Assembly (NCBI GenBank): GCA_029433475.1
Contig: JAQTIE010000007.1
Span: 310,001-374,000, forward strand
Length of the DNA stretch: 64,000 nucleotides
Origin: Neisseriaceae bacterium ESL0693
GTDB lineage: Bacteria; Pseudomonadota; Gammaproteobacteria; Burkholderiales; Neisseriaceae
Direction of reading: 5' to 3'
Shown: positions 1 to 64,000 of the stretch, in pieces
Layout of the letters: every line of letters starts with the position of its first letter
How positions within the stretch are numbered: the stretch's first letter is position 1
Translations under genes and position numbers: made by a program
Notes under the pieces: model-generated
What the model was told of the DNA's origin: nothing
The model's database searches: none
The model's input: the letters and a program-made list of their open reading frames with translations, nothing else

Positions 1-1
1 A

Positions 2-532
2 TATAAACAAAGACATCATGGCAATGCCATTCTAAGCAAAATTCCGATTGATCTGTGTAATAATCTGAATATCAGTGTAAACCACTGGGAACAGCGTGGT
101 TTATTGCATTGTGAGGTACAACCGCATGACTGGTCTGTACCCTTGGTGTGCCTGTGCGCCCACCTGAATTTGCGCGAACCTGATCGTAAAAAACAATATC
201 AGGCCATATATGATTATATCCATACTCAGGTTAATCCCGATTATCCTTTGATTCTGGCTGGTGACTTCAATGACTGGCGCCAGCGTTCGGATGATGGTTT
301 AGGTAAGGCTTTAGGTCTGGTGGATGTATTTTTCGATTACAAAAATGCCCCCAAAACCTTCCCTGCCCGCCTGCCTTTTTTAAGTCTTGACCGGATTTAT
401 ACCCGACATTTATTGGTTTCTTCAGCGCAATCACTCACCGGTATGCCATGGCAGAAACTGTCTGACCATCTTCCTTTAATTGCTACAGTTAAACCCAAGG
501 AAAAATTTATCAGAAAATCCGGCATGCTTTAA
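2..532 (+). CDS. Endonuclease/exonuclease/phosphatase family protein, 5' end outside window
   Basis: The frame is open from base 2 (176 codons), so the start lies before the window. Family motifs are visible in order: H-G-N-A-I-L-S-K-I-P near the visible N-terminus, G-D-F-N-D-W about residue 85, L-D-R-I-Y about 130 and S-D-H-L-P about 155. These are the metal-binding and catalytic Asn/Asp/His motifs of the DNase I-like EEP fold, which hydrolyses phosphodiesters in nucleic acids or lipids. The GNAILS and SDH motifs fit the bacterial EEP proteins often found beside cardiolipin synthase, but the neighbour is not visible. The substrate cannot be assigned. An internal TTG at 104 is not a plausible start because the conserved GNAILS motif lies upstream of it. 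Confidence 0.85.
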   Translation, partial: YKQRHHGNAILSKIPIDLCNNLNISVNHWEQRGLLHCEVQPHDWSVPLVCLCAHLNLREPDRKKQYQAIYDYIHTQVNPDYPLILAGDFNDWRQRSDDGLGKALGLVDVFFDYKNAPKTFPARLPFLSLDRIYTRHLLVSSAQSLTGMPWQKLSDHLPLIATVKPKEKFIRKSGML

Positions 533-650
533 TCTCATTGCCATCAACAGTATTATTGAGCGGTTCACTGGCAGCAATTCCATAATCACCATGCTGAGCA
601 ATGATATACATGCCGGCCTGATGATTGGAAAAGACTAAGAGGTATTTTAA
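510..650 (-). pseudogene. Short decayed coding remnant, family unknown
   Basis: The minus strand is open for 46 codons between an in-frame TAA (651-653) and a TGA (510-512), has no start codon and overlaps the end of the EEP gene. The translation is protein-like (…LVFSNHQAGMYIIAQ… then HGDYGIAASEPLNN) and unlike translated spacer sequence. The A-S-E-P-L stretch loosely recalls class II glutamine amidotransferases, but that is a guess. It may be the tail of a deleted gene. Confidence 0.3.
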
Positions 651-700
651 TTAATGCAAGGCCAGTTGTAATTTTTATCATATAAATAAGAGGTATTAAA

Positions 701-913
701 ATGGCAAATTCAAACACTGAACACAGCAGAAAACTGAGAAATAAAACATCGGCATTGGCACAAGAGAAAAGAATTAAGTCTGGTACACATAAAATTTTTA
801 AGGTAATGCTGACAACGGAAATACATCAAATTGTTTATCAGCATTATAAAGAAAGCGGGAAAACGTGGGATCAGTTTTTTTATGATTTATTTACACAAGA
901 AACAAATAGATGA
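701..913 (+). CDS. Small basic protein, RepB/CopB-like copy-control type (tentative)
   Basis: A 70-residue protein with a clear ribosome site (AGAGG, 7 nt before ATG). The N-terminal half is basic (SRKLRNK…QEKRIKSGTHK). The second half, about residues 31-68, has the pattern H-K-x-F-K-V-M-L…E-S-G-K-T-x-x-x-F-x-x-x-L-F. That resembles small ribbon-helix-helix regulators such as the RepB/CopB copy-number proteins of plasmids. Here it stands alone with no replication gene, so it may be a plasmid or island leftover or an orphan DNA-binding protein. The family assignment is inference from pattern only; the gene itself is likely real. Confidence 0.5.
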   Translation: MANSNTEHSRKLRNKTSALAQEKRIKSGTHKIFKVMLTTEIHQIVYQHYKESGKTWDQFFYDLFTQETNR

Positions 914-1128
914 TCAATTTAAAAGCGATACCGTCCAATATTTTCATTTATATTCTGAATCATTGACCAGCGCAATTTTAAAAAAGGAATAGCAAAGGAA
1001 AATTACTTTAATCATGATAATATAACAACAAATAAACTTAAGAAGCCTGATATCAGTACGCTTACAGTATCCACATAAAACGAATAAAACAGTATCAAAT
1101 CTTGTCTGTACAAACCCATATATTTTGA

Positions 1129-1662
1129 TTAATCAGGCTGCAAAACATATTCTTTCCACCGGCGGATTTTAGTCCGGAAATGGGTAAAAGGTGCAACAGT
1201 ATTGATATGAATCCACTTCCAGACAGGCCAGCGCGCCTGAGTAGTTGCCCACGCCCTTTGGTCTGGTTCAAATAATTCCTGATCAATCAATGAATCGACC
1301 CACAAGCATAATTCGTCTACCGCATGATTTAATAGCCTGACTTGCTCATTCAATGTAAAACCAGCATATTGCTGATAAAACTGTTGGTATAACCCACCTA
1401 AATTATTCCATTTATAGCCTTTAGCCGGTGTATGTACCTTTTCGCCATTCTTCTCCTTACGCTCCCAGCTAAGCAGCAGATTAACCCAACCTATTTGATA
1501 AGACAGATTTTCAGCCGGTGTCTTATCAACCGCTTCAATACGCACATCTTTCAGATGATCGGGAATATCATCAAATTCTGCGATATATTTTGCGTACTTA
1601 TGCCGTATCATGGCTAATAGCTCTGCTTTGGTCTGATAAGATTTCACGGCATTTTCCGACAA
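1129..1662 (-). CDS. clbS: ClbS/DfsB family four-helix bundle protein (colibactin-type self-protection)
   Basis: A 177-residue protein matching ClbS/DfsB (formerly DUF1706) along its length. It has an N-terminal K-A-E-L-L-A-M-I helix, then Y-Q-I-G-W-V-N-L-L-L-S-W-E (about 55-67), then P-A-K-G-Y-K-W-N-N-L-G (about 79-89), and a C-terminal W-I-H-I-N-T-V-A-P-F. E. coli ClbS has the same order (SYLIGWGELVLHW, EEGFKWNELG, IQFNTASPY). ClbS is a cytoplasmic hydrolase that opens the electrophilic cyclopropane of colibactin and protects DNA from alkylation. No colibactin synthesis genes are present here, so it is a stand-alone resistance gene. It lies alone in A+T-rich DNA between the truncated EEP gene and aroC. 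The exact toxin recognised is not known. Confidence 0.85.
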   Translation of the reverse strand: MSENAVKSYQTKAELLAMIRHKYAKYIAEFDDIPDHLKDVRIEAVDKTPAENLSYQIGWVNLLLSWERKEKNGEKVHTPAKGYKWNNLGGLYQQFYQQYAGFTLNEQVRLLNHAVDELCLWVDSLIDQELFEPDQRAWATTQARWPVWKWIHINTVAPFTHFRTKIRRWKEYVLQPD

Positions 1663-1932
1663 TCAAATAAAAACCATATAATACTAGATGGTATTGAATA
1701 GTTCCATTAATTTTTAAATTACCAAAGCACAAAAAACTCAATAAAAGCGTATATTTATTTACCACCCTGAATATAAAATATTATGGCATATTGATGGTTT
1801 GACCATCCTCAAAAACTATTTAACCCGTATCCGATAAATCACTGATCCCGGCTCTTCCGACTACCGTATTATCTGCCGATCATGCTACACTCACCATCCT
1901 GAATCAACACTGAATATTGAAAGCGATCATCA

Positions 1933-3027
1933 ATGGCAGGCAATAGCTTTGGACAACTTTTCCGCGTTACCACCTTTGGCGAAAGTCATGGCCCCGCATT
2001 GGGTTGTATTATTGATGGCTGCCCGCCTAATCTGCCATTAGATGAAGCAGACATTCAGACCGATCTGGATAAACGCAAACCCGGCACCAGCCGCCATGTA
2101 ACGCAAAGACGCGAAGCCGATCAGGTAGAAATCCTGTCCGGTGTTTTTGAAGGCAAAACCACCGGCACACCCATTGCCTTAATGATTCGCAATACCGATC
2201 AGCGCAGTAAAGATTATGGCAATATCGCCGAAGCTTTCCGGCCAGGTCATGCTGATTATACTTATTGGCATAAATATGGTATTCGCGATTATCGTGGCGG
2301 TGGCCGCAGCTCAGCCCGTGAAACAGCCGCGCGCGTTGCCGCCGGCGCAGTAGCAAAAAAATGGCTCAGACAAAAATTCAATACCGATATCCGCGCCTAT
2401 GTCACCCAGATTGGTGAACAGGCCATTACATTCGAACACATTGATTACATCAATGAAAATCCTTTTTTTGCGGCCAACAGAAGCCAGATCGCTGCATTGG
2501 AACAATACATGGATTCAGTCCGCAAGGCATTGGATTCGGTGGGTGCCCGTCTGCATATTCAGGCTACCGGTATTCCGGTGGGTCTGGGGGAGCCTGTTTT
2601 TGATCGTCTGGATGCGGATATTGCTCATGCCATGATGAGCATCAATGCGGTTAAAGGCGTTGAAATCGGTGATGGCTTTAATAGCGTCAGTGGTCATGGG
2701 CGCGATTATGGTGATGAATTAACGCCCACCGGTTTTTTATCCAACCACGCCGGCGGTATTCTGGGCGGCATCAGTACCGGTCAGCCGATTCATGTTGATA
2801 TTGCCATTAAACCCACCAGCAGTATTGCCACTCCTCGCCAATCTATTGATATTCATGGACAGCCTGTCATGCTGGCCACTCATGGGCGGCATGACCCTTG
2901 TGTCGGCTTGCGCGCTGCGCCCATTGCCGAGGCAATGCTGGCTCTGGTATTGATGGATCATGCGTTACGTCAGCGTGCCCAGAACAGTGATGTTGCTGTT
3001 GCCACGCCCGACATTGCCTATATATGA
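1933..3027 (+). CDS. aroC: Chorismate synthase
   Basis: Full-length (364 residues), with N-terminal [27 protein letters not shown] about 105, the signature [15 protein letters not shown] about 125-139 and the C-terminal [16 protein letters not shown] block. It converts 5-enolpyruvylshikimate-3-phosphate to chorismate with reduced FMN, the last shared step to aromatic amino acids, folate and ubiquinone. The ATG at 1933 is the start because it opens directly on the conserved block. A 129-bp spacer separates it from proQ. Confidence 0.97.
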
Positions 3028-3156
3028 CATAGATATATTCGCCTTAATACAAACTTTATGCGACAATATAGGTGAAAGTGTCTTGGTACGATGGTATCAA
3101 TTCAATCAATGTTTTATCATAAACTAAGACTGTGTGAACTGTGAGGACGTAACCGA

Positions 3157-3588
3157 ATGAGTAGTCAAGAAACCGCTCTGAGTGCTGCATTGAAATCAGC
3201 TGTACAAACCATGAGCAAGAAGAAACAAACAGATATGATTGCTGAACATATCTATCATAAATATGAAGTTTTCAAACGATTTAAACCTTTAGCCATTGGT
3301 ATTGACCAGGATTTGGTTGCGGCTTTGCCTCAGTTTGATGCCACACTCATTGCGCGGGTATTGGCCAATCATTGTCGCCGGCCACGTTATATCAAATCTC
3401 TGGCACGCGGTGGAAAACGCTTCGATCTGAATAACCGTTTTAAAGGTGAGGTGACGCCGGAAGAACAGGCCATTGCCCAGCAAAATCCGGCCATGCAGGC
3501 TACGCCGGCAACCAAAACCGGAACGGTCAGTGAAAACGAAACAGCCACTATCATGACTGAACCGGCAAATCAGCCTGTTGCAGGTTGA
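3157..3588 (+). CDS. proQ: ProQ/FinO-domain RNA-binding protein
   Basis: A 143-residue protein. The ProQ/FinO fold occupies about residues 20-105: Y-E-V-F-K-R-F-K-P-L-A-I-G-I-D-Q-D-L, then A-R-V-L-A-N-H-C-R-R-P-R-Y-I-K-S-L-A-R-G and R-F-D-L-N. This is the short form typical of Neisseriaceae, which lacks the long linker and Tudor-like domain of E. coli ProQ. It is a global RNA chaperone that binds 3' terminators and structured small RNAs. The tail (about 110-143) is Ala/Thr/Pro-rich and probably disordered. A perfect hairpin follows its stop. Confidence 0.93.
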   Translation: MSSQETALSAALKSAVQTMSKKKQTDMIAEHIYHKYEVFKRFKPLAIGIDQDLVAALPQFDATLIARVLANHCRRPRYIKSLARGGKRFDLNNRFKGEVTPEEQAIAQQNPAMQATPATKTGTVSENETATIMTEPANQPVAG

Positions 3589-3600
3589 TTGATCCAGACG

Positions 3601-3623
3601 AACACGGGCATCATGCCCGTGTT
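3601..3623 (+). terminator. Perfect hairpin after proQ
   Basis: AACACGGGCAT and ATGCCCGTGTT form an 11-bp inverted repeat around one base, 12 nt after the proQ stop. Only a short T-rich stretch follows. It lies before my preferred start of the next gene and argues against that gene starting upstream of it. Confidence 0.65.
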
Positions 3624-3630
3624 GTTATGT

Positions 3631-4401
3631 ATGTGTCACTTATTTGATACTCATTGCCATCTGACCCATCCTCCGCTCAGACAGCAATTACCGCAGATTC
3701 TCACTCAGGCAGCCTTGCAAAAGGTGACGCGGTTTCTGGTACCGGCAACCGGCCCTGAAGACTGGTCAGCCATTATCCGGCTGAAACAGCAATATCGTTC
3801 TGTGTCTATGGCTTTGGGTATTCATCCTTGGTATATCAAACCTCATCATAAACCAGCGCTTGAATGCTTGATTCAGCATCTGGTACAACATCCTGATGCT
3901 TTAGTCGGTGAAATCGGTCTTGATTTTCATGTTGCCAAAGAAGATAAGGCAAAGCAGAATCAAAAAATATTTTTTGAAGATCAGCTGTCTATTGCCCGAC
4001 AATACCAGCGCCCGGTTGTCATTCACCATGTGCGCGCCTCCTTTGCCTGTATTGACAGCATTCAGCGCTGCGGCTTTAAATATGGCGGATTTGCCCATGC
4101 TTTTTCGGGCAGTGTACAAGAAGCACAAAAATGGCACCAGTTGGGGTTTATGGTTGGGATAGGCTCTTTATTACTGAATCCGAAAGCGCAGAAAATCCGC
4201 CGCACAGTAGCTGAATTACCCTTGGACTATATGGTGCTGGAAACCGATGCGCCTTACATGGCACCCGATAAAGGCGTAAATTATCCGGCTAATACCCGCC
4301 GTATTGCTGAAATTGTAGCTCAATTACGTCATTGCGACTGGCAGGAAGTTGCCAGCCAATGCTATCAGAATGCCTGCCGCTATGTTGAGGTCACACAATA
4401 A
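3631..4401 (+). CDS. TatD-family metal-dependent hydrolase (DNase)
   Basis: 256 residues from the chosen ATG. TatD signatures: F-D-T-H-C-H-L-T-H (metal-binding HxH, about residues 5-13), A-L-G-I-H-P-W-Y about 75, V-G-E-I-G-L-D-F-H about 105, V-I-H-H-V-R about 145, H-A-F-S-G about 170 and L-E-T-D-A-P-Y about 215. Members are metal-dependent deoxyribonucleases acting in DNA repair or turnover. The frame stays open back to the proQ stop, but that segment is the proQ terminator hairpin, so ATG 3631 immediately before the conserved block is the better start. No good ribosome site is visible, so coupling to proQ is possible. Confidence 0.9.
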   Translation: MCHLFDTHCHLTHPPLRQQLPQILTQAALQKVTRFLVPATGPEDWSAIIRLKQQYRSVSMALGIHPWYIKPHHKPALECLIQHLVQHPDALVGEIGLDFHVAKEDKAKQNQKIFFEDQLSIARQYQRPVVIHHVRASFACIDSIQRCGFKYGGFAHAFSGSVQEAQKWHQLGFMVGIGSLLLNPKAQKIRRTVAELPLDYMVLETDAPYMAPDKGVNYPANTRRIAEIVAQLRHCDWQEVASQCYQNACRYVEVTQ

Positions 4402-4690
4402 AATATCTCTGGGTTTTCGTTTATTGTCTGAACTGTGCATGTTGATGCTAGTATAAATCATTCAGATACTGATGGCCGCAACAACTATAAAACCGGATTA
4501 AACCGCGCTCATCATCTTTTTTTAATAGCGGCAGTTAGCCAGAATAAGCATTCCGGCCGAATAATATCAAATGAATAGTTATTATTGACCATTTGGACAC
4601 CGGTATCACATGGCGGCTCGTGGTAGAGCATAAACTCTTAAAATCATGAATATTTATTCTGTCTGTATTAGCCACAGCAGTAAAATGACA

Positions 4691-6649
4691 TTATAACCGG
4701 CGCATCAGTATCAGAAAATAAATCCCGCCCAGCAATGTGGCCATCAATCCGGTAGGTATTTCATACGGAAACAACAATTGCCGCCCTAGCCAATCCGCCA
4801 ACATCATCAGAATAACACCTATCATGGCTGATAATATTAATTGCTGCCGTGGTAAACGGGCACCCAGCATACGTGCCATGTGCGGAGCCAGTAAACCAAC
4901 AAAACTGAGCGGACCAATCGCTATTGTGGCTATCGCCGTCATGACTGCTGCCAAGGTCACCAGACAAACCCGTGCCAGCATCACCGGCACGCCAACCGAC
5001 TGCGCAACCGTTGCCTCCAAGCCTAAAAGTGCCAGCCACCGGCTGCCCAGGCAGCTGATGATTAACATCAATCCTGCCAGTATTGCCAATAACAGAGCCA
5101 AAGGTGGCTGAACATGATAAGTAGAACCCGATAGCCAGGTCAGCATTTGCAATACCCGAAAATCACCACTGCTGTTCCAGACACGAATAAATGCATCGGT
5201 CAGCGCCGCCAGCGCAATACCGGTTAACATGATTTTATTGGGTGACATTTGGCTGCGATAATTTAATAACATGATAAAGAATAATGACAGCAATGCAGCA
5301 CCGATGCCCACCAGCCAGAATAACACGCTACCCACCACCACGTTCAGCAGCAACACCGCCAGCAATACCCCCAACCCGACACTGGCGCTGATGCCCAGTA
5401 ATTCGGGGCTGGCCATCGGATTGTGTGTTAATCGCTGTAGTAATACGCCGGCATTGGCCAGCAAAACCCCCGCGGCCGCCGCAGCCATCAGGCGCGGCCA
5501 GCGCAGATTGAGTAAATCATATTGATACGAAATCAGCCAACCCGCCTGCCCTTTACTCACGCCCAATGATATCAGTAACATCAATAAAGTAAATACCGAT
5601 ATCCAGATCATGGTCTGACGTTCAGGTAACCGCAATGGCTGGATCGTGGCGTGTACTATTCCCCCTGACTGTTGACGGGTACGGAACATAAGCCATAATA
5701 ATAAGGGCGCACCAATCAAAGCCGTCACCGCACCGGTCGGAATCGTCAGATGGGTATAGATATCTATTAAGGTGATTAAGTTATCTGTTAACCACAATAA
5801 CAACGCTCCCAATAAAAACACCACCATACAGCGACTTTTTAATGTTCTTGCGCCAAGCTGTGACGTTAAGGCAGCAGCGGCCAGACCGATAAACCCCATC
5901 ATGCCAGCCAAGCTCACCACCAAAGCGCTCAGCCAGGCAGCCAGAAGTAAGGTAGCCAGCCGAATCCAGCGCACCGGTAGCCCCAGAGCAATCGCCTGTT
6001 CATCACCCAATGACAACATATTCAGCGGCCGCAGCAATGGCACCAGCGCCAGCACAGCCAGCAGTAATCCTGCGCATAGCCAGCGTGGGTCATGCCAGCT
6101 GTCCTGAATCAGCGTTCCCGCACTCCACAGCAGACTACCGGTTAATTCTTCGCTATTAAACAACAATAAAACACCAGATACAGCCCCACAATACAGACTC
6201 AATACCATGCCGGCCAATACCACCATCAATAAATCAAATTGTTTATGACGGGATAACCACAACACCATCATCATGGCCACACAGGCACCGGCAAAGGTAA
6301 CGCCCATTTTGCTCCACGTCAGCAGTGAGGGCGCGAATACGGTTGCCGTCATTAAAGCAGTCTGAGCACCCGCGGTAACGCCTAACGTGCTGTCTGACGC
6401 AATCGGATTACGCAGAATCTGTTGTAACAATAAAGAAGCCAGTCCTAAGCTGCCGCCCACCAGAAAAGCCATGGTCATGCGCGGCAAAATACCATACAGC
6501 AGCATAAAATGCGCCATTGCCTGATCACCATTGTCTGAATTTAGCGGCTGATATTGCTGTTGCAAAATCATACCACTACTGATAAGACACAAGAATCCCA
6601 GCATAATCAGCCCGAATCCGAGTCGCGAATGATGCCATTGCTTTACCAT
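4691..6649 (-). CDS. fhuB: Fe(3+)-hydroxamate ABC transporter permease FhuB (fused dimer)
   Basis: A 652-residue, very hydrophobic protein made of two FecCD-type permease halves (about 1-325 and 340-652). Each half has a copy of the R-x-x-x-A-x-x-x-G-x-x-L-x-x-x-x-x-x-x-Q-x-x-x-x-N-P motif: GILPRM…QQILRNPIAS in half 1 and RWPRLM…LQRLTHNPMAS in half 2. Each also carries the ATPase-coupling Gly-rich turn (GMMGFIGL, GPLSFVGLLAPH). The fused two-domain architecture and length are characteristic of FhuB. It forms the inner-membrane channel for iron-siderophores. Its start overlaps the end of fhuD by 7 bp, so it is the third gene of fhuC-fhuD-fhuB. Confidence 0.93.
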   Translation of the reverse strand: MVKQWHHSRLGFGLIMLGFLCLISSGMILQQQYQPLNSDNGDQAMAHFMLLYGILPRMTMAFLVGGSLGLASLLLQQILRNPIASDSTLGVTAGAQTALMTATVFAPSLLTWSKMGVTFAGACVAMMMVLWLSRHKQFDLLMVVLAGMVLSLYCGAVSGVLLLFNSEELTGSLLWSAGTLIQDSWHDPRWLCAGLLLAVLALVPLLRPLNMLSLGDEQAIALGLPVRWIRLATLLLAAWLSALVVSLAGMMGFIGLAAAALTSQLGARTLKSRCMVVFLLGALLLWLTDNLITLIDIYTHLTIPTGAVTALIGAPLLLWLMFRTRQQSGGIVHATIQPLRLPERQTMIWISVFTLLMLLISLGVSKGQAGWLISYQYDLLNLRWPRLMAAAAAGVLLANAGVLLQRLTHNPMASPELLGISASVGLGVLLAVLLLNVVVGSVLFWLVGIGAALLSLFFIMLLNYRSQMSPNKIMLTGIALAALTDAFIRVWNSSGDFRVLQMLTWLSGSTYHVQPPLALLLAILAGLMLIISCLGSRWLALLGLEATVAQSVGVPVMLARVCLVTLAAVMTAIATIAIGPLSFVGLLAPHMARMLGARLPRQQLILSAMIGVILMMLADWLGRQLLFPYEIPTGLMATLLGGIYFLILMRRL

Positions 6650-7515
6650 GCTGTTCCCTGATCGTGTACTAACGCTTCAGTCAGCTGATGGCCGAATCGT
6701 GCTACTGAAGGCAAACCACCGGACGACCAGCTCGCTGGCAGAATCAGATAATGATTTGTCTGCATAAACGACAGTCTTTGCCACAATGCGCTGTGCTGCA
6801 CTTCATGCGCCACATAGTGCGGATAAGGTTGCACCACGACCAGACGCGTGTCTGGCGCCAGTTGCGTCAAGGCAGTCAGAGGCACAGAAACAAATCCCCA
6901 GCTATTGCCCTTTTCTGGCCAGGCATTACGCAATTGCAGCGCATCCAGCGCCAGTTGATATAAACTGTTACGCGCATAAATCCGCACATGACGGCCATCA
7001 ATAAACTGCACAATCAATAAAGGCGGCTGTCTGGTATTTAATTGATACAGGCGCTGTTTATCCGCGGCCAGCGCCGATTGAGTGGTTTGAATTAACGCTG
7101 GCGCAGCTGCCCTGTCACCGATTAAATCGGCAATCTGCTGCGTTGCCTGAGTAACTGAAGACCAACTATAGCCATCATCATGACTGAAAGCCACCTGATA
7201 AACCGGTGCAATCGGTGTTAGCTGCTGGTTAATCATGCGATAAAACGGCGTATTAATAAACATCTTTAAGCGCAGTTGACTCAGTAATTCGCGGTTGGGC
7301 TGCAACCGTACACCGGAGTCCACCGTAGCGGCAGACAATGCAGGTTCAACCACCCAATGCTGATAAGCGCGCTTGTCTCCCACGGCCACAGGCGGATGGT
7401 TCATCGCCTGTAAGGTTTCGGCCACAGCCCAGTCTGAAGTGGCTACCCTGACGCCTTGTGCCTGTGAATATAATGACCACAGCACACACCAGCAAAGAAA
7501 TAAGTATCTGACCAT
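6643..7515 (-). CDS. fhuD: Periplasmic iron-siderophore binding protein, FhuD-like
   Basis: 290 residues from the chosen start. The N-terminus MVRYLFLCWCVLWSLYSQAQG is a signal peptide that probably ends near A-Q-A/Q-G. The body fits the class III periplasmic binding fold of FhuD (R-V-A-T-S-D-W-A-V-A-E-T-L, V-G-D, E-L-L-S-Q-L about 85, and a C-terminal S-S-G-G-L-P-S-V-A-R-F). It would deliver ferric hydroxamates to FhuB. An upstream in-frame ATG at 7524 or start at 7545 would overlap fhuC; the GAAGG site sits about 10 nt before ATG 7515. The family is certain enough from operon context; the ligand is inferred. Confidence 0.85.
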   Translation of the reverse strand: MVRYLFLCWCVLWSLYSQAQGVRVATSDWAVAETLQAMNHPPVAVGDKRAYQHWVVEPALSAATVDSGVRLQPNRELLSQLRLKMFINTPFYRMINQQLTPIAPVYQVAFSHDDGYSWSSVTQATQQIADLIGDRAAAPALIQTTQSALAADKQRLYQLNTRQPPLLIVQFIDGRHVRIYARNSLYQLALDALQLRNAWPEKGNSWGFVSVPLTALTQLAPDTRLVVVQPYPHYVAHEVQHSALWQRLSFMQTNHYLILPASWSSGGLPSVARFGHQLTEALVHDQGTAW

Positions 7516-7528
7516 TAAAAACATACCT

Positions 7529-8293
7529 TCAAGGCAAGGCAACAAGCTGATGCGTTTTCGGGTGCTGGATAATGGTCATGTCTACGCCATAGATTTGAGA
7601 CAACTCATGGCTGGTCATGATGGTTTCAGGTGCACCATGACTGAGTAAGCGCCCTTGTTTCAAAGCCACCAGTTCATCACAATAACGCGCGGCCAGATTA
7701 ATGTCATGAATCACCATCACAACACCCAGCTTCAATTCCCGGCTTAAACGCACAATCAAGGCCAGCACTTCCAGCTGATGCCGGATATCCAGAGCAGCCA
7801 GCGGTTCGTCCAGCAGTAAAAAGCGGCTTTGCTGTGCCAGACACATCGCCAGCCAGACACGGGTTCTTTCACCGCCGGAAAGACGATCTACCCACTGCCG
7901 CCGCAGTGCCACCGTACCGGTTAATTCAAGCGCTTCTTCAATGGCGACATGATCAGCCGGCTGCATTCGTCCCAGTAAGCCAGTGCTGCGATACCGCCCC
8001 ATGCCCACCAGTTCCTCACTCAACAGCGACCCTGCAAGCGGCAATTGCTGCGGTAAATAGGCAACACAGGCGGCATATTCGCGCGTACTGTAGGCCGAAA
8101 GCAAGCGCTGATCCAGACGGATACAGCCTTGAGTCGGCTGATGCTGACGAGCCAGCAATTTCAATAAGGTGGATTTACCCGAACCATTATGACCAATCAG
8201 GCCATAAACCCGGCCAGATTGAAACTGTAGATTGATGTCCTGTAATAAAAAGCGCTGATCAATACAAAATCCGGCTTGTTGCAACGTAAACAC
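7529..8293 (-). CDS. fhuC: Iron-siderophore ABC transporter ATPase FhuC
   Basis: 254 residues with Walker A G-H-N-G-S-G-K-S-T (about 33-41), Q-loop L-P-Q-Q about 85, signature L-S-G-G-E-R-T about 138-144, Walker B L-L-L-D-E-P-L-A-A-L-D about 159-169 and the switch H about 195 (V-I-H-D-I-N). It matches the FhuC/FepC subclass that powers iron-siderophore import. It is the first gene of the operon, with the promoter and a weak Fur-like site upstream. Confidence 0.93.
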   Translation of the reverse strand: MFTLQQAGFCIDQRFLLQDINLQFQSGRVYGLIGHNGSGKSTLLKLLARQHQPTQGCIRLDQRLLSAYSTREYAACVAYLPQQLPLAGSLLSEELVGMGRYRSTGLLGRMQPADHVAIEEALELTGTVALRRQWVDRLSGGERTRVWLAMCLAQQSRFLLLDEPLAALDIRHQLEVLALIVRLSRELKLGVVMVIHDINLAARYCDELVALKQGRLLSHGAPETIMTSHELSQIYGVDMTIIQHPKTHQLVALP

Positions 8294-8328
8294 AATATGA
8301 TTTATTCATTCAGAACATAAAGCCGGTC

Positions 8329-8376
8329 ATTATAGCCAGTTTCGTCTGCATGAGAAAGAGAATTTTTATCATTTAT
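8329..8376 (-). promoter_or_regulatory. Promoter of fhuCDB with a weak Fur-like site
   Basis: On the minus strand a perfect -10 box TATAAT (plus 8329-8334) lies 36 nt before the fhuC start. Upstream of the -35 area, plus 8358-8376 matches the 19-bp Fur consensus at 12 of 19 positions by eye. The -10 is convincing; the Fur site is weak alone but expected for this operon. Confidence 0.45.
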
Positions 8377-8457
8377 AAATAAAAACAATACGATAGCCAC
8401 CTATAGCGCCGGTACACCACCTCAGCCAGTCAAACAGTCATCATTGACAAATAATAT

Positions 8458-8484
8458 TGCCCGGCCATGAATTTTGGCCGGGCA
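8458..8484 (-). terminator. Hairpin terminator of the TonB-dependent receptor gene
   Basis: A 10-bp G+C-rich inverted repeat, TGCCCGGCCA and TGGCCGGGCA with a 7-nt loop, 32 bp past the receptor stop. The bases after it on the minus strand are A+T-rich but without a clean T run. Confidence 0.6.
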
Positions 8485-8515
8485 GGCAAACATACCGTTT
8501 ATCATGGATAAAGAA

Positions 8516-10492
8516 TTAGAAATTAAGCAGCATGCCTATATTGAAACGGCGTCCATCCAGGGTACGGCCATAATCTTCCTGATTCACATTTTTATCAAAG
8601 ATATTGTATACCCCGCCGGTTAAGGTTAGTTTCTTTTCTGGCTTATAAACCATGCCCCAGTCAACAAACGCATAAGAAGGCGTACCAATAGCCATAGAGG
8701 TTCGTGACAGATAATCCGAGGTTCTGCTGCGGAAATTCAAGCGCGTCCAGGTAGACCATTTATCACTGGCATCCCAGTTCAGCGTTGTATTAAACATATG
8801 CTTTGGCATCTGATTTAAGGGTTTACCTTTAAATTCACCACTTTTCTGCTTACTCTGCGTAAACGTATAATTGGCTGCCAGGGTTAAATCCGGCTGGATT
8901 TTCCAGTCAAAAGTGGCTTCAATCCCGCGCAATGTTGCTTTATCCACATTCTCACGCTGGCTGATAAAATCAAAATATTCATTATGCCAGCTACAGGCAT
9001 TAGAACCGGCAGCGCCCTCACAGGTGCGCACTTCAGTAATCTTGTTTTTAAAATCGGTATAATAAGCGGTCATACCGGCCGACAGATTACGGTTATTATC
9101 CCAGTTGAAACCCAGCTCCAGATTATCGGATTTTTCAGGTTTCAATTTGGAATTACCGATAATGATGGCATGATAGCGATTACCACCAGTGGCTTGACCC
9201 CAGCCATCGGTTGCCGCACGCAGCGCTGGTGCTTTATAACCACGGGAATAACCGCCTTTTACCGTCCATTCATTATTAGGCGTCCAGACACCATATAATT
9301 TCGGCGTTATTTCAGAACCGTAATTCTCATCATGATCCAGACGCGCCGCGGTAGTGAGGGCAAAAGTCGGCACAATTCGCCACTCATTATCGGCAAATAC
9401 CGCCCAGGAATCGCGTTTTAAATGACTGAGCTTACGGCCATTCAACTCAAACGGATTAGAAGAATCATCCAGTGTTTCATGCTGCCAGCGTGCGCCGATA
9501 CTGAAAATATCTTTGTCTGTCTTAAATTGTGTCTGTGTGTTGGCAATGGTATTTTTTTCGTACATATCGCGCGTAGGGTTATCGTTTTCCTCTCGCTGGA
9601 TATACGACTGAGTGCTGATGTTGCCGTAATCACCCCGATGGGTAATACTGTATTGGGTCCGGTCATAATCAGAATAATCATCTGACGGATTACGCCCTGT
9701 CAGGCTGACGGTTTTGCCAAGCGTGCTGTTGCGATTCTGCAATTCGCGATTAATTTCAAAATCAATGGTATTGTCATCATTCGGCGTCCACGTCACGACC
9801 ACATCACCATTACGCATGCGCTGCTCTTTATAGCCGCCCACCATTTTATCTTCCATACGGTGAGAATAACCGGCATTGGCACGAATACCTAATCTATCTT
9901 TGATCAGCGGGCCTGACACATACAGGCTGTCCTGCACGGTGTTACCGCGATCACTGTGCTGTTGAATCGTGGCATCTGTTTTAAATGCCCCCGTCCAGCG
10001 ACTGGCGGTTTTTTTGGTGATGATGTTGATCACACCACCCATGGCATCAGAACCATACAATGCTGAAGCCGGGCCGCGAATCACTTCAATCCGCTGAATT
10101 GCAGTAATCGGCGGCATCCAGCCTTGCTCAATGCCGGAACCATCTGAATTGGGGCGTGTGGCACGGGAATTAACCCGTTTGCCATCAATCAGCATCATGG
10201 TATAACCGCCAGACATACCGCGGATACTGATGTCTGTGGAACTGCCGCCACCGGTAACCACTACCCCGGGCACATCCTGCAATGCATCTGTGACGTCCCG
10301 ATATGCTTTGGTTTCCAAGTCTTTGGCATTGATCACAGTAATGGAAGCCGCCGCCTGTTTGGCCTGTTGTTGAAAACCGGATGCAGTCACCACCACATCA
10401 TTTAACTGAGTATCCGCATTAGCAGCAAATACCAAAGGAGTGTAAGATAAGATAAGAGCAGTATATAAACGATGGTGCTGGCCGGGTTGCAT
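8516..10492 (-). CDS. TonB-dependent outer-membrane siderophore receptor (CirA/IrgA-like)
   Basis: 658 residues from the chosen start. A signal peptide ends at about V-F-A-A-N-A, then a TonB box-like L-N-D-V-V-V-T-A. The plug domain (to about residue 180) shows D-V-P-G-V-V-V, I-R-G-M, M-L-I-D-G-K-R-V and R-I-E-V-I-R-G-P-A-S-A-L-Y-G-S-D-A-M-G-G-V-I-N-I-I-T-K in pieces. A 22-strand barrel follows, ending in an aromatic (…L-L-N-F). The plug resembles CirA/IrgA/VctA catecholate receptors more than FhuA, although the transporter next door is FhuBCD-like. The ORF extends to 10528, but GGAG sits too close to the earlier ATG, and the Fur box and promoter lie right there. The start is therefore taken at 10492, with GTG 10495 an alternative. 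Confidence 0.88.
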   Translation of the reverse strand: MQPGQHHRLYTALILSYTPLVFAANADTQLNDVVVTASGFQQQAKQAAASITVINAKDLETKAYRDVTDALQDVPGVVVTGGGSSTDISIRGMSGGYTMMLIDGKRVNSRATRPNSDGSGIEQGWMPPITAIQRIEVIRGPASALYGSDAMGGVINIITKKTASRWTGAFKTDATIQQHSDRGNTVQDSLYVSGPLIKDRLGIRANAGYSHRMEDKMVGGYKEQRMRNGDVVVTWTPNDDNTIDFEINRELQNRNSTLGKTVSLTGRNPSDDYSDYDRTQYSITHRGDYGNISTQSYIQREENDNPTRDMYEKNTIANTQTQFKTDKDIFSIGARWQHETLDDSSNPFELNGRKLSHLKRDSWAVFADNEWRIVPTFALTTAARLDHDENYGSEITPKLYGVWTPNNEWTVKGGYSRGYKAPALRAATDGWGQATGGNRYHAIIIGNSKLKPEKSDNLELGFNWDNNRNLSAGMTAYYTDFKNKITEVRTCEGAAGSNACSWHNEYFDFISQRENVDKATLRGIEATFDWKIQPDLTLAANYTFTQSKQKSGEFKGKPLNQMPKHMFNTTLNWDASDKWSTWTRLNFRSRTSDYLSRTSMAIGTPSYAFVDWGMVYKPEKKLTLTGGVYNIFDKNVNQEDYGRTLDGRRFNIGMLLNF

Positions 10493-10532
10493 CACAATCA
10501 TATTCTCCAGAATAATGAGCTTAATCAAGAAA

Positions 10533-10567
10533 GATAATAATAATCGATATCATTTTAGCAGTATCAA
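10533..10567 (-). promoter_or_regulatory. Fur box and promoter of the siderophore receptor
   Basis: Plus 10533-10551 reads GATAATAATAATCGATATC, which matches the Fur consensus GATAATGATAATCATTATC at 16 of 19 positions. On the minus strand a -35 TTGATA (10562-10567) is followed after about 18 nt by an A+T-rich -10 (TTATTA) inside the Fur box, so bound Fur-Fe would block RNA polymerase. Iron repression of the receptor is a confident inference. Confidence 0.85.
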
Positions 10568-11143
10568 CATACAATTAACAACTCTTAATTGCTTATAAAT
10601 TTAATTTAACTCTTAAATTCTCCGAAAGAGATAAACATTATCCTGTTCCTGCCTGTTTCTTGTTTTAAAAGTGAAGATCGAAGTAATCAATAACCGGTAC
10701 AGATGAGCGGTTTTTTATAATAAAAGCATGCCCATTCAAGCTATATCCTTAGGCACGAAGACAAAAAGCCATCGTTCATAATGTCTGACTTAATCCTGCG
10801 GATGCAGAGCGGTTGAATATTAAACACAGGCAATTCATTGAGATCTGTAATGATCCGGCAAATGATCTATTTTTGGCAGATTATTACTTTTCCTGATCTG
10901 TGTATACTGAAGATAAGAAAGCATCTGACGATGCTTTCTTATCTTTTTCTTCTGTTGGTGATAGCACTATTTTATCAATCGTGGTTTATTCAAGATCAAT
11001 AAGCAAAGCACTGTTTTGAAGCTATTTAATAATAATACTATAAAACCATTGTCTTTATTGACCAGTTCTGCGCTTAATCTGCCATACAGAAAAAACAGCT
11101 ATAACTAATAGGCATAAATCCGTTTACACTCTTCTTCAGCAGC
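10568..11143. other. 576-bp spacer between receptor promoter and efflux operon
   Basis: No credible coding frame. Its main feature is the perfect hairpin at 10912-10948. A weaker 5-bp hairpin followed by six T (10692-10716, plus strand) is also present. No promoter for either can be fixed. Confidence 0.6.
10912..10948 (+). terminator. Strong hairpin plus T-run, plus strand
   Basis: A perfect 14-bp stem (GATAAGAAAGCATC / GATGCTTTCTTATC) with loop TGAC is followed by TTTTT on the plus strand. No plus-strand gene precedes it. Either it ends an unrecognised plus-strand RNA, or it serves the minus-strand exporter operon that ends at 11144, although on that strand the T run is poor. Confidence 0.65.
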
Positions 11144-12670
11144 CTAATTTTCTTTATCCTGAGTGGCGCTAGGCATATTGCCCAATGCGCGATTAACGGC
11201 AGCGTAGGCCTGTAATACTTCATACTGACTATCGGCCAGAGCGGTACGGGACTGGATATAGTTACGCTGGCTATCAAGCACATCAATAAAACTGGTCATA
11301 CCGCCCTCAAATCTTGCTTTAATTAATGTCCATGCGGTAGCTGCACTTTTCGCCCGTAACGCCTGTTCCTGCCACTTCTGGCGAGCTGCGGTATAACGAC
11401 TTAATGTATCATCAATCTCCTGCCACGCCTGTAATACGGTTTTGTGAAAATCAACCGCCGCCTGCTGTTGTTCTATTTTGCGTAATGTAACCACTGATTT
11501 ACGTTTACCAAAATCAAATAGCGGCAGATCAAGGCTTGGACCAATAGACCAAGTGCGGCTACCCCACTCACCAAATTTATTTGACTGGTAGGTGTCATAA
11601 CCGAAGCGTCCGCCTAAGGTGATATTTGGATAGAGTGCGGCAGTGGCAATACCGATGCGGGCAGTAGCGGCATGCAGTTTCGCTTCCGCGGCCTGAATAT
11701 CCGGCCGGTTTCGCGCCACCTCAGCCGGCAGACCTGCAGTGAGTTCGGGTAAAGGTGGCAAATGATCCAGTGGCAATGGTTTTGCTGTCAGTTCCTGTTG
11801 CAGGCTGCCCGGTTGTTCACCCAACAGCAGTAGCAGTTGGTTCATTGCCTGACTTTCCTGTTTACGAAGATCAATCAGTTTACTTTTAATGGATGCAAGT
11901 TCGATATTCTGTCTCTCCTTAACCGTGTCATCCAGTTTGCCATGCGCATTTTGTGCGGTGATGATATTCAGGCGTTCCTGTACTGACGCCACATCCTCTT
12001 CTGTCAGTTGCATATCCTGCTGAATATTCCGCAAAGTAAGGTATTGATTGACTACTTCCGCCACAATGCTCAATTGTGCCTGTGCTAATAGTGCCTGTTG
12101 TGTCTTTATATCGGCGCCACTTGCTTCTATGGAGCGGCGTACATGCCCCCATAAATCAACTTCCCATGAGAAGTTAACACCAGACTGATACCAGCTATAA
12201 GGTTGCCCGATAATATTCAATAGTTTGTCCGGATGATCATAAACACTATTGACCATACGCGAGGTGGAGCCATCCTGACTCAGTTTTTCGCGGCTCACTT
12301 TGCCGGATAAACTCACTTCGGGCAGCCGTGCAGCACCCACCTGCCCGGCCGCTGCCTTTGCGGCAGCAAAATTCAGGGCAGCAGTCTGCAAATCCGGATT
12401 TTTTTTCAAGGCATGATGTACCAGCTGATTTAATACTTCATCATGATAAGCTTCCCACCAGACAGGATTCATAGCGGGCGCTGTCTTAACTACTGCCTGC
12501 AAAGAAGCGTCACCACTGTGTAATGCCGGCCATTCTTGCGGCGCCATCAATTGCGGTGTTTTAAAATCGGGTCCGACACTGCAACCCGTGACTGCGACGA
12601 CCAGAATAACCCGCTTTATAGATAAAGTCAGTGGTTTAACACGGTTAAGGAACAGATTGAGTAGCATCAT
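11144..12670 (-). CDS. NodT-family outer-membrane efflux lipoprotein
   Basis: A 508-residue TolC-like outer-membrane factor. The lipobox V-A-V-T-G-C puts the lipidated Cys at about residue 30, followed by S-V-G-P-D-F and P, typical of the NodT/OprM class. Two OEP repeats (about 85-280 and 300-495) include N-F-S-W-E-V-D-L-W-G and the R-P-D-I-Q-A-A-E-A-x-L motif. It gives the exporter its outer-membrane exit duct. It lies 12 bp after the second permease and is the last gene of the five-gene operon. Confidence 0.92.
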   Translation of the reverse strand: MMLLNLFLNRVKPLTLSIKRVILVVAVTGCSVGPDFKTPQLMAPQEWPALHSGDASLQAVVKTAPAMNPVWWEAYHDEVLNQLVHHALKKNPDLQTAALNFAAAKAAAGQVGAARLPEVSLSGKVSREKLSQDGSTSRMVNSVYDHPDKLLNIIGQPYSWYQSGVNFSWEVDLWGHVRRSIEASGADIKTQQALLAQAQLSIVAEVVNQYLTLRNIQQDMQLTEEDVASVQERLNIITAQNAHGKLDDTVKERQNIELASIKSKLIDLRKQESQAMNQLLLLLGEQPGSLQQELTAKPLPLDHLPPLPELTAGLPAEVARNRPDIQAAEAKLHAATARIGIATAALYPNITLGGRFGYDTYQSNKFGEWGSRTWSIGPSLDLPLFDFGKRKSVVTLRKIEQQQAAVDFHKTVLQAWQEIDDTLSRYTAARQKWQEQALRAKSAATAWTLIKARFEGGMTSFIDVLDSQRNYIQSRTALADSQYEVLQAYAAVNRALGNMPSATQDKEN

Positions 12671-12682
12671 AAAGTACCTAGG

Positions 12683-13798
12683 TCAGTAAAGGCGATTACG
12701 GAATAACCACGCGGCAAGCGGCAGCGTGATGATTGCCATGATCAGTAATGGGATAAAATTAAATGCAATATCAGAAAATTGTGCCCCTTCCAGATAGACA
12801 CGCCTCACTAGGTCGATAGCAAAACGGAGTGGATTAGCATAAGTTAATATATTGAGCACTTTTGGCATGGTCTGTACTGGAGTTAACAGACCAGAGAGCA
12901 GTGTCAGCGGCATAATCAGCAAGAAGGTGTAGAGCATCGCCTGTTGCATGTTAGTTGAGATAGCAGATAGCGAAAGCCCCAACCCGACCGCAGCAATATT
13001 GAAAAACAGCAAACCAGTGTAGAGAAGCGCCACCGAGCCATTTAAAGGTACTTTGAACCAGAAATAGATGATCAGTAAAATAATGGTTGATTGGATCAAA
13101 CCGATCAGAACTGGTGGCACCGCTTTACCTATCAGAATCTGCATCGGCGTGAAAGGGGTGACCAGCAGCTGATCAAAGGTGCCCTGCTCCCTTTCACGCG
13201 CGACAGAGAGCGCCGAGAGCAGTAGTGTCTGCATCATGCTGAGTGCTGCAATCAGGGTTGGCATCATACTCCAGCGGGACTCTAAATTGGGATTGTACCA
13301 AGCCTGCGTCTCTAATGAGATGGCAGGAGCTGCGCCAGCTTGTTGTTGATTGAAGTCAGCAACCACTGCACTGATATAGTTCGCGGCGGCGCCGGCAGTT
13401 GATGAGTTACGCCCATCAAGGATCACCTGTAATGGTGCACTTTCGCCACTACTCAGCCGTCTCTCAAAATCAGGCGGAAAGGTGATCACTAATAGTGCCT
13501 TACCATCACTGATGATATCGGGTATTTCGGCTGAGGAATTTAAGGTGGCGATACGGTGAAAAACGCCGGTACCATCCAAATGAGTAAGCAACTGAGAGGA
13601 GGAGTGGGCATGATTCTGATCCAGTACCGCATAGTCCACATTATTAACATCATAATTAGCAGCATAACCAAAGAGCAGTGCCTGCATGAGCGCTGGGGCA
13701 AATAAGATGACCCGATTGGCCGGATCTTTTAATATGGTCAATGCTTCCTTCCAGATCAGGAAACCGACTCGGCGTAACCAGAAAAACAGACTATTCAT
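12683..13798 (-). CDS. ABC-2 type exporter permease (YbhR/YhhJ-like), second copy
   Basis: 371 residues. One N-terminal membrane segment (F-A-P-A-L-M-Q-A-L-L-F-G-Y), a periplasmic domain of about 140 residues, then five membrane segments from about residue 180. R-E-R-E-Q-G-T-F-D-Q-L-L-V-T-P is the typical ABC-2 cytoplasmic coupling motif. It begins 6 bp after the partner permease. The two permeases probably form a heterodimer served by the double ATPase. Confidence 0.9.
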   Translation of the reverse strand: MNSLFFWLRRVGFLIWKEALTILKDPANRVILFAPALMQALLFGYAANYDVNNVDYAVLDQNHAHSSSQLLTHLDGTGVFHRIATLNSSAEIPDIISDGKALLVITFPPDFERRLSSGESAPLQVILDGRNSSTAGAAANYISAVVADFNQQQAGAAPAISLETQAWYNPNLESRWSMMPTLIAALSMMQTLLLSALSVAREREQGTFDQLLVTPFTPMQILIGKAVPPVLIGLIQSTIILLIIYFWFKVPLNGSVALLYTGLLFFNIAAVGLGLSLSAISTNMQQAMLYTFLLIMPLTLLSGLLTPVQTMPKVLNILTYANPLRFAIDLVRRVYLEGAQFSDIAFNFIPLLIMAIITLPLAAWLFRNRLY

Positions 13799-13804
13799 AC
13801 ATAC

Positions 13805-14932
13805 CTACTTTAATCTTTTACGTAAAGAGAGCCGTGCGGCATTGATCAGCACAACTGCATAGAGCAGCATAATCGCGCACTCTTTGAGTAGTAATTTGGT
13901 ACTGCCACCATCCAGAAACAGGCTTTTAATCAGCGACATAAAATGGGTGGCTGGTAAAATCTGACTGATCACCTGAATAACCATGGGTAAATTTCGGGTA
14001 TCAAAGACAAAACCAGAGAGCATCATTGCGGGCATAAAGCTTGCTATCAGTGCGATTTGACTTGCCTGAAACTGGCTCTCTGCATAACCGGAGATGGTAA
14101 GACCCAGCGCCAGAGAGACCAGCAGATAGAGTAGAGATGCAGCCATAATGGATAGTAATGAGCCACGTATCGGCACCTCAAACAGCCAGTGGGCGGCAAT
14201 CAGGCAGATAATCAGGTCAATAAAACCAAGGATCATATAAGGTACGAGTTTTGCCAACACCAGTTCGAGTGGCCTTACCGGTGTGACAAACAGTGATTCG
14301 AGCGTGCCGCGCTCCCGTTCGCGCACAATCAGTAACGCAGTCAGAAAAGCACCAATCAACGTCAGAATGAGTACAATCAGACCTGGCACCAGAAACCAAG
14401 TACTGTTACCCGATTCATTAAACCACATCCGCTGCTCGATGGTGACACCGGCACCCATGCTACTACGCCCCTGCCGATCAGCTTCAATAGCAGAAACGGT
14501 GGCGATGGCACCGGTAACATAACTTTTTACTGATGAGGCGACACTGGTTGAGGCGCCATTGAGGATTAATAGAATCTGGGCATTACCCGCAGCCACCTTT
14601 TTAGCAAAATCGGAGGGGATATGTAAAATGGCGTCTGTCTCATTATGGCGTAGCGCCTGTTCTGCCTCATCCATGGTTGCATAACCAGTAACTGAGGTAT
14701 AACGGCTACCTGAGAGACCAGATAACACCGAACTGGCTTGTGGTGAGTACTGATCAACCACGACCGCAATACGGGCATTGGAGAGATCAAACGATAAACC
14801 ATAACCAAAAAGCAGGATGAGCACCATAGGCAGGAGTAGCCCCACGGCTAGATTACTCTTATCGCGTAAGAGCTGGCGGGTCTCTTTACGGATCAGCGAG
14901 ATAAGGCGCCGAATAAATGTGGTAGAGGTCAT
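13805..14932 (-). CDS. ABC-2 type exporter permease (YbhS/YhhJ-like), first copy
   Basis: 375 residues with the same plan as its partner: N-terminal segment L-P-M-V-L-I-L-L-F-G-Y-G-L, a periplasmic domain, and the R-E-R-E-R-G-T-L-E-S-L-F-V-T-P coupling motif about 205-219 followed by five segments. Its start overlaps the ATPase stop by 4 bp (ATGA), so the two are translationally coupled. The substrate is unknown. Relatives (YbhGFSR and YhiI-RbbA-YhhJ) export drugs or small organic molecules. Confidence 0.9.
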   Translation of the reverse strand: MTSTTFIRRLISLIRKETRQLLRDKSNLAVGLLLPMVLILLFGYGLSFDLSNARIAVVVDQYSPQASSVLSGLSGSRYTSVTGYATMDEAEQALRHNETDAILHIPSDFAKKVAAGNAQILLILNGASTSVASSVKSYVTGAIATVSAIEADRQGRSSMGAGVTIEQRMWFNESGNSTWFLVPGLIVLILTLIGAFLTALLIVRERERGTLESLFVTPVRPLELVLAKLVPYMILGFIDLIICLIAAHWLFEVPIRGSLLSIMAASLLYLLVSLALGLTISGYAESQFQASQIALIASFMPAMMLSGFVFDTRNLPMVIQVISQILPATHFMSLIKSLFLDGGSTKLLLKECAIMLLYAVVLINAARLSLRKRLK

Positions 14933-16722
14933 GAGCGGCTCCCTTCCTTTGCAGAGTGGGTGGCATGGCGGGCGTTCTCAACAATCGCGATAAATGCTCG
15001 GTTCATATCGGCATTTTCACCCATATCAGCTTGTCGCCGCACCTCATCAGGGGTACCGAGTGCCAATATTTTGCCGGCATCTTGAATCACAATGCGGTCA
15101 CAATATTCCGCCTCTTCCATAAAATGGGTGGTAATCACCATGGTTACCCCCTGATCAGCCAGTTTACCAATGGTATACCAGAACATACGCCGTGCTAACG
15201 GATCAAGTCCGCTGGTGGGTTCGTCCAGAAACACAATTTCAGGTGCATGCAGCAGCGCCGCGGCAATGGAGAGACGTTGTTTAAAGCCATTGGGCAGCTC
15301 TTCACTGCGCGCACTGCTTGATAGGCTAAACTGTTCCAGCATCATTTTGATGCGCGATTTCAGATTAGCCCCTGATAAACCATAAGCGCCACCAAAAAAG
15401 GTGAGATTCTCTTCAACTGTCAACGTGCCATACAGCGCAAATTTTTGTGAAACATAGCCAATTTTAGCCCTCGCCTGCGCTCTGGCCGTGCGCAGATTCA
15501 TACCCGCCACTTCAAGGAAACCACTACTCGCCGGCAAAAGTCCGCATAACATCCTAAACGTGGTGGTTTTACCAGCACCATTGGGGCCAAGCAGACCGAA
15601 TATTTCTCCGCGCTCTACCGCAAACGAGGTTTTGTCGACCGCTGTAAAGTTACCAAAGCGGCGCACCAGATCACGCACCACAATAACCGGTTTATCCTGA
15701 TCTGTAGCACTGCCTTGCTGCGTGGGCATGGTAATCTGTTTAAAATCGGTTATCTCTTGATCATCATAACCTTGTGCGGCATGCAGTAGCAGCATAAAGG
15801 CATCTTCTAGTTCGGGCTGGCGGGAGTGTAGCTCATACTGATCCAGTGAAGGGCGCAGCTTATCGATATCTTTTTGCTGGCAACAGATAAAACGTACCCA
15901 GTCACCATAAGGAACAGCATCGGTGATATATTGCCTCTGTTCTAATAATTTAGCTTGAAGAACCCGCGTTTTCATTGCTGGCGGCTTACGCACAGCCCAA
16001 GTCAGCCCATCTGCCTTACTTTTCAGAGCAGCGGGCGAACCTTGGTCAAGAATTTTGCCTTGATGAAGAATAAAGACATGGGAACACTGCTCCGCTTCAT
16101 CCATATAGGCGGTGTTGACAATAACAGATAGCTGCTCCTCTTTGACTAATTGACCGATGATCTCCCATAGGTCACGCCGAGAGAGCGGATCTACCCCAAC
16201 GCTTGGTTCATCTAGTAACAATAGTTCTGGTGATCTGACGAGGGTACAGGCTAGCCCCAGTTTCTGTTTCATACCGCCAGAGAGTTTGCCGGCAGGTCGA
16301 TTCGTAAATGAGGCGAGATCAGTAATGGCTAATAGGCGCTGAAAACGTTTCTGGCGCTCATCTTGCGGGACACCATGTAAATCTGCATAGAGATCAAGAT
16401 TTTCCTGAATGCTGAGATCTTCATATAAGCCAAACCGTTGCGGCATATAGCTGATCTGATTCTGTACCGCCTGCGGGTTACGTGTGACATCAATCCCAAG
16501 TACGGTTAGAGAGCCCGAAGTAGGCAGATAGAGACCGGTGACCAGCCGTTGAAATGTGGTTTTACCCGCGCCGTCTGGTCCGACAAACGCGGTCATTTTG
16601 CCAGCCTTGATCCGTAGGCTTAAGCCATCAATCGCCTTAATTTCTGGTGATTTTGGGGTCATCCCCGGAAAGGTCATGACCAGATTATCAGCCACGACAA
16701 TATCACGTGCATCATCACTCAT
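14929..16722 (-). CDS. Double-ATPase ABC exporter subunit (YbhF/RbbA-like)
   Basis: 597 residues with two nucleotide-binding domains. Domain 1: Walker A G-P-D-G-A-G-K-T-T about 50, signature L-S-G-G-M-K-Q-K, Walker B L-L-L-L-D-E-P. Domain 2 (from about 345): Walker A G-P-N-G-A-G-K-T-T, a degenerate signature L-P-N-G-F-K-Q-R-L, Walker B I-V-F-L-D-E-P-T-S-G-L-D. The altered second signature is usual in YbhF-type proteins. It starts 1 bp after the adaptor gene. It powers the two permeases. Confidence 0.92.
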   Translation of the reverse strand: MSDDARDIVVADNLVMTFPGMTPKSPEIKAIDGLSLRIKAGKMTAFVGPDGAGKTTFQRLVTGLYLPTSGSLTVLGIDVTRNPQAVQNQISYMPQRFGLYEDLSIQENLDLYADLHGVPQDERQKRFQRLLAITDLASFTNRPAGKLSGGMKQKLGLACTLVRSPELLLLDEPSVGVDPLSRRDLWEIIGQLVKEEQLSVIVNTAYMDEAEQCSHVFILHQGKILDQGSPAALKSKADGLTWAVRKPPAMKTRVLQAKLLEQRQYITDAVPYGDWVRFICCQQKDIDKLRPSLDQYELHSRQPELEDAFMLLLHAAQGYDDQEITDFKQITMPTQQGSATDQDKPVIVVRDLVRRFGNFTAVDKTSFAVERGEIFGLLGPNGAGKTTTFRMLCGLLPASSGFLEVAGMNLRTARAQARAKIGYVSQKFALYGTLTVEENLTFFGGAYGLSGANLKSRIKMMLEQFSLSSSARSEELPNGFKQRLSIAAALLHAPEIVFLDEPTSGLDPLARRMFWYTIGKLADQGVTMVITTHFMEEAEYCDRIVIQDAGKILALGTPDEVRRQADMGENADMNRAFIAIVENARHATHSAKEGSRS

Positions 16723-16723
16723 A

Positions 16724-17746
16724 CTAGTTATCTACAGACGAAGCAACATTAATCCTAACCGTCGCCGGCTGCCCCATTCTCAGCTGATTTTGCGGATCAT
16801 CAACCAAAATGCGCACCTCATACACTAGCTTGGTACGTAGATCTTCTGTCTGGACAGATTTTGGGGTAAATTCTGCAACTGATGAGATATAGCTAACCTT
16901 GCCTTCTACCGCTTTATCTGGCCATGTGTCGCTTGTCACGGCTGCCGGCATACCGGTCTTAACGCGTCCTAGATCAGTTTCACTCAGCCAGACGCGTACC
17001 CATTTGGGGTGATCTAGCGCTAGTGTCAATACCGGCTTTTGCGGATTCGCCATATCGCCTGGCTCAAGCAGGCGAGCACGCACCACTGCATTAACTGGCG
17101 CTTTCAAAACACCCTGACTTATGCGGTAGTTGAGTAGATCAAGGTTGGCCTGTAGTGCTTTGGTCTTGGCTATGGTCGCTTCACGCTGCTCGGAACGTGC
17201 CCCTTCTTGCAATAGTTGCAAACTAGAAGCACGCTCTTTTACCGTTGCCTCGGCTATGCGTTGACTGCTTTTTGCGGCATCCATCTCCTGCTGGCTGATC
17301 CCTTTTTCACCGGTTGCCTTTGCAATATTTTGTAACCGGCGCACATCTTGATTGGCTTTTTGTAACTGCGCCTCTGCCGATGCAAGTTTTGCGCGTGCTT
17401 GTGTGATCTCTTCTGGGCGGGCGCCTTTTTCCTGTTCAATAACTGACTGCTCTTGCGCGGCCAGATTTGCCGCCACCTGCCTTGCCTGTATCTGTAGTGA
17501 TTCCGTATCAAGAGAGGCAACTATCTGCCCCTCCTGCACCCGATCACCCTCTTGCACTGCAACCGTTTTTATTCGCCCGCTCTCTTCAAAGGCAAGTGAA
17601 ACCTGACGGATATCGACATTACCATATAATGTTACTTGCTGATTATTTCCTGAGGATCGGTGGATAAGCCAGAATGCTGCTATACCCGCACATAGTGCAA
17701 TCACTACAACAACAATCACTAATTTTTTTATGGACTTTTTTTGCAT
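16724..17746 (-). CDS. HlyD-family periplasmic adaptor (YbhG/YhiI-like)
   Basis: 340 residues from ATG 17746, which has an AGGA site 8 nt upstream; the open frame to 17782 has none. One N-terminal membrane anchor (L-V-I-V-V-V-V-I-A-L-C-A-G), a split biotinyl-lipoyl motif (I-K-T-V-A-V-Q-E-G-D-R-V about 60 and L-K-A-P-V-N-A-V-V about 210), and between them a long Ala/Gln/Glu-rich coiled coil. C-terminal beta domain ends in I-N-V-A. It links the inner-membrane ABC unit to the NodT protein and is the first gene of the operon. Confidence 0.92.
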   Translation of the reverse strand: MQKKSIKKLVIVVVVIALCAGIAAFWLIHRSSGNNQQVTLYGNVDIRQVSLAFEESGRIKTVAVQEGDRVQEGQIVASLDTESLQIQARQVAANLAAQEQSVIEQEKGARPEEITQARAKLASAEAQLQKANQDVRRLQNIAKATGEKGISQQEMDAAKSSQRIAEATVKERASSLQLLQEGARSEQREATIAKTKALQANLDLLNYRISQGVLKAPVNAVVRARLLEPGDMANPQKPVLTLALDHPKWVRVWLSETDLGRVKTGMPAAVTSDTWPDKAVEGKVSYISSVAEFTPKSVQTEDLRTKLVYEVRILVDDPQNQLRMGQPATVRINVASSVDN

Positions 17747-17818
17747 TATATCGATCCTGATTATTCTGATTTTGTGTTTCACTATCCGGTACTGCTCTAC
17801 TGCTGTATTGCTTATACA

Positions 17819-17824
17819 ATTATA
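17819..17824 (-). promoter_or_regulatory. -10 box of the ABC exporter operon
   Basis: Minus strand TATAAT, 72 nt before the adaptor start. The -35 region is poor (GTGAAA-like at about 16 nt), so an activator may be needed. No operator is evident. Confidence 0.4.
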
Positions 17825-19105
17825 GTGCTTTAAATGTCTGTTTCACATCATGTATACCACTGATCTGAGCTTCCTTTTATTACAGCGATGACGCACAGCT
17901 TATAAAACACTGCCAAGAATCCGCTCTCTAAGGTGGCATATATTCAACTGTTGGCCAATCATTGATTACGCAATATGCCCAAAAAAATAAACATTTGAAA
18001 TAATGAAATTTTTCAAGCATTGCTGGCCAAGGCTCATTATTTGATATAGATGATGCACAATAGCAAAACCACAGTCCGAACGCAAACAAATAAACGCAAA
18101 CCATTTAATTTTGCATCATCATAATATGCTATAAATTAAGCAGGTATACAACCACCCACTGGCCAACCATTCATTTTTTAATCAGCCTGGGATATACCCT
18201 CAATCAACAGTGTTCTTATCAAAATGCAACTTATTCAATAAAATAGCATTTTAGTGTAAGACAATATCTATCATAACCCGCGCCGTACCAACCGCTGAAA
18301 TCCCAGCATAAATCCGAGTCATTATAAGCTATTGCGGCTATTACCAGCCTAAAAACCATCATCAATCAATGCCTGCCATTTCAAGAAAGTGACGCCCAGC
18401 AACACCTTACTGAGATATTCCTACTGATCTATGTTTTTGGAAAACAGCATTTAAGCGATTTAATTATTGATCTGTCAAAATATTATGCCACAAATTTTTG
18501 AACGACAAGGAATATAAGGAATATTGGATAAGAAATGGGTGTTTATTGATATCAATTCAGTCTGTACACCTCAATATGTAAGTGGTGCAGTGTGGTAAAC
18601 ATCAAATAATTGACTACTCACAAGGCAACACTACCATAAAATACACCTTGCCATTGATATGCATCGGCATCTGATTGATTTTTAAATCATTAATACACGC
18701 CAGTCAAATGGCACCACAACAAATAGAATAAGTCGGCGATGCTGAATATATAATGATATAAAAATATCACAATGCAGAAACCATATCTGATATGGTAAGA
18801 AAACAGAGGCATAGTTGGGATAATGCCAGTTAAACCAAACTGTCGGCGAACGAATTCTGAGTTTGAATGCTATGGATAGTGTTTAAGGCGCTTATTTGAA
18901 AATGTGTTTACGTGTTTAAAACCGTTTCATGTAATCACAAAGATCTGAGTCATTAACGCGCAATAACTCGTCTATGGTGTAATTGCTGCTTATTTATTTG
19001 GTGTAAAAAAGATGGGTATTCACAGATTAATTAATTGATTTTAAACAGCCAGATAAAACAGCCTAATAATGTAAACAAAGCTAAAACCAATTGAATTGAT
19101 GCAAT
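17825..19105. other. 1.3-kb non-coding stretch, nothing recognised
   Basis: A+T-rich with frequent stops in all frames. I find no gene, no clear pseudogene, no RNA fold and no mobile-element ends. A zero-spacer TTGATATCAA palindrome near 18547 is not an FNR box. Confidence 0.5.
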
Positions 19106-19106
19106 A

Positions 19107-19143
19107 GAAAAACAGCCTGAATAATCCATATTCAGGCTATTTT
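19107..19143. terminator. Bidirectional hairpin terminator containing CAGCCTGAA
   Basis: AGCCTGAATA and TATTCAGGCT form a 10-bp stem with a 5-nt loop (19114-19138). It is flanked by AAAAA on the left and TTTT on the right, so it can terminate in both directions. On the minus strand it lies downstream of tRNA-Ser(GCT). The arms contain CAGCCTGAA, the core of Kingella-type DNA uptake sequences. Confidence 0.65.
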
Positions 19144-19150
19144 CTTGGAA

Positions 19151-19178
19151 ATTTAAACACAAATAAAAGTGTTTAAAT
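19151..19178 (-). terminator. Palindrome just after tRNA-Ser(GCT)
   Basis: ATTTAAACAC and GTGTTTAAAT form a perfect 10-bp inverted repeat with an 8-nt loop, 7 nt beyond the tRNA 3' end. It is probably a 3' processing or termination hairpin. Confidence 0.4.
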
Positions 19179-19185
19179 GATATCG

Positions 19186-19279
19186 TGGCGGAGAGTAAGG
19201 GATTCGAACCCTTGATACAGGTTTCAGCCCATATACTCCCTTAGCAGGGGAGCGCCTTCGACCTCTCGGCCAACTCTCC
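19186..19279 (-). tRNA. serX: tRNA-Ser(GCT)
   Basis: A 94-nt class II tRNA with encoded CCA. Acceptor GGAGAGT pairs with ACTCTCC. The anticodon loop CTGCTAA gives GCT (codons AGC/AGU). A long variable arm follows, and the T-loop is GGTTCGAATCC. The class II variable arm and Ser discriminator G agree with tRNA-Ser. The symbol is a convention only. Confidence 0.95.
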
Positions 19280-19598
19280 ATCAAAGAAGTGCAAACTATA
19301 CTTAAATGGTTTAACGCTGTCAACCAGTCCTATCACAAAATATCGCCTTTTTTGACTTGAAACCAGCTAAATAACCGGTATCATTCATGATTATTTTTAA
19401 GCACCGCAAGAGAGACCGCTTAAATAAATAAAATGCCTCATAAAAGCAGGCTATTTCAGGATATTTAAGTTATACACCAGTCAATGATATACAGAATATA
19501 GTCATGTATTCATTCATTTTACTTATCATCATTACCCAACTTCATGGATTTATTCACAACAATAAACCAAGCATTCTATTAATATTCACTGGCTCCGG
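19280..19598. other. Spacer between tRNA-Ser(GCT) and eno leader
   Basis: About 320 bp, A+T-rich. It should hold the tRNA promoter (reading left) and upstream elements of eno, but no -35/-10 pair can be fixed except the eno -10 at its right end. Confidence 0.4.
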
Positions 19599-20977
<1,379 letters not shown>

Positions 20978-21000
20978 ACCCTACACCATAGGTACAACAT

Positions 21001-21315
21001 ATGAAATGGGTGACATGGGTATTGGTTGTGGCACTGACCGGTTTACAGTATGAGTTATGGTTCGGACACAGTAGCTATTTTAATATGTGGCAATTAAAAA
21101 AACAGTTACTGGCTCAAAGCCAGAAGAATGAACAACTCATTCATAGAAATCAGGCGCTGACCGCTGAAGTTAAAGATCTGGCTGAAGGTAAGGAAGCCAT
21201 TACTGAAATCGCAAGAGTCAGTTTAGGCTATATTCAGGACGGTGAAATATTTTATCGTTTTGTTGCCCCTTCATCTGAATCTGTACCAGACAAACCACGC
21301 TCACCCACTTCTTAA
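21001..21315 (+). CDS. ftsB: Cell division protein FtsB
   Basis: 104 residues: a short cytoplasmic start, one membrane segment (W-V-T-W-V-L-V-V-A-L-T-G-L-Q), then a coiled coil (about 32-70: L-K-K-Q-L…N-E-Q-L…N-Q-A-L-x-A-E-V-K-D-L) and the E-x-A-R-x-x-L-G-Y/F motif (I-A-R-V-S-L-G-Y-I). FtsB joins FtsL and FtsQ at the septum to activate peptidoglycan synthesis. The eno-ftsB order supports the call. A strong terminator follows. Confidence 0.93.
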   Translation: MKWVTWVLVVALTGLQYELWFGHSSYFNMWQLKKQLLAQSQKNEQLIHRNQALTAEVKDLAEGKEAITEIARVSLGYIQDGEIFYRFVAPSSESVPDKPRSPTS

Positions 21316-21322
21316 CCTATTT

Positions 21323-21352
21323 AAAAAGTCTTGAGATATCTCAAGACTTTTT
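21323..21352 (+). terminator. Rho-independent terminator of eno-ftsB
   Basis: A perfect palindrome centred on GAGATATCTC (AAAAAGTCTTGAGA / TCTCAAGACTTTTT), 7 nt after the ftsB stop, flanked by A and T runs, so it may act in both directions. Confidence 0.9.
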
Positions 21353-21496
21353 ATTTAAGTCAACCACAATTTCTATCATTCTTAAATAATACAACCTTTT
21401 ATTTTGTCTGATCTGATTATGCTGGTCAGTAAGATGGCCTGTCGGTATGATAACCAGCATGAGCATGTGGCCGTCATGATCAATAAGGATAAAGAG

Positions 21497-21868
21497 ATGA
21501 TTTCTATTCGCGAGCAAAGTTATGGTTTGAATGTTGTTCTTTATAATGAATTCACACTGGACGATTTTTGTTTACTGGAACAGGCTTTACTTCAATCCAG
21601 TCAACATGTCCATCGTCCTGACCTCTTATTGGATTTATCTTTGATGACAGATTTCACCATTGACATGGCTTTTGAACAATTACGCTTTTTACGCCAGCAT
21701 GCCGATGATTTTGGTCGTACAGCGATTGTGGTTAATGATATCTGGATTCAGCTGGGTGCCCGCATCGGTAACTTGCTAACCTTGCAACATGCCCGATATT
21801 TCAGTGATAATGCAAATGCTCAGAAATGGTTACTGGATCGCAACAGTATCGACCCGAAAAAATCGTAA
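21497..21868 (+). CDS. SpoIIAA/STAS-like domain protein
   Basis: 123 residues from ATG 21497, which has AAGGA 7 nt upstream; the open frame extends to 21404 but without a ribosome site. The fold pattern is that of the SpoIIAA-like/STAS family: Y-G-L-N-V-V-L-Y-N-E-F-T-L-D-D-F, then D-L-L-L-D-L-S-L-M-T-D-F-T, F-G-R-T-A-I-V-V-N-D-I-W-I, A-R-Y-F-S-D-N-A-N-A-Q-K-W-L. Such proteins are small cytosolic regulators or lipid-binding domains. No anti-sigma or kinase partner lies nearby, so its role is open. Confidence 0.7.
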   Translation: MISIREQSYGLNVVLYNEFTLDDFCLLEQALLQSSQHVHRPDLLLDLSLMTDFTIDMAFEQLRFLRQHADDFGRTAIVVNDIWIQLGARIGNLLTLQHARYFSDNANAQKWLLDRNSIDPKKS

Positions 21869-21880
21869 TAGCCGTATCAA

Positions 21881-22582
21881 TTATTTATTGATGTGTTGCT
21901 GACGCAGCCAGTTTTGAATGGTATCCACCAATAATTGTGGCTGCTCTAAAGGCAACATGTGTCCGCTGCCGGCAAGTATCTGTATTTGCGCTTGCAGGAT
22001 ATGCTTTTGCAATTCACAGGCTTCTTCATAAGCGCGTAATTGATCGTCTTGGGCGCCAATAATCAACGTCGGACAACTGATTTTCTGGTTTGGCGGTGTC
22101 TGACGGTTCAGCAAAGACTGACGCACAAAAACTTCATGACCTAAACGCATACCCATATGCTGAATACGCTTCAGCCACTCTTCATTCTGACTGTGTGTCT
22201 GGCTGAGCGTTTTGGCAATGGCTCTTTTACCTAAACCCCGAAAATGCACATTTGTTTGCATCGCTACCGCTTTACGTTTGGCTTCCTGCTGATCGGGTGT
22301 ATCTTCACGCATGGATGAAGCCACCAACACCAAAGCAGCCACCCGATGCGGATAGCGGGCAGCCAAAGTCCGCGCTACATAACCACCCAATGAAAAACCA
22401 ACGGCCACAAATGTGTCAGGTGCGCTCTGTATCAGATAATCCGCCATTTCCACCAGACTACTGCCCTGTGACAGACTCACTGGCTGAATGGTTTGGCCTG
22501 GTGCCGCCGCAATCACTTCTGCCCATAAAGTTTCATCCAGCATATAGCCAGAAATACATAGCCATGGTGTGCATTCAGTCAT
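21881..22582 (-). CDS. Alpha/beta-fold hydrolase
   Basis: 233 residues. Nucleophile elbow G-F-S-L-G-G (Ser about 64), Asp in I-I-G-A-Q-D-D about 180, His in G-S-G-H-M-L-P about 208. The oxyanion region I-S-G-Y-M-L-D replaces the more common HG motif. The family covers BioH-like and MenH-like esterases, but no vitamin-gene neighbours support either. The 12-bp convergent gap to the STAS-like gene suggests a shared terminator region. Confidence 0.8.
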   Translation of the reverse strand: MTECTPWLCISGYMLDETLWAEVIAAAPGQTIQPVSLSQGSSLVEMADYLIQSAPDTFVAVGFSLGGYVARTLAARYPHRVAALVLVASSMREDTPDQQEAKRKAVAMQTNVHFRGLGKRAIAKTLSQTHSQNEEWLKRIQHMGMRLGHEVFVRQSLLNRQTPPNQKISCPTLIIGAQDDQLRAYEEACELQKHILQAQIQILAGSGHMLPLEQPQLLVDTIQNWLRQQHINK

Positions 22583-22907
22583 GTGCGTTTATTCCTCTAA
22601 CTGTATCCGTATGGTTTACTTTAATCAATATCAATCATCACTGATACAGACAACTGCATTGTAAAAACATTCAAATAATAAAGTAATTCCATTTTTCGCC
22701 TGATTTTATCATGCCATTGCTCCCCCGTTCATATTGGCATCAGTTTATTTTTGGCGTATAAATAGACAATCTGTATAAACAGACATTGATGTTTGCCAAC
22801 ACAACAGCCATTCAACCACCACACAACCCCATCATTTTACAATTAATATTATTCTGAATTATTCAAAATGACCATTAACCATAGATAATACTTGTATGGA
22901 GCCAAAC
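22583..22907. other. Divergent spacer, promoters not resolved
   Basis: About 325 bp between divergently transcribed genes, A+T-rich, with no recognised operator or RNA. Confidence 0.4.
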
Positions 22908-23393
22908 ATGACACAATTATTGACCTTAACCAGCCCCGAGTTTAATGACGGTCAGCTGGTGGATGCCTCTTATCAATCAGATCGGGATAACCAATCGCCG
23001 ACTTTAAGCTGGACACATGTTCCGGCTGATACCCAAAGTTTTGCAATTGCCGTTCATGATCCCGATGCTCCTACGGGCGGGGCTGGCTGGTGGCACTGGA
23101 TGGTGATTAATCTTCCTGCCGATCTGAGATCGCTGCCGCGTAATGCCGGTGCTGAAGGTGGCGCACAACTACCCTCTGGAGCGCAACACTTGCCTAATGA
23201 TCTGGGTATATTAGGCTATGGTGGATTTTATCCGCCGGCAGGGGCACCCGCTCATCGTTATATCTTTACTTTATATGCACTGGATACCGACCATATTGAC
23301 TTACCCGAACGCGCCACAACCAGCCGGGTGGGTTTCATCATTAATTCACACACCATCGCCAAAGCGGACATCACCATTTATTACGGCCGCTGA
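22908..23393 (+). CDS. YbhB/YbcL-family PEBP (Raf kinase inhibitor-like) protein
   Basis: 161 residues from ATG 22908, which has GGAG 8 nt upstream; an ATG 12 nt earlier overlaps that site. Ligand-pocket motifs: D-N-Q-S-P-T-L-S-W about 23-31, V-H-D-P-D-A-P-T-G-G about 48-57, W-W-H-W-M-V-I-N, G-Y-G-G-F-Y-P-P-A-G-A-P-A-H-R-Y. PEBP proteins bind phosphate-bearing ligands; the bacterial function is not settled. Confidence 0.88.
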   Translation: MTQLLTLTSPEFNDGQLVDASYQSDRDNQSPTLSWTHVPADTQSFAIAVHDPDAPTGGAGWWHWMVINLPADLRSLPRNAGAEGGAQLPSGAQHLPNDLGILGYGGFYPPAGAPAHRYIFTLYALDTDHIDLPERATTSRVGFIINSHTIAKADITIYYGR

Positions 23394-23447
23394 TTTTATG
23401 CTATTTAGCCAGCATTTCTGCTGGCTAATCCATCAGACAAAAACCAA

Positions 23448-24206
23448 TCAGTCTTTTTTGGTCTGCCCTTCTGCCCGTGTTATGGCTGAGCCGACATCAT
23501 CAGCAGAAAAATCATGCTGCATATATTCATCATCATCAACAGGTAAGTGTTGTTCAAACGTATCAAACATTTGTACTTTAACATGAACCTTAGCCACTGA
23601 AAAATCCAGAATATGACCGCCCAGCGTATGATCATCAGCCAGAAAATGACTGTGAAAGCCACTGACCGTAGGTCCATGAAATACTTCGGGAGAATAATAG
23701 CCTACCAAAGTACCCTGAATATTTTCAGCTTTAAAAACATGCTGTTCTTCTGCGGTTTCAACCAGCGTATGATAAGGCGGTTCAGACTTTCTGACCGCCC
23801 GGGTGGTCATGCTGGAAAATAAACCACTCATACGAATAGAATAAAATGTGTTTTCTGCACACACTTTTTCAGCAATACGCTGATAGGCCTCATCCATGGG
23901 TAAGTCTGACAAATCCATGAGATCGCGGTAATGTGCCCGATGAATATTGGCAAATGGCATAGTAAAATCGCCTGAAACGATATTAACACCCCCATCACCA
24001 TTTACCTGATAAGGCTTGCCATCCAGGATAATCAATTCGCCGTCTAATCCTTCTCCTGTACCAATACCGGTATCACCATGCTGTAATAATTGCTGCATGG
24101 TTAAAGTGCCGCGCAATAATCCTGGCACCAGTAATGCCAGCGTGCCATGCTGGTATAATTTCTTTTCTACAGTACTTTCAGAATCAGGCACATCATACTT
24201 AGTCAT
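23448..24206 (-). CDS. budA: Alpha-acetolactate decarboxylase
   Basis: 252 residues. Family blocks: L-L-Q-H-G-D-T-G-I-G-T, L-D-G-E-L-I-I-L-D-G, zinc ligands in F-H-S-H-F-L-A-D-D-x-T-L-G-G-H (about 200-215), and the Glu in the middle domain (V-G-Y-Y-S-P-E). It converts acetolactate to acetoin with loss of CO2. Its start overlaps the rbfA stop by 8 bp, so it is translated as the last gene of the rimP-nusA-infB-rbfA line, an unusual place. No acetolactate synthase or acetoin reductase gene is in the window. Confidence 0.92.
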   Translation of the reverse strand: MTKYDVPDSESTVEKKLYQHGTLALLVPGLLRGTLTMQQLLQHGDTGIGTGEGLDGELIILDGKPYQVNGDGGVNIVSGDFTMPFANIHRAHYRDLMDLSDLPMDEAYQRIAEKVCAENTFYSIRMSGLFSSMTTRAVRKSEPPYHTLVETAEEQHVFKAENIQGTLVGYYSPEVFHGPTVSGFHSHFLADDHTLGGHILDFSVAKVHVKVQMFDTFEQHLPVDDDEYMQHDFSADDVGSAITRAEGQTKKD

Positions 24207-24570
24207 CGATTTTCTTTTCCTTTGCTACTTTATCAATGAGATGTGAAATATTCATGCCACGTTCCAGCGATTCGTCATACACAAAATGCAATTCAGGTGT
24301 CCGGAAAAGATGAATGCGCTTTGCCAATTCACTGCGTAAATGTCCTTTGGCATGTTCCAAAGCCTCTTCGGTCACTTCGCGGGTAGCATCATCAAGTACG
24401 GTATAGTAAATCGTTGCATGACTGTAATCCCGGGTAATTTCAACCTCATTAATGGTAATAAAACCAGCACGCGGATCTTTCAAACCGGTTCGCACCAGTT
24501 CAGCCAGTTCACGCATAATCTGCTCTTGCACCCGATCTTGTCTGGCATAACCACGTTGTTGTTTACGCAT
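24199..24570 (-). CDS. rbfA: Ribosome-binding factor A
   Basis: 123 residues, KH-type fold: R-V-Q-E-Q-I-M-R-E-L-A-E-L, D-P-R-A-G-F-I-T-I-N-E-V-E-I-T-R-D, A-K-R-I-H-L-F-R-T-P-E-L-H-F-V-Y-D, ending D-K-V-A-K-E. It matures 30S subunits, especially in the cold. A GGAAAGGA site precedes the ATG. In most relatives truB follows; here budA does, with overlapping ends. Confidence 0.95.
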   Translation of the reverse strand: MRKQQRGYARQDRVQEQIMRELAELVRTGLKDPRAGFITINEVEITRDYSHATIYYTVLDDATREVTEEALEHAKGHLRSELAKRIHLFRTPELHFVYDESLERGMNISHLIDKVAKEKKIDD

Positions 24571-24592
24571 GATTTTATCCTTTCCTGTTCAC

Positions 24593-24634
24593 AAAAAACA
24601 TCAGGCAACCCAGTAAACCACTTGGCTGCCTGAT
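24593..24634 (-). terminator. Hairpin between infB and rbfA
   Basis: ATCAGGCA (24600-24607) pairs with TGCCTGAT (24627-24634), extended by CC/GG, and is followed on the minus strand by TTTTTT. It lies 20 nt past the infB stop. It should end or reduce transcription before rbfA-budA. One arm reads GGCTGCCTGA, close to the Simonsiella-type uptake sequence core. Confidence 0.75.
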
Positions 24635-24653
24635 CATACTACACGAATGTCAT

Positions 24654-27623
24654 TTACAGTTGGCGAGCCACTTGCACTATTTCAAATGCCTCAATCTGAT
24701 CCCCTTCAATAATATCATTGAAGTTTTTCAGCATCAGACCACATTCAAAACCTTGGCGAACTTCTTTAACATCGTCTTTAAACCGTTTTAAAGAAGCCAG
24801 CTCTCCTGTATGCACCACCACATTATTCCGGATCAGACGTATATGGGCATCGCGTCTGATCATACCATCGGTAACCATACAACCGGCAATATTACCCACT
24901 TTAGACACTGTGATGACTTGACGGATTTCCGCCATACCAATCACATTTTCTTTCTGCTCTGGTGACAGCATACCGCTTAATGCAGCTTTCACATCATCAA
25001 TAGCATCATAGATAATATTGTAATAGCGGATTTCAACATCTTCATGTTCGGCCAGCTTGCGTGCGGCAGCATCAGCGCGCACATTAAAGCCGATGATCAC
25101 AGCACCAGAAGCAATGGCCAGATTCACATCAGATTCAGTCACACCACCAACACCACTGTGCAATACATCCACACGAACTTCTTCAGTAGATAACTTACGC
25201 AGGCTACCGGCCAAAGCTTCATAAGAACCCTGTACATCGGCTTTGATAATCACAGGTAAGCCCTGTGCCTGATTTTCGCCCATGTTGTTAAACATGTTCT
25301 CAAGTTTGGCTGCCTGTTGTTTGGCCAGACGCACATCACGGTATTTGCCCTGACGAAATAAAGCAATTTCACGCGCTTTTTTCTCATCAGCCAGCACAAT
25401 CGCATCTTCACCAGCGTTGGGAACATCCGATAAACCCAGAATTTCCACCGGAATGGAAGGGCCGGCTTCAGTAATGGTTTTACCATTTTCATCCACCATG
25501 GCACGGATACGGCCAAAAGTGGTACCTGCCAGTAATACATCACCTTTACTCAGGGTACCGCTTTGTACCAGTAAGGTAGCTACTGCACCGCGGCCTTTAT
25601 CCAGACGCGATTCAACAATAATCCCCTTGGCAGGTGCGGCTACCGGTGCTTTTAATTCCAGCACATCCGCTTCAAGCAACACGGCCTCCAGTAGGGCATC
25701 GATATTGGTACCTTGTTTTGCAGAAACATCCACAAACTGCACATCGCCGCCCCATTCATCCGGTATCACTTCATGGGCAGTTAATTCCTGCCGGATACGT
25801 TCCGGATTGGCGCCTTCTTTATCGATCTTATTCACGGCCACTACCATAGGCACCTTGGCAGCCTTGGCATGGGCAATGGCTTCCAGCGTCTGTGGCATCA
25901 CACCATCATCAGCCGCCACCACCAGAATCACAATATCCGTGGCCTGAGCACCGCGTGCACGCATGGCGGTAAAGGCCTCATGCCCCGGGGTATCCAGAAA
26001 GGTAATCACACCACGTTCAGTCTCTACATGATAAGCACCGATATGCTGTGTGATGCCGCCGGCTTCGCCCTGTACCACCCGCGCACGCCGGATATAATCC
26101 AGCAGTGAGGTTTTACCATGATCGACATGACCCATGACGGTAACTACTGGCGGACGTGGCAGAGCTTCAGCCTCGATAACGGTTTCATCCGTATCGTCCA
26201 GAAAGGCTTCCGGATCATCAGCCGCAGCAGCTTTGCCGACATGACCCATTTCCTCAACCACAATCAGGGCAGTATCCTGATCCAGAGGCTGGTTAATGGT
26301 GACCATCATGCCCATTTTCATCAATACTTTAATGACTTCTGCGGCCTTAACTGCCATTTTATGTGCCAGTTCAGCCACCGTAATGGTTTCGGGTACCAGA
26401 ACCTCATGCACCACTGGCTCTGTGGGCGCATGGAAAGCATGTTGATTCGGTTCCAGCTTCAATTGCTTTTTATTGCCCTTTTTACCACCACGCCAGCGAT
26501 TTTCATCACCACCAGATACGGCTGCACCTGTTTTGCGCCCTTTCCCACCGCGTGTATTTTTGCCTTTAGGCATACCTTCATCACGCTGCTGATGACGCTG
26601 CTCATCTTTTTTATGCCGAGGTGCAGTGTTGGATTCAGCAGGTTTTTGCGCTGTGGCTTCAGAGGCGGTTTTGGCGGTAGCGGTAGACAGCGGTTTTTTA
26701 ACCGAGGGCTTGGCAGTCCGCACGGCGGCCTGTTTTTGTGCCTCAGGCGCTTTGGTTTCCTGCTGTGCCTGCTGCTTGGCGGCCTCACGACGTGCCTGCC
26801 GTTCCTGTTTCTGTTTTAACAATGCTTCCTGATGTGCACGCAAAGCCTCAGCCCGACGTGCTTCTTCATCACGCTGTGCCTGCTCTGCCTCACTGATAAT
26901 GGGTTTGGCCGCCTCTGCCTGCAAAGCAGCCAAATCAATCTTTTTGGGCGCTTTATTGTTACGATGGCGTTTCGATTTCGTGTGCTCGTTTTTTTCCACT
27001 TTTTTCTCTGGCACTTGTTCCTGCGATGGCGTTGCTTGTACTACCACCTTATCGGTGGGCGCAGTCTCTGCTTTGGCTGAATTGTTTTCAGCCGGTAAAA
27101 TGGAAGCAGTAGAAACAGCAGACTCTTCTGTCTTAGCTGCTGCCGGTGCTACTGTTTTAGGGTTCTGGCTCGATGCTTTTAAGCGTTGCGTTTCCAAAAT
27201 GGCTGCTTCACGCTGACGCTGTCTTTCCGCTTCAGCCTGCTCTGTTTCTGACTGTTCTGACTGCACTTTGGCCTCTTCGCTGACTTTTCCGGCTTCAGCC
27301 CGTGCCTCTTCTGCCCGCTTAGCTGCTTCTTTAGCCGCTTCTTCGGAAGGCACCTCAATGCGTCTGCGCCGGCGTCTTTCCACTTCAACACCCGCCACAG
27401 TACTTTTTTCAGCCAGTTTTTTGCGGTTTAACGTAATGGTATTGCCAGTCTGGCTGCCATTACTCTGCTTAAGATAAGCCAATAACTGCATTTTATCCGC
27501 ACCCGTCAATACATCACTGCCGGTTTTCTTGTGCACACCCGCCTCAGCCAGCTGCTCCAACAGACGGCTGGGGGATAAATGTAATTCTGTTGCAAATTGT
27601 TCTACCGTTATCTGATTACTCAT
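24654..27623 (-). CDS. infB: Translation initiation factor IF-2
   Basis: 989 residues, a long-form IF-2. N-terminal IF2-N domain ([11 protein letters not shown]), a long Ala/Glu/Lys/Gln-rich linker (about 80-400), a second IF2-N ([12 protein letters not shown]), then the GTPase domain with G-H-V-D-H-G-K-T (about 497), [12 protein letters not shown] and C-terminal domains ending V-A-R-Q-L. It delivers fMet-tRNA to the 30S subunit. It overlaps the nusA stop by 8 bp. Confidence 0.97.
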
Positions 27624-29121
27624 TCACGTCCCCCTCTGTTGTATCAAACCAGTGAGCGCGTGCAGCCAGTACCACTTTTGTAGCTGTCTCTTCATCCACA
27701 CCCGTAATTTCAATTAATTCATCCACAGAAAGCTCCGCCAGTCCATCGCGGGTTTTAATGCCTTCCTGAGCCAGATCGCGCAACATTTCCTGATCTACGC
27801 CATCCAGATTTTTCAAATCTTCATCCATATGTTCCAGCTGTTCTTCCGAGGCAATGGCCAATGTCAGAATGGCATCTCGGGCACGGTTACGCAATTCATT
27901 GATGGTTGGTTCATCAAAGCCATCAATTTCCAGCATTTCCTGCACAGGCACATAAGCCACTTCTTCCAGACTGGTGAAACCTTCCTGCACCAGAATACCG
28001 GCCACATCATCATCAACGCCCAGATGATTCACAAACAGTTCACGCAAGGCTTTATCTTCAGCTTCATGTCGCTCCTGCGCTTCTTCAACCGTCATGATAT
28101 TCAGTTGCCAGCCGGTTAGTTCAGCCGCCAGACGTACATTCTGACCACCACGGCCGATGGCCAGCGCCAGCTGATCCTCAGCCACGATCACATCCACCGA
28201 ATGATGATCTTCATCAATCAGAATACGTGTCACTTCCGCCGGACTCAGTGCATTGATGACAAACTGGGCGGTTTCAGGAGACCACAACACCACATCAATC
28301 CGTTCGCCCGCCAGTTCATTGGTCACTGCATTCACGCGGGAACCACGCACACCGATACACGTTCCTTGCGGGTCAATGCGCGTATCATTCGATTTCACCG
28401 CAATTTTGGCGCGCATACCCGGATCGCGTGCCACTTCCTTGATTTCCATCAACCCATCTTCAATTTCCGGCACTTCCATTTCAAATAATTTCAACAGAAA
28501 TTCACGTGAAATGCGGGTCAGAATAACCTGATTGCGGTTGCCATTCTGATCCACGCGCAAAAACTGGGCGCGCACCCGGTCACCACTACGGAAATTCTCA
28601 CGCAGAATCATCTGATCCCGCGGTAATAATGCCTCCAAGCGGCCAATTTCCACAATGGCGCCCTGGCGTTCCATGCGCTTAATGGTACCTAGCACCAGTT
28701 CGTCTTTACGCTGCAAAAATTCATTCAGAATCTGTTCACGCTCAGCATCGCGGATACGTTGTAAAATCACCTGCTTGGCTGTTTGTGCACCAATGCGCCC
28801 GAATTCCACATTTTCGATAGGTTCTTCATAATATTCACCGATTTGCAAAGTGGTATCAGGAATTTCTTCCTGAATTTCTTCAATGGTCTTTTGTAAATCA
28901 GGATACGTATAATCCTCGTCCGCCACAATCAGCCAACGCCGGTAACTACTGTAGTCTCCCGTATTGCGATCAATGGCCACACGCACATCCATATTTTCAC
29001 GCTCGGTTTTCTTCTTGGCCGCACTGGCCAGAGCAAATTCCAAAGCATTGAATACCACTTCCGGCTCTACGTTTTTTTCACTCGCCAGCGCTTCAGCCAA
29101 CAGCAAAATCTCACGACTCAT
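27616..29121 (-). CDS. nusA: Transcription termination/antitermination factor NusA
   Basis: 501 residues. N-terminal RNA-polymerase-binding domain (E-A-L-A-S-E-K…A-L-E-F-A-L-A), S1 domain about 135-200 ([11 protein letters not shown]), two KH domains ([25 protein letters not shown]) and two C-terminal acidic repeats, as in proteobacterial NusA. It controls pausing, termination and rRNA antitermination. Confidence 0.97.
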
Positions 29122-29174
29122 TTGCTTCTCCCAACAGGCACAAGTGCCTGCAATAATTTAATTAAGAATTTAAA

Positions 29175-29657
29175 CTAAAAATCAAATTCAGGCTTCAATC
29201 GTGCCTTATCAATATTCTGCCATTCAATCAAGACTGTTTTGCCCGCAGCAACCTCTGCGCGCTTCTCACGACGACTGGCTTTAACTTCTTCCAAGGTCAG
29301 ACTGATGACCTCTTTTTCATCAATACCATTAATGCGGCCGGTAAAATTTTTCTGGCCATCAATCGGCAATCGCGTCTTAATTTTGGCCAGCTGACCGGCA
29401 AAGCGGGCAAAATCAGCTGGTTTGGTCAAAGGCCGATCCAGCCCGGGGCTGGAAATTTCCAGCCGCTGATAATCAACCTCTTCTACGGTGAGCACCCGCC
29501 CCAGATGATTGCTGACGGCAACACAATCATCCAGCGTAATTGCGCCATCGGCTTTATCAATAAATACCCGTAAATCACCTTGTGTGGTTAATTCATAATC
29601 AACCAGCTCATACCCTAATCCCGGTAATGTTTTGTCCAGAATACTCTGAATATCCAT
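29175..29657 (-). CDS. rimP: Ribosome maturation factor RimP
   Basis: 160 residues from ATG 29657; the open frame reaches 29696, but GGGG lies just before this ATG and it opens on the conserved D-I-Q-S-I-L…L-G-Y-E-L-V-D-Y-E. Further motifs: [28 protein letters not shown]. It assists 30S maturation. First gene of the rimP-nusA-infB line. Confidence 0.94.
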
Positions 29658-30054
29658 CCATACCCCACGGAAATAAAAAAATGGCCCTGTGGCCATTTCT
29701 CTCTGTAACTCGAAAAATTTCTTTATTTTAACCTATTGTGCAAAAAAAAGAAACTATATTTAATAAGCCACTTGTCTGTTACCGCTTCAGCCATGCCATA
29801 CGACGTATCCGATATTAATTAAAATGACTGAAATTACATTCAAAAATCAATTCAGCATACCACCATACACAAAACCTTTGCAGCATATATTACTCTTGAC
29901 TGGCATATTCAGATCATCGCCATTACTTTTTTAGACACATGAAGTAAATTCAGCCGGATTCATTAAAGATTTTGCATGAACATTACCATATTAGCAGAAA
30001 TTTTACATAAAATCATTCTATTAAGAATATAATTAATCTTGTTTCATATCGATT
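29658..30054. other. Divergent spacer between rimP and clpB
   Basis: About 400 bp. The right end holds the clpB promoter. The rimP promoter must lie on the left but I could not fix its boxes. No gene or RNA is evident. Confidence 0.4.
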
Positions 30055-30084
30055 CTTGACATCAAAGGCAACATACCCATATAT
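30055..30084 (+). promoter_or_regulatory. clpB promoter, sigma-32-like overlapping a sigma-70-like promoter
   Basis: CTTGAC (30055-30060), 15 nt, then CCCATATAT (30076-30084) fits the heat-shock sigma-32 pattern CTTGAA…CCCCATNT. The same bases also give TTGACA, 17 nt, ATATAT, a housekeeping promoter. It lies 35 nt before the clpB start and suits heat control with a basal level. Confidence 0.65.
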
Positions 30085-30118
30085 CTGGTTAACTACATTT
30101 CACCCTAAAGGAAATTGA

Positions 30119-32692
30119 ATGCGATTCGAACAATTAACGGCAAAATTCCAGCAAGCTTTGCAAACAGCCCAAAGCATGGCATTGTCCAATGATTCGGGTT
30201 ATCTGGAAGCGGTGTATGTGTTAAAAGTATTACTGGAAGACACAGACAACAGTACCACAGGCTTATTAGCTCAGGCCGGTGTCAATATTGCCCAATTGAA
30301 GCAGCAGGTTGATACAACCATTAAAAATTTACCCAAAGTATCCGGCCAGGGCGGAGAAATTCTGCCCAGTACCGAACTGCAACACATTTTAAACCTGATG
30401 GATAAAGCGGCCACCAAACGCGGTGACGCTTATATTGCCAGTGAACTTTTTTTACTGGGCGCCATTCAGGAAAACGGCACCTGTGCCCGCCTTTTAAAAC
30501 AAGCCGGCGCCACAGAAGCCTCCATTGATCAAGCCATTAATACCGTACGCGGAGGAGCCAGTGTGGATAATCCCAATGCAGAAGACCAGCGTGATGCACT
30601 CAAAAAATATACCACCGATTTAACCCAGCGCGCCCGCGATGGCAAGCTTGACCCGGTGATTGGTCGTGATGATGAAATCCGGCGCACCATTCTGGTATTA
30701 GAGCGCAGAACCAAAAACAATCCGGTTCTGATTGGTGAACCGGGCGTCGGTAAAACCGCCATCGTTGAAGGATTGGCACAGCGTATTGTCAATAACGAAG
30801 TCCCTGATGCCTTACGCAATAAACGGCTACTGATGTTGGATTTGGCCAGCCTGATTGCCGGTGCCAAATTCCGCGGTGAATTTGAAGAACGCCTGAAAGG
30901 GGTATTAAACGATTTATCCAAAGACGATGGCAATACCATTATCTTTATTGATGAATTGCATACCCTTGTTGGCGCGGGTAAGGCCGATGGCGCCATGGAC
31001 GCCGGCAATATGCTCAAGCCCGCCCTGGCACGCGGCGAACTGCACTGTATCGGTGCCACCACCTTAGATGAATATCGCCAGTATATTGAAAAAGACCCGG
31101 CACTGGAACGGCGGTTCCAGAAAGTTCTGGTTAAAGAACCGACTGTGGCTGACACCATTGCCATTTTGCGCGGCCTGCAAGAGCGTTATGAAATTTATCA
31201 TGGTGTGGAAATTACCGATCCGGCCATTGTGGCCGCGGCTGAATTATCCAACCGCTACATTACTGACCGGTTTTTACCCGATAAAGCCATTGACTTAATT
31301 GATGAAGCGGCTTCTTTAATCAAAGTAGAAAGCCAGTCCATGCCTGAAAGCATGGATAAACTGAAACGGCGTGAAATCCAATTAGAGATTGAACGTGCTT
31401 CTTTAGCCAAGGAAACCGATGAAGCCAGTAAAAAACGTCTGGATTTACTTGATGAAGAGCTGGATAAAGTCAAACGCGAATTTGCCGATCTTGACGAAGT
31501 ATGGAAAGCCGAGCGCGCCAAAGCCCAAGGCAGTGTAGCCATCAAAGAACAGATTGATCAGCTGAAAAACCAAATGGCCGCCTTGCAACGCGAAGGCAAA
31601 TGGGAAGCACTGGCCAAACTGCAATATGAAGAATTACCGAAGCTGGAAGCTCAGCTTCAGGCCGCTGATCAGAATAATCATGACGAACAACCCAATAAAT
31701 TATTGCGTACCAAAGTAGGCTCTGAAGAAATTGCCGAAATCGTGTCACGTATGACCGGCATTCCTGTCAGCAAAATGATGTCTGGTGAACGTGAGAAATT
31801 ATTGAAAATCGAAGATGTATTACATCAGCGTGTCGTAGGACAGGATGAAGCTGTGCGGGCGGTGGCCGATGCCATTCGCCGCTCACGCTCCGGTTTGTCT
31901 GATCCGAATAAGCCCTATGGCAGTTTCCTGTTTTTAGGCCCGACCGGTGTGGGTAAAACCGAACTGTGTAAAACTCTGGCTAGTTTCCTGTTTGACAGCG
32001 AAACCCACTTAATCCGTATTGATATGTCCGAATACATGGAAAAACACTCCATTGCCCGCCTGATTGGTGCGCCTCCCGGTTATGTCGGCTATGAAGAAGG
32101 TGGTTTTCTGACCGAACAGGTACGACGTAACCCCTACAGTGTGGTCTTACTGGACGAAGTTGAAAAAGCCCACCCGGATGTATTCAATATCCTGTTACAG
32201 GTACTGGACGACGGGCGGCTGACCGATGGTCAGGGAAGAACGGTTGACTTCAAAAATACCGTGATTGTCATGACTTCAAATATCGGCAGTCAGGAAATTC
32301 AGAAAATGGCCTCTGATGATTATGAAGCCATCAAAGCAGTGGTCATGGAAGATGTCAAACAGTATTTCCGTCCGGAATTGATCAACCGTATTGATGAAGT
32401 GGTGGTGTTCCACAGTCTGAATCAGGCCAATATCCGCGAAATTGCCAAGATACAATTAAACAGTCTGCGCAAACGACTGGAAGCACTGGATCTGCATTTA
32501 CAGATAGACGACGCCGCTTTAGATGCACTGGCCAAAGTCGGCTTTGACCCTGTTTACGGTGCACGCCCGCTCAAACGCGCTATTCAGACCGAAATAGAAA
32601 ATCCGCTTTCAAAACAACTTCTGGCTGGCGACTATGCACCTGACAGCACCATCATGCTCACCGCCAGAGACGATCAATTATATTTTGAATAA
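30119..32692 (+). CDS. clpB: Disaggregase ATPase ClpB
   Basis: 857 residues, the usual ClpB length. Clp-N repeats (about 1-145), AAA+ domain 1 with G-E-P-G-V-G-K-T (about 207), a coiled-coil middle domain about 410-525 ([10 protein letters not shown]… and a Trp/Lys-rich motif), AAA+ domain 2 with G-P-T-G-V-G-K-T (about 606), and a C-terminal D2-small domain. It works with DnaK to rescue aggregated proteins. The ATG at 30119 has an AAAGGA site. Confidence 0.97.
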
Positions 32693-32717
32693 ATACATCA
32701 GAAGATAATGATTCATC

Positions 32718-32752
32718 AAACAGCCATCTGCTCATACAACAGATGGCTGTTT
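32718..32752 (+). terminator. Rho-independent terminator of clpB
   Basis: AAACAGCCATCTG pairs with CAGATGGCTGTTT (13 bp, 9-nt loop), ending in TTTT, 25 nt after the clpB stop. Confidence 0.88.
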
Positions 32753-33220
32753 TAATATCTTTATCAAAAATCAAAACGATTAAATCAGACATATCTCTGT
32801 TTGCAATTTGTCGTCACATCAATGAATCACAGATCAATAATCACCATCATCAACCTATGCCATAAATTGCACTATCCACCTGACTATCTTAGTTCATCCA
32901 AATGTGCAAAAACAAGCTATAAATACACAAAAAAACCAGCATGAATGGCTTGAATAGCAGATTTTTCTGCAATGATCATGTGGTATTGGCAAACAGACAG
33001 CATCTGGACAAATGAGCCTAATTTATATTATTGACTGCAATAATCAGCGATTTAATAAATAACAATCAGAATTTTAATAATTCAACCTCAATAATCTATC
33101 AAAAATCCGATACCAATAAACAAAAACTATTTATATTAAGAAATATTAACCTACCTTAATTCATCAACATTATAATACAAAAACATTCCCTCATTCCCTG
33201 ACATAAAGTCAGCATAAACT
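32753..33220. other. 468-bp A+T-rich spacer before bioY
   Basis: No coding frame, no clear BirA operator and no riboswitch-like fold seen. It contains the bioY promoter region, not resolved. Confidence 0.4.
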
Positions 33221-33742
33221 ATGACTAAATTAATCCTGTCTGTCGGCTGCGTTATGCTGTCCGTAGGTCTTATCGCTATTTGTTCTCAGCTTACGTTACC
33301 ACTGGCATTTATTCCACTGACAGGTCAGACGCTTGCAATTGGCATTGTCAGCACCTTATTAAGCCTTCAAAAAAGTTTATCCGCCATCATCATTTATCTT
33401 GGTCTGGGTTTCTGTGGCCTACCCGTTTTTGCTGGTGCACAAAGTGGATGGCATGTCCTGGCAGGAGCAACCGGAGGCTATTTAATCGGTTTTATTATGT
33501 ATGCTTTATTGGTAAGCTCTTTATTAAATAACCAAAGACGCCATTATTATCAAGCTATTTTTGCCAATCTTCTGGCTACCCTGATCACTTTAATCATAGG
33601 TTCGATCTGGTTAAAAATCATCATCAATATCAGCTGGCTTAAAGCTTTTTATTATGGTTTCTTACCTTTTATTCTTCCCGGCCTCATCAAAGCCACAATA
33701 GCCGCCATCATAGGTGGTCACCCTTTACCGGCTACTGAGTAA
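33221..33742 (+). CDS. bioY: Biotin transporter BioY
   Basis: 173 residues with about six membrane segments. BioY landmarks: I-P-L-T-G-Q-T-L-A-I (about 32-41, substrate-binding loop), Y-L-G-L-G-F-C-G-L-P-V-F-A, then G-A-T-G-G-Y-L-I-G-F and a C-terminal P-G-L-I-K-A. BioY is the membrane substrate-capture unit for biotin and may act alone or with an ECF energy module. No bioM/bioN-like ATPase or EcfT neighbour is present, so solo use or a shared module elsewhere is inferred. Confidence 0.9.
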   Translation: MTKLILSVGCVMLSVGLIAICSQLTLPLAFIPLTGQTLAIGIVSTLLSLQKSLSAIIIYLGLGFCGLPVFAGAQSGWHVLAGATGGYLIGFIMYALLVSSLLNNQRRHYYQAIFANLLATLITLIIGSIWLKIIINISWLKAFYYGFLPFILPGLIKATIAAIIGGHPLPATE

Positions 33743-33790
33743 ATCAGCTCTGACCCATCTTAAAATATCATCTGAATCATAAAACATAAA

Positions 33791-33828
33791 AATAAAGTCA
33801 AAACCCATATAACGGTTCTGACTTTATT
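33791..33828. terminator. Convergent terminator between bioY and trxA
   Basis: AATAAAGTCA-ACC on the left pairs with GGT-TGACTTTATT on the right, with small bulges and an 8-nt loop. A/T runs on both sides suit two-way termination. Confidence 0.75.
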
Positions 33829-33866
33829 TTTCAACATCTACAGAAAAATCTGATTATTTTCCGAAT

Positions 33867-34196
33867 TTAAATAGAGGCATTAATAAATGCTTCCAATTGA
33901 CCTTTAGCCAGAGCGCCTACTTTAGTAGCCACATTCTGACCATTTTTGAAAATCATCAATGTCGGAATACCACGCACACCAAATTGCGCCGGTGTTTTCT
34001 CATTCTCATCTACATTCATTTTGACGATTTTCAATTTACCTTTATAAGCAGGCGCCAATTCTTCCAGAACCGGAGCAATCATTTTACACGGCCCGCACCA
34101 CGGTGCCCAGAAATCAAGCAATACGGGAACATCTGCCTGTAACACATCTTTTTCAAAACTGGCATCACTGGTATGAATAATCAATTCATTACTCAT
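33867..34196 (-). CDS. trxA: Thioredoxin
   Basis: 109 residues with active site W-C-G-P-C (about 33-37) after L-L-D-F-W-A-P, cis-Pro in G-I-P-T-L (about 77) and a conserved F-x-x-G. It is the general disulfide reductant of the cytoplasm. No signal peptide. It stands alone; metZ lies upstream on the same strand, 150 bp away. Confidence 0.96.
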
Positions 34197-34345
34197 AATT
34201 TTTTCCTTTTATAATCTATATTTATCATGCTGTTTTGGCACTTGGCCGGTCTTATATACATAAGGGCGAAACCACCAAATTCAAGCAGAAAATCAAAACG
34301 CCCATCTTTAACACTTATCCATCAAGCGATCAGTCACACCACACA

Positions 34346-35524
34346 CTATAGTTCGCTCAATGCCTGTGCCAAATCGGCCTTCAGATCAGCAACATGTTCA
34401 AGACCCACAGATAAACGGATTAAGCCGGGCTGAATGCCGGCCTGCAATTTATCCTCGGCAGGCATACGGCCATGAGTGGTGGTCCATGGGTGCGTAATGG
34501 TGGATTTCACATCACCCAGATTACCGGTTTTACTGAATAATGAAACCGCATCAATGACCTTCCACGCCGCCGTTTCGCCGCCGTTTACCTCAAAAGCCAC
34601 CACAATTCCGCCACCTTGTTGCTGTTGGTTAACCAGTTCACGCTGCGGATGATCAGCCAATCCGGTGTAATGCACTTGTTTTACCTGTGGCTGTACCTGT
34701 AAAAACTGCGCAATAGCCAAGGCATTGGCGCATTGTTTTTCCATACGCACATACAGAGTTTCCAAACCACCAAGCAATACCCAGGCATTAAATGGTGATA
34801 AAACTTCACCCGTCGTGCGCACATGTAAATAGACTTCCTTAATTAAAGCCTCACTGCCACACACTACCCCACCCATAACACGCCCCTGGCCATCAATCGC
34901 CTTGGTTGCCGATTGCACCGACAAATCTGCACCTAATCTTAATGGCTGTTGTAATGCCGGCGATAAAAAACTGTTATCCACCACCAATAAAGCATCATGT
35001 TGATGAGCTATTGCAGCCAAAGCAGCAATATCAGCCAATTCATTTAAAGGATTGGATGGTGTTTCCAGAAACAGCATTCTGGTATTAGGCTGTATGGCTG
35101 CCTGCCAATCAGCAACATCGGTCTGGCTGACGAACGTAACTTCAATACCCAGTTTAGGCAGCAGGCCATTCATCAATCCCACAGTGGTACCAAATAAACT
35201 GCGACTGGCCACCACATGATCACCGGCTTTCAGAAAAGTCAGAAAAACCGCATTAATGGCAGCCATGCCTGTTGCCGTGGCAATACCTGCCGCACCCTGC
35301 TCCAGCTGAGCTACCCGCGTCTGAAATGCCGCCACATTCGGATTATTGGTACGGCTATAGGTATAACCACTGCTTTGCCCTGCAAATAAAGCCGCGCCTT
35401 CGGCTGCACTGTCAAAGACAAAACTACTGGTTAAAAATAAAGCGGGATTGTGTTCATTAAAGGCTGTTTTTTCATCAGCGCCACGAATAGCAATGGTTTC
35501 TGCATGTAATGATGGTATAGACAT
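34346..35524 (-). CDS. metZ: O-succinylhomoserine sulfhydrylase
   Basis: 392 residues, PLP fold type I, Cys/Met-metabolism family. The PLP lysine is in S-A-T-K-A-I-D-G-Q-G-R-V (about 207), the loop G-Y-T-Y-S-R-T-N-N-P about 52-61, and the late motif L-I-R-L-S-V-G-L-E. The A-I-D-G-Q-G-R variant after the lysine is characteristic of MetZ, which makes homocysteine directly from O-succinylhomoserine and sulfide. Single gene. Confidence 0.92.
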   Translation of the reverse strand: MSIPSLHAETIAIRGADEKTAFNEHNPALFLTSSFVFDSAAEGAALFAGQSSGYTYSRTNNPNVAAFQTRVAQLEQGAAGIATATGMAAINAVFLTFLKAGDHVVASRSLFGTTVGLMNGLLPKLGIEVTFVSQTDVADWQAAIQPNTRMLFLETPSNPLNELADIAALAAIAHQHDALLVVDNSFLSPALQQPLRLGADLSVQSATKAIDGQGRVMGGVVCGSEALIKEVYLHVRTTGEVLSPFNAWVLLGGLETLYVRMEKQCANALAIAQFLQVQPQVKQVHYTGLADHPQRELVNQQQQGGGIVVAFEVNGGETAAWKVIDAVSLFSKTGNLGDVKSTITHPWTTTHGRMPAEDKLQAGIQPGLIRLSVGLEHVADLKADLAQALSEL

Positions 35525-35774
35525 AATATTTTGTTGATATATTTGTTATCAATGAGAAAAATTGTTTGGCTATTGTGCACCTTTTTGTATCCATATGCAA
35601 ACGACTACTCATAAAGACCGCTAAATTAATACATCAGAAACCAGTCTGTCTGGCTATAATATAACTATATCTTCCATTCATGTTTAGACTGCTAAAAGTT
35701 ATTATTCATTCAACCCAATGGCTTTTTTTATTGATACCAGATATTATTTCAGCTTAATTTAAGGACAGGCGACC

Positions 35775-36557
35775 ATGTATTTTGTTTTATCACCAGCCAA
35801 AAAACTCAACGAACAAGATAAGGCACCCATCAGTCAATATACCCAGCCCGGCTTACTGGAACACAGTCAGCAATTAATGCCCATTCTAAAATCCCTGGCA
35901 CCTCAGGATATCGCCAGCTTAATCGGCATCTCCGATAAACTGGCTCTCTTGAATGCGGAGCGTTTTCAGCAATGGCATACCCCTTTTACTCCCGAAAACG
36001 CCAAACAGGCGATTTATCTCTTTAATGGCGATGTATATGATGGCATCAACGCCTATCAACTATCAACTGCCGCAATGGATTATCTACAAAATCATGCCGG
36101 CATCTTATCCGGCTTGTATGGGTTATTACGCCCTCTGGATCTGATTCAGCCCTATCGTTTGGAAATGGGCACCAAACTGGCCAATAATCGCGGTGCTGAC
36201 TTATATGCATTCTGGCAACCATACCTCACACCAATGATTAACCAGCATCTGGCCTCACAACAAGATAACGTATTAATCAACCTGGCTTCCCAAGAGTATT
36301 TTAAAGCTATCCAGCCTGCCAAACTGAATGCACGGATCATTACTCCTGTATTTAAAGACCAGAAAAATGGCCAGTATAAAATCATCAGCTTTTACGCCAA
36401 GCGTGCCCGCGGCCTGATGATGCGTTATGCTGCTGAAAATCAGCTCACACAGCCGGAACAATTGAAGCAATTTGACAGCGAAGGCTACTATTTTGATAAA
36501 GCATCTTCCACCGAACAGCAATGGGTTTTTTTGCGCGATGAAAACTATCATAATTAA
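35775..36557 (+). CDS. yaaA: Peroxide stress protein YaaA (UPF0246)
   Basis: 260 residues. Family blocks: N-terminal L-S-P-A-K-K-L-N, then [38 protein letters not shown] and [11 protein letters not shown]. coli YaaA limits free iron and DNA damage in peroxide stress; it folds as a DNA-binding cantaloupe-type protein. tRNA-Ser(TGA) follows 89 bp later. Confidence 0.94.
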
Positions 36558-36646
36558 ATGAGCCATTTAGTAAAAAACCAGTATTTTTTCCATTAAAACA
36601 CTTGGCAAAAACGGTAATTTACCTTATTATGCTCACCTTCAAAGAC

Positions 36647-36737
<91 letters not shown>

Positions 36738-36774
36738 AAAAATGATTTAAAATCAAAGTATTAATTAATAAATT

Positions 36775-36814
36775 CCTTGTTCTAGATTCCCGTCTGACAA
36801 GGTTTTTATTTTTT
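36775..36814 (+). terminator. Terminator after tRNA-Ser(TGA)
   Basis: CCTTGT (36775-36780) pairs with ACAAGG (36797-36802), 16-nt loop, followed by TTTTTATTTTTT. Confidence 0.7.
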
Positions 36815-37732
36815 GGTGTGTCATATTTGTGCCGTGCATGGCTTCACTTTCCCAACCTCCCCGCTTTTCCAAATCCATTATCGCTACGTCCGATTAAACC
36901 AAAAAAGAAAAAGGACAATGTGGTTAGGATTATTTAATGGATAAAAAGCGCTTGAAGCGAAAAAATAATAACTGAAACGACACTTATCGTTCCTGATGAA
37001 TGCCTGATACTACAAACTACAGAAAAATGATTACTCACCGTGTACTGTCAATGGCTACTAAAAGCCATCGGTAGCAAACGTCATTGTCATCCCTAAAATT
37101 TACAATGCCCTATCTAAAGTCCATTGCCCACTATACTGAATTGGTGAACAATCTCCTGCTTCGAAAAGTTATCATCAAGCGTATTCAGGAATAGTACTTA
37201 AACATGGACTTGAAATCATGGTTTATCCGTTAAAATTTCACTCATCTTATTTAGTCCTTATGGGTAGTTTATCCAAAAAACATAGCCTACAGGAAGATCT
37301 TTCGACAGCTTGATATTGCCTATACTGCGCTGATTCATGACATTGATAAACTGGCTGTAGATATACCCTTTGAACATATAGATGGTGATATATGCAAAAA
37401 GCGTTTTGAAACCTTATATATCATAGCCGTAAAGATAGCAGTTACAGCATTTGGACATTTCCGGTTGAATATTCCCAGAACACCAAAAGTGCATGGATAA
37501 TGATTTAATAATCCGACCATACTTATTTCCAATATTATTTATAATAATCCTTATTTACACATTATTATCAATTCGAACAATACACCGTTTTCACAATCAA
37601 CAGAAAAATGGTCGATCTGATCTAAAAAATAATCTATTAATCCCTGTTTAAAATTATCATCAATATAGAGTACCAGTTACTCTTTTATCGGCAGTAAATA
37701 ATATAAACGCTCAATCCTAAACGATTTAATAA
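36815..37732. other. Non-coding left edge of the island
   Basis: About 920 bp with no supported gene. A plus-strand frame at 37303-37500 is open for 66 codons without a start (…I-A-Y-T-A-L-I-H-D-I-D-K-L-A-V-D-I-P…) and could be a decayed gene. No integrase or insertion-sequence ends recognised. Confidence 0.4.
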
Positions 37733-37759
37733 CAAAATGAAACATTTTGTATAGATAAT
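37733..37759 (+). promoter_or_regulatory. Possible operator and -10 of the acyl-transfer operon
   Basis: CAAAATG-AAA-CATTTTG (37733-37749) is a perfect 7-bp inverted repeat, next to GATAAT (37754-37759). It lies 75-100 nt before the chosen start. It is a candidate site for the AraC regulator of the same island; that link is inference. Confidence 0.35.
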
Positions 37760-37833
37760 GAACTTAATTGTTATTTTTTTATTTTCTCCAAAAATTAAAA
37801 TTACGTCGTTTTGTATATTTAATGAGCTTAGTG

Positions 37834-40800
37834 ATGAAAGAAAGGCAAAGAATACTAGCGTTGCATGGACAAGGGAGTTCTAGTGACGTAACCAGAATAC
37901 AATTTTCGAATCTTAAAATAAATCATGATGATTATGATATATTTTTTCTAGATGCAGCTTATGTCGTTAATCAGCCAGGGTTTGGATTAAATGATTTGAG
38001 CCTTGAAGAATATCGATCTTGGATTATTTATGAGAACTTTGATAATTCATTATTGGACTCTATAGAATATATTCTTCGTTTTATTCATGAAAACGATGAG
38101 TTTGATATTGGCTATGGTTTTAGTCAAGGTGGAATAATAGTAAGCATAATTAATGAATTATATTTGAATGATGAATTAAAGAAATTGCTTATTGCCAAAT
38201 TTGGAGAGTCTGTTAAAAGGATATTGCCAAATAAACCTTTGTTTAAAACTATTATAACTTGTTGTATTGCAAGTGAGTTAACATTAGAAAATTGGGTTTC
38301 AAAGAAATATTTATTACAAAAGAACATGGATGACAATGTTACTTTTTTAAATTTAATTGGCAGGGAAGATAAATTCAAGAGCTGGGCGGAAAATTTTTCT
38401 CATCGATCCCGCAATACTCAAATAATTTATATGTCATCAGGGCATGAGATCAATAATGAAACAAATGGTAATGTTTCTCTGGCATTACATGGGCTATTAG
38501 AAAATAAGCCCGTTATAAAACAATCTTATTCTAACTGGACTAAAACTAATCTGATAAGCGACAGAAGAATATCCGAAAAGCATCAGATTGTTGAAGTCAA
38601 ACTTGATTTGGCTGATTCTCCTCAAACAATTAAAGAGGCTTTATCACTTTATCCATTTGAGTATCCTCTGCTTCGTAATGCTAGAGATAAGGATTCATCC
38701 AATTTCACATCTTATGGCGATATGCTTGAGTTTTGTAATATAAATGGAGAAGGTGACCTAAGAAGAATAGGTGTAAAAACAGGTGATCTTGTCGCTTATG
38801 TGGCTCCGCCAGGTGGTGGGGCACTATCCGCCGCCGCTTTTATTACCATATCCTCTCAAGCAACGGCTGTTCCATTATCTGCTACAATGAGTGAAAAAGA
38901 TGCTCTAATTGCATTAGAACAACTTGAAATCAATCATTTAATATTATTTCAAGGTGTTTCTGCACACGGAATAGAATCTGCTTTCAGAAAATATACAGAA
39001 AATAATACTGTTGCGTTACATGAAGCTTTTCCGATAGGAGATTCAAAACCAGGGCTTTTCAGGTTCAAAAAAACCGTTGAGAATTATGAGTTACTGCCTG
39101 AAATTGTTCATCCAGCAGAAGCAGACAGTTTATTGTTACGTACCTCTGGAACGACATCTCTTTCCAAGATAGTTCCTTTGGCTCAGATTGACTTGATTAA
39201 AAATTCAATTGTTTTAGCCAATTCCTTAGGTATTGATCACAATGATGTAACTTATAGTGTGATGCCTCTGGACCATATCGGCGGGATTGCTGGGTCTATT
39301 TTATGTAGTATAGTCTCTGGCGCTTCAATTACATGCGATGCTACGTACAATCCGGAATTGATGATTAGTGCTTTAAGTGAATCAAATCCAAGGCCAACCT
39401 GGTATTCAGCAGTACCTACAATTCATAATGCCACAATTAAGTATTTACTTGATAATAAAGAAAAATATTTAAAAGTATCAGATAGCTGGCGTGACCATAA
39501 TTTAAGGTTTATTCGCTCGGGTGCCGCATCATTAAGTGAACCAGACAGGCTTTTACTCAGTAATACCATTGGTCGTCCAGTCATTGCTACCTATAGTATG
39601 TCTGAATTGATGCCTATTTCACAACCACCATTTATTAATGGTGACTGGATCATTAAAAGTGATTCTGTTGGAATGCCCGTTACTGCATCCTTGTGTGTTG
39701 TTGATCCTGTTACATTACAGCCACTTCCTTATGGAGAGGTGGGAGAAGTAGCTATTTCAGGTGAAACATTATTTAAAGGATATAAACATAATGATGATGC
39801 TAATAAAATGGCTCATTTTTATATGAAATTCTTAATTGATGGGGAATATGCAAAGTGGTTTCTTACCGGCGATCTAGGGGTAATTGATGAAGATGGATAT
39901 TTAACATTAAAAGGACGAATAAAAGAACTTATTAAAAAAGGTGGAGAGCAAGTAGTTCCAATTGAAATAGAAAATATTCTTGCAGAACATCCTGCTTTAG
40001 AATTAGCAGTGTGTTTTTCTGTGCCTTCTGATTTATATGGTGAAGAAGTTGGTTGCGCATTAATTGTCAAAGATTATTTTTTAAAAGAAAAATCACAACA
40101 GGAAATTGTTGCTGAATTGAGAAAAATCTTGATGGATTCGGGCATAACTCAATATAAAATACCAACTTGTTGGAAGTTTGTGGTAGCTGAAGATCTTCCT
40201 TTTACCAATACCAAAAAAGTTGTTAGGGGTAAAATTGCTTCAAGTTTGACCGTAAAACCAGGTATAGCAGCTACAGCAAAGTTTTTAGCTAAGCATAAAA
40301 ACCTAGATAAAGCAAAAACTATAAATAACTCGGAAAAATTATCAACGGTAAATGTGACTGGTTACCATCATAACGTCGATTGGGATACTTTATCCGGACT
40401 AAGATTTCTTTTAGCTTGTTATGTGATGTTTATGCACATAGGCTCTAATAGTTCTTGGGGTACTTTTTCTAATTTACGGCTGATTCCGTGGCATGTGCAT
40501 ACTTTTTTTACTTTGGCTGGTTTTTCATTAGCTATAGTAATGCCTTCTTTAATCCAAAAGAAACTTAATTTTTCATTCATGAAAATAATTGGTTTCTACC
40601 CATTGTATGCTCTTGCAGTACTGCTGGCGTTTGGAAATTTATTAACCGTTTGTACCCCAGCAACCTTTACCCCAACGTTTCATTGGGCACAAGTCATTGC
40701 TGACAATCAAGCAGGCTTTTGTGAGGGAACGCCATTAATTCAAGGTTCCTGGTTAGGAAATGTTATATCTACATTAATCATTTATCTAACAGGACTACAA

Positions 40801-42099
40801 GCAACGCCATTGTGGGGAGCATCATGGTTTGTCGGTTTTTATTTATGGTTTATTTCAATGTATATGCAGTGCGTTCTTGTATTTCCATTTATTTATAATG
40901 TACTTTATAAAAATAAAGGAAAGATAAAACGCCTATTATGTTTCATTTTTATTGGATTAATCATTAATTTGGTTGTGGTGTTAGGTTTTTGGTTTGGATT
41001 TGCTCAAAATGCCACAGGATATGGTTTCTTTGATCGAATGACTGGTGAAATCATTTCTCCCTCACAGGAAACAATGAACGCCGCAGGTAAAGATAACGCT
41101 ATTATTCTTGGATTTTATTTATTTTCACCTTTTTGGATGGTTTACTTTGTATTGGGTATTTGTGGCGCCTTTTTATATGATGCCATTCAGTCAAAATATA
41201 TATTCAGAAAGAAATATTTTGGTGTAATAGCCGATACCATTACCAGTATTTTGATTATAATAAGCATATTGTATATTACTCAGGGATATACCTCATTGAG
41301 TGACCATACATCAATATTTTCAATAGAGAAAAATATACTCAGACCAGATGGTGCCAATTTGCCAACTGACCCTGCGGTAGTTAACCGTATATGGGATAAT
41401 ATTTCAGGTAGATTATTGGCTCCGTTAACTTTAATTTGGATACTGGCTCTGACAACAGGTGAAGGGTTAACAGCTCGAATTCTAAAAACGCGAGTTTTTT
41501 CCAGAGTTCTCGGACCCACAGCATTTGGTTGTTTCTTATTTCATCAGATTATAGGCCAATGGTATTTTTCTATTACTCGAAATGGTAGTTTGTGGAATTG
41601 GTGGGGCTATCAAAAGGACTACTATTGGTTCAGTCCTCAGCCTTTACCAGTAGAATGGTATGAGTATTTTTATGTTGTAGGGCTTGTTGTTCTTTTTGCC
41701 AAATTAGTTCTTCCTTTAGACTTAGTTATTAGGAAGATAATTAAGAAACTCATAGATTGCGGCAAGTTTATTATTTCTCCTTTGGAACAGGATGTAATGA
41801 ATCAAAAAACCAATGTAAATGATGAAAAATTTATAGAAAAAACAGTTAAAGAAAGCATATACAAAGTTACTGGCTTAGAAGTAGAATCTCAGTGGAGTCT
41901 AAATGATTGTGGTATTGCCTCATTAGGATTAATACAATTAGTTAGCCAACTGAATAATACCTTCTCTGGTAACGATACAGAATTAAATTTAAAAATCGCT
42001 GATGTATCAGAATTAAAAAATGTTGATGATTTAATATCTTTAATATCAACAGGTATCAAAGCAAAAACCGATGTTATCATTAATCAAGTGGAGGTTTAA
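37834..42099 (+). CDS. Four-domain protein: FSH1 hydrolase + acyl-activating (AMP-forming) + acyltransferase-3 + carrier protein
   Basis: 1,421 residues from ATG 37834 (GAG 7 nt upstream; ATG 37822 and TTG/ATG at 37768 are alternatives). Domain 1 (1-230): serine hydrolase of FSH1 type, I-L-A-L-H-G-Q-G-S at the start, G-Y-G-F-S-Q-G-G (Ser about 97), Asp about 179 in G-R-E-D, His about 204 in G-H-E. Domain 2 (about 265-800): ANL adenylation, L-L-L-R-T-S-G-T-T (433 on), A-T-Y-S-M-S-E, F-L-T-G-D-L-G, L-K-G-R-I-K-E-L-I-K-K-G-G-E, and a catalytic-Lys tail (P-F-T-N-T-K-K). Domain 3 (about 850-1290): acyltransferase 3, about ten membrane segments, R in L-S-G-L-R-F and H in M-F-M-H. Domain 4 (about 1320-1415): carrier protein, probable pantetheine Ser about 1363 in D-C-G-I-A-S-L-G. 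Likely activates an acid, loads it on its own carrier and transfers it at the membrane. Substrate and acceptor are unknown. Confidence 0.85.
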   Translation: MKERQRILALHGQGSSSDVTRIQFSNLKINHDDYDIFFLDAAYVVNQPGFGLNDLSLEEYRSWIIYENFDNSLLDSIEYILRFIHENDEFDIGYGFSQGGIIVSIINELYLNDELKKLLIAKFGESVKRILPNKPLFKTIITCCIASELTLENWVSKKYLLQKNMDDNVTFLNLIGREDKFKSWAENFSHRSRNTQIIYMSSGHEINNETNGNVSLALHGLLENKPVIKQSYSNWTKTNLISDRRISEKHQIVEVKLDLADSPQTIKEALSLYPFEYPLLRNARDKDSSNFTSYGDMLEFCNINGEGDLRRIGVKTGDLVAYVAPPGGGALSAAAFITISSQATAVPLSATMSEKDALIALEQLEINHLILFQGVSAHGIESAFRKYTENNTVALHEAFPIGDSKPGLFRFKKTVENYELLPEIVHPAEADSLLLRTSGTTSLSKIVPLAQIDLIKNSIVLANSLGIDHNDVTYSVMPLDHIGGIAGSILCSIVSGASITCDATYNPELMISALSESNPRPTWYSAVPTIHNATIKYLLDNKEKYLKVSDSWRDHNLRFIRSGAASLSEPDRLLLSNTIGRPVIATYSMSELMPISQPPFINGDWIIKSDSVGMPVTASLCVVDPVTLQPLPYGEVGEVAISGETLFKGYKHNDDANKMAHFYMKFLIDGEYAKWFLTGDLGVIDEDGYLTLKGRIKELIKKGGEQVVPIEIENILAEHPALELAVCFSVPSDLYGEEVGCALIVKDYFLKEKSQQEIVAELRKILMDSGITQYKIPTCWKFVVAEDLPFTNTKKVVRGKIASSLTVKPGIAATAKFLAKHKNLDKAKTINNSEKLSTVNVTGYHHNVDWDTLSGLRFLLACYVMFMHIGSNSSWGTFSNLRLIPWHVHTFFTLAGFSLAIVMPSLIQKKLNFSFMKIIGFYPLYALAVLLAFGNLLTVCTPATFTPTFHWAQVIADNQAGFCEGTPLIQGSWLGNVISTLIIYLTGLQATPLWGASWFVGFYLWFISMYMQCVLVFPFIYNVLYKNKGKIKRLLCFIFIGLIINLVVVLGFWFGFAQNATGYGFFDRMTGEIISPSQETMNAAGKDNAIILGFYLFSPFWMVYFVLGICGAFLYDAIQSKYIFRKKYFGVIADTITSILIIISILYITQGYTSLSDHTSIFSIEKNILRPDGANLPTDPAVVNRIWDNISGRLLAPLTLIWILALTTGEGLTARILKTRVFSRVLGPTAFGCFLFHQIIGQWYFSITRNGSLWNWWGYQKDYYWFSPQPLPVEWYEYFYVVGLVVLFAKLVLPLDLVIRKIIKKLIDCGKFIISPLEQDVMNQKTNVNDEKFIEKTVKESIYKVTGLEVESQWSLNDCGIASLGLIQLVSQLNNTFSGNDTELNLKIADVSELKNVDDLISLISTGIKAKTDVIINQVEV

Positions 42100-42100
42100 T

Positions 42101-42760
42101 ATGAAAAAAATAGCTGTAATACTTTCAGGATGTGGATATTTGGATGGTTCAGAAATCAGAGAATCTGTTTTAACGCTTTTGGCTTTAGATACTCTAAAAG
42201 TACAATATGATATTTTTTCTTTGAATGAAGATCAATACCATGTCGTTAATCATCTGACAGGTAATATACAGGATAATGAAAAGCGAAATATTCTAGAAGA
42301 GTCAGCTAGAATTGCCAGAGGTAAAATTGAGGATCTTACTAAAATTAATGTTGATCATTATTCTTCATTAATTATTCCCGGAGGATTTGGCGTTGCTAAA
42401 AATCTTTGTGGCTTTGCTTTTGATGGCATCAATGCAAAAGTGAATCCTGTTGTTTTAAAAGTTATTCATGAATTTTATGCCGATAAAAAACCTATTGGCG
42501 CGATATGTATCTCACCTGCCTTAATTGCATTATCTTTAGGAGTTAATAAACCCAGTATTACTTTAGGAAATGATGACAATCTAGCAGATGAAATTGAAAA
42601 AACAGGGGTATCACATCATAAGTGTCATACAGCAGATTGCATCATTGATGAGAAAAATAAGATAGTCACAACACCTGCTTATATGGATGATGGTATCAAT
42701 TTAGCAGATGCGTATCAAGGAATATCAAAATTGGTTAAAGCAGTTATTGAGCTATCTTAA
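42101..42760 (+). CDS. elbB: ElbB-like DJ-1/PfpI superfamily protein
   Basis: 219 residues from ATG 42101, which has a perfect GGAGG inside the end of the previous gene; only one base lies between stop and start (TAATATG), so translation is coupled. ElbB/ES1 features: K-K-I-A-V-I-L-S-G-C-G-Y-L-D-G-S-E-I-R-E-S, I-I-P-G-G-F-G-V-A-K-N-L, nucleophile elbow A-I-C-I-S-P-A (Cys about 134), S-I-T-L-G-N-D. E. coli ElbB is a weak glyoxalase of unclear role. As the partner of the four-domain protein it may handle a reactive carbonyl, but that is conjecture. Confidence 0.88.
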   Translation: MKKIAVILSGCGYLDGSEIRESVLTLLALDTLKVQYDIFSLNEDQYHVVNHLTGNIQDNEKRNILEESARIARGKIEDLTKINVDHYSSLIIPGGFGVAKNLCGFAFDGINAKVNPVVLKVIHEFYADKKPIGAICISPALIALSLGVNKPSITLGNDDNLADEIEKTGVSHHKCHTADCIIDEKNKIVTTPAYMDDGINLADAYQGISKLVKAVIELS

Positions 42761-42785
42761 TTTTTGAGTATTAGCTAAAAAACTG

Positions 42786-42821
42786 ATCTAACAGTTACTT
42801 TTTTAAAAGTGACTGTTAGAT
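42786..42821. terminator. Two-way terminator at the convergent junction
   Basis: ATCTAACAGT (42786-42795) pairs with ACTGTTAGAT (42812-42821), extended inward by ACTTTT/AAAAGT, about 17 bp with one bulge. T-rich on the right and A-rich on the left, between elbB (+) and the PPTase gene (-). Confidence 0.75.
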
Positions 42822-42908
42822 TATTTTAATTAAGTGATTTATCCGTATAATTCTTAACTATCTGATCCATAGAGATTGTTTCAATAAATATTCTTTACTA
42901 TTTATCAC

Positions 42909-43586
42909 TCAGTTTTCTAAAACCAATGTTAATACAGTTTCTTCAAAAATATCAAAAAAAACATTGATTACCCTATTTATACACCACTTTTCGCTGATCG
43001 TTGACATGATCTTAAAGCTCAATATATCACTATAATTGATCAAACAAATATTCTTAAAATCAAAATAACATCCAGAATTTTGGTATATGGCTTTAAAAAT
43101 AGATTCTTTTGCTGAAAAAATAATAGTCGAATACAGTTCTCGATTATAATTGAACATTGATTTGGGTCTGTTTTCAAAAAATTCAGGTTCGTTGAATATG
43201 AGTTCTGCTACAGCATTACTTTGTTCTGTATTCATTATTGTTTCAATATCTATACCCACAGTACCATAATAAAATGTACTACAGATACACACAGCAATCA
43301 TTTTTTGAGTATGAGAAATCGAGCCTGTTATTCCTGGTGGCCATCTTGGAGTTCCATCCATATTTAAAGTAGGTATATTGACACTCCCGTAATTTAATTT
43401 ATTTAATAGGTGTCGTGTACAAACTCTACCACAAATAAATTCTTTTCTCCTTTTGGGTCTCATATTTGAGACTTCATTTAATGACTCAAAAGTTTTTAAT
43501 GTTTTATAAAAATCTATAGAACTGATTTTATCAATTTCAGTTATTATATAAATAATATTTTTATACTTAAAATATTTATATGGCAT
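42909..43586 (-). CDS. 4'-phosphopantetheinyl transferase (Sfp/EntD-like)
   Basis: 225 residues from ATG 43586; the open frame reaches 43697 but would overlap the AraC gene by 100 bp. Motifs: R-K-E-F-I-C-G-R-V-C-T-R (about 46-57), G-T-P-R-W-P-P-G-I-T-G-S-I-S-H-T, the metal-binding V-G-I-D-I-E, and F-S-A-K-E-S-I-F-K-A (about 158-167). It adds phosphopantetheine to carrier proteins; the obvious client is domain 4 of the facing four-domain protein. It starts 8 bp after the AraC gene, so they are co-transcribed. No clear ribosome site. Confidence 0.9.
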   Translation of the reverse strand: MPYKYFKYKNIIYIITEIDKISSIDFYKTLKTFESLNEVSNMRPKRRKEFICGRVCTRHLLNKLNYGSVNIPTLNMDGTPRWPPGITGSISHTQKMIAVCICSTFYYGTVGIDIETIMNTEQSNAVAELIFNEPEFFENRPKSMFNYNRELYSTIIFSAKESIFKAIYQNSGCYFDFKNICLINYSDILSFKIMSTISEKWCINRVINVFFDIFEETVLTLVLEN

Positions 43587-43594
43587 AATTAATT

Positions 43595-44401
43595 TTATTT
43601 TGTGTTTTTTAAATCCCTGGGCGTTAATCCAAAATATAATTTGAACCTCTGCGAAAAACGGAGTGAAGATGCATAACCAACCTGCTCGGAGATGCATTCA
43701 ATAGATAAATTCGTTGTTTGCAACAGGTGGATGGCTTTTCCCATTAGGATTTTTTCCTTTATTTTCTGGATATTTTCACCTTCTGATTTTAGTTTTCTAT
43801 ATAAAGTTGATTCACTCATACAGATTTTTTTGCAAATTTCGGCAGTCGTTATTTTATTATTTTCTCTGAATAAACTACTAACTTTTTGGGTCGTTTCTTT
43901 GTAATTAGGTAAATAACCCAAATTTTCATATCCCATAGAAATTAAAAATTTTATGATTTCTATTCTCCTGCCTTCAAGTATTTCTTGGGGAGCCCAATCA
44001 AGCATATCTATAAATTGCAGCACACATTTACCTAGAGAATCATTGATTCTACCCGTTGTATAACCTTCGTATTTATTCTTTTCAGGTTTGAAAGGTAAAT
44101 TATAGAAATCAGAAAATTCAAACTCTATCAGTAAGGCCAAGTAATTAGAATTACTTGGTATGTTTCTCATATTGACAGATTGCATATTCGTAAAAAAAAT
44201 AAATTCGCCCATATTACAGGCAAGCTTTGTTTTATTACCTATAATTTTATGCCCATTCAATATGATTATCAGTAGAGGTTTTAATATAGGCATATTTAAC
44301 AATATTTGTCGTTTTTTTGAGCAATAAGTAGAAATACAAGGATAGGAATTAATTACATCATTTAAGCTATTAAGTTTATTCGCTATCTTGTTAATCATCA
44401 T
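43595..44401 (-). CDS. AraC-family transcriptional regulator
   Basis: 268 residues from ATG 44401 (AGGG 5 nt upstream; GTG at 44407 possible). The C-terminal double helix-turn-helix (about 170-268) shows T-A-E-I-C-K-K-I-C-M-S-E-S-T-L-Y-R-K-L-K and the second HTH S-I-E-C-I-S-E-Q-V-G-Y-A-S-S-L-R-F-S-Q-R-F-K, then G-L-T-P-R-D. The N-terminal half is a sensing domain of unknown ligand. It lies upstream of the PPTase gene and probably controls the island genes. Confidence 0.9.
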   Translation of the reverse strand: MMINKIANKLNSLNDVINSYPCISTYCSKKRQILLNMPILKPLLIIILNGHKIIGNKTKLACNMGEFIFFTNMQSVNMRNIPSNSNYLALLIEFEFSDFYNLPFKPEKNKYEGYTTGRINDSLGKCVLQFIDMLDWAPQEILEGRRIEIIKFLISMGYENLGYLPNYKETTQKVSSLFRENNKITTAEICKKICMSESTLYRKLKSEGENIQKIKEKILMGKAIHLLQTTNLSIECISEQVGYASSLRFSQRFKLYFGLTPRDLKNTK

Positions 44402-45698
44402 GATCACCCTAAATGACTTTATGTATATATTTAACTTATTCGACTTTTATTCAAAACATATCGTTTTCATTAACATGTATATTGATAATATCGTAATTCA
44501 TAATTTTACTAAAGTCAAACTATAATCTTACTAAAATAAAAATAAAAAATAGTTATTTAACGATTAATAAGTCATTCTACCGTGTGGTATAACGCTGCCT
44601 CAATCATTCATGTTTAATCTGTCAAAGAGCTTGTGTTCTTACACCACCTAATTGTAGCCGTATATTTACCCATCTTCTGCTGGATGGCATCAGGTATTTA
44701 TATCAATCTATCACTTTGTTGTTTCTGTTCTACATCATTCAAATAAATCAAATTGTGCATTGTATAAGCAGTATGTAAGTCCAGTAACATTACCTCAGCT
44801 TTTATAGACAAAAAGCTTCTTTGTAAATGACCTGTAATCCTTTTGTGCCACTTGAATAGTTATGGGAAATTCCAGATTACAAACTGCCCTGTCGTACAAC
44901 AATGTGAAAACGAAGGCTGGAAGAATTAGTACAACCAAACTGAAGCCATCTTGGAGTGCCAAACCATCCGCTACTCTTAAAGATAAAAAAATGTTTAAAT
45001 ATACCGATAAATTTTTCAAAAATATAACTCCAATACATTGTTATATTTCTGATTACTCAAAAAAATATACTCTATTGTGACAGAATCAATTAGTCTTCGT
45101 TTTATCATTCAGTCAGCTGTGGTTTATACACATAATCAGGCAAAAGTTATTATTCCTTATACAAACACTGATGACTTAATATTCCAATATCAATCGTGAC
45201 TAATAACGTGTGGCCTATTGCGGTCAATCTGTTTCGCCATTATCAACATGTCCTCAGTAATTTTCAAAATCTGATAACCGACCTGATGTTATATTTTTGC
45301 CAAAAAGAATAACCCGCATATGGCAGGAAGTATCTCAATATCAAAATAAAATAATATATTGAATTAAAGTACTTAAATAGAAATTATATTCAATCCAGTA
45401 ATCAATAATCTTGATACTGAGTGCTTGTGTACTATTCCAATCCAACCCAAAGGAACTTGAAAATATCACGTAATTTATTCAAGTAATATATGGCTCACGA
45501 TAAACCAAAACAGGAAATACCAGTAAATCATCATTTAAAGGCATGTCGTTAAATTAAATTCTGATTGAAAAAAAATTGATATACAGAAATAACAAATGTT
45601 TTATATTTATTCTACCATGTATAAAAATAAATATAATTCATTGATATTTAAATATAAATAATTAATTTTCAATCTATACAAATAATAATAGAGGTTTT
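44402..45698. other. 1.3-kb spacer with a possible multiply frameshifted remnant
   Basis: No intact gene supported. On the minus strand from 45019 to about 44620, three short frames follow one another with shifts: …Q-V-A-Q-K-D-Y-R-S-F, then E-V-M-L-L-D-L-H-T-A-Y-T-M-H-N-L-I-Y-L-N-D, then D-A-I-Q-Q-K-M-G-K-Y-T-A-T-I-R. They read as pieces of one decayed protein of unknown family. The rest is A+T-rich with no recognised element. Confidence 0.3.
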
Positions 45699-46478
45699 AT
45701 GACAATATTATCGAGCATACGTAAAGTATTATTTATCAGTGATGGTCAGACCAATCACTTTGCATTCGGTTTTAAAGTATTTCAGCCAGATGAGATCGGT
45801 GTTGCTATTGCCAGACCAAACTGCGAAGAACAAAGATTAATCTACATAACCGATTACACAGTTCAATTGAATACGGATAATCAATCTGCCGGAGGTACTG
45901 TTATCCTCAGCCAGCCATTGGCAGCCGGAAGTACCATTGCCATATTCAGTAAATCAGACTATGTGCAACCGGTTGAGTTCAATTCATCGCAACCGATCTC
46001 TGCCTCAATGCTTAATACCGTACTGGATCGGAATACAATTCAGATCCAACAGTTACAGGAACAAAGTCAGCGCTCCATGACTTTACCCATCACCATGGAC
46101 AGCACTTATATCTGTACTGATTTGCCAGCGCCAGAAGCAGACATGCTGATCGGCTGGAATCACAGCGCGGATAAATTGGTCAATAAAGCCGGCTTACGCC
46201 ACCAGAAAGAATACTGGACTGTGGCCGTTGCAAACATCATTGATATCCGTGATGGCACCAAACAAAAGCTTACTTTACATCAGGACACCAGACTAACGTT
46301 TAATCTGGATGATGGTGATGACCTGACTTTACTGCTGAATCCGGCACAATTTAAAGCAGAATTTCCGTCTGTTGTCTGGTTTGGTAGTGCATTGTCGCTG
46401 CAAGCGGACACGCTACACACGGTTGTACTGAGTAAAGATCAGGACATCATTTATGGCTGGTGGCAGGTGGCAGTATGA
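45699..46478 (+). CDS. Phage tail-fibre N-terminal-type protein
   Basis: 259 residues, AGAGG ribosome site. The first 125 residues follow the pattern of T7-type tail-fibre N-terminal domains: F-A-F-G-F-K-V-F, then Y-I-T-D-Y-T-V-Q-L, G-G-T-V-I-L-S-Q-P-L-A-A-G-S-T-I-A-I, V-Q-P-V-E-F…I-S-A-S-M-L-N-T-V-L-D-R-N, Q-Q-L-Q-E-Q-S-Q-R-S-M. That domain attaches the fibre to the tail. The C-terminal part lacks a fibre shaft and ends W-W-Q-V-A-V. First of three linked genes; no head, baseplate or lysis genes nearby. Confidence 0.7.
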   Translation: MTILSSIRKVLFISDGQTNHFAFGFKVFQPDEIGVAIARPNCEEQRLIYITDYTVQLNTDNQSAGGTVILSQPLAAGSTIAIFSKSDYVQPVEFNSSQPISASMLNTVLDRNTIQIQQLQEQSQRSMTLPITMDSTYICTDLPAPEADMLIGWNHSADKLVNKAGLRHQKEYWTVAVANIIDIRDGTKQKLTLHQDTRLTFNLDDGDDLTLLLNPAQFKAEFPSVVWFGSALSLQADTLHTVVLSKDQDIIYGWWQVAV

Positions 46479-46957
46479 ATCTGGCAAAACGGATCAGGCC
46501 TTTACTGGCTTTACCTGAAACCAAACTTCCATTGGAACGGCTTAATGCCAAGTCATCAGATTTAGCCATGGCTAAAGCCGCAGCAGATCAGACGGACGCA
46601 TTGGAAAAGGTCAATATTGCATTCAAATTTCAACAGACCATGTTGCCCGAAGTTTTAAAGCGTCATACGGTGCCAGTGGATGAGTTTACTGCATCATTGG
46701 CACTGAATCAGGTCAGCCTCAATGAACTACTCCAAAGCCACCGTGTTGAGGCCGATGACTTTTGTGCCGGAATGACACTGAATCAGGTAGTGCTACAAGA
46801 ATTATTACAAAGTCACACTGTACCTTCTGATCAGTTTACGGCTCAAATCCGTATGGATCAGCTGGTCATTAATGATGTCTTGCATACGACTACCACTAAA
46901 CCAGCAAAAATCACGGCCAAACTGGTCATAGATCAGATTGAACTAAAAGAAATTTAA
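46475..46957 (+). CDS. Repeat protein in the phage tail-like cluster
   Basis: 160 residues. Start overlaps the previous stop (ATGA). From about residue 45 it is built of four to five copies of a 25-residue unit with pattern x-x-x-x-x-Q-x-x-L-x-E-L-L-x-x-H-x-V-x-x-D-x-F-x-A (A-L-N-Q-V-S-L-N-E-L-L-Q-S-H-R-V-E-A-D-D-F, then T-L-N-Q-V-V-L-Q-E-L-L-Q-S-H-T-V-P-S-D-Q-F). Family unknown. The operon and coupling suggest a tail-fibre accessory, linker or chaperone. Confidence 0.6.
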   Translation: MNLAKRIRPLLALPETKLPLERLNAKSSDLAMAKAAADQTDALEKVNIAFKFQQTMLPEVLKRHTVPVDEFTASLALNQVSLNELLQSHRVEADDFCAGMTLNQVVLQELLQSHTVPSDQFTAQIRMDQLVINDVLHTTTTKPAKITAKLVIDQIELKEI

Positions 46958-47018
46958 ACCGAAATATTTAAACTTTTTTCATTATCAACCGTTTTATTGA
47001 ATCAATTAAGGAAATAGT

Positions 47019-47942
47019 ATGAACTTGAATGTACAAACACAATTTGGCGGCTTATTTAAGTTTGCAGTATATAAAGAAAAAACCAATGAACTGGTCCAGG
47101 AAACAGACTGGATGCATAATCTGGTTCTTAATCAGGGACTGGATGGTATGGCCACCCAAACCTGGTTTTATGGTTGTGCTGTCGGTACTGACAATACCCC
47201 GCCAGACCCTAAACAAAATACCTTAGGTAAGCAATATGCCTTAAATACCAGCTATACAAGTTCCACATATGGACTTTACCATCAGAATGAGGTAGCTTAT
47301 GCTTGGAAACGCAGGGTATATCGTTTCAAGGCAGGAACATTTAATAATACTGCTTTAGCCGAAATGGCCATTACCATGTCAGACAATACACCATGGAACC
47401 GGGCATTGATTACTGATGCGAAGGGTCAGCCTACCACGCTGACTATTGCCAAAGATGAATATTTAGACATCACTTGTGAAGCGCGTTGTTATATTAATCT
47501 GGAAGATGTGACCGGATTACTGGATGTGTTGGATAGAGAGGGAAAAGTAGTGCAAACACTCCAAACCGTAACCCGCCCTGCGCAATTATCACGCGGCTAT
47601 AATCTGGCCTATGATATAGAAACTTCCATGGGCAATTGGTTAAATAAAGGACTATCCATAGGTAAATCCCAGATCGGAGATGTTAATTATGTTTTATCGG
47701 GTGGATATAGTAGTAATTCAGTAACTCTGCAACCCTATGTCAGTGGTAGTTACCAACGAACAGCCGATCTATTTTTTAATCTGGATACAGCCAATAATGT
47801 CGATCTGATGTCGGCCATGACTGCGGTAAATCAGTATGTCCCTTCTTGGCAGATTGGTTTTTCTGAACCTATTCGTAAAACCAATACCCAGACGCTGACT
47901 TTCCGCGTTACTTTGTCGTGGGGGCGTTACAGTGAAGAATAA
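47019..47942 (+). CDS. Phage tail-associated protein, putative
   Basis: 307 residues with an AAGGAAA site. It begins N-L-N-V-Q-T-Q-F-G-G-L-F-K-F and contains W-M-H-N-L-V-L-N-Q-G-L-D-G-M, a form seen at the start of several siphophage/myophage tail-tip or receptor-binding proteins, and ends in a beta-rich T-F-R-V-T-L-S-W-G-R-Y. No signal peptide or transmembrane segment. With the two genes before it, it makes a tail-fibre module. Function by context only. Confidence 0.5.
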   Translation: MNLNVQTQFGGLFKFAVYKEKTNELVQETDWMHNLVLNQGLDGMATQTWFYGCAVGTDNTPPDPKQNTLGKQYALNTSYTSSTYGLYHQNEVAYAWKRRVYRFKAGTFNNTALAEMAITMSDNTPWNRALITDAKGQPTTLTIAKDEYLDITCEARCYINLEDVTGLLDVLDREGKVVQTLQTVTRPAQLSRGYNLAYDIETSMGNWLNKGLSIGKSQIGDVNYVLSGGYSSNSVTLQPYVSGSYQRTADLFFNLDTANNVDLMSAMTAVNQYVPSWQIGFSEPIRKTNTQTLTFRVTLSWGRYSEE

Positions 47943-48083
47943 ACCAATATACAGAGTAAATACAGTATTTATGTAGGCGCCAATAAATTATATTTATATC
48001 TGAATATACTTTATTAATAACGGCAATGTTATTGTAATCAGGCCTATACTGAATTAAACCATATTTGCGTTAATAATCAAATC

Positions 48084-48115
48084 AATGCCCGCTGTATAGT
48101 GATACAGCGGGCATT
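48084..48115. terminator. Perfect 14-bp hairpin between the phage module and ftsK
   Basis: AATGCCCGCTGTAT and ATACAGCGGGCATT with loop AGTG. No clean T run, but its position at the convergent junction suits a terminator. Confidence 0.55.
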
Positions 48116-48240
48116 GCCCATCTGTTAAATGGCACATTTTGATCAGAACAACAACTTTAATTTGCTAAATCGTTCATTGACCTGAATCAGATACAATACA
48201 TTTAAATTTATAATGTTGGGTCAACTGATGTTTAAACCTG

Positions 48241-51200
48241 TCAATCCTCCAGATGACTGCCTTCAGGAACCAGAACCGTTCGGCTGCCGTTATTTTCCGG
48301 CGAAGAAACGATACCATCAGCTTCCATTTGCTCCACCATGCGGGCTGCACGGTTGTAGCCAATTCTTAATTGTCGCTGTACCGAAGAAATACTGGCCTTG
48401 CGGGTTTTGACCACAATTGCCACGGCTTCATCATACAATGGATCCTGTTCCTCTTCATCATGACGATGAGGGTTTAACCCATCTTCATTGTTGCCCATCA
48501 ATACATCATCAATGTAATCCGGTTCGCCAAACTGTTTCAGATAGTCCACTACCCGATGGACTTCTTCATCGGCCACAAAAGCGCCATGAATCCGTTGTGG
48601 GTAAGCGATGCCGGGCGGTAAAAACAGCATATCACCCTGACCCAGTAAATTTTCTGCGCCCATTTGATCTAAAATGGTGCGACTGTCTATTTTACTGGAT
48701 ACCTGAAAGGCAATGCGGGTAGGAATATTGGCTTTAATCAGACCGGTGATTACATCAACACTGGGGCGTTGCGTGGCCAGAATCAGGTGAATACCGGCGG
48801 CACGGGCTTTTTGTGCCAACCGAGCAATAAGCTCTTCAATTTTTTTACCGGCGGTCATCATTAAATCGGCAAATTCATCCACCACCACCACAATATAAGG
48901 TAATTTCTGCAAGGGTTCAGGATCATCGGGCGTCATCGAGAACGGATTGGTTAAAGGGCGGCCACTGGCCTGCGCATGAGCCACTTTCTGATTGAAACCG
49001 GCCACATTACGTACACCAGCAAAACTCATGAGCCGATAACGCTTTTCCATTTCCTCGACACACCAGTTCAAAGCATTGGCTGCCAGTTTCATGTCGGTAA
49101 CCACCGGCGTCAATAGATGTGGTATACCCTCATAAATACTCAATTCAAGCATTTTCGGGTCAATCATGATTAACCGTACTTGTTCTGGCGTTGCCTTGTA
49201 CAATATCGACAAAATCATGGCGTTTACCCCGACAGACTTACCGGAGCCAGTGGTACCAGCCACCAATAAGTGAGGTGCTTTCGCCAAGTCAGTGACCACA
49301 GGTTGACCGGTGATGTCCTGGCCAAGCGCTAAAGTCAGTTGTGAATGTGATTGCTGAAAAGCCGGCGCGGTGAAAATTTCACGCACATGAATCATTTGTC
49401 GCTTGGGATTGGGTAATTCCAACCCCATACATGTTTTACCCGGAATGGTTTCAACCACACGAATGGCGGCAAAACCAAGACTGCGCGCCAGATCTTTTTC
49501 CAGATTAACCACCTGGCTGCCACGTACACCCTGTGCCGGTTCAATTTCATACCGGGTAATGACCGGACCGGCAAAAGCATCAATCACCTTCACTTTCACC
49601 TTAAATTCAGCCAGTTTCTCTTCAATGGTAATCCCATTTTCCAACAATGCCTCTTCACTTTGGTGGGCGCTGGGATCGTCTTCAGCCGGCAACAAAAGAT
49701 CCAGGCCGGGTAGACTCAACATCGTTGCCTTCTTCTGTGGCAAGGTTTCATCTGACCGGTTCAATGTATTCAACATGCGCTGACTCAGCGCGGTAGTAAT
49801 GTTGGATGAAGCTAATTTTGAACGGTATGTTGAAATAACCGAAGCAGATACCGATGGCGTAGCCTGACGCACATGCTCATCTTCTGTTGCATATTCCGCA
49901 TCAGGTTGATGCATGCTGACTGATTTCACTGCTGGTGAAGTCCGTTGGTCAGTTCGGTTCTGTGTCTTTCGTGTCTGAAAAAAATTGTTACCGGAATTCA
50001 GGTTCCTTTTTGGAAATTCAAGTGTTTTTTTTAAAGAGTCTTGTGCATCGTCAGCAGGATATTGCTCTTGCCTGTCAGACTGATCCATAGCCATATATTC
50101 CTGCCAGGATAAGGGCTCGGCCACAGTATCAGTAAAATACCCAGCTTCATCATGTTGCTGCTCTGACCAGAATGGAGATGAGGATTCAGGTGCTATTGGC
50201 GTATCTGGCCTTGGATAGAATCCGCCTGACTGATCTGGCAGACTGGTTTCAACAATGTCATTTTCAATCTGATCATCAACTGGCACCGTACCTACAGATA
50301 AAGGAGCTATCTGGTCAGCAATTGCTAAAGGCGAGGTATCCTGCTGATAAATATTCTGCTCAGGCAATGATGAATCAACCTGTTCCATCTCATGATCAGC
50401 AAAAGTCATCAATGGCTGATTGAATGAGACCGGCGCTTCTGGAACATCAGGTGACGGCTCAGACATCTGCCTATACGGTGATTCTGTCGCATCACCATTT
50501 ACCGGTACACTCTGAAACGGTGTAAAGCGTGTGGATAATGGGGACACAGCACTGGTTACAGGCATATGCATGGTCTGATGACCACGTTCGGTATGAGTAG
50601 TAGATAAAGGGGTTAATTTCATCGACATCCCTTTTTCTACCCGTGCCGCAGCCGGAATCACGCTGTCTCGTACGGTGGTACGTAAAAATTTATTTTTATT
50701 CACGGGCGAATCTGTATTGGCCAGATTGGCCAATACTTCATGTTCCGCAATCACCGCTACAGACTTTACCGCAGTTGCATTTTCTGCCTCTGTCTGATCA
50801 CGTCGTCTGGCAATACGCTGCCGCAATAAATTAGCACGAATATCTTCTTCACCAATAATTGTCGGATTCTGTGGCACCCACTTTGTCGCATCCAGTTTAT
50901 TCTCTATATTGGTTTTAATCACCGCAGATATGGATTCAGCTGTTTTCGATGTTTTTATGGCCTGAAGCTGTGCTAAAACTGCGCGTTCTGTTTGTGTTTT
51001 CTGACGCACGCGCGTTACCACCGGATCATCAATGGTAATTTCTTTAACCGTAACAGTATTTTTCTTATTTTTGGTGGCAAATAAACTGTGTTTACTCAAC
51101 TGTCGCGTGGCTTCTTCCAAAGTAATCACTTCCAATACAGGAGCTTCAGCCATAAAAGAGGCTGATGGTGAATTGTTCACCTCAGAAGCTGTATCATCTG

Positions 51201-51666
51201 ATACAGTGGCTACCGACGTTGTTGCAGTTTGCTGATTGTCAATAATACAATTTGTATTATCCTGAATCGGTAATATCACATTATCTTCAGCACCAGATAC
51301 TATTGATTCTGATTGCAATGGCGTTTGCGTCTGCAGATCATCAGAATTCATTGCTGACTTCTCTTCATCAGCTACCCTATCAGTATGTGCATCCTGTTGT
51401 GCCAGAGCACGCTTTACTCGCAGTCGGCTATACCAGGAACTGAATAAGGGTACGGCTAGCGGTCGGCTGGCTTTCAAATCAGCATGATCAATCAATCTAT
51501 CTGCTGCAACCGGCTGTTTTTCCGTCTCATCATTCAAGACATCCTGTTGTGATGAAGGCTGCGTAATATGTCTGTATTCCTGCTGCCAAATATATTCCTG
51601 CCGTCTTCGCCACCAGCATAAAACAACAATACATCCAACCAACAAAATAAGTATCATCCACCACAT
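48241..51666 (-). CDS. ftsK: FtsK/SpoIIIE-type DNA translocase with one membrane segment
   Basis: 1,141 residues. One N-terminal membrane segment only (about 4-19: [14 protein letters not shown]), a TAA six nt upstream fixes the start. Then an acidic, Ser/Thr/Pro-rich linker of some 620 residues, then the motor: T-P-V-V-T and [12 protein letters not shown] (Walker A), [10 protein letters not shown] (Walker B), [12 protein letters not shown]. The C-terminal gamma domain (last 65 residues, [13 protein letters not shown]) reads KOPS-like DNA. It pumps chromosomal DNA at the septum and activates XerCD. Confidence 0.92.
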
Positions 51667-51752
51667 ATGTTTTTACGCAGCCTTATCTATTAAAAATCTG
51701 TTTTATTACCATAAAACAGAAGATTTATTTATACTGTATCGTTACATATACT

Positions 51753-52586
51753 TCATATATATACTTCGACATTATCAATTAACCGCGTTGTGCCCAAGCG
51801 CGCCGCCACCAATATGACCAGATCTTTATCCTGTATCTGAGCAGGCTTTAATGTGCAGACATGCCGTATAGACACATAATCCACTTGCCAGCCCAATGCA
51901 CTGAGCTGTTTTACTGCCTCATCCTCCAGATATTGATACTGGCGATTACCTTGTTGTATTGCCTGTACCATCTGCCGCAATTGCGCATACAATTGTGGTA
52001 CCTGACGACGCTCCTGTGTACTCAGGTACGCATTGCGGCTGGAGAGCGCCAGACCATCTTCTGCCCGACAAATTTCCACCGGCACAATCTGAATATCCAT
52101 ATTCAGTTCGCGCACCATCGCCTGAATAATCGCCAGTTGCTGATAATCTTTTTTACCAAAACATGCAACATCTGGTTTGACAATATTAAATAATTTGGTG
52201 ACCACGGTAGCTACGCCAACAAAATGACCCGACCGGAACTGCCCACACAGTTCATTCTGTAAATCTGAAGGCATCACCTGATATTGTTGCTGACCGGCAG
52301 GGTAAAGCTCTGATTCCGTTGGGGCGAACAGGACATCTACCCCTTCTTTTATTAGTTTATCACTGTCTGACGCTAATGTGCGGGGATATTGTTCATAATC
52401 TTCACCTTGCACAAATTGTAATCGATTCACGAAAACACTGACCACCACCGTATCAGCCCGTTTTCTGGCCTCGCGCACCAACGTCAGATGGCCTTCATGC
52501 AGATTACCCATGGTAGGCACAAAAGCCACCCGTTCCACGCCCTGCCGCCATTGTCGCAACTGGGCAATGGTATGTATTACTTGCAT
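51753..52586 (-). CDS. panC: Pantothenate synthetase
   Basis: 277 residues. [13 protein letters not shown] (about 24-36, ATP-binding HIGH-like), [28 protein letters not shown] (KMSKS-like). The usual V-N-P-x-Q-F is V-N-R-L-Q-F here. It joins pantoate and beta-alanine. Downstream of ftsK on the opposite side, unlinked to panB. Confidence 0.95.
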
Positions 52587-52851
52587 AATTAATCCATATA
52601 TTTACCAGACATCATACATCAGATCAATATTACCCAATATTGGCATTCTGTCCGAAACGAGCGATTATAACACTGCGCTTAACACTGACTGAATCAGCAA
52701 TTCAAAGAATCTGGGCAAAAAAGAAAATATGTTATATATTACCTTCAGTTTTAGCCATTTTGCGTACCAGACAAATCGCTTGTGAACATTAATAGATATT
52801 GATGTTCACCGCCAGATTATTGAAGGTGCACCACCAACCAACGGAGTCATT

Positions 52852-53643
52852 ATGAAAATCAAAACATGGTTAGGCGTCAGTGCCATCTGCTCGTTAATAT
52901 TATTGTCTGCCTGTGGTAATCGTCATGACGAACCGCAACAAGCCGATAGTGCCCCACAAACCAAAACTTATATCGTCGGTACCAATGCTGAATTTGCACC
53001 CTTCGAATCCCATGCCTCAGAAGGTGAACTGACCGGATTTGATATCGACATCATGCGGGCATTAGCCAAAAACAGTGGTTTAAATCTCACCTTTAAAGAC
53101 CAGCCCTGGGACAGCCTGTTTGCCAGTCTGAATAATGGAGACCTGGACAGCGTGATTTCTGGTGTCACCATTACAGATGAACGTAAACAGACCATGGATT
53201 TTACTGATCCATACTTTACCATTACCCAAGTTGTCCTGATGCCGGAAGGTAAAACACCGGTTCACACTGCCGAAGATCTGAAAAAACTCAATCGCATTGG
53301 TGTGGCGAGCGGTCAAACAGGTGACTTTACCGTACAAAAAATACTGGGTGCGCAAAGTGCCAAAATTGCCCGCTTTGATACCGTGCCTTTAGTACTGAAA
53401 GAACTTGAAAATGGCGGTGTAGATGCTGTGGTGGCCGATGGCGCAGTCATCAGTAATTATATGAAAAACAACAGTCAGCATCATTTCAATATTATTAATA
53501 TACCTGACTTCAAAACCGAACAGTATGCTATTGCGGTACGAAAAGGCGATACAAAAACACAACAGATTTTGAATGAAGCTTTAAAGAAAATCCACGATAA
53601 TGGTGAATATAAAGCCATTTACAATAAATACTTTACTCATTAA
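52852..53643 (+). CDS. Amino-acid ABC transporter substrate-binding lipoprotein
   Basis: 263 residues with signal and lipobox L-L-S-A-C (Cys about 21), GGAG site before the ATG. Family-3 solute-binding fold: Y-I-V-G-T-N-A-E-F-A-P-F-E, G-F-D-I-D-I-M-R-A-L, D-S-V-I-S-G-V-T-I-T-D-E-R, F-T-D-P-Y-F. Polar amino-acid binding is expected from the fold. No permease or ATPase gene adjoins it, so it works with components coded elsewhere. Confidence 0.9.
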   Translation: MKIKTWLGVSAICSLILLSACGNRHDEPQQADSAPQTKTYIVGTNAEFAPFESHASEGELTGFDIDIMRALAKNSGLNLTFKDQPWDSLFASLNNGDLDSVISGVTITDERKQTMDFTDPYFTITQVVLMPEGKTPVHTAEDLKKLNRIGVASGQTGDFTVQKILGAQSAKIARFDTVPLVLKELENGGVDAVVADGAVISNYMKNNSQHHFNIINIPDFKTEQYAIAVRKGDTKTQQILNEALKKIHDNGEYKAIYNKYFTH

Positions 53644-53657
53644 TATCCATTGATTAT

Positions 53658-53691
53658 CGCTCTTCTCTGCCTAAGCCAGCAGAGAAGAGCG
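53658..53691 (+). terminator. Hairpin terminator of the binding-protein gene
   Basis: CGCTCTTCTCTGC pairs with GCAGAGAAGAGCG, 13 bp, loop of 8 nt, 15 nt after the stop; no T run. Confidence 0.65.
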
Positions 53692-53816
53692 CAGTATGTG
53701 CGCGTAATCCTCCAAAACCATGCCCATGAAGCCAATTGATTTATTTATGGGGAAAAATCATTAATATCGCCTCCGAAAATTATCTCTTGGGTAATTTTGG
53801 TTAGCCAGAAATCCAT

Positions 53817-55394
53817 ATGACTGCTACTTCCCGTCTTCGCCGTGCCTCACTCAGTGTCTGGCTTCTGATTTACAGTATCATTATTATTTATGCTTTGGCT
53901 TATCCGCCCAATCCAAATCGAATTATTGAAACCTGGTTATTCTCACTATTGGCGTATCATTGCTTTCCGAGATTATGGCAAGGCGTGTTGTGGCTGTCTG
54001 TCCCGATTATCCTGCTCTACCACCCTACTGCCACTTTATATGGCCGGCCAAGCTTTGGTATTGTTGCGTCTTTAATCAGCACGACAGCCAGTGAAACCAC
54101 TGAATTTTTAAGCACCATTTCATGGCAGACTTATATTGCCAGTATAGTATTGGCACTCTTACCTTTAGGTACCCTTTACTGGTGCCGTCGCCAGCCGGGC
54201 AATCGCTGGCACTGGTACCAGAGTTTACCTGTATTACTGATCATTGGTGCCATGAGTCTGTCTACCGCTCAAAAAGGCTATACTGTGGGTGGCTTTGCAT
54301 TGCGTGTTCAGCCACTGGAATTTATGGCTGATGCCTACTTGCAGCCTAAAGCCTACTTTGCCGAACTGGATAAACTCAAAGTCAATATTGATAAACCAGA
54401 TCAATGGCAGATCCAGCAGGTACAGCAACACTATAAAAACTATGTACTCATCATTGGCGAAAGCGCTCGCGCCGATTACCACCATTTATATGGTTTCAAA
54501 TACCCTAATACTCCTTTTATGGATCAGCATGCCAGCCTGATAATGGATAATATGCTGTCCGCAGGCCCCAATACCCCCATTTCACTTTTAAATGACCTGA
54601 CTCTGAGCCATGGCCACGGTATTAATATTCAAAACAACATCATCACGCTGGCAAAAAAAGCCGGAATGTCTACCTCCTGGTTGTCAAATCAAGGAGCATT
54701 AGGTCAGTATGACACTTCGATCTCAGCCGTGGCACATCAGGCTAACAATGTGGTTTTTCTTAAAAAGACCGGTTATGACTTCGGAGATAAAACATTTGAT
54801 GACCAACTTATTCCCCATTTAACCCACATATTGAATCAACCAAGTAGCCAAAATCGCCTTATTGTATTGCATATTATCGGCTCTCACCCCAATCCCTGTG
54901 AACGTCTGTCAAAGCCAGCACATCATTATGTTGAAAATATGAATAGTAACTGTTATATCGACAGCATTCAGCAAACAGATACTTTACTTAGCCAGATTTA
55001 TCAGCAACTTCAACAAACCAATCAGCCGTTCAGCCTGCTGTATTTCAGTGACCACGGTTTAAGCCACGATAAAAACAGTTACGAAAAAAACAGCCTAGTT
55101 CGTTCAGCCAGTATTTTGCGACACAATGACCGCTTTTACCAGAATTATCATGTCCCATTGGTGATCATCAACAGCGATCAGCAGAATCTGGTTCACAATC
55201 CGGCACACCGCAGCGGTCTATATTTGATCGATGGACTGGCGGCCTGGTTAGGGATTGATAGCCCGCAACTGCCGTATAGTAAAACATTTTTCAGCCATCA
55301 GGATTCAGAAAATATTCAAGTATTCGGCCTTGACCAGCAATTAAAATCAATCAATGCATTAAAAGATGATCCCTTACCTTCTGATTTACAATAA
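53817..55394 (+). CDS. Phosphoethanolamine transferase-family protein (first paralogue)
   Basis: 525 residues. Five N-terminal membrane segments (to about 165), then a periplasmic sulfatase-like domain. V-L-I-I-G-E-S-A-R-A-D (about 212-222) holds the nucleophile, here Ser where EptA proteins have Thr (G-E-T). Other motifs: N-T-P-F-M-D, S-N-Q-G, H-I-I-G-S-H (about 355), Y-F-S-D-H-G (about 415). Such enzymes move phosphoethanolamine from phosphatidylethanolamine to lipid A, core sugars or pilin. The next gene is a paralogue. Weak ribosome site. Confidence 0.85.
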   Translation: MTATSRLRRASLSVWLLIYSIIIIYALAYPPNPNRIIETWLFSLLAYHCFPRLWQGVLWLSVPIILLYHPTATLYGRPSFGIVASLISTTASETTEFLSTISWQTYIASIVLALLPLGTLYWCRRQPGNRWHWYQSLPVLLIIGAMSLSTAQKGYTVGGFALRVQPLEFMADAYLQPKAYFAELDKLKVNIDKPDQWQIQQVQQHYKNYVLIIGESARADYHHLYGFKYPNTPFMDQHASLIMDNMLSAGPNTPISLLNDLTLSHGHGINIQNNIITLAKKAGMSTSWLSNQGALGQYDTSISAVAHQANNVVFLKKTGYDFGDKTFDDQLIPHLTHILNQPSSQNRLIVLHIIGSHPNPCERLSKPAHHYVENMNSNCYIDSIQQTDTLLSQIYQQLQQTNQPFSLLYFSDHGLSHDKNSYEKNSLVRSASILRHNDRFYQNYHVPLVIINSDQQNLVHNPAHRSGLYLIDGLAAWLGIDSPQLPYSKTFFSHQDSENIQVFGLDQQLKSINALKDDPLPSDLQ

Positions 55395-55523
55395 TGAATA
55401 GATTAATTTTAAAAAAACAAATTTAAGTTTTATTTATCATGAATTATATATCTTTATGCTTAATCCATAAATATAAGATAAAATGATATATGATATAGCA
55501 CCTCTCACTTTAATAGTTTTTAA

Positions 55524-57089
55524 ATGCTTACTATTTTACGCTCACGTCATTTGGGATGTATTGGTTTATTATTACTAAACAGTATAATTATTATTTACGC
55601 CTTACAATCCCCTTTAACTCCTAACCGCATTATCGAAACCTGGATATTTTCACTATTACTGTATTATCTGCATCCAAAACTAGAATACATTTATTTAGGA
55701 CTATGTACTATATTTATTTTAGTCTATCATCCTGCCGCCACTTTATATGGTCGGCTGAATGTTAATATGGTTATCTCATTTTTCGCTACCAATAGTCATG
55801 AAACCATAGAATTTTTAACCATGATCCCATGGCATGTTTATCTGTTAACAATTACTTTGGCATGTATTCCATTGATCATTATTTATCTATTAAGCCGTAA
55901 TCCCGTACCATGTAAATGGCGCTGGCGTTCATGCATAGTTTTCTTGATTATTATTGGTTTAATGACAGCATCCACCAGTCGCAACAAACACTCAAAATAT
56001 GAATTTCCATTACGCGTTCAGCCAATAGAATTTATACTCGGATTCTCTTCTATGGCTAAAGATTACCAAAAAGAAATTAAAAAACTTAAATCCAATTTAA
56101 ATAGACCTGATCGCTGGTATATCAATACTGTTAATCAACATTATAGAAATTATGTTTTAGTCATTGGCGAAAGTGCGCGAGCTGATTATCATCATTTGTA
56201 TGGCTTCAAATATGCCAACACTCCTTTTATGGATCAACATGTCAACTTGATTATGGATAATATGATTGCCGCTGGTTCTTCTACCATTATTTCGCTGACA
56301 CATGGGTTAACACTCAGACATCAAGAAGCAGAACCAGAATTTCAAAACAATATCCTCACACTGGCAAAGAAAGCCGGTATGCATACAATATGGATTTCCA
56401 ATCAAGGAACTATCGGTGACTACGATTTACCCATTTCCATTATGGCTCATTACGCTGATAAACCCATTTTTCTAAAAAAAGGGAATTACATAATGGATCG
56501 AATCCATGACAGCAGGCTAATGGTTCCTTTGCAACAGGTACTCGCACAATCTACCACTCAAAATCGCCTTATTGTATTACATCTAATGGGTTCACATAAT
56601 AATCCCTGCGAACGTCTGGAAAAATCTGCCCGCTATTACGTCAGAAATATGAATAGTAATTGTTATATTGATACTATCCATCAGACAGATGACCTATTAC
56701 GTCAGACATATGAACAGTTAAAAAAAACCAATCAACCCTTCAGTCTTCTGTATTTCAGTGATCATGGCTTAAGTCATCGCTACAACGGTATAGATAAAAA
56801 TAGCAGCATTTTAGAACACAACGATCAATTTTATCAGAACTATCATATTCCATTGGTGATCATCAACAGCGATCAGCAAAATCTGGTTCATAATCCGGCA
56901 CACCGCAGCGGTCTATATTTGATCGATGGATTGGCGGCCTGGTTAGGGATTGATAGTCCGCAACTGCCGTATAGTAAAACATTTTTCAGCCATCAGGATT
57001 CAGAAAATATTCAAGTATTCGGCTTTGACCAGCAATTAAAATCAGTCAATACGCTGAAAGATGACCCGCTACCATCCGAGCTGCAATAA
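55524..57089 (+). CDS. Phosphoethanolamine transferase-family protein (second paralogue)
   Basis: 521 residues, same architecture: five membrane segments, G-E-S-A-R-A-D-Y-H-H-L-Y-G-F, S-N-Q-G, H-L-M-G-S-H, Y-F-S-D-H-G. It matches the first paralogue moderately through the body, but its last 80 codons are almost identical at DNA level, with an exact 66-bp match (56958-57023 against 55263-55328). The N-terminal two thirds are more A+T-rich than in the first copy. No ribosome site seen; 129-bp gap between copies. Confidence 0.85.
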   Translation: MLTILRSRHLGCIGLLLLNSIIIIYALQSPLTPNRIIETWIFSLLLYYLHPKLEYIYLGLCTIFILVYHPAATLYGRLNVNMVISFFATNSHETIEFLTMIPWHVYLLTITLACIPLIIIYLLSRNPVPCKWRWRSCIVFLIIIGLMTASTSRNKHSKYEFPLRVQPIEFILGFSSMAKDYQKEIKKLKSNLNRPDRWYINTVNQHYRNYVLVIGESARADYHHLYGFKYANTPFMDQHVNLIMDNMIAAGSSTIISLTHGLTLRHQEAEPEFQNNILTLAKKAGMHTIWISNQGTIGDYDLPISIMAHYADKPIFLKKGNYIMDRIHDSRLMVPLQQVLAQSTTQNRLIVLHLMGSHNNPCERLEKSARYYVRNMNSNCYIDTIHQTDDLLRQTYEQLKKTNQPFSLLYFSDHGLSHRYNGIDKNSSILEHNDQFYQNYHIPLVIINSDQQNLVHNPAHRSGLYLIDGLAAWLGIDSPQLPYSKTFFSHQDSENIQVFGFDQQLKSVNTLKDDPLPSELQ

Positions 57090-57157
57090 TGAATGCAGAC
57101 AACGCTAAGCAATTTATTAAATTATTATCAAATTTTATAAATAACATACATAAAGTT

Positions 57158-57171
57158 TTGATCTGTATCAA
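57158..57171 (+). promoter_or_regulatory. Perfect FNR box
   Basis: TTGAT-CTGT-ATCAA, an exact match to the FNR consensus TTGATNNNNATCAA. Its centre lies about 41 nt before the predicted start of the small RNA that follows, the classical class II activator position. A perfect TATAAT is at 57193-57198, with no -35 match, as expected for FNR-dependent promoters. Confidence 0.85.
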
Positions 57172-57204
57172 AACAATTTATTTTAAACTGGTTATAATAC
57201 ATTT

Positions 57205-57286
57205 AATTCATTTGGTTTCCTTTGTTGTGCTTTCCTCTTGATGTGTGTTTGTGCTTAGGGTGTGACAATATGTCACACCCCCTTTT
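57205..57286 (+). ncRNA. Predicted FNR-activated small RNA (FnrS/AniS-type)
   Basis: Start inferred about 7 nt after TATAAT (57193-57198); end set by GGGTGTGACA-ATA-TGTCACACCC (57258-57280) followed by CCTTTT. About 80 nt, no ORF. The body is pyrimidine-rich with TTTCCTTTG and CTTTCCTCTTG, single-stranded anti-Shine-Dalgarno type seeds. Regulation, size and seeds are those of FnrS of enterics and AniS of Neisseria. That it is an orthologue of AniS is inference. Confidence 0.7.
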
Positions 57287-59040
57287 CTATCTATAATCAT
57301 TATAAAATTTTGAAATATTTATAAAAACCAAACCATTCATCCCGTATGTACTACCTGTTTTGGTTATCTATTCAATCAGCCTACTTATTGTAAACAGTTT
57401 AATATTTTATTATTGATTTATCTGATGGTTTCTTAAAAGTAATTAAATGGTAAATAATGGGAGCCTAGAAAAAGTAAAATTTATTTGATCCGTTATTGGT
57501 CAGATAATCAATCCATCATTCCCATGATTTTGTAAACGACCAAAAGAGAATGAATCCGGTATTATCTTTTGATGCCTTGCTGCACATTAATAGTATCCAA
57601 AGTTTTATCCAACATGCCTGCGGTCAGCGGACTGGCGTGACGATCCAATAGCGGTTTATAAGACTATAAGGTATGACTTAAAGTGACATTGCAGCCTTTT
57701 GATCGTATTTCTTGTATTAGTAACACTGTGCCTGTTACACAAATCTGATTAAACAATAATTCAATACATGATTTTTGGCAAAAATAGCCCGATATTTCTG
57801 ATAGAAACTGCACAATACGATTGAATTATCCTGTTGTTACTACCAGTTTTAATAAATTAGCCCTATTCATGGCTGAATCTGGCACACTGACTATATCAAT
57901 AATGATATGGATTTCATCAATACATAGAGTAGTTTTATTTGATGGCGTGAACCCTGATGATACTGCTTCAATTAAATTTCAAAATTCCTCTGATATTTTT
58001 GTCCCTGCCAGTAACACGCTCATATCCAGCGCAAATACTATGTACTCCGATTAAAGCAACTGAAACCAGGCATAAACCAGCCATCTTATCGTGCGTTTTA
58101 TACCCACACCGGCCTCAGTCATTCGTAAAGAGTTATTATTACGTTGCCGTCGTAGTGTCTGTATCAAGCTTTGTTTTCTTTTTACGGGACAATTAAAAGA
58201 TAATCTGACTGGCCAAAGAACACTGGCTAGATGGCTTATACACTGCTTTACCAGCTCTACCTGCCTCCGACCATCCGCTTTCGTATTACTGTTTTGTTTA
58301 ACCGCTGAATTCCAGTCGACCTCCCATCAGATAACGCAGCATATCCAGACAGCGGATAAATACGTAAACAGAAAATCAACAGCCTCACTCTCTACTCTCT
58401 TTAATCAATAAAATGGCTACCAACACATTGAATGGCCTGACTTCATTTTTCCTGTATGTACCTGAACATTCATCATTGCATACTATAGTAGTCGTTGAAA
58501 GCCTACGGCGGACTGTGTTTCTATCCGCATTAATACAGACGTTTGCTTATTAATATATATTGTGTTCGTTGTTGTCGCCATATTGATTGCTTAACTCTCC
58601 ATATTTGTTGTTGAACATCTGTACATTGTAATATCAGCGGCAGCACTAAATACTGAGTACCAATCAACCCGTACCCCAGCGGCGAACATCGCACATAAAT
58701 AAATTGCAGAATTTTTCTGATGGTATAGAAATTATTTTTATATTTCATGATTAGCGACAGTCAATCCAGCACTTTCAACAATACAGAATTAATCTATTTC
58801 GTCACATTATGGTTGTGTATTCCCTAAGTCTTCAAACGCAATGACAACTGTCTATGTATTGGGTAAACCATAGTGCACTGATAGAGTATGGCTCTCTTTT
58901 ATTGTGGTGGATAACGGACAAGATGATTATCTGTGTGACAGACAATATTCTCAATCTGTCAAGAATGTATCACTTTTTTCGCTTAACTGTGGGTTTTTGG
59001 TAACTTTCTCAATAATTTTATTATTTTCGTGCTGCATTGC
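57287..59040. other. 1.75-kb stretch without a supported gene
   Basis: A+T-rich. Frames up to 106 codons occur on the plus strand near 57.8-58.4 kb, but they lack ribosome sites and protein-like composition. A 34-codon minus-strand open piece at 57562-57663 (…L-L-D-R-H-A-S-P-L-T-A-G-M-L-D-K…) looks protein-like and may be a gene relic. No RNA gene or mobile-element end recognised. Confidence 0.4.
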
Positions 59041-59186
59041 TTGACGTTGCTTTTTAATCTATGTAAAAAGGTTACTGCGCATGAGGCAGTAACTGTTTAA
59101 TAAAGTTGTTATGTAATTATCACACCTTTAATGAGCGTTATTAATGTCTCATCAGCATTTTATTTTGTTTTTAGTAAGGAAGTTTC
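59041..59186 (+). promoter_or_regulatory. Promoter and structured leader of the cold-shock gene
   Basis: TTGACG (59041-59046) could serve as -35; the -10 is weak (TAAAAA at 17 nt). The leader carries GTTACTGC / GCAGTAAC (59071-59093), an 8-bp perfect hairpin with 7-nt loop, and ends with AAGGA before the ATG. A leader of over 100 nt is usual for csp genes. Confidence 0.4.
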
Positions 59187-59390
59187 ATGGCAACTGGTAT
59201 TGTTAAGTGGTTTAACGACGCTAAAGGTTTTGGTTTCATCACACCTGATGAAGGTGGTGAAGATTTATTCGCACATTTTTCTGCGATTAATATGAATGGT
59301 TTCAAAACCTTGAAAGAGGGTCAACGCGTGTCTTTTGACGTAACTACCGGCCCTAAAGGTAAACAAGCAGCGAATATTCAAGCAGCTTAA
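59187..59390 (+). CDS. Cold-shock protein (CspA family)
   Basis: 67 residues, the whole cold-shock domain: [15 protein letters not shown] (RNP1, about 4-18), D-L-F-A-H-F-S-A-I (RNP2), Q-R-V-S-F-D-V. It binds single-stranded RNA and melts structure. Monocistronic between a long leader and a strong terminator. Whether it is cold-induced or constitutive cannot be told. Confidence 0.95.
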
Positions 59391-59430
59391 AGTAAGTTGA
59401 TAGCCATGTATATGGTTATCATGTGTATAC

Positions 59431-59457
59431 AAATAGCGGCATTTGCCGCTATTTTTT
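59431..59457 (+). terminator. Rho-independent terminator of the csp gene
   Basis: AAATAGCGGCA-TT-TGCCGCTATTT followed by TTT, 40 nt after the stop. A smaller hairpin (GATAGCCAT / ATGGTTATC) precedes it. Confidence 0.92.
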
Positions 59458-59943
59458 CATTATGATCACCAGTTTTATTAAAACTATAATTAAAAAGTTC
59501 AGAATCCATAGTTTAATCATCTGTTTAAAATAGCCAATCAATATTGGCAATTAATATGTGTCAATACACCTACAAAATTCAACTGAAACATGGATTTTGA
59601 TATCATTCTGCTTTATCGGGAGCCAGAGAATAACTTCAGATAAAATTAATTTTGAAATCACCATTTAATGTATTATTTCAGGCTGAAATAGCTATTGATT
59701 GATATCAACCCAATTCATTGCCGTTAAAGCTTATTTATTGCATTGCAACTATTAAGAATCCACGTTAGGCTGAAATCTCCAACGTGGAAAATAAATCAAT
59801 CTCTAATTCTTTGATAAGATTGTATCAATCATCCTCTATAAAGCATACCCGCAGGCAATGCTAACTGTATTAAATATATTTTCATTTTTATCTATCCAAT
59901 TCATCATATTTTAATATTAAGATAATATCTATCTGTCCTCTAA
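59458..59943. other. 486-bp spacer containing a second FNR box
   Basis: Apart from the FNR box at 59695-59708 and a 7-bp hairpin (CCACGTT 59760-59766 / AACGTGG 59781-59787), nothing is recognised. No coding frame. Confidence 0.4.
59695..59708. promoter_or_regulatory. Second perfect FNR box
   Basis: TTGAT-TGAT-ATCAA matches the FNR consensus exactly. Possible -10 boxes sit at suitable distances on either strand (TATTTA at 59732-59737 plus; TACATT at 59667-59672 minus), but no annotated gene starts nearby. It may drive an unseen RNA or be chance. Confidence 0.45.
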
Positions 59944-60882
59944 CTAATTATAGAGCAGGCTGTATTGAGTATTTTTTAACCACTCATGCCGCTCAAGATA
60001 ATTTCCCTCCCAAGGAAAATCTTCCATATTATCAGGTAATATTCTGCTACCAATATTTTGATTTAATAAATGGGCAACCATGCGGCCGTCTTTAATATGA
60101 TCAATAATACGACCAATCAGATAATGCTGGTGCTCATCGATCTCATCTTTGATACGGAAAAACCAGTGATAACACCAATCCATGCTTTGAATTAAAGTAC
60201 TTAGGTTGTTTCTTGAAACCAGAACCTGATCACTCCTACTTTGCTCTGCATCCAGTACCTCACCATAAAGGCAGTTTTCTTTAATGGCGACATTACTCAT
60301 TAAAGCAATAATACTTTTAAATTCGGTAGCCGGTACTTCTTTATAGCCCACACCATACTTTCCCTTAACCGAGTTCCACAATAAAAGCGACATACTGGCT
60401 TGCTTTGCCTGAGGCATGCACTGAACCAATTGATGATGAAATGCCTGTATTGTGTTCTGTTGTTCTATAGTCAATCCTGAAGCCAGTGACTGATAGGATG
60501 ACTTCAATGCAGTATTTTTCTGTAAAGTAATATTATGTACCCAGTAATCATGCAAAACTTCAAAACATTCATCCTGATATTTAATCACATTTTCACGAAT
60601 TTCTGGCTTAACTTTCTCCGGATTAATCCCGAATAGCCAGCCATTGAGTTTTCGTAACGGAATACATAACATTGTGCGTTTTTTACCATCAGCACTGACC
60701 GTTTCGATATCACAACAGTTGAATTTTTCACGATACCGTTTCAGTTTAACCGTTTGAGAAGACCAGGCCAGGCCAATAATTTCCACTATCGGACGCATCG
60801 CCACGAAAACCGTATCATGAATTTTGATGGTCAGTAGCTTATCCCCATAGAATGGGACAAATGTGATAACATTATTATCCAC
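59944..60882 (-). CDS. Phage antirepressor N-terminal domain protein
   Basis: 312 residues. The first 120 match the P22 antirepressor N-terminal domain: F-Y-G-D-K-L-L-T-I, V-A-M-R-P-I-V-E-I-I-G-L-A-W-S-S-Q, K-L-K-R-Y-R-E-K-F, T-M-L-C-I-P-L-R-K-L-N-G-W-L-F-G-I-N, then I-K-Y-Q-D-E-C-F-E-V-L. Such proteins bind and inactivate phage repressors. The C-terminal part is not recognised. It diverges from an S24-type repressor gene, as in prophage switches. Confidence 0.85.
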   Translation of the reverse strand: MDNNVITFVPFYGDKLLTIKIHDTVFVAMRPIVEIIGLAWSSQTVKLKRYREKFNCCDIETVSADGKKRTMLCIPLRKLNGWLFGINPEKVKPEIRENVIKYQDECFEVLHDYWVHNITLQKNTALKSSYQSLASGLTIEQQNTIQAFHHQLVQCMPQAKQASMSLLLWNSVKGKYGVGYKEVPATEFKSIIALMSNVAIKENCLYGEVLDAEQSRSDQVLVSRNNLSTLIQSMDWCYHWFFRIKDEIDEHQHYLIGRIIDHIKDGRMVAHLLNQNIGSRILPDNMEDFPWEGNYLERHEWLKNTQYSLLYN

Positions 60883-61217
60883 ATCGAACTCCTATATTTC
60901 ATTGGATTAAGATTTGCACTTCTACCTCAAAGGTGGCCGCCTTTGAGGTATTTTCTAAGAGACGATCTATTAGTTACTTCCTCCCTTTCCTTCTCTGAAT
61001 TGCTTAAACCACATAAAAAAAACAGACGTCCTTTTACACATTTAATAACGCTCATACTCACTTAAATTGCTTGAGAATTAAATACTATCAAATACTAAAA
61101 GTTTTAACCTTATCATTTTTCATGTAATATACTCACTATTAAAATTACTCTTATTTACCAAAGAGTATATGTATACTAAACTTATTAAAAGTTAATTTCA
61201 AATAATTTTTATATTTT
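60883..61217. promoter_or_regulatory. Divergent control region of antirepressor and repressor
   Basis: 335 bp, very A+T-rich. It has the perfect palindrome AGTATA-TG-TATACT (61164-61177) about 40 nt before the repressor start, and TACTAAAAGTTTT (61093-61105), which recurs inverted at 63170-63182 before the second repressor. These are candidate operators. Confidence 0.5.
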
Positions 61218-61853
61218 ATGTCAAAAAATAACTTTAAAAGCCTCCTGAAATCCTCACGCATGGATCTGGGGTTATCTCAAAAAGAACTGGCCACACTCAT
61301 TGGCACGAGTCCTGCTATTGTTTCGAAATATGAATCCGGCAAATCACAACCTCGGACAGATACCATTAAAAAAATTGCTTCTGTTCTCAAGCTTTCTGAT
61401 CAGGTTTTATTAGATTCGTTGACTTTACCCTCAGATGAACAAATTGAGATACCTTATTTTGAACTCTCTGCCTGTGAAGAACAGCCAGGTTATCGCATGC
61501 AGCCTTTACCTAAAAAATCCATCTATATATTAGAAGACAGCCTGGCTCAGCTAAATCCATCTTCTTTACCCATATTTGCGACCTCGGCATTTGGCGAATC
61601 CATGACACCGTTAATTAATCATAATGATATTGTATTTATAAAAAACGAACCATCATCACAATTCATTGATGGTAAAATTTATGCTCTTGTATTTCAAAAT
61701 CATATTTTTATTAAACGGGTTTTTATTACCAAACTGAATGGACTGGAATTACATAGCGCCAATCCTCAATATCCGCCGATTGTGGTTAATGCGGAACAAA
61801 TGCGTTTTCTGAAAATCATTGGTTTGGTCATTTATCGCGCAGGCTACATATAA
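61218..61853 (+). CDS. HTH/S24-peptidase repressor (CI/LexA-like), first copy
   Basis: 211 residues. N-terminal XRE-type HTH (about 12-65: L-S-Q-K-E-L-A-T-L-I-G-T-S-P-A-I-V-S-K-Y-E-S-G-K). C-terminal S24 peptidase: catalytic Ser in F-G-E-S-M-T-P-L (about 128), Lys in I-F-I-K-R-V-F (about 167). It should bind operators and be cleaved or inactivated in the SOS response. The cleavage site between the domains is not obvious (no clear Ala-Gly). No good ribosome site; the ATG at 61218 starts just after an A+T-rich leader. Confidence 0.88.
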   Translation: MSKNNFKSLLKSSRMDLGLSQKELATLIGTSPAIVSKYESGKSQPRTDTIKKIASVLKLSDQVLLDSLTLPSDEQIEIPYFELSACEEQPGYRMQPLPKKSIYILEDSLAQLNPSSLPIFATSAFGESMTPLINHNDIVFIKNEPSSQFIDGKIYALVFQNHIFIKRVFITKLNGLELHSANPQYPPIVVNAEQMRFLKIIGLVIYRAGYI

Positions 61854-62282
61854 ATCTTTTGGCATATTTTTTCTAAAAAATAATTTATTAGCATAAAATG
61901 ACATAATTTATAGCATCTGCCATTCTTTACTGGAATATTCGGATTTTTATAGTCTAAAATAAATAATTGGTACATTACTCATAAACATCATACCAATAGA
62001 CTGATTTGGTTCACTTCAGGAAAATACTTCTCATGAATTTTTAATTCCTTATTGTATAAAATCTGTAATGATGCGCTGAACAACAGCCTCAATAACACCA
62101 CTGATTAAGATCAATGATGATAATATTATGGTGCAGATTATTATAATTTACATAAATGCTATTTTACTTATATCATTTATTCTTGTTTATTGTATTTTAT
62201 TGATACAATAAGGTCTATCTGTAATATCCATAAAACATTTAGAAACATAAATCTATTTAAAATATTTGTTTTAGATGATTTT
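61854..62282. other. 429-bp spacer with a near-FNR site
   Basis: CTGAT-TAAG-ATCAA (62101-62114) is one base off the FNR consensus and TATAAT lies at 62142-62147, but the spacing (about 47 nt to the start) is not ideal. No gene or RNA supported. Confidence 0.35.
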
Positions 62283-62981
62283 TTATATTTCTGGTCTTTC
62301 AGACCATTCCTCAGCCGAAGTAAACATATCATCCAGAAACAATTGCGGCATCAATTCATTATTTTTCTGTATCATATAATTTTCATGTGTTTGTAAATCA
62401 TAATTGGCTTTTATTTTGCGCTTGACTGCATCTACTGATTTAAGTGATTTTAAAAACCGCTCCATCATCGACTCTACCCGTACACCTCCGCGAACCGACT
62501 CCCATAATTCAGGGTTAATCTCTTTCATACGATTGAATGCCTGACAAACATTTTTGGCTATTTCAATAGAATTATCCTGAGTCTGTACCAGAAATGCCTG
62601 TTTACTGGCCACTTCCCCCAATTCCTGAGCCAATTGATGTAGATATTTCTGACTGGCATTGATAATCGTACGTCTGATTTCAAAGGAAGACCGTACTTCC
62701 TCACAATCATTAATATCACCAACGATATAATCCAGGCTGACATCATAATGTCTCGAAAGTTCTCTTAGCCAGTACGTCGGTATCTGTTTTTGGCCATTCT
62801 CCCATTCTGATAAATGAGATTTACTCAAATGAGGGAAAGCTGCGCATACATCTGTTGGCCTTAATCCAATGGCTATTCTGGCTTTGACCAATCGCTGACC
62901 GATGGTTCGGTTTAATGCTTCACTACTGGCTCGCTTCAATTCTCGCCATTCTTCTTTCTTTTCTTTTAAATCCTGTTCCAT
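62283..62981 (-). CDS. XRE-family HTH protein
   Basis: 232 residues from ATG 62981, which has AAGG 9 nt upstream; a TTG at 62990 is rejected. HTH about 26-85: I-G-Q-R-L-V-K-A-R-I-A-I-G-L-R-P-T-D-V, then L-S-K-S-H-L-S-E-W-E-N-G-Q-K-Q-I-P and L-S-R-H-Y-D-V-S-L-D-Y-I-V-G-D. The remaining 145 residues are helical, of unknown family, with no peptidase motif. It lies divergent to the second S24 repressor, a prophage-type arrangement. Confidence 0.8.
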   Translation of the reverse strand: MEQDLKEKKEEWRELKRASSEALNRTIGQRLVKARIAIGLRPTDVCAAFPHLSKSHLSEWENGQKQIPTYWLRELSRHYDVSLDYIVGDINDCEEVRSSFEIRRTIINASQKYLHQLAQELGEVASKQAFLVQTQDNSIEIAKNVCQAFNRMKEINPELWESVRGGVRVESMMERFLKSLKSVDAVKRKIKANYDLQTHENYMIQKNNELMPQLFLDDMFTSAEEWSERPEI

Positions 62982-63145
62982 ATTCTTCAACCTTATACTA
63001 TTTATCTATTTCATTCAGACGCATCATTCGTGTATAAATTTTGTTTAAAAATCACAAAAATATAAATGTGCTAAAAATTTCATTCTATATTCAACGAGCT
63101 GAATAATATTTATGTAAATACTCTGAAGCGTTCCTCTAAAACTAC

Positions 63146-63190
63146 AATATAAACTAGTTTATATTATTAAAAACTTTTAGTAAAGTTTTT
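63146..63190. promoter_or_regulatory. Twin palindromic operators before the second S24 repressor
   Basis: AATATAAACTAGTTTATATT (63146-63165) is a perfect 20-bp palindrome. It is followed by AAAAACTTT-TAGT-AAAGTTTTT (63169-63190), a perfect 9-bp inverted repeat. The second contains the 13-bp motif shared with 61093-61105. They sit between divergent promoters of the XRE gene and the repressor gene. Confidence 0.6.
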
Positions 63191-63224
63191 GCTGCATGCA
63201 ACAGGATAACTTACGATTTAGGTT

Positions 63225-63884
63225 ATGAGAAAAGAAAACTGTATTACCCATATTGATCTAAAACAGATTCGTCAAAAAAATCTAGCCGACTGGTTCAAGA
63301 CAAAAACACTACCGCCTAAAGAAAAAAGTTATTTATCCCAATTAATTAATGGTAAAACTTCTTTTGGAGAACGCGTCAGCCGTCGTTTAGAAAAAGATTA
63401 TGGCATGCCGGCTTTTTATCTTGATAGCATAAATAAAGAGCATATAGACTATATCACGATAGAACTGCTTGATTGGTCAGTTCCTTATGGATATATCTCT
63501 TTAAATCATGTCCCGAATGATACTGTCCGTCAGATTGAAATACCGAAAAGTAAATCTGCCTTATGGTTTAGCCATTATCCAACCACTCATCTCAAACTGA
63601 CCACCATTCATGGCGACAGTATGGAACCAACTTTACCACAAGGAAGTATTGCTTTTGTGGATAGTCATATTCATGAACTAATAGAAGATGGAATCTATGC
63701 TTTTATTCTCAAAGGTGAAGCTTACATCAAACGCTTGCAACGCTTACCAGATACGATTAGTGTCAAATCTGATAATCCTTATTATGAATCTTTTATCATT
63801 ACACCAGATCAGGTACTTGAGAAAGAAATTTATATTGTAGGCAAATTAATCAGTGTATTGCCATTCGGAATAAAAAATCTGTAA
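63225..63884 (+). CDS. S24-peptidase repressor-like protein, second copy
   Basis: 219 residues. N-terminal part has a divergent HTH (about 8-65: K-Q-I-R-Q-K-N-L-A-D-W-F, S-Y-L-S-Q-L-I-N-G-K-T-S-F-G-E-R-V-S-R-R-L-E). C-terminal S24 domain: catalytic Ser in H-G-D-S-M-E-P-T-L (about 132), Lys in A-Y-I-K-R-L (about 168), D-N-P-Y-Y. Similar to phage CI-type and to stress-response regulators. Preceded by clear operator palindromes. Confidence 0.85.
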   Translation: MRKENCITHIDLKQIRQKNLADWFKTKTLPPKEKSYLSQLINGKTSFGERVSRRLEKDYGMPAFYLDSINKEHIDYITIELLDWSVPYGYISLNHVPNDTVRQIEIPKSKSALWFSHYPTTHLKLTTIHGDSMEPTLPQGSIAFVDSHIHELIEDGIYAFILKGEAYIKRLQRLPDTISVKSDNPYYESFIITPDQVLEKEIYIVGKLISVLPFGIKNL

Positions 63885-63905
63885 ATAATTCAATGTTTAT
63901 ATAAT

Positions 63906-64000
63906 TTAAAATACTGAATAAAGATAAGTATTTGAATAATTAAGATTATAATCTTCATCATCCTGGTCATCAAACCAGAGATAAACAATGCCAAACCCGT
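63906..64000 (-). CDS. Possible 3' end of a minus-strand gene running off the window
   Basis: The minus strand is open from the window edge for 31 codons to TAA (63906-63908). The peptide G-F-G-I-V-Y-L-W-F-D-D-Q-D-D-E-D-Y-N-L reads like an acidic protein tail. Too short to identify or to be sure it is coding. Confidence 0.35.
   Translation of the reverse strand, partial: GFGIVYLWFDDQDDEDYNLNYSNTYLYSVF

Follow-up and report, generated by a model that had tools for sequence, protein, structure and literature searches.

A four-domain protein proposed to load its own carrier and feed its own acyltransferase-3-like membrane domain

Acyltransferase-3 (AT3) enzymes act on cell-surface sugars, Nod factors and antibiotics. 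In the window analysed here, a stretch of 64,000 nt from Neisseriaceae bacterium ESL0693 to which all coordinates refer, a single gene encodes an AT3-like membrane domain together with a hydrolase, an adenylation and a carrier domain. The locus raises the question of where such a membrane domain obtains its acyl group. AT3 relatives are thought to use free coenzyme A, and a self-loading protein would be a different route for acyl groups to the cell exterior.

Architecture and conservation of the protein

The gene and its domains are as follows.

37834..42099, + strand: FSH1-adenylation-AT3-carrier protein, 1421 aa
37834..38457, + strand: FSH1-type alpha/beta hydrolase domain, residues 1-208 (Pfam, motifs)
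38701..40218, + strand: acyl-adenylating (AMP-forming) domain, residues about 290-795 (Pfam, PDB, motifs)
40390..41607, + strand: acyltransferase-3-like membrane domain, residues 853-1258 (Pfam, motif alignment)
41824..42054, + strand: carrier domain with candidate pantetheine attachment Ser1363 in CGIASLG (four-helix model)

Alternative starts lie at ATG 37822 and TTG 37768. Besides the window, 11 loci spread over three proteobacterial classes have this domain order in a single frame, and along the full alignment their proteins are 44-49% identical to that of the window. The family is rare and patchy in its distribution. FSH1 and adenylation residues were counted in 12 full-length members, AT3 and carrier residues in 14 members. 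An assembly or sequencing fusion was ruled out because independent genomes share the identical architecture. The first-pass annotation had placed four domains in one frame, and this is confirmed: the architecture is real and conserved as a set, with catalytic residues intact. It had also known of no described system with this domain order, and our searches of open-access papers found none.

Domain searches bore out its assignments in part. The FSH1 domain scored 54.3 bits against a Pfam cut-off of 21 and the AT3 domain 63.9 bits against PF01757 (curated cut-off 31), whereas the PP-binding match of the window carrier, at 15.7 bits, fell below the cut-off of 20.8. The suggestion that the carrier serine region folds as a carrier is supported by a predicted structure, examined with VIA-align, in which four helices form a carrier-like fold with the serine at the start of helix II. 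The equivalent of Ser1363 is invariant in 14/14 members. The hydrolase triad of Ser97 (GFSQG), Asp179 and His204 is likewise invariant in all 12 full-length proteins. The AT3-carrier part has no NCBIfam model, giving only weak matches to Pks13 (2/14 members) and Wzz(fepE) (1/14). A long Methylobacterium AT3 frame (L097, 1190 aa) was discarded as it looks like an AT3 protein behind a spurious open frame.

In line with an ANL enzyme, the adenylation domain carries P-loop, A5, A7 and A8 motifs and the A10 lysine. Lys445, Glu591, Asp680 and Lys795 are invariant in 12/12 full-length members. The window protein is the only one of these whose P-loop lacks its proline (TSLSK), and in one member (L016) SDLG replaces GDLG. 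The domain is closest to FadD-type CoA ligases in NCBIfam, all far below cut-offs, and the closest solved structures by sequence in the PDB are oxalyl-CoA synthetases. The latter match prompted oxalate as a candidate acid, which was not adopted: the residues after motif A5 differ, reading MPI(S/C)QP in the family and ASH in the aligned oxalyl-CoA synthetase.

The membrane domain and its relatives

Acyl_transf_3 was matched in 14/14 members, with E values up to 0.1. For comparison we took 58 AT3 loci among the matches listed, excluding the family's own L058. Two gave no match (L085 and L093), and the remaining 56 gave 57 rows, L094 being in two pieces; dropping one short L094 piece and one duplicate (L040 and L061 are the same frame) left 55 AT3 domains. 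The RX10H motif of TMH1 (R857, H868) is kept in 14/14 family members and the Phe and Gly of FxxxxG are also kept, whereas the Asp of DxxR and the Glu of WSLxxE are changed. The RXXR motif of TMH3 is incomplete. Its first position is Arg in 13 members and Lys in one, the window protein (Lys917). Its second is Gly in six (Gly920 in the window), Val in three, Ala in two, Ser in two and Thr in one, compared with Arg in 50 and Lys in 2 of the 55 other domains. The domain is therefore named AT3-like and not canonical AT3. SxxxY of TMH9 is altered too, with Ala (13) or Thr (1) for Ser and Phe for Tyr in all 14, against Ser in 53 and Tyr in 51 of the 55. AT3 proteins have ten membrane helices with both ends of the chain in the cytosol; nine hydropathy regions were found in this domain. 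The structure model of this part is poor; a 1158-residue model had a mean pLDDT of 56, leaving the membrane part too uncertain for docking to be judged.

In simulations of OafB, Arg74, the second RXXR arginine, touches the CoA 3'-phosphate together with Arg14, Arg338 and Lys279 (PMC9833829). The absence of this basic residue from the family favours a carrier-bound donor, and the AT3-like domain probably uses one instead of CoA. Conserved residues of the TmAT superfamily build the acyl-CoA site, and the CoA, coming in on the cytosolic side, extends through the membrane (PMC12423673); the pantetheine arm of a cytosolic carrier could therefore do likewise. Set against the AT3-SGNH and AT3-only proteins OafB, OatA, MdmB and CmmA of this superfamily, the window protein has a Pfam-homologous membrane domain and shares RX10H, the first basic RXXR residue and the FxxxxG Phe and Gly. 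It differs in its added adenylation, carrier and hydrolase domains, and its family in the changed second RXXR Arg, DxxR Asp, WSLxxE Glu and SxxxY.

The Dlt system uses the separate proteins DltA, DltC and DltB, of which DltB is of MBOAT type. The likeness to D-alanylation drawn in the first-pass annotation holds for the logic of ATP activation, carrier loading and a membrane acyltransferase; it does not extend to the membrane component, which is AT3 in the window protein, with no MBOAT among its Pfam matches. The window protein is also one chain with an extra hydrolase domain. Epsilon-poly-L-lysine synthetase (Pls) similarly joins adenylation and carrier domains to membrane spans, but in another order and with condensation-like tandem domains, and it is not known to contain an AT3 or FSH1 domain. 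Classical NRPSs contain a condensation domain; none is among the Pfam matches of the window protein, which sets it apart from them. VanT joins AT3 to a racemase and is thus another fusion of AT3 to a cytoplasmic enzyme domain, described with no mention of an adenylation or carrier domain (PMC12423673).

Neighbouring genes and genomic setting

The following genes flank the four-domain gene.

36647..36737, + strand: tRNA-Ser(TGA)
42101..42760, + strand: ElbB-type DJ-1/PfpI protein, directly downstream (NCBIfam PRK11780, 292.4 bits, cut-off 180)
42909..43697, - strand: 4'-phosphopantetheinyl transferase (PPTase; Pfam 4PPT_N 61 bits, ACPS 37.9 bits)
43595..44407, - strand: AraC-family regulator

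The ElbB-type gene is preceded by GGAGG at 42090 and is probably co-transcribed with the four-domain gene; homologues adjoin the family gene in three Acinetobacter loci, Marinibactrum and Aeromonas. The PPTase matches EntD best in NCBIfam, at 62.5 bits, short of that model's cut-off (169). An internal start near 43586 is more likely for this gene, since the frame as listed runs into the AraC gene. A PPTase lies near the family gene in five loci (the window, three Acinetobacter and Azonexus) and an AraC homologue in 12/14, window included. PEBP genes whose products have hydrophobic, signal-like N termini were found in 11 of the 13 loci having upstream sequence. Outside Acinetobacter, PEBP, AraC, ElbB, PPTase and a porin were the only recurrent neighbours; the first four go beyond what the first-pass annotation noted. 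The window's PEBP gene at 22896-23393 was considered as a partner and set aside; it matches the family's PEBPs but lies 14 kb off, lacks a signal-like N terminus and by eye resembles an ordinary YbhB.

Bacterial PEBP genes are reported to lie in conserved neighbourhoods only rarely (PMC8793217). The YbhB homologues TtnL and TtmL belong to the tautomycin and tautomycetin operons, and there, as in this family, a PEBP gene stands beside carrier-based biosynthesis (PMC8793217). The family's PEBPs differ from these in their signal-like N termini and in adjoining a membrane acyl-transfer protein in 11/13 testable loci.

DNA homology to three same-genus stretches ends just past the tRNA-Ser (36743-36755), and the low-GC stretch behind it holds the family gene. 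No repeat of the tRNA end of at least 16 bases, as expected of an attachment site, was found in 36600-48500. Carriage by phage or plasmid was set aside: no relative of the AT3-carrier part was among 212 pattern matches in viral contigs, or in phage or plasmid records. The whole protein matched 2331 plasmid records, none covering 80% in one place, and among the matches listed these were mainly to the adenylation part. E. coli genomes searched at the DNA level with a segment of the Aeromonas copy gave no match.

Proposed mechanism and its alternatives

We consider it likely that the protein is a single-chain, membrane-anchored acyl-transfer machine which activates an acid itself, charges its own carrier and feeds its own AT3 domain. 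The first-pass annotation had proposed this scheme, with the hydrolase editing or releasing products, and our results support it in part. This reading draws on the architecture, its conservation, the catalytic residues, the linked genes and the lost CoA 3'-phosphate arginine, together with the predicted carrier-like fold. The neighbouring PPTase would prime the C-terminal carrier with pantetheine, and the adenylation domain would activate a carboxylic acid with ATP and load it in cis. The charged carrier may then dock where the AT3 domain opens to the cytosol, its arm entering the pore that elsewhere admits the pantetheine portion of acyl-CoA. His868 is the probable site at which the acyl group would be handed over, to an acceptor at the outer surface of the inner membrane. 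The FSH1 domain may act as a thioesterase, clearing a mis-loaded carrier or releasing product, and a PEBP/YbhB protein, probably exported, may handle acceptor or product in most hosts. More tentatively, and with somewhat less than even confidence, we suggest that the protein's own carrier is the donor, its pantetheine arm replacing CoA in the AT3 pore, and that the acyl group goes outside to an acceptor handled by the exported florigen-family (PEBP/YbhB) protein. As the fused arm would replace CoA, part of the 3'-phosphate clamp would have been lost. If true, this would be a self-charging AT3 whose pore accepts protein-bound pantetheine, linking carrier-based activation directly to acyl delivery outside and fixing donor choice genetically. 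Bacterial PEBP proteins would gain a recurrent, testable partner.

It is unlikely, in our judgement, that the adenylation domain makes free acyl-CoA for ordinary use by AT3, leaving carrier and hydrolase as a side branch or tether. The resemblance to FadD-type ligases and oxalyl-CoA synthetases fits this, as do the retained TMH1 and first RXXR arginines (14/14 and 13/14), and a review gives acyl-CoA rather than ACP as the AT3 donor (PMC9558356). The loss of the second RXXR Arg and the altered SxxxY in all 14 members argue against it, as do the invariant carrier serine and the linked PPTase. We regard it as quite improbable that this genome acquired the gene as a passenger that has no function and is decaying. 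Its position in a low-GC stretch behind the tRNA would suit this, as would the diverged carrier, the replaced P-loop Pro, the Lys at the first RXXR position and an island without PEBP; 13 same-genus genomes (two below 90% complete) gave adenylation-type matches only, none better than E 7e-19. However, the 1421-codon frame is full, key catalytic residues are kept, and ElbB directly downstream, the PPTase and AraC are present. The low GC counts for little by itself, as 55-64 kb of the window is also 31-40% GC.

An NRPS-like synthase, in which the carrier retains the acid, FSH1 releases it in the fashion of LovG, AT3 tailors a small molecule and PEBP and ElbB serve tailoring or protection, is improbable, less so than a decaying passenger. 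Macrolides are acylated by AT3 proteins (PMC9558356), and fungal polyketide clusters include FSH1-domain proteins, which are compared there with the thioesterase LovG (PMC10512364). TtnL and TtmL and the family's rarity also agree with such a role. The missing condensation domain and the short list of recurrent neighbours outside Acinetobacter speak against it. The main difference between such a synthase and the favoured mechanism is the acceptor.

A rare family of four-domain proteins

The proteins that join an FSH1-type hydrolase, an adenylation domain, an acyltransferase-3 (AT3) domain and a carrier form a real and rare family. One scan of a species-genome collection with six peptide patterns, which distant members escape, found relatives at 13 loci with 43-52% identity. 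Their hosts are Marinibactrum, Candidatus Thiobius, Acinetobacter (three loci), Pseudomonas (two), a Hyphomicrobiales MAG, Burkholderia sp. lig30, Azonexus, Zoogloea, Aeromonas popoffii and Methylobacterium. The first-pass annotation had read the four domains in one frame, and this order was borne out by 11 of the 13 loci, which are colinear with the window protein in a single frame. The Zoogloea copy is truncated by a contig end, and the A. popoffii copy (L026) occupies two frames, split at 12160-12174 inside the adenylation domain by either a sequencing error or a real break.

The family is considered rare because whole-genome searches returned so few carriers. In 60 genomes related to the host, the window protein's best match (E 2.2e-59) was adenylation-type, and none of the matches listed extended past residue 831. 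The AT3-carrier part was recovered from its own genome only, both in the phylum sample (n=398; single-sequence search, E up to 1e-8) and in the order sample (n=399; profile search). It was found in 3/119 Acinetobacter genomes, 1/249 Pseudomonas genomes, 1/289 genomes from the class to which the Methylobacterium genome belongs and 1/144 from the family of Marinibactrum, in samples that may overlap; besides its own genome, every match was the genome of an already known locus. One member is from Candidatus Thiobius zoothamnicola (L016), a symbiont by its name, and more than one host-associated lineage may therefore hold the family.

Catalytic residues and AT3 motifs

Hydrolase residues Ser97, Asp179 and His204 are invariant in all 12 full-length members, agreeing with the Ser-Asp-His triad that an excerpt of PMC7077851 describes for FSH proteins. 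Adenylation residues Lys445, Glu591, Asp680 and Lys795 are equally invariant (12/12), with deviations confined to a window P-loop lacking Pro and SDLG in place of GDLG in L016. All 14 members keep the carrier Ser, and the model of this domain has a carrier-like fold.

The AT3 motifs, whose columns were assigned by our own reading, were compared with those of 55 other AT3 domains, drawn from 58 loci as the best Pfam scorers and therefore biased toward motif holders. The TMH1 Arg and His are kept in 14/14 members (others: Arg 51/55, His 53/55), and the first RXXR residue is basic throughout (R13 K1, n=14; others R53 K1, n=55). The second RXXR position is that of an Arg found at the CoA 3'-phosphate in published simulations (PMC9833829). 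All 14 members have Gly, Val, Ala, Ser or Thr there, compared with Arg in 50 and Lys in two of the 55 others (the rest Gln, His or a gap). Every member likewise has Ala or Ser for the DxxR Asp (Asp in 41/55 others), Tyr for the WSLxxE Glu (Glu in 47/55) and, in TMH9 SxxxY, Ala or Thr for Ser and Phe for Tyr (others Ser 53/55, Tyr 51/55). Judged by sequence, part of the CoA site is lost. Pantetheine on a carrier has no 3'-phospho-adenosine.

Proposed self-loading and its alternatives

Most likely, the adenylation domain loads the protein's own carrier, which would then pass the acyl group into the AT3 pore, with the hydrolase serving in clearing or release; the kinetics and direction of transfer are what we infer. 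The motif changes extend beyond the phosphate clamp, and general divergence remains a rival explanation for them. Among the altered residues is the TMH9 Tyr, which surrounds mercaptoethylamine in the HGSNAT structure, according to an extract of PMC12423673. Other points speak against self-loading: the adenylation domain is CoA-ligase-like, the TMH1 Arg, another residue at the CoA phosphate in published simulations, is retained, and the window copy, whose island has no PEBP gene, is among the two most diverged.

Self-loading would be surprising, as the portion of PMC9558356 consulted gives acyl-CoA, not ACP, as the AT3 donor. The AT3 fusion partners named in the literature excerpts are SGNH, racemase and eukaryotic NRF domains; the family differs in its adenylation and carrier partners, and an adenylation-AT3-carrier protein is absent from the fusions named there.

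Gene neighbourhood and spread

In the window, ElbB lies directly downstream of the four-domain gene, followed by two genes on the opposite strand:

37834..42099, forward: four-domain gene
42101..42760, forward: ElbB
42909..43697, reverse: PPTase
43595..44407, reverse: AraC

Across the 14 loci (window counted), neighbours include AraC (12), ElbB (6), PPTase (5) and a porin-like gene (4), the last an outer-membrane protein (Porin_4) as tested on locus L020. Two examples lie 3' of the four-domain gene:

L017 14351-15358: porin-like gene, Acinetobacter
L015 14551-15558: porin-like gene, Marinibactrum

Thirteen loci, all but Zoogloea, include sequence 5' of the four-domain gene, and in 11 of them (L015-L024 and L026; divergent in L021) a PEBP/YbhB gene lies directly ahead of it; the window island and Methylobacterium have none. 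All 11 PEBPs contain the DPDAP, HW and HRY motifs and, N-terminal to the domain, a hydrophobic, putatively signal-like stretch that in some of them begins at an internal start. The link is notable because a survey, in the part available (PMC8793217), finds conserved neighbourhoods rare for YbhB genes. L021 and L022 have a second PEBP gene nearby, without a signal-like N terminus.

The AT3-carrier tree groups one alphaproteobacterium, one betaproteobacterium and two gammaproteobacteria (support 100/99). This cross-class grouping favours horizontal transfer. The placement of the window and L021, both on long branches, is unsure. The three Acinetobacter loci share 96-98% identity in the AT3-carrier part and are to be counted once in the neighbour tallies above.

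GC is 29-37% at window 37-46 kb versus 41-48% in the kilobases on either side; window 55-64 kb is likewise low (31-40%). DNA homology to three same-genus stretches (L111, L112 and L113) ends just past one gene:

36647-36737, forward: tRNA-Ser(TGA)

Behind it L111, the one stretch of the three inspected past this end, has other accessory genes, among them a large, 2624-aa exoprotein-like frame and several small ones that look cargo-like, so gene content here varies within the genus. Just past the low-GC stretch, at window 45699-47942, lie three ORFs that have no Pfam match and by eye seem tail-fibre-like.
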